In this document: one piece after another, positions 1 through 13,273 of the stretch
Position numbering within the stretch: position 1 is the first letter of the stretch
Layout of the letters: each line of letters starts with the position of its first letter
DNA from: Eubacterium sp.
GTDB taxonomy: Bacteria; Bacillota; Clostridia; Oscillospirales; Acutalibacteraceae
DNA: 13,273 bases
Assembly (NCBI GenBank): GCA_024696725.1
Contig: JAILGO010000107.1
Location: 1 to 13,273 of the forward strand
Direction: 5' to 3'
Program-made: the position numbers and the translations under genes
Notes under the pieces: generated by a model
The model's database searches: none
What the model saw: only the letters and a program-made list of their open reading frames with translations
What the model was told of the DNA's origin: nothing

Positions 1-1
1 C

Positions 2-154
2 GTATTTGCCTATCCGCCCGACATTCCGCTGATTGTGCCGAATGAAGTGATTTCCCGGGAAATGTGCGACTACATCGCAGCACTCATCACAAGCGGCGTC
101 AACGTCATCAGCGACAGCGGTAATTTGCCAAAGGTATTGACAAAAGCAAGCTGA
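2..154 (+). CDS. Orn/Lys/Arg decarboxylase family protein, C-terminal end (partial)
   Basis: Only the last 50 residues are in the window; the gene starts upstream. The reading frame begins at base 2 and stops at TGA 152-154. The fragment contains AYPPDIPLIVPNEVI followed by a helix ending in ISDSGNLPKVL. The Y-P-P-x-I-P-[LI]-[LIV]-V-P-x-E-x-[IV] signature is typical of the C-terminal domain of PLP-dependent Orn/Lys/Arg decarboxylases (fold type I), which make polyamines or cadaverine/agmatine in the cytoplasm. The PLP lysine and catalytic core lie outside the window, so the substrate cannot be told. No terminator follows the stop. The -35 box of the next promoter is formed by the last codons of this gene (Leu-Thr, ttg aca), so some read-through into scfA is possible. 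Family assignment is fairly sure; specificity is unknown. Confidence 0.82.
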   Translation, partial: VFAYPPDIPLIVPNEVISREMCDYIAALITSGVNVISDSGNLPKVLTKAS

Positions 155-165
155 TAAATTATAAT
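137..165 (+). promoter_or_regulatory. Consensus sigma-A promoter for scfA
   Basis: TTGACA (137-142), a 17-base spacer and TATAAT (160-165) match the sigma-A consensus at all 12 positions. The predicted start is near base 172, giving a leader of about 25 nt that carries AAGGAG at 183-188, 8 nt before the scfA ATG. The -35 lies inside the end of the decarboxylase gene. This predicts strong, probably constitutive transcription of the SCIFF precursor. Confidence 0.85.
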
Positions 166-196
166 ATTTAAGAAATTTAATGAAGGAGCCATTATT

Positions 197-343
197 ATGA
201 AGAGAATTAACACTTTAAGCTCAAAAAATCTTTGCGAATCTGCTAAGAACGGCGGCTGTGGCGAGTGCCAGACCTCCTGCCAGTCAGCAAGCAAGACCTC
301 TTGCTCGGTTGCTAACCAGAAATGCGAGCAGCTTAAGAAGTAA
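197..343 (+). CDS. scfA: SCIFF ranthipeptide precursor (six Cys in about 45 residues), variant core
   Basis: A 48-residue peptide, too short for most gene callers. It begins MKRINTLSSKNL, the conserved SCIFF leader that binds the maturase's recognition domain. It continues with GGCGEC-QTSC-QSAS-KTSC and ends VANQKCEQLKK. Cysteines are at 13, 21, 24, 28, 36 and 43. SCIFF precursors are processed by the adjacent radical SAM enzyme to carry Cys-to-Thr thioethers (ranthipeptide class). Positions 21, 24, 28, 36 and 43 match the canonical Cys ladder. Position 32, normally Cys, is Ser (agc, one base from tgc), and position 37, normally Thr, is Ser (tcg); the extra Cys13 lies in the leader. AAGGAG sits 8 nt upstream of the ATG. 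The gene is immediately upstream of scfB and has its own strong promoter. Identity is sure from leader, core and neighbour; whether the usual crosslink can form is doubtful. Confidence 0.93.
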   Translation: MKRINTLSSKNLCESAKNGGCGECQTSCQSASKTSCSVANQKCEQLKK

Positions 344-355
344 ATCAATTACAAC

Positions 356-385
356 GGGCAGGTTTTAGCCTGCCCTATTTACTTT
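356..385 (+). terminator. Weak intergenic terminator/attenuator between scfA and scfB
   Basis: A perfect 7-bp stem, GGGCAGG (356-362) with CCTGCCC (369-375), closes a TTTTAG loop. It is followed by a T-rich but interrupted tract (TATTTACTTT). It lies 12 nt after the scfA stop and 13 nt before the scfB Shine-Dalgarno sequence. It would let most transcripts end after the precursor and a minority read into the maturase, giving more peptide than enzyme. The hairpin is clear; partial termination is inferred. Confidence 0.6.
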
Positions 386-398
386 ATTAGGAGAAAAA

Positions 399-1793
399 AT
401 GATTCACTCGTATAAAATGAACGGCTACAACATCGTTATCGACGTTAACAGCGGCGCGGTTCACAGCGTCGACGAGGCAACGTTTGATATAATAAATATG
501 TACGAAAGCCGAACAAAAGAAGATATAAAAAAATACATACTTGAAAAATACGCGGGGAGCGACGACGTTACTGCGGAGGATATCGACGAATGCTTCGCCG
601 ATATTGAAGCGCTTAAGGCTGACGGCCGTTTATTCTCCGAGGATGTATTCGAGGCTTCGGCGGCTGACTTCAAAAAGCGTCAGGGCGTTATTAAGGCTAT
701 CTGTCTTCATGTCGCGCACGGATGTAACCTTAACTGTGAATACTGCTTTGCAGGCAAGGGTGAATACGGCGGAGCGGACAAGGGGCTTATGAGTCTTGAA
801 ACAGGAAAAAGGGCGCTCGACTTTCTCGTTGAAAACAGCGGTACAAGGCGAAACCTCGAGGTAGACTTTTTCGGAGGAGAGCCGCTTCTCAACTGGGACG
901 TATGCAAAAAGCTTGTTGAATACGGTCGCTCTCTTGAATATAAGCACAACAAGAATTTCCGCTTTACGCTTACGACAAACGGCTTGCTCGCAGACGACGA
1001 GGTAATTGAATTCTGTAATAAAGAAATGGGAAACGTCGTGCTTTCACTCGACGGCAGACGAGAGGTCCACGACAGGCTGAGAAAAACGCCGAGCGGAAAA
1101 GGCAGTTACGATTTAATCGTCGACAAATTCAAAAAATTCGCCGACACGAGAAACCAGAAGGATTATTATATCAGAGGAACGTATACTGCGTTCAACAAGG
1201 ACTTCGCAAGCGATTTAATACATATTGCCGACCTCGGCTTTAAAGAGCTTTCGGTTGAGCCTGTCGTTTGCTCTCCCGACGAGCCGTGGGCGCTTAAGGA
1301 AAGCGATTTACCCGTTCTTAAGGAGCAGTATGAAATTCTTGCAGACGAGATGCTAAAGCGCTACAGAAACGGAAACGGCTTTACCTTCTATCACTATATG
1401 ATAGACCTTGAGGGCGGACCGTGTATTGTTAAAAGAGTCAGCGGCTGCGGAGTCGGTACGGAATATCTTGCCGTAACGCCGAGCGGCGACCTCTTCCCCT
1501 GTCACCAGTTCGTGAGCGAGGAAAAATTCAAGCTCGGTAACATTTACGACGGAATTACAAAGCCCGGAATTCTTGAGCAGTTCAGAGAGTGTAACGTATA
1601 TTCCCATAAGGAGTGTAAGGACTGCTTTGCAAGGCTTTACTGCTCCGGCGGCTGTGCGGCTAACGCATACCACACGACGGGAAGCGTAAACGGGGTATAT
1701 GCTCTCGGCTGTGAGCTCCACAAAAAGCGCATAGAATGTGCTATTATGCTTAAGGTAGCGGAGGCTGAGGAAGGCTTAAACGTTGAATACTAA
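399..1793 (+). CDS. scfB: SCIFF radical SAM maturase (SPASM domain, thioether-forming)
   Basis: A 464-residue radical SAM peptide-modifying enzyme that installs Cys thioether crosslinks on the SCIFF precursor encoded just upstream; it is cytoplasmic. The N-terminal 90 residues (starting MIHSYKMNGYNIVIDVNSGA) form a PqqD-like RiPP recognition domain that binds the leader. The radical SAM CX3CX2C motif is C109-C113-C116 (GCNLNCEYCF), followed by FFGGEP (157-162) for SAM binding. The C-terminal SPASM region has the Cys set expected for two auxiliary [4Fe-4S] clusters: C350, C368, C398, C406, C409, C415, C419 and C438, including CKDCFARLYCSGGC. Length and domain order match characterised maturases (the CteB/Tte1186 type). 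AGGAG at 389-393 is 5 nt before the ATG. The enzyme looks intact, so the odd precursor is not explained by decay of its partner. Not visible here are the secDF genes that I recall often lying beside SCIFF loci. Confidence 0.95.
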   Translation: MIHSYKMNGYNIVIDVNSGAVHSVDEATFDIINMYESRTKEDIKKYILEKYAGSDDVTAEDIDECFADIEALKADGRLFSEDVFEASAADFKKRQGVIKAICLHVAHGCNLNCEYCFAGKGEYGGADKGLMSLETGKRALDFLVENSGTRRNLEVDFFGGEPLLNWDVCKKLVEYGRSLEYKHNKNFRFTLTTNGLLADDEVIEFCNKEMGNVVLSLDGRREVHDRLRKTPSGKGSYDLIVDKFKKFADTRNQKDYYIRGTYTAFNKDFASDLIHIADLGFKELSVEPVVCSPDEPWALKESDLPVLKEQYEILADEMLKRYRNGNGFTFYHYMIDLEGGPCIVKRVSGCGVGTEYLAVTPSGDLFPCHQFVSEEKFKLGNIYDGITKPGILEQFRECNVYSHKECKDCFARLYCSGGCAANAYHTTGSVNGVYALGCELHKKRIECAIMLKVAEAEEGLNVEY

Positions 1794-1825
1794 AAAGGCT
1801 GTCCGTATCGGACAGCCTTTTAATC
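1793..1825. terminator. Bidirectional terminator between scfB and the convergent small gene
   Basis: A 13-bp perfect stem (1793-1805 with 1809-1821) closes a 3-base TAT loop. A-runs at the left and T-runs at the right edge let it work in both directions. Its ends overlap the stop codons of scfB (1791-1793) and of the minus-strand gene (1820-1822), so one element ends both transcripts. Confidence 0.88.
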
Positions 1826-2062
1826 TTCAGTGGGAGGATATTTCCCGATGAGGGAATTTTTAATCACCGACACCCATTTTTCAGACAGCTCCTTTGATTT
1901 GAATGCAAACGTGTAGATTTTATATACAGTCTGGGTATCGTACTTATACGTCACTATGTCGGTATATATGCTTATAGTCCTTTTGTTAAAAGCATAAAAC
2001 TCAACCCCCGTTATATGATAAAACGGGATTTCCGTATTCTTTTTCTTTCGGGCATAGAGCAA
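1820..2062 (-). CDS. Small PH-like domain protein, hypothetical (TTG start)
   Basis: An 80-residue protein without signal peptide or membrane segment. It begins with a basic stretch, then short strands (IPFYHITGVEFYAF, RTISIYTDIVTYKY, KIYTFAF) and a final helix (SKELSEKWVSVIKNSL). The pattern 'IPxxxITxVE...' then a last strand and a helix with W/V spacing is that of small bacterial PH-like (bPH) domains, but the first strand of the usual domain is missing. It starts at TTG: AAAGGA lies 4 nt upstream, an in-frame TAA precedes it, and there is no ATG between. It has its own promoter (TTGAAA-17-TATAAT) on the minus strand, so it is probably expressed despite its size. It converges on scfB and diverges from the aconitase operon. 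Ligand and function are unknown; the fold call is an inference from pattern only. Confidence 0.65.
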   Translation of the reverse strand: MLYARKKKNTEIPFYHITGVEFYAFNKRTISIYTDIVTYKYDTQTVYKIYTFAFKSKELSEKWVSVIKNSLIGKYPPTED

Positions 2063-2080
2063 CTTATCCTTTATTAGTTA

Positions 2081-2109
2081 ATTATATCACAGCTGAGTAT
2101 TCTTTTCAA
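2081..2109 (-). promoter_or_regulatory. Promoter of the small PH-like gene
   Basis: Read on the minus strand: TTGAAA (2109-2104), a 17-base spacer and TATAAT (2086-2081), preceded by TG one base upstream (extended -10). The predicted start is near 2074, leaving a leader of only about 12 nt, just enough for the AAAGGA ribosome site (2072-2067) before the TTG start at 2062. Confidence 0.65.
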
Positions 2110-2146
2110 CAATACGTAAATTAGATATAAAAAAATATTTACAATA

Positions 2147-2164
2147 TTGTTAAAACATTGACAA
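2147..2164 (+). promoter_or_regulatory. Rex operator overlapping the acn -35 box
   Basis: TTGTTAA-AACA-TTGACAA matches the Rex consensus TTGTTAA-N4-TTAACAA at 13 of 14 half-site positions. The right half contains the TTGACA -35 box (2158-2163) of the acn promoter, so bound Rex would block RNA polymerase. The rex gene is third in the operon this controls. The match is visible in the sequence; binding and autoregulation are inferred. Confidence 0.8.
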
Positions 2165-2186
2165 GTGAATTGATATATTATAAAAT
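2158..2186 (+). promoter_or_regulatory. Sigma-A promoter of the acn-icd-rex operon
   Basis: TTGACA (2158-2163), a 17-base spacer and TAAAAT (2181-2186, 5/6 of the -10 consensus). The start is predicted near 2193. The -35 is embedded in the Rex operator. A leader of about 30 nt carries AGGAGG just upstream of the acn ATG at 2225. Confidence 0.75.
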
Positions 2187-2190
2187 AAGT

Positions 2191-2208
2191 TCGTTAAAAT
2201 TTTAAACA
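2191..2208 (+). promoter_or_regulatory. Second, weaker Rex-like site at the transcription start
   Basis: TCGTTAA-AATT-TTAAACA matches 11 of 14 Rex half-site positions and contains the perfect palindrome TTAAAATTTTAA (2194-2205). It sits over the predicted +1, with its centre 44 bp from that of the strong site. AT-rich DNA yields such matches by chance, so this is tentative. Confidence 0.35.
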
Positions 2209-2224
2209 AGTAGGAGGAAAACTA

Positions 2225-4162
2225 ATGGGACTTACACTTGCACAAAAGCTCATTAAGGCTCACCTTGTTGAAGGCGAGATGAAGGTCGGCGGCGAAATAG
2301 GACTTCGTATAGACCAGACCTTAACGCAGGACGCTACGGGTACGATGGCGTACCTTGAATTCGAGGCGATGGGCGTTGACAGAGTTAAGACGGAACGCTC
2401 GGTCGCATACATCGACCACAACACGCTTCAGACGGGCTTTGAAAATGCGGACGACCACCGTTTTATTCAAACCGTTACCAAGAAGCACGGAATATACTTT
2501 TCCCGTCCCGGAAACGGTATCTGTCATCAGGTACACCTTGAGCGCTTCGGCATTCCCGGTAAGACATTAATCGGCTCGGACAGCCACACCCCGACGGGCG
2601 GCGGTATCGGTATGCTCGCAATGGGCGCCGGCGGTCTTGACGTCGCGGTTGCAATGGGCGGCGGCACTTACTATATTCCTATGCCGAAAATGACGAGAAT
2701 TAATCTCACGGGTTACTTAAAGCCGTGGGTTTCCGCTAAAGACGTTATTCTTGAGGTACTCAGAATTATGAGCGTAAAAGGCGGCGTAGGAAAGATTATT
2801 GAATACGGCGGAGAAGGCGTTAAAACCTTATCCGTACCCGAGAGAGCGACTATTACTAATATGGGCGCTGAGCTCGGCGCTACGACCTCAATATTCCCCT
2901 CTGACGAGATTACGCTCGCATTTCTTAAGGCGCAGGGCAGAGAGAACGACTGGGTTGAGATTTTACCCGACGCAGACGCTGAATACGACGAGATTATTGA
3001 TATCGACCTCTGCTCCCTTACACCTATGGCGGCTTGTCCGCACATGCCCGACAACATTAAGACTACCGACGAAATAGGCAGACTTAAGGTTGACCAGGTT
3101 GCTATCGGCTCCTGCACGAACTCGTCGTATACGGATATGATGAAGGTTGCGGCGATACTTAAGGGAAAGACGGTTGACCCGTCCGTTTCGCTTTGTATTG
3201 CACCCGGCTCAAAGCAGGTTCTCAATATGCTTGCGCTCAACGGCGCACTTTCGGATATGATTAACGCAGGAGCGCGAATTCTTGAAAGCGCCTGCGGTCC
3301 TTGTATCGGTATGGGACAGAGCCCGAACAGCGGCGGCGTTTCGCTCAGAACCTTCAACAGAAACTTTGAGGGACGTTCAGGCACGAAGGACGGCAAGATT
3401 TATCTTGTATCGCCCGAGGTTGCAGCGGCTTCCGCGCTTACGGGTTATCTTACAGACCCGAGAGAGCTCGGCGACGCGCCGAAGGTAGAAATGCCCGAGC
3501 ACTTCATAGTCAACGACAATATGATTGAGGCTCCCGCTTCGCCCGAGGAGGCTAAAAACGTTGAGGTTCTCCGCGGACCGAACATCAAGCCTTTCCCGAA
3601 AACCGAGCCGCTCCCCGAGGATATCAGAGCGAAGGCAATTCTTAAGGTCGGCGACAACATCACAACCGACCACATTATGCCTGCAGGTGCGAAGATTCTT
3701 CCCTACCGTTCAAATATTCCGCATCTCTCACAGTACTGCTTCGGCGTATGCGACGAGACCTTCCCCGAGAGAATCAAGGCTGAGGGCAAGGGCTTCGTAA
3801 TCGGCGGCGCGAACTACGGACAAGGTTCGTCAAGAGAGCATGCGGCGCTCGTTCCGCTTTACCTCGGCGTAAAGGCTGTTATAACCAAGAGCTTCGCGAG
3901 AATCCACGTCGCAAACCTTGTTAACGCGGGTATTCTTCCCTTCACGTTTGAAAATGAGGCTGATTACGACAGAATCGACCAGCTTGACGAGCTTGCTCTC
4001 GACGGAATCAGGGAAGCAATTAAAAACGGTACTCAGGTTATACTTAAGAACATAACGAAGGGTGAGGAATACAGGCTTGACTCCTCTCACCTTTCACAGC
4101 GTCAGAGAGATATGCTGCTCTGCGGCGGTCTTCTCGACTATACAAGAGAAATGAATAAATAA
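2225..4162 (+). CDS. acn: Aconitate hydratase (short, Aquifex/LeuC-like type)
   Basis: A 645-residue cytoplasmic [4Fe-4S] enzyme that interconverts citrate and isocitrate via cis-aconitate. Cluster ligands are C297 (in GSCTNS), C357 and C360 (in ACGPC). Other family marks are GSDSHTPTGGGIGMLAMGAGG (from 117), the SPNSGG segment near 366, and the swivel-domain loop GANYGQGSSREHAA (528-541), where GSSRE binds the substrate carboxylate. The order (three-domain core, linker near 440, swivel domain from about 465) and length fit the compact 640-660 residue type related to 3-isopropylmalate dehydratase, not the about 900-residue AcnA. The direct partnership with isocitrate dehydrogenase 14 bases downstream argues for aconitase over LeuCD, as no separate small subunit is present. 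AGGAGG precedes the ATG. It is predicted to be under Rex control and feeds 2-oxoglutarate synthesis. Confidence 0.93.
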   Translation: MGLTLAQKLIKAHLVEGEMKVGGEIGLRIDQTLTQDATGTMAYLEFEAMGVDRVKTERSVAYIDHNTLQTGFENADDHRFIQTVTKKHGIYFSRPGNGICHQVHLERFGIPGKTLIGSDSHTPTGGGIGMLAMGAGGLDVAVAMGGGTYYIPMPKMTRINLTGYLKPWVSAKDVILEVLRIMSVKGGVGKIIEYGGEGVKTLSVPERATITNMGAELGATTSIFPSDEITLAFLKAQGRENDWVEILPDADAEYDEIIDIDLCSLTPMAACPHMPDNIKTTDEIGRLKVDQVAIGSCTNSSYTDMMKVAAILKGKTVDPSVSLCIAPGSKQVLNMLALNGALSDMINAGARILESACGPCIGMGQSPNSGGVSLRTFNRNFEGRSGTKDGKIYLVSPEVAAASALTGYLTDPRELGDAPKVEMPEHFIVNDNMIEAPASPEEAKNVEVLRGPNIKPFPKTEPLPEDIRAKAILKVGDNITTDHIMPAGAKILPYRSNIPHLSQYCFGVCDETFPERIKAEGKGFVIGGANYGQGSSREHAALVPLYLGVKAVITKSFARIHVANLVNAGILPFTFENEADYDRIDQLDELALDGIREAIKNGTQVILKNITKGEEYRLDSSHLSQRQRDMLLCGGLLDYTREMNK

Positions 4163-4176
4163 CGGAGGATTGAAAA

Positions 4177-5352
4177 ATGACCGAGCTTGAAAACAAAGCG
4201 CTTGACGAGGCTGTTGCAAAATTCAGAGGATTAATGGAAACACAGCTTGAAAGAGCAAAGAGAATTAAACAGGAAAAGGAATTTACCGACTATCAGAGCC
4301 TTGATAAAATCATTATAGGTATCTGCGGCGGCGACGGCATAGGTCCGATTATCACAAAGGAAAGCCAGCGAGTTCTTGAATTTTTATTAAAGGACGAGGT
4401 TGCAGGCGGCAAGGTTGAGTTTAAGGTAATCGACGGGCTTACCATTGAAAACCGTATAGCTCACCTTAAGGCTATCCCCGACGACGTGCTTGAGGAATTA
4501 AAGTCCTGTCACGTTATCCTTAAGGGTCCGACAACTACTCCCCATCAGGGCGACGGTATGCCGAACATTGAAAGCGCTAACGTTGCTATGAGAAAGGCGC
4601 TTGACCTTTTCGCAAATATGCGCCCCGTTAAGGTTCCCGAGGAGGGAATCGACTGGACCTTCTTCAGAGAGAATACAGAGGGCGGATACGCGGTAGGCTC
4701 CTACGGCGTAAACATCACCGACGACCTCGCGGTTGACTTCACGGTTGCAACCGAGGAGGGCTGTGAAAGAATCGCGCGTCTTGCTTATGAATACGCAAGG
4801 AAAAACAAAAAAGAAAAGGTTTCGATTATCACTAAAGCGAACATTATCAAAACCACAGACGGTAAGTTCCTCAATATCGCTAAAAAGGTCGGCGAGGAAT
4901 ATCCCGAAATCGTAACCGACGACTGGTTTATTGATATTACTACAGCTAAGCTTATCGACCCCGCGAGAAGAAAGGACTTCAAGGTATTCGTTCTTCCTAA
5001 TCTTTACGGCGACATTATCACCGACGAGGCGGCGGAATTCCAGGGCGGCGTAGGTACCGCAGGAAGCGCAAATATCGGCAAGAGATACGCGATGTTCGAG
5101 GCTATTCACGGCTCTGCGCCGAGAATGATAAGCGAGGGCAGAGGTCAGTACGCCGACCCGTGCTCAATGCTCAGAGCAACCGTTATGCTTCTTTCACATA
5201 TCGGATATCAGGATAAGGCCGACGCGCTCGAAAGAGCTCTTGATATATGTATGTTCGAGGAAAAGAAGCTGACAATCACCGGAAGAGATACAGGCTGCAC
5301 CTGTGACGAGTTCGGCGATTACGTAATGGACACAATCACTAATCTTAAATAA
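4177..5352 (+). CDS. icd: Isocitrate dehydrogenase (isocitrate/isopropylmalate dehydrogenase family)
   Basis: 391 residues; oxidatively decarboxylates isocitrate to 2-oxoglutarate with NAD(P)+. By alignment to E. coli Icd from memory, the active site is complete: S133, N135, R139 and R149 (SANVAMR...MRPV), R164 and Y171 (FFRENTEGGYAVG), K220, D253, D279 and D283 (GDIITDEAAE). GGDGIGP is at 51-57. An amphipathic N-terminal extension of about 40 residues precedes the first strand. The cofactor loop reads HGSAPRM (311-317): the residue equivalent to E. coli K344 is Arg, where NAD enzymes usually carry Asp, and the loop to the next conserved Pro is three residues longer. Cofactor choice is therefore open. 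GGAGG lies before the ATG, 14 bases after acn, and rex follows after 12 bases. Pairing with aconitase favours isocitrate over isopropylmalate or homoisocitrate as substrate. Confidence 0.9.
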   Translation: MTELENKALDEAVAKFRGLMETQLERAKRIKQEKEFTDYQSLDKIIIGICGGDGIGPIITKESQRVLEFLLKDEVAGGKVEFKVIDGLTIENRIAHLKAIPDDVLEELKSCHVILKGPTTTPHQGDGMPNIESANVAMRKALDLFANMRPVKVPEEGIDWTFFRENTEGGYAVGSYGVNITDDLAVDFTVATEEGCERIARLAYEYARKNKKEKVSIITKANIIKTTDGKFLNIAKKVGEEYPEIVTDDWFIDITTAKLIDPARRKDFKVFVLPNLYGDIITDEAAEFQGGVGTAGSANIGKRYAMFEAIHGSAPRMISEGRGQYADPCSMLRATVMLLSHIGYQDKADALERALDICMFEEKKLTITGRDTGCTCDEFGDYVMDTITNLK

Positions 5353-5364
5353 TAAGGTGATAAA

Positions 5365-6009
5365 ATGAAAGATAACAATATTTCAATATCCGTTATAAAA
5401 AGGCTTCCGAGATATTACCGCTTTCTCGAAAACCTTAAGAATAACGGCATATCGAGAATAAGCTCAAACGAGCTCAGCGAAAGAATGGGACTCACCGCCT
5501 CACAGATTCGCCACGATTTCAACTGCTTCGGCGGCTTCGGTCAGCAGGGCTACGGCTATAACGTACCCGAGCTGTATAATAAAATCGGCGAAATACTCTG
5601 TGTGAACAGCGAGCAAAAAACAATTCTTATCGGCGCAGGTAACCTCGGAAAAGCCGTCGCATCAAAAATCTTTCAGCGCCGCAGCGGCTTTAACCTTATA
5701 GGCATTTTCGATAAGAACGAGGCTATAAGCGGAAAGATGATTCACGGAATCCCCGTCCGTCACATCAACTATCTTGAAAATTTCTGCAGGGATAACTCCC
5801 CCGTCTGTGCGGTAATATGTATACCGTCGAACGATATGAAGGAGCTTACCGACCTTCTCTGTAAGCTCGGTATCAGGAGCTTCTGGAACTTTTCAAATTA
5901 TGATATTTCTATGGCTCACCCTGAGGCGCTCGTAGAAAGCGTTCACCTTACGGACAGCCTTATGACGCTCAGCTACCTTACGAGCAGTGAGGAGGCGCAG
6001 CGTGGTTAA
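5365..6009 (+). CDS. rex: Redox-sensing transcriptional repressor Rex
   Basis: A 214-residue homodimeric repressor that binds DNA when NADH/NAD+ is low and lets go when NADH rises. The N-terminal winged helix (about 1-80) includes RLPRYYRFLENL, the helix around LTASQIRHDF, and FGGFGQQGYGYNV. The Rossmann domain has GAGNLG (90-95) and an acidic D116 after the second strand (IGIFDKNE), as for NAD-specific binding. The C-terminal helix (from about 193, HLTDSLMTLSYL) is the domain-swapped arm. The usual FGEFGK is FGGFGQ here. AAGGTGA lies 4 nt before the ATG. It is third in the acn-icd-rex operon, whose promoter carries a Rex operator, so autorepression is expected. It overlaps the next gene by 8 bases. 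Confidence 0.95.
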   Translation: MKDNNISISVIKRLPRYYRFLENLKNNGISRISSNELSERMGLTASQIRHDFNCFGGFGQQGYGYNVPELYNKIGEILCVNSEQKTILIGAGNLGKAVASKIFQRRSGFNLIGIFDKNEAISGKMIHGIPVRHINYLENFCRDNSPVCAVICIPSNDMKELTDLLCKLGIRSFWNFSNYDISMAHPEALVESVHLTDSLMTLSYLTSSEEAQRG

Positions 6010-6682
6010 GATAAGCAGCAGAGAAATAATCGACGTCGTTAAGTTCAACAGCAAAAAAATAATTATTGCGGAAAAGGCGGCTCTTTTAGACGGCGGCTCA
6101 CAAACGGGTTATTACGTTCTTGACCTTGAAACCGGTGATAAGGAGGTTGTTACAAAAAGTGCCTACCTTATGAAGAAGTTCGGAAATTCGGCATATAAGA
6201 AAATCGGTGAAAGTATATCTGACTTTTCCGACTGTGAGGCTGCGATACTTCCGAGTAAGAACGTATTTATCATTTTTTCAAACGGTCAGTGCGCTATGTA
6301 CGGCAAGGACGGAGAAACGCTCTGGACCAAAACTCTCACATATAATGAGAAGCCGGTTACGGGTCTTGCCGCGGACGGCGAGTATATTTGGTGCTGCTGT
6401 AAGGACGAAAACTGCGTTATCCGATATCTCGCAGACAGTAACAAGCTAAACCTTGATTTAAGAGTAGGTGCAATCGACGCGGACACCTTCAGGTCGCCCT
6501 GCTTCGTTTCGTCCGACGACGAGGGAATATACGTTTGCTGCAGCAATAAGCTGAGAAAAATCAGCAGAAGCGATTTCGTTGTAAGCGACGTAAGCGACGC
6601 CTTAAGCGGACTTAAAAGGTTTTACCGCTTCGGAAAATACACGCTCGTTTGTACAATCGACGGCGCATATATCGGAGAATAA
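6002..6682 (+). CDS. Cys-rich hypothetical protein, beta-propeller-like, coupled to rex
   Basis: 226 residues, unrecognised. The GTG at 6002 is chosen over the GTG at 5987 because GAGGAGG (5989-5995) lies 6 nt before it. The gene overlaps the rex stop by 8 bases, implying translational coupling. No signal peptide or membrane segment is seen, so it is probably cytoplasmic. The sequence alternates short strands with G/D turns (YYVLDLETGDKEVV, CAMYGKDGETLWTK, LAADGEYIWCCC, SSDDEGIYVCCSNKLRKI), like PQQ/WD-type propeller blades, but there is room for only about four or five. It has ten cysteines (78, 97, 131-133, 138, 167, 179, 180, 217), high for such a protein. A strong terminator follows, so it is the last gene of the Rex operon. 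Function is unknown; a redox or metal role would be speculation from its place and Cys content. Confidence 0.8.
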   Translation: MVKISSREIIDVVKFNSKKIIIAEKAALLDGGSQTGYYVLDLETGDKEVVTKSAYLMKKFGNSAYKKIGESISDFSDCEAAILPSKNVFIIFSNGQCAMYGKDGETLWTKTLTYNEKPVTGLAADGEYIWCCCKDENCVIRYLADSNKLNLDLRVGAIDADTFRSPCFVSSDDEGIYVCCSNKLRKISRSDFVVSDVSDALSGLKRFYRFGKYTLVCTIDGAYIGE

Positions 6683-6683
6683 T

Positions 6684-6718
6684 AAAACGCGGTACCGAAA
6701 GGCGCCGCGTTTTGTTTT
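6684..6718 (+). terminator. Terminator of the acn-icd-rex operon
   Basis: AAAACGCGG pairs with CCGCGTTTT, and the stem extends inward through GGTACC/GGCGCC (one A-C mismatch, one T-G) to a GAAA tetraloop (6697-6700). It is followed by GTTTT. It starts directly after the stop of the 226-residue gene and separates the metabolic operon from the envelope genes. Confidence 0.88.
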
Positions 6719-6725
6719 GAAATTG

Positions 6726-6804
6726 TAATTGCTTTTTCTTATAGCTTATACTATAATTAAGTTATAGGATTACAAACTAAAAAATATAAGGAGTAATAAA
6801 TATG
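6726..6804 (+). repeat. Duplicated promoter/leader block, copy A
   Basis: 79 bp ending at the ATG of the 631-residue protein, identical at 72 positions to 8822-8900 with no gaps. It covers the -35, -10, palindrome, leader and ribosome site. Similarity falls off upstream of 6726. It marks a duplication or selection for shared control. Confidence 0.9.
6729..6757 (+). promoter_or_regulatory. Promoter of the 631-residue secreted protein, with palindrome over the -10
   Basis: TTGCTT (6729-6734), a 17-base spacer and TATAAT (6752-6757). A perfect inverted repeat, CTATAA-TTAAG-TTATAG (6751-6767), covers the -10 and the region up to +1. A further TTATAG is at 6739-6744. The poor -35 with a perfect -10 suits an activated or repressed promoter. 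The same arrangement precedes the 1041-residue gene. Confidence 0.72.
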
Positions 6805-8697
6805 AAAAAGATTATTGCACTTGCACTTACTTTTATTATGGTGCTGACCGCAACGCCGATAACGGCACTTGCGGACAACGGTCCCAACAAGGACAACAAC
6901 GAAACGTTTTTAAGAGTGTACGAGCCCGACGCCGACGGTTATTATTTTGACGATTACGGACGCATAATCGGAAAGCAGTACGAGCTTTACGCAAACGGTC
7001 AGGCACACGCAAGCGGGATTGCGGGAGTAAGCTACAACCTTGCTTCGAACACTCTTACGCTGGATTCAACGGCGGGAACAAAAGCCGCAAAGCTCAGAGT
7101 AATCGCAAATATGATGGGCGACGATTTTAAAATCGTTGTCAACGGCGAATGCGAGCTTGCAAGCATTCTCGTATGGGGCTTCTATTACGGCGGAAGCCTC
7201 AGGATTGACGGAAGCGGAACCTTAACCGTAAACAAAAACAAAAAATTCGACTCGGCTATTTTAATTCGGGCTGAGGCAACTGAAGGAAAGCTCGCCTTCG
7301 GCAAGAACGTAAAGCTCAAGCTTTACGGCAGGGACTTTGCAATCGCCACGGCGGAATCGTCGAACACAGACGCTTCGCAAGCCATCGTTTTTGAAAACGG
7401 ACAGGTTCCTCAAACGATTAAGGAGTCGGCTGCCGACATTCGCTATGAAAGAGTCAACTGCCTTGTTTACACGCCCAACGAAGACGGCTACGGCGGATAT
7501 CAGACTATATCCAAAAGCGATCCCGAAGGCATATACGGCGTAACGGAGGGCTACGTAGGTTCAGACCCGTCGAACACGAGACACTTCGTAGGAAAATACA
7601 TCTATATTCCCCGTTATAACGCATATCTTCAGGACTACTATTATTTCGAGTCCGATGAAAACTATTTATACGGCGAGCTTGCTTTAAACGACGCTCAGTG
7701 GGAAGCACAGAACGAGTTCACGGTCGTCGCCACCCCTTCGGGCGAGCCCGAGAAAATTGATTTCAAGACCGAAGACCAGTACGGAACAAACACCTCTCAC
7801 GGCGGAAACCGTATGAAAAGAGACTCCGACCCGAGCGGCATCTATGCGTATGCAACGTACGGAAGCGACGGTATGGGCAAATATTTCCTTATTGAACGCT
7901 TGGTTTACAGCAACGAGCAGGAATATTATGTTAAGGACACGACCTTTGAAACCGTAAAGGTTTATGAGGAAAACATCGGCGAAGGTAAGGAATGGAGTAT
8001 CGTTGAAGGCGTAAACTACAACAGGCTTGAATGGGAAGGCACGGTAAACGCTCTTGAAGCCTCCGTATATAAGGATAAGAACAATAAAAAATATATCGTT
8101 TATGACGGCAAAGCGTTCGCCCTTGACGAAAGCAGCTCCTTAACGCTCGACGGTGAAAATTACTATTATACAACCGAAAACGACGCAATCAACGTCAACG
8201 ATTTAGAGGAATCGGTAATCAGCGAGGGTAACAACGGTCTTTATAATTATTACATTATATCGGACGCAATCTATTATAACACCACCGCTCACACGACTCA
8301 CACCTGGGACAAGGGCAAGGTAACCAAGAAGGCAACCGTCAAAGCGGCAGGCAATATTAAATATACCTGTACGGTTTGCGGAGAGGTTAAAAACGAGGCA
8401 ATCGCGAAGAACAACTTTAAGGTAACCGCAAAGAAAAAGGTCTTAACGCTTGGAAAAGCAGGCGGAAAGATTAAAGCAAAAAGCGCTTATAGCATTAAAA
8501 ACAAAAAAGGCAAGATTACGTACAAAAAAGCAAAGGGCAATAAGAAAATCACCGTTTCAAAGACGGGCGTAATCACCGTTAAGAAAGGCTTAAAGAAAGG
8601 TAAGACCTATGCCGTAAAGGTTAAGGTAACCGACGGCGGAAACAGCAAATACGCACCGGTTACCAAGGTCGTAACTATTAAAATCAAAATTAATTAA
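6802..8697 (+). CDS. Secreted surface protein with Cys motif and lysine-rich Ig-like C-terminal tail
   Basis: 631 residues. A signal peptide (MKKIIALALTFIMVLTATPITALA) is followed by predicted cleavage after A24. Residues 35-200 are beta-rich, with the SLRIDGSGTLTV segment seen in beta-helix or carbohydrate-binding-like surface domains. The middle (about 239-490) is very rich in Tyr, Asp and Glu and has two diverged units starting SDPEGIY (239) and SDPSGIY (342). From H500 there is a C-terminal module shared with the 1041-residue protein: HTWDKGKVTKKA, a CxxC pair (C523, C526), then about 90 residues of alternating Lys and hydrophobics typical of an Ig-like strand pattern. There is no LPxTG, SLH or dockerin; retention through the basic tail is a guess. 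AAGGAG is 8 nt before the ATG, and an own promoter and terminator make it monocistronic. The molecular function is unknown. Confidence 0.85.
   Translation: MKKIIALALTFIMVLTATPITALADNGPNKDNNETFLRVYEPDADGYYFDDYGRIIGKQYELYANGQAHASGIAGVSYNLASNTLTLDSTAGTKAAKLRVIANMMGDDFKIVVNGECELASILVWGFYYGGSLRIDGSGTLTVNKNKKFDSAILIRAEATEGKLAFGKNVKLKLYGRDFAIATAESSNTDASQAIVFENGQVPQTIKESAADIRYERVNCLVYTPNEDGYGGYQTISKSDPEGIYGVTEGYVGSDPSNTRHFVGKYIYIPRYNAYLQDYYYFESDENYLYGELALNDAQWEAQNEFTVVATPSGEPEKIDFKTEDQYGTNTSHGGNRMKRDSDPSGIYAYATYGSDGMGKYFLIERLVYSNEQEYYVKDTTFETVKVYEENIGEGKEWSIVEGVNYNRLEWEGTVNALEASVYKDKNNKKYIVYDGKAFALDESSSLTLDGENYYYTTENDAINVNDLEESVISEGNNGLYNYYIISDAIYYNTTAHTTHTWDKGKVTKKATVKAAGNIKYTCTVCGEVKNEAIAKNNFKVTAKKKVLTLGKAGGKIKAKSAYSIKNKKGKITYKKAKGNKKITVSKTGVITVKKGLKKGKTYAVKVKVTDGGNSKYAPVTKVVTIKIKIN
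8299..8694 (+). repeat. C-terminal Cys/Lys-rich module, copy in the 631-residue protein
   Basis: Residues 500-631. It is homologous along its full length to 11622-12020, sharing stretches such as GKVTKKAT, IAKNNFK, NKGKITYKKAKG (KKGKITYKKAKG here) and VTIKIK. It encodes a CxxC pair followed by a very basic Ig-like domain. The DNA is diverged but clearly alignable, so the module is a paralogous cassette joined to unrelated N-terminal parts. Confidence 0.85.
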
Positions 8698-8715
8698 CCC
8701 TTGAACCTATGAAAT

Positions 8716-8747
8716 AAAAAAGCAGCCGCTTCGTGCGGCTGTTTTTT
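8716..8747 (+). terminator. Terminator after the 631-residue gene
   Basis: CAGCCGC (8723-8729) pairs with GCGGCTG (8735-8741) around a TTCGT loop. It is flanked by six A on the left and six T on the right that extend the stem and form the U-tract. A textbook intrinsic terminator. Confidence 0.92.
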
Positions 8748-8753
8748 AATTGC

Positions 8754-8790
8754 CTGCGCAAGAGAGACTGTACGGCGCGCTCTTTCGCAG
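8754..8790. other. Imperfect hairpin of unknown role upstream of the second surface-gene promoter
   Basis: CTGCGCAAGAG (8754-8764) can pair with CTCTTTCGCAG (8780-8790), 11 bp with one C-T mismatch, around a 15-base loop. There is no T-tract, so it is not a terminator, and it lies outside the predicted transcripts. I see no gene or other signal in 8748-8821. Confidence 0.4.
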
Positions 8791-8821
8791 AATAATAAAG
8801 CGGTAACGCTGCACGAAAATA

Positions 8822-8900
8822 TAATTGCTTTTTCTTATAGCTTATACTATAATTAATTTATAGGATTATAAACGAAAAATAATAAGGAGTAATGATTATG
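8822..8900 (+). repeat. Duplicated promoter/leader block, copy B
   Basis: The counterpart of 6726-6804 (72 of 79 identical), ending at the ATG of the 1041-residue protein. The alignment places that ATG at 8898, not at the ATG of 8892, and so sets the start. Confidence 0.9.
8825..8853 (+). promoter_or_regulatory. Promoter of the 1041-residue secreted protein, with palindrome over the -10
   Basis: TTGCTT (8825-8830), a 17-base spacer and TATAAT (8848-8853). The inverted repeat CTATAA-TTAAT-TTATAG (8847-8863) is kept although its central base differs from copy A. Both arms are identical between copies, as expected of an operator. Confidence 0.72.
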
Positions 8901-11900
8901 AAAAAGACTTTGGCATTAATTCTTTCGATTGTAATGGCGATTTCGATGATGCCGTTTTCTGTTTTCGCTTACGACGGAACGGTAAAGGATATTGAATTCA
9001 CACCCGACAAGCAGCTTTCGGCTTATTTTAAGTCAGGCGGATATGTTGGTACAGATGAAAACGAACAGCAATACTATTTTTACAATTATTTGAGATACGG
9101 TGAGGGCGACAAGCTTGTTATCATAGATAATGACGATAACCGCTACACCTACGTTGCTGATTTCGATGAGGCGGAACAGGAATACTATCTTGTATCCGAA
9201 GACGGAAACGACAGAATTAAGTATTCGGGTGAAGGCAATGAGATTGCGCGTATAGACGAGCAGGACCACCCCGGAAAGCACCTTGAGCTCGGCGAAAATA
9301 ATAACACTTTCTTTGTTGAATTCAGGGGTAAACGCACGGCTGTTCCCGTATATATTGTAAGCAATCCGGTTGATTCGTTTGAATTCACACCCGCAAAGCC
9401 TTATCAGGTTATTGAGAACACAAACGGTCACTGGGACCATAGCGAAACGTACGGCGACTATTTCAATTACGACATTCCTTCATTTCAGGAGGGAGACGTT
9501 ATTTCCGTTATCTTTGCGGGCGAAACAGAGCCCGTTGAATACACTTACAAAGTCGTTGACGGAAACTACGATTTTTATGACGAAAACGATGAAATTATTC
9601 CTTACGACGATACGATAACCCGTTCTAACGGTGGTGCTCCATGGACGATTGGCGGAAACAACGAGCTTGTCGTTGAATACTCCGGAATTGAAGTATCCGT
9701 AAGCATTTCGGTTATTAAAAACACCGTTACGGGAATTGATTACACAAGAGCGCAGCCCGACGAATACTTTGAGGGCGACACCCACTATGACCCCTGGGAT
9801 AATGCATATCTGTACAGTCACCCGAATTTTTACGAAGGCGACGTTTTAACCGTTTATGAGGACGAGCTTACCACAGTTTACACCTGCAAGTTCAACAATG
9901 AAAACGGTGAATACTATTTTGAAAGTGAAAACGGAAAAACAATCGAAACGAACGGCGAAAACGCCGTAAGCTTTTATGACAATCAGCTCACGGCTCCGTG
10001 GGTAATAGGCAACAATAACGAATTCTACGTTCAGTATATGGGCTATACAAAAGCGCTCAAGGTAACCGTTAAAGAAAACCCCGTTTTATCAATTTCATAC
10101 TCCTGTGCAAAGCCCGTCGAATTATACGCAAACACAAATGGATATGAAGAAAACGGTTATTACGTTTACCATTACGGTTCCTTCAACGTCGGCGACAAGC
10201 TCAGCGTAACGAATAGCAAACTTGTTACAACCGAATACAATGCCGTTTTTAACGACGAAACCCATGAGATAGAGTTTGTTGCCGGAAACGGAGACGTTAT
10301 TCAGACACATGAATTAAACGTTTATGATAATCAGAGTGATAATCACTGGGTTATCGGAACCGAAAACGAATACTATCTTTCTTATATGGGAAGACAGTGC
10401 ACCCTTTATGCAACAGTAAAGGCAAACCCCGTTGAATCCATTGAATATACAAGAGCTCAGCCTGCTGTTTTATATGACAATGAAGGCTGGGAAACGGACG
10501 ACGGAACAAAAATGTACAGCGAACCGCATTTATTATACGGCGATACTCTTGTTGTAACTTACACAAATAATTCAAAGAAGACCTTTACGTACGAATACAG
10601 CGAAGAGCTTAACTGCGACGTTTTCACCTCAGATGACGGAGAAGCACTTGACGATGTACGTACGAAATCTGACCAATTGCTCACTCCGTGGACAGTTGGC
10701 GGCGACAACGAATACTACGTTGAATATATGGGCAAAACCTCGCAGCCGATTAAGGTTACAATAAAAGAAAACAACCTTAAAGAAATCCGCGTTGAAAAGG
10801 TTAAACCGGCTACGGTATATGAAGGCGACCAGCACGAAGAATACTCGTGGACGGTTGACAGAACCTATATGGCATACTCAATCCCGTGGTTTGAAGAGGG
10901 CGACAAGCTTATTTTAACCGACAAGGAAGATAACGAAAAAGAGTACGTTTACACGCTCGGCGAAAATGATGACGATGGATACTTTGCTTGCGGCGACGAA
11001 ATGCTCGGCGATATGCTGATGGTTTATCATTTTCAGTTTATGAATCCGTGGGAGCCGGACGGCGAATACAACTACTTTTATGCCGAATTGCGCGGCTTCA
11101 CTTGTACGGTTCCCGTTACTGTTATAGCTTCGGATATCAAATCTATTTCCTTCACGCTTGCTAAGCCCGACGAGCTTGTATTCGACGAATACGAAAATGA
11201 TAAGGGCGAATGGAGAGAAAAAGACGAGGGCTCCTGGTATTTCTACGCATGGTTCTTCGCAGATTTCAGGGAGTCAACGCTTACCGTTACCTACAAGGAT
11301 AACTCCACCGCCGTTTACGTTGTAAAATTCGATTCGGACGAAACGGGCGTTTACTTTGAAAACGTTAAGGACGAAAACGACAAGCTTTATCAGAGCGACG
11401 TTGATTTATTCGACCGCCAGCTTGAAGAAAACTGGACCCCCGATACGCGCAACGCTCTTTATATGAAGTATAAGGGCGTTACCTGCGAAATTCCCGTAAC
11501 GATTAACCACGTATATACGCAGAGCACCGTCGCTCCTACCTGTACCGCACAGGGCTACACGCTTACAAAGTGCTCGGCTTGCGGTAAGGAAGCTAAGAGC
11601 AACTTTACCAACGCTCTCGGTCACAAATGGGACGCAGGAAAGGTTACGAAAAAAGCTACTGCTAATGCTGCAGGCAATTTCAGATACACCTGCGCAACCT
11701 GCAACGCGGTTAAGAACGAAATAATCGCAAAGAATAATTTCAAAGCAACTGCTAAAAAGAAGACAGTTACCGCCGACGCGAAAAAGAAAACCACTATTAA
11801 AGCCAAAAAAGCATACGTTATCGCGAATAATAAAGGAAAGATAACGTATAAAAAAGCAAAGGGAATCAGCGGTATCAAGGTTTCAGCGAACGGCAACATA

Positions 11901-12023
11901 GTCATTAAAAAAGGCTTAGCGCCCAAGACCTATACAATCAAGATTAAGATTACCGATAAAGGAAACAGCAAATATGCTTCCGTTACGAAAACCGTAACTA
12001 TTAAAATCAAGGTTAAGAAATAA
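8898..12023 (+). CDS. Secreted seven-repeat Ig-like surface protein with lysine-rich tail
   Basis: 1041 residues from the ATG at 8898. That start keeps AAGGAG at 8 nt and matches the paralogous leader; the ATG at 8892 would be only 2 nt from it. A signal peptide (MKKTLALILSIVMAISMMPFSVFA) ends at A24. Seven tandem repeats of about 115-129 residues follow, starting at 29, 158, 277, 396, 512, 627 and 747. Each has V-x-S-I-E-[YF]-T-x-A-[KQ]-P, then F-x-E-G-D-x-L-x-V, and ends PW-x-[IV]-G-x-[ND]-NE-[YF]-Y-V-x-Y-M-G plus VTVKENP. The pattern recalls group 3 bacterial Ig-like domains with an insertion. Then come Cys motifs (C882, C892, C895; C932, C935) and a basic Ig-like tail homologous to the 631-residue protein. 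The repeats are strongly acidic and the tail strongly basic. There is no LPxTG or SLH. It is probably a stalk or adhesin exposed at the surface; the ligand is unknown. Confidence 0.88.
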   Translation: MKKTLALILSIVMAISMMPFSVFAYDGTVKDIEFTPDKQLSAYFKSGGYVGTDENEQQYYFYNYLRYGEGDKLVIIDNDDNRYTYVADFDEAEQEYYLVSEDGNDRIKYSGEGNEIARIDEQDHPGKHLELGENNNTFFVEFRGKRTAVPVYIVSNPVDSFEFTPAKPYQVIENTNGHWDHSETYGDYFNYDIPSFQEGDVISVIFAGETEPVEYTYKVVDGNYDFYDENDEIIPYDDTITRSNGGAPWTIGGNNELVVEYSGIEVSVSISVIKNTVTGIDYTRAQPDEYFEGDTHYDPWDNAYLYSHPNFYEGDVLTVYEDELTTVYTCKFNNENGEYYFESENGKTIETNGENAVSFYDNQLTAPWVIGNNNEFYVQYMGYTKALKVTVKENPVLSISYSCAKPVELYANTNGYEENGYYVYHYGSFNVGDKLSVTNSKLVTTEYNAVFNDETHEIEFVAGNGDVIQTHELNVYDNQSDNHWVIGTENEYYLSYMGRQCTLYATVKANPVESIEYTRAQPAVLYDNEGWETDDGTKMYSEPHLLYGDTLVVTYTNNSKKTFTYEYSEELNCDVFTSDDGEALDDVRTKSDQLLTPWTVGGDNEYYVEYMGKTSQPIKVTIKENNLKEIRVEKVKPATVYEGDQHEEYSWTVDRTYMAYSIPWFEEGDKLILTDKEDNEKEYVYTLGENDDDGYFACGDEMLGDMLMVYHFQFMNPWEPDGEYNYFYAELRGFTCTVPVTVIASDIKSISFTLAKPDELVFDEYENDKGEWREKDEGSWYFYAWFFADFRESTLTVTYKDNSTAVYVVKFDSDETGVYFENVKDENDKLYQSDVDLFDRQLEENWTPDTRNALYMKYKGVTCEIPVTINHVYTQSTVAPTCTAQGYTLTKCSACGKEAKSNFTNALGHKWDAGKVTKKATANAAGNFRYTCATCNAVKNEIIAKNNFKATAKKKTVTADAKKKTTIKAKKAYVIANNKGKITYKKAKGISGIKVSANGNIVIKKGLAPKTYTIKIKITDKGNSKYASVTKTVTIKIKVKK
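8982..11507 (+). repeat. Seven tandem protein repeats (acidic Ig-like units)
   Basis: Units begin at 8982, 9369, 9726, 10083, 10431, 10776 and 11136 and end near 11507. Units 3 and 5 are closest to the consensus (VxxIxYTRAQP, [TL]APW or LTPW, YMG). Units 1, 6 and 7 are the most diverged. The DNA is not near-identical between units, so the array is old and not prone to slippage. Confidence 0.85.
11622..12020 (+). repeat. C-terminal Cys/Lys-rich module, copy in the 1041-residue protein
   Basis: Residues 909-1041, starting HKWDAGKVTKKA. It pairs with 8299-8694. An extra Cys unit of the same style (APTCTAQGYTLTKCSACGK) comes just before it in this protein and is absent from the other. Confidence 0.85.
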
Positions 12024-12030
12024 CAGAATA

Positions 12031-12065
12031 AAAAAGCGGCGAAGCTAAGCGCTTCGCCGCTTTTT
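12031..12065. terminator. Bidirectional terminator between convergent surface genes
   Basis: A perfect 15-bp stem (12031-12045 with 12051-12065) closes a TAAGC loop, with five A at the left and five T at the right. It lies between the stop at 12021-12023 and the minus-strand stop at 12064-12066, and serves both. Confidence 0.93.
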
Positions 12066-13273
12066 ATTTACTCTTTACCGATTTTATTTTACTCCATTTG
12101 CCGTAATACTTTTTTCCGTTTACTGTCGTATAGGCGCGCACCTTAATATAATAGGTTACGCCCTTAGTAAAGTTTTTACCCGTATACTCCGTTACGCCCG
12201 AGGCGAACTTTTTAGCCGCTACCGTTTTTTTGAATTTCTTATCTCTTGCATACCTGAGCTGATAACCGCTCGCGCCTTTAATCTTTCCCCATGAGGAATA
12301 GATTTTACCTCTTTCGGGCGACGAAACGGAAGTGAGCTTACATCGCATCGGAATAGCCTTATATGTTACCGCGGCGGAATAATCGCTCCACTCCCCGCCG
12401 ACGTACGCCCTTACCTTTATCCGATACTTGTTACCCGGCGTAAGATTTTTAATCGAAGCAGTTTTACCCGTAACGGTTTTTCCGAAGCTCGTTTTCTTTG
12501 TAAGATTTTCTACGTTAAGATAGAACTTATCCGCAGAAGCCGCCTCGTTCCATTTAAACGACATCGTTTCGGTCGTTCTTGAGGTAAGAGAAAGAGCTGA
12601 GGGAACCGGCGATACCGGCTCGGGAGAAGAAGCTCCGTTAGGCATATTCTCGAAAACAGGGATATAAAATACGATTTTCGAATCGAGAATACCGGCGTTT
12701 TTATACGCTTTATACGTGCTCACGGATTCGATTGAAACGGCGTCAACGTTCTGCATATACTCGTGAGAATAAAGCGAGCCCGACGAGCTGTTTACGTTGA
12801 ATTTTTCAAGATAACCCGTATTCTGATATTCAAGGTATTTCTCGGCGATATACTCTGCGCCGCCGACTATTGAGCGGTAAGGATTCGTCCACGGTCTCTG
12901 ATAGTTAAAGTACGTAGTTCTGAGCTTTGACCTGAGGATATAGCCTGTAAGTCCGACGGCATAACTGCTCTGGGAGTAAAGACGGACCTTATAATAATTG
13001 CCGTGAGTTGAAATATATGACATATACTGCTTCGCGGCTACAGCGGTTTCCTTACCCTTGCCTGCTTTTTTCGCGGAATCGTATTCTGCATAAAGCGTTG
13101 CCTTTGACTCGGTTCTGAGAAAGCCCGAAGCCCACTCAAGACCGCTCGTTGCGCCGTTTGACGCGCCGATACTGTAATAGTTATATATGCCGTTAAACGG
13201 CTTTTTTGTTCCACACACTCCGGTTGCGGTAGGATTGGTTGCGCCGACCTCCTTAACTATACGGGAGGCAATA
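12064..13273 (-). CDS. Glucosaminidase-like wall hydrolase with two FN3 domains (5' end missing)
   Basis: The frame stays open to the window edge, giving 402 visible residues; the GTG at 13218 is internal, since coding sequence (IASRIVKEVGATNPTATG) continues above it. The N-terminal visible part, with NGIYNYYSIGASNG, the PWTNPYRSIVGGAEYIA segment and YMQNVDA, matches the second half of the endo-beta-N-acetylglucosaminidase (GH73-type) domain of clostridial wall enzymes, which cut peptidoglycan. The catalytic Glu is expected upstream, outside the window. A Pro/Ser linker (SSPEPVSPVPSA) leads to two fibronectin type III domains (visible residues about 223-306 and 309-402), with LTPGNKYRIKVRAY and FTKGVTYYIKVRAY as their F-strand marks. 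The end is lysine-rich. It is secreted by family; the signal peptide is not visible. It converges on the 1041-residue gene and shares its terminator. Confidence 0.85.
   Translation of the reverse strand, partial: IASRIVKEVGATNPTATGVCGTKKPFNGIYNYYSIGASNGATSGLEWASGFLRTESKATLYAEYDSAKKAGKGKETAVAAKQYMSYISTHGNYYKVRLYSQSSYAVGLTGYILRSKLRTTYFNYQRPWTNPYRSIVGGAEYIAEKYLEYQNTGYLEKFNVNSSSGSLYSHEYMQNVDAVSIESVSTYKAYKNAGILDSKIVFYIPVFENMPNGASSPEPVSPVPSALSLTSRTTETMSFKWNEAASADKFYLNVENLTKKTSFGKTVTGKTASIKNLTPGNKYRIKVRAYVGGEWSDYSAAVTYKAIPMRCKLTSVSSPERGKIYSSWGKIKGASGYQLRYARDKKFKKTVAAKKFASGVTEYTGKNFTKGVTYYIKVRAYTTVNGKKYYGKWSKIKSVKSK

Follow-up and report, generated by a model that had tools for sequence, protein, structure and literature searches.

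The window, by which we mean the whole stretch of 13,273 bases analysed here, is an entire contig (C60), one of 195 in its assembly, and it carries a SCIFF precursor gene followed by the gene for a radical SAM maturase. The features of this locus are as follows.

137..165, + strand: sigma-70-type promoter match (TTGACA, 17 nt, TATAAT) agreeing at 12 of 12 consensus positions, a consensus match only
197..343, + strand: SCIFF precursor of 48 aa (translation and profile search), with Cys at 13, 21, 24, 28, 36 and 43, Ser32, Thr34 and Ser37
290..292, + strand: codon 32, agc, encoding Ser where characterised SCIFFs have Cys
305..307, + strand: codon 37, tcg, encoding Ser where characterised SCIFFs have Thr
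356..375, + strand: terminator-like hairpin between precursor and maturase
399..1793, + strand: SCIFF maturase, radical SAM/SPASM, 464 aa
723..746, + strand: radical SAM cluster motif C109-x3-C113-x2-C116, invariant in the rows compared
1446..1712, + strand: C350, C368, C406, C409, C415, C419 and C438, marked out by cysteine conservation, which we take to be the cysteines of the SPASM motif
1452..1454, + strand: Val352, two residues after Cys350, which tracks precursor type

The precursor scored 73.7 bits against TIGR03973 (cut-off 50) and 75.7 bits against PF13165 (cut-off 27), and since it lies above both curated cut-offs it is a SCIFF and not a chance reading frame. It has the six cysteines in about 45 residues that characterise these peptides, and a SCIFF maturase adjoins it, as membership of the family asks. 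A search of solved structures with the precursor returned just two weak, unrelated hits (E 0.68). The promoter match ends 31 nt upstream of the start codon, and the intergenic stretch from 344 to 398 folds at -16 kcal/mol (z -3.53 against 200 shuffles); the hairpin within it is plausibly an attenuator, a layout that would yield precursor in excess over enzyme. Further along the window, between 6802 and 12023, are two large proteins with signal-like starts and, by eye, similar Lys-rich C-terminal segments, neither of which has a Pfam match above the gathering cut-off.

The maturase scored 734.5 bits against TIGR03974 (cut-off 425) and has all the CX3CX2C and SPASM cysteines of that family, bearing out the statement in the preliminary description that this enzyme is intact. 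Residues 1 to 455 of its 464 align with CteB (5wgg) at E 5.2e-172, and an AlphaFold model (mean pLDDT 93.3) superposes on 5wgg_A with a TM score of 0.90 over 455 columns, so that the protein is predicted to adopt a CteB-like fold that includes the N-terminal peptide-recognition domain; the domain order of CteB follows the available passages of PMC6231123. The PapB model gave 264.8 bits on the same protein, under its cut-off of 340.

Reviews, in the passages available to us, report a Cys32-Thr37 link formed in vitro in Tte1186a and CteA and a Cys32-Thr34 link, through the gamma carbon, in CteA made in E. coli. The published acceptor is therefore disputed, Thr37 in vitro versus Thr34 in E. coli co-expression; the donor in both kinds of study, according to the same passages, is Cys32. 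The cysteines of the window peptide, at 13/21/24/28/36/43, differ from the usual set of 21/24/28/32/36/43. Compared with the characterised ranthipeptides the window peptide lacks the donor Cys32 and the acceptor Thr37, each replaced by serine, and retains the acceptor Thr34. The preliminary description had placed all of these residues correctly and had held both crosslink positions to be changed, which is right for Cys32 and Thr37 and does not extend to Thr34, the other published acceptor. With the donor gone, neither Cys32-Thr37 nor Cys32-Thr34 can form. Judged from the sequence, the Cys32 thioether must be impossible in peptides of this kind, here called the Ser32 type, and the staple must lie elsewhere or be absent.

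An error in sequencing or assembly, or a decaying gene, could in principle produce such a peptide, and the assembly does contain another SCIFF copy at the end of a contig. We regard this explanation as wholly improbable, given an intact maturase and the conservation of the Ser32 type across the genus of the window and in other genera. SCIFFs were found in 71 of 80 genomes of the genus, the window's own included, and 51 loci, out of 73 match rows, were read. All 51 have Ser32, Thr34 and Cys36, 49 have Ser37 and two have Ala37, and 50 have Cys13. The exception, L051 (G005:C57, at a contig edge), has Lys13 and Gly21 and four cysteines in its sequenced part, and keeps Ser32, Thr34 and Ser37. An error at base 290 is thus excluded in practice, Ser32 being universal among the loci read and encoded in six of the 51 by TCA in place of AGY. 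Change between AGY and TCA takes at least two substitutions, and Ser32 has been held through it; serine itself therefore seems to be what is kept. The core (residues 21 to 43) had an uncorrected pN/pS of 0.02 at a pS of 0.66 over the 51 loci, indicative of strong purifying selection in the genus. The earlier suggestion that this lineage has a SCIFF type of its own is supported. The second copy in the assembly (L002, G000:C188:7792-7935) is 92% identical to the first and is also Ser32/Ser37. It follows an Orn/Lys/Arg decarboxylase gene, and the window starts within a related reading frame. Since the assembly has only one maturase over the family cut-off, contig C188 may come from a sibling strain or be a broken duplicate.

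Wider comparisons drew on 408 loci, six of them untyped: no SCIFF was read in L229 and L260, L293, L335 and L357 are not SCIFFs, and L168 is cut short. The 402 typed loci reduce to 302 distinct peptides; 335 loci had a long enough maturase, and 320 entered the tree after identical and untyped rows were dropped. Loci at the family level comprised the best-scoring matches listed, chosen low scorers and 116 found through the Ser32 DNA pattern, and this selection means that shares of the 302 distinct peptides should not be read as prevalences, for which we used the exact pattern in 391 genomes sampled from the class of the window. The collections overlap, so that some loci duplicate one contig and a genome may count twice, an effect limited by the distinct-peptide and clustered counts. 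L410-L412, also Ser32/Ser37, stand outside all counts.

SCIFFs are described as widespread in Clostridia in the available part of a review, and they occurred in 322 of the 391 class genomes. The exact Ser32 pattern with an AGY codon matched four of the 391, the window's own genome included, and the TCN form of the pattern matched none of them. Among named records the AGY pattern matched at least 119 stretches, at least 116 of them SCIFFs, under titles that include Clostridium aminobutyricum DSM 2634, Gallibacter intestinalis DSM 108706, Baileyella intestinalis, Mogibacterium kristiansenii, Mobilibacterium timonense, Alterileibacterium massiliense and Eubacterium brachy ATCC 33089. Many gut Clostridia have the Ser32 type, which is nevertheless in the minority: it is without exception in the one genus sampled in depth, occurs in several other groups and is rare in the class at large. 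The suggestion made at the outset that Ser32/Ser37 might prove common, which would have told against the preliminary reading, applies in part, since the pair is common within one clade and rare overall. One record titled Bacteroides sp. (JAMPEQ010000004.1, L346) bears the SCIFF of the window's genus and is probably mislabelled.

Across the 302 distinct peptides, Cys32 occurs with Thr37 in 177, Gly37 in 39, Ala37 in one and Ser37 in none, and Ser32 with Ser37 in 78, Ala37 in five and Thr37 in one; a single Val32 peptide has Ala37. In L167 (Ser32/Thr37) and L169 (Val32) the core is damaged at other positions too. The same pairing appears in the pattern-found SCIFFs, where the pattern fixed residues 28 to 36 and left 37 free: among the at least 116 loci listed, residue 37 is Ser in 111 and Ala in five. 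A protein search, of whose 1027 matches 120 were listed, gave with the query 54 peptides with Ser32/Ser37, two with Ser32/Ala37, 64 with Cys32/Gly37 and one with Arg32/Gly37. These tallies indicate that residues 32 and 37 change together and that Ser32 pairs with Ser or Ala at 37. Damaged cores, in which Cys36 is absent or residues 32 to 36 are altered, were seen in L141, L166, L167 and L169, from genomes of 1.0-1.8 Mb in the same family; L167 and L169 still adjoin a maturase. In L202, L212 and L218 Cys36 is replaced by Leu or Ile, and Cys32, Thr34 and Thr37 are kept. Two tandem SCIFF cores in one reading frame were found in each of L182, L185 and L187, from the class-level genomes G329, G487 and G644.

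The preliminary description had viewed Cys13 as a relocated cysteine making up for Cys32, a view we reject. Among the 83 distinct peptides that have Ser32 with either Ser37 or Ala37, 65 lack Cys13 and 18 have it; Cys13 also occurs in 10 of 39 Cys32/Gly37 and one of 177 Cys32/Thr37 peptides, and stands together with Cys32 in 11 loci; L051, which lacks both Cys13 and Cys21, is still Ser32. Nor is the total of six cysteines maintained in the pattern-found Ser32 peptides, at least 116 of which were listed, with six cysteines in 60, five in 55 and four in one that is cut short. The proposal that Ser37 serves as a new acceptor is likewise weakened, Ala37 being found in five of the 83, which makes Ser37 an unlikely acceptor.

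Natural variation also bears on the published conflict. Glycine has no gamma carbon. It occupies position 37 in 39 of the 217 Cys32 peptides, all 39 of which retain Thr34, whereas Thr34 is present in 215 of the 217 (and in 299 of all 302); Thr34 is thus favoured as the natural acceptor. The two Cys32 peptides with Val34 both retain Thr37. The pattern would fit a scheme in which Thr34 ordinarily accepts the link and Thr37 may stand in for it. The frequency of Gly37 beside Cys32, and the divergence between in vitro and E. coli work in the reviews as available to us, would also suit a different account, in which the physiological link involves neither residue 32 nor residue 37 and lies among residues kept everywhere (Cys21, Cys24, Cys28, Cys43 and the NQxC43 segment), so that Ser32 and Cys32 types give essentially the same product. 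None of the 302 distinct peptides lacks Cys24 or Cys28, one lacks Cys21, Cys43 is missing from a single truncated peptide, and Asn40 is kept in 299; Cys36 is lost in seven. We nevertheless consider this account unlikely, since Cys32 is the donor in both kinds of study as reviewed and is kept in 217 of the 302.

Mapped on a 320-maturase tree, the six types of precursor require 10 changes; after shuffling the mean was 127.9. Three main precursor types are tied to maturase lineage. Partners of Ser32 precursors (with Ser or Ala at 37) and of Gly37 precursors cluster together at support 100, nested among the Thr37 types and joined by a single Thr37 row (L079), and the Ser32 and Gly37 group was recovered with support 99 in a 66-row IQ-TREE analysis. 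L167 and L169 have maturases that branch with those of Thr37 precursors. The Ser32 type may be a clade, or the Gly37 type may have arisen from inside it; a single Ser32 clade is compatible with the data (p-AU 0.415), and several independent origins of Ser32 are unsupported, one origin not being rejected. L334, a Ser32/Ala37 peptide whose maturase has Val352, sits on a long branch with the Gly37 group. The SPASM cysteines showed 96-100% weighted conservation among Ser32-type maturases, and a maturase lies at most 1.5 kb downstream in 137 of 137 Ser32 (Ser/Ala37) loci with at least 700 bp of sequence (35 more had less).

Inside the Ser32 and Gly37 group, residues 352 and 120 are the most informative on type (0.82 bits each), and residue 352 is the one that is nearly invariant on both sides. 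All 112 maturases paired with Ser32 and either Ser37 or Ala37 have Val there. The 39 partners of Gly37 have Ser in 38 cases and Ala in one, and the 167 partners of Thr37 have Ala in 107, Cys in 32, Ser in 25 and Val in three; in L167 and L169 the residue is Cys. After clustering at 85%, Val352 was found in 65 of 65 Ser32 clusters and Ser352 in 36 of 37 Gly37 clusters. Independent pairs of Ser32 and Val352 number one on the 66-row tree and three on the 320-row tree, where two agree and one shows no difference, so that no sign test can reach 0.05; with so few origins of Ser32 and Val352, their link is not separable from descent. L079 (G161:C63) has a classical Cys32/Thr37 precursor directly before a Gly37-clade maturase with Ser352, a mismatch which implies that precursor and maturase types can part; a further SCIFF lies elsewhere in that genome, on a different contig, and a precursor swap is possible.

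Residue 352 lies two residues from Cys350, which we take to be an Aux I ligand, and by analogy with CteB would stand near the open site of that cluster. In CteB, as described in the available passages of PMC8326336 and PMC6231123, the Aux I cluster has an open site able to take a substrate cysteine. The conserved cluster cysteines, the maturase downstream of every Ser32 precursor with enough sequence, and the retention of Thr34 lead us to infer that Thr34 is joined by a thioether to Cys28 or Cys36, the two donors that the preliminary description had put forward with Ser37 as their acceptor. By this mechanism the leader would bind the N-terminal recognition domain, as in CteB; Cys28 or Cys36 would be brought close to the SPASM cluster, next to Val352, and joined to Thr34, the sole published acceptor that the Ser32 type retains; and Ser32 would take on a new role. 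We give about even credence to the whole of this reading, in which the window peptide and its maturase belong to a conserved SCIFF subtype that is unable to make the characterised Cys32 thioether and joins Cys28 or Cys36 to Thr34 instead. The naming of donor and acceptor is itself a guess from the residues that are left. Several points count against the reading: three maturases of Cys32/Thr37 precursors have Val352; Cys352 is found in the partner of the sole Ser32/Thr37 peptide (L167, whose core is damaged and whose maturase groups with the Thr37 types); precursor and maturase types are mismatched in L079; the origins of Ser32 and Val352 are too few; and in the pattern-found loci residues 28 to 36 were fixed by the DNA pattern itself.

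It is also conceivable, at somewhat below even confidence, that the Val352 clade of maturases has switched its chemistry or regiochemistry to make another macrocycle, either Cys28/Cys36-Thr34 or a bond at Ser32, with precursor residues 32 and 37 and maturase residue 352 acting as a product code. The chief competitor of the Cys28/Cys36-Thr34 thioether is a bond, or some other change, at Ser32. In the 58 loci with a residue other than Cys at 32 that were found without the Ser32 pattern, that residue is Ser in 57 (51 of 51 inside the genus and six of seven outside, the last being Val), a strictness which suggests that the Ser32 hydroxyl matters. Together with the codon change through which Ser was kept and the different residue 352 in Ser32-type maturases, it would fit a peptide with no thioether at all, in which another radical reaction (for example, on Ser32) takes place or free or metal-bound cysteines act. 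Such a peptide seems to us unlikely, given that the maturase retains the radical SAM and SPASM cysteines of an enzyme that forms thioethers and that the nearest solved structures are those of CteB.

We provisionally regard the Ser32 type as new. In the open-licence literature, as searched by titles, starts of abstracts and passages, with most subscription papers lying outside it, no description of a Ser32 SCIFF was found. The available part of PMC7738495 treats SCIFFs in pig isolates as highly homologous over positions 19-36, with no mention there of a Ser32 change. The three main precursor types in our survey stand beside a statement, in the available text of PMC5300114 on building protein families, that all clear precursor homologues appear functionally equivalent. 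With the Ser32 type, nature supplies substrates that lack the known donor, some of them encoded in named isolates, on which the action of the maturase could be tested. Precursor and maturase are both complete in Baileyella intestinalis RF-744-FAT-WT-3 (L340), whereas Clostridium aminobutyricum DSM 2634 (L405) and Gallibacter intestinalis DSM 108706 (L386) are assigned to the Ser32 type by their precursors, their maturases lying wholly or in part beyond the stretches analysed.

Among known systems, the closest is CteA/CteB (thermocellin) of Clostridium thermocellum, which also belongs to the SCIFF family and whose CteB resembles the window maturase in fold and sequence. CteA has the donor Cys32 and Thr37, whereas the window peptide has Ser32 and Ser37, and CteB has Ser at the position of Val352, its residue 344 when the Met of MIHKF is counted as 1. 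Tte1186a/Tte1186 of Caldanaerobacter subterraneus is likewise, in the accounts available, a SCIFF precursor with a radical SAM maturase, and its in vitro Cys32-Thr37 link cannot form in the window peptide. The Gly37-type SCIFFs share a maturase group with the Ser32 type, also lack Thr37 and in some cases have Cys13; unlike the window peptide, they keep Cys32, and their maturases mostly have Ser352, Phe441 and Thr108 where those of the Ser32 type have Val352, His441 and Gly/Asp108. PapA/PapB (freyrasin) and NxxcA are, as partially available sources describe them, radical SAM non-alpha thioether peptides, as SCIFF is, but with Asp/Glu or Asn as acceptors, unlike SCIFF. SCIFFs hardly vary over the segment Asn40-Gln41-x-Cys43, residues 40-43 of the window peptide, with Asn40 kept in 299 of the 302 distinct sequences, and this segment resembles the Asn20-Cys23 link that a review, in its available part, gives for NxxcA.
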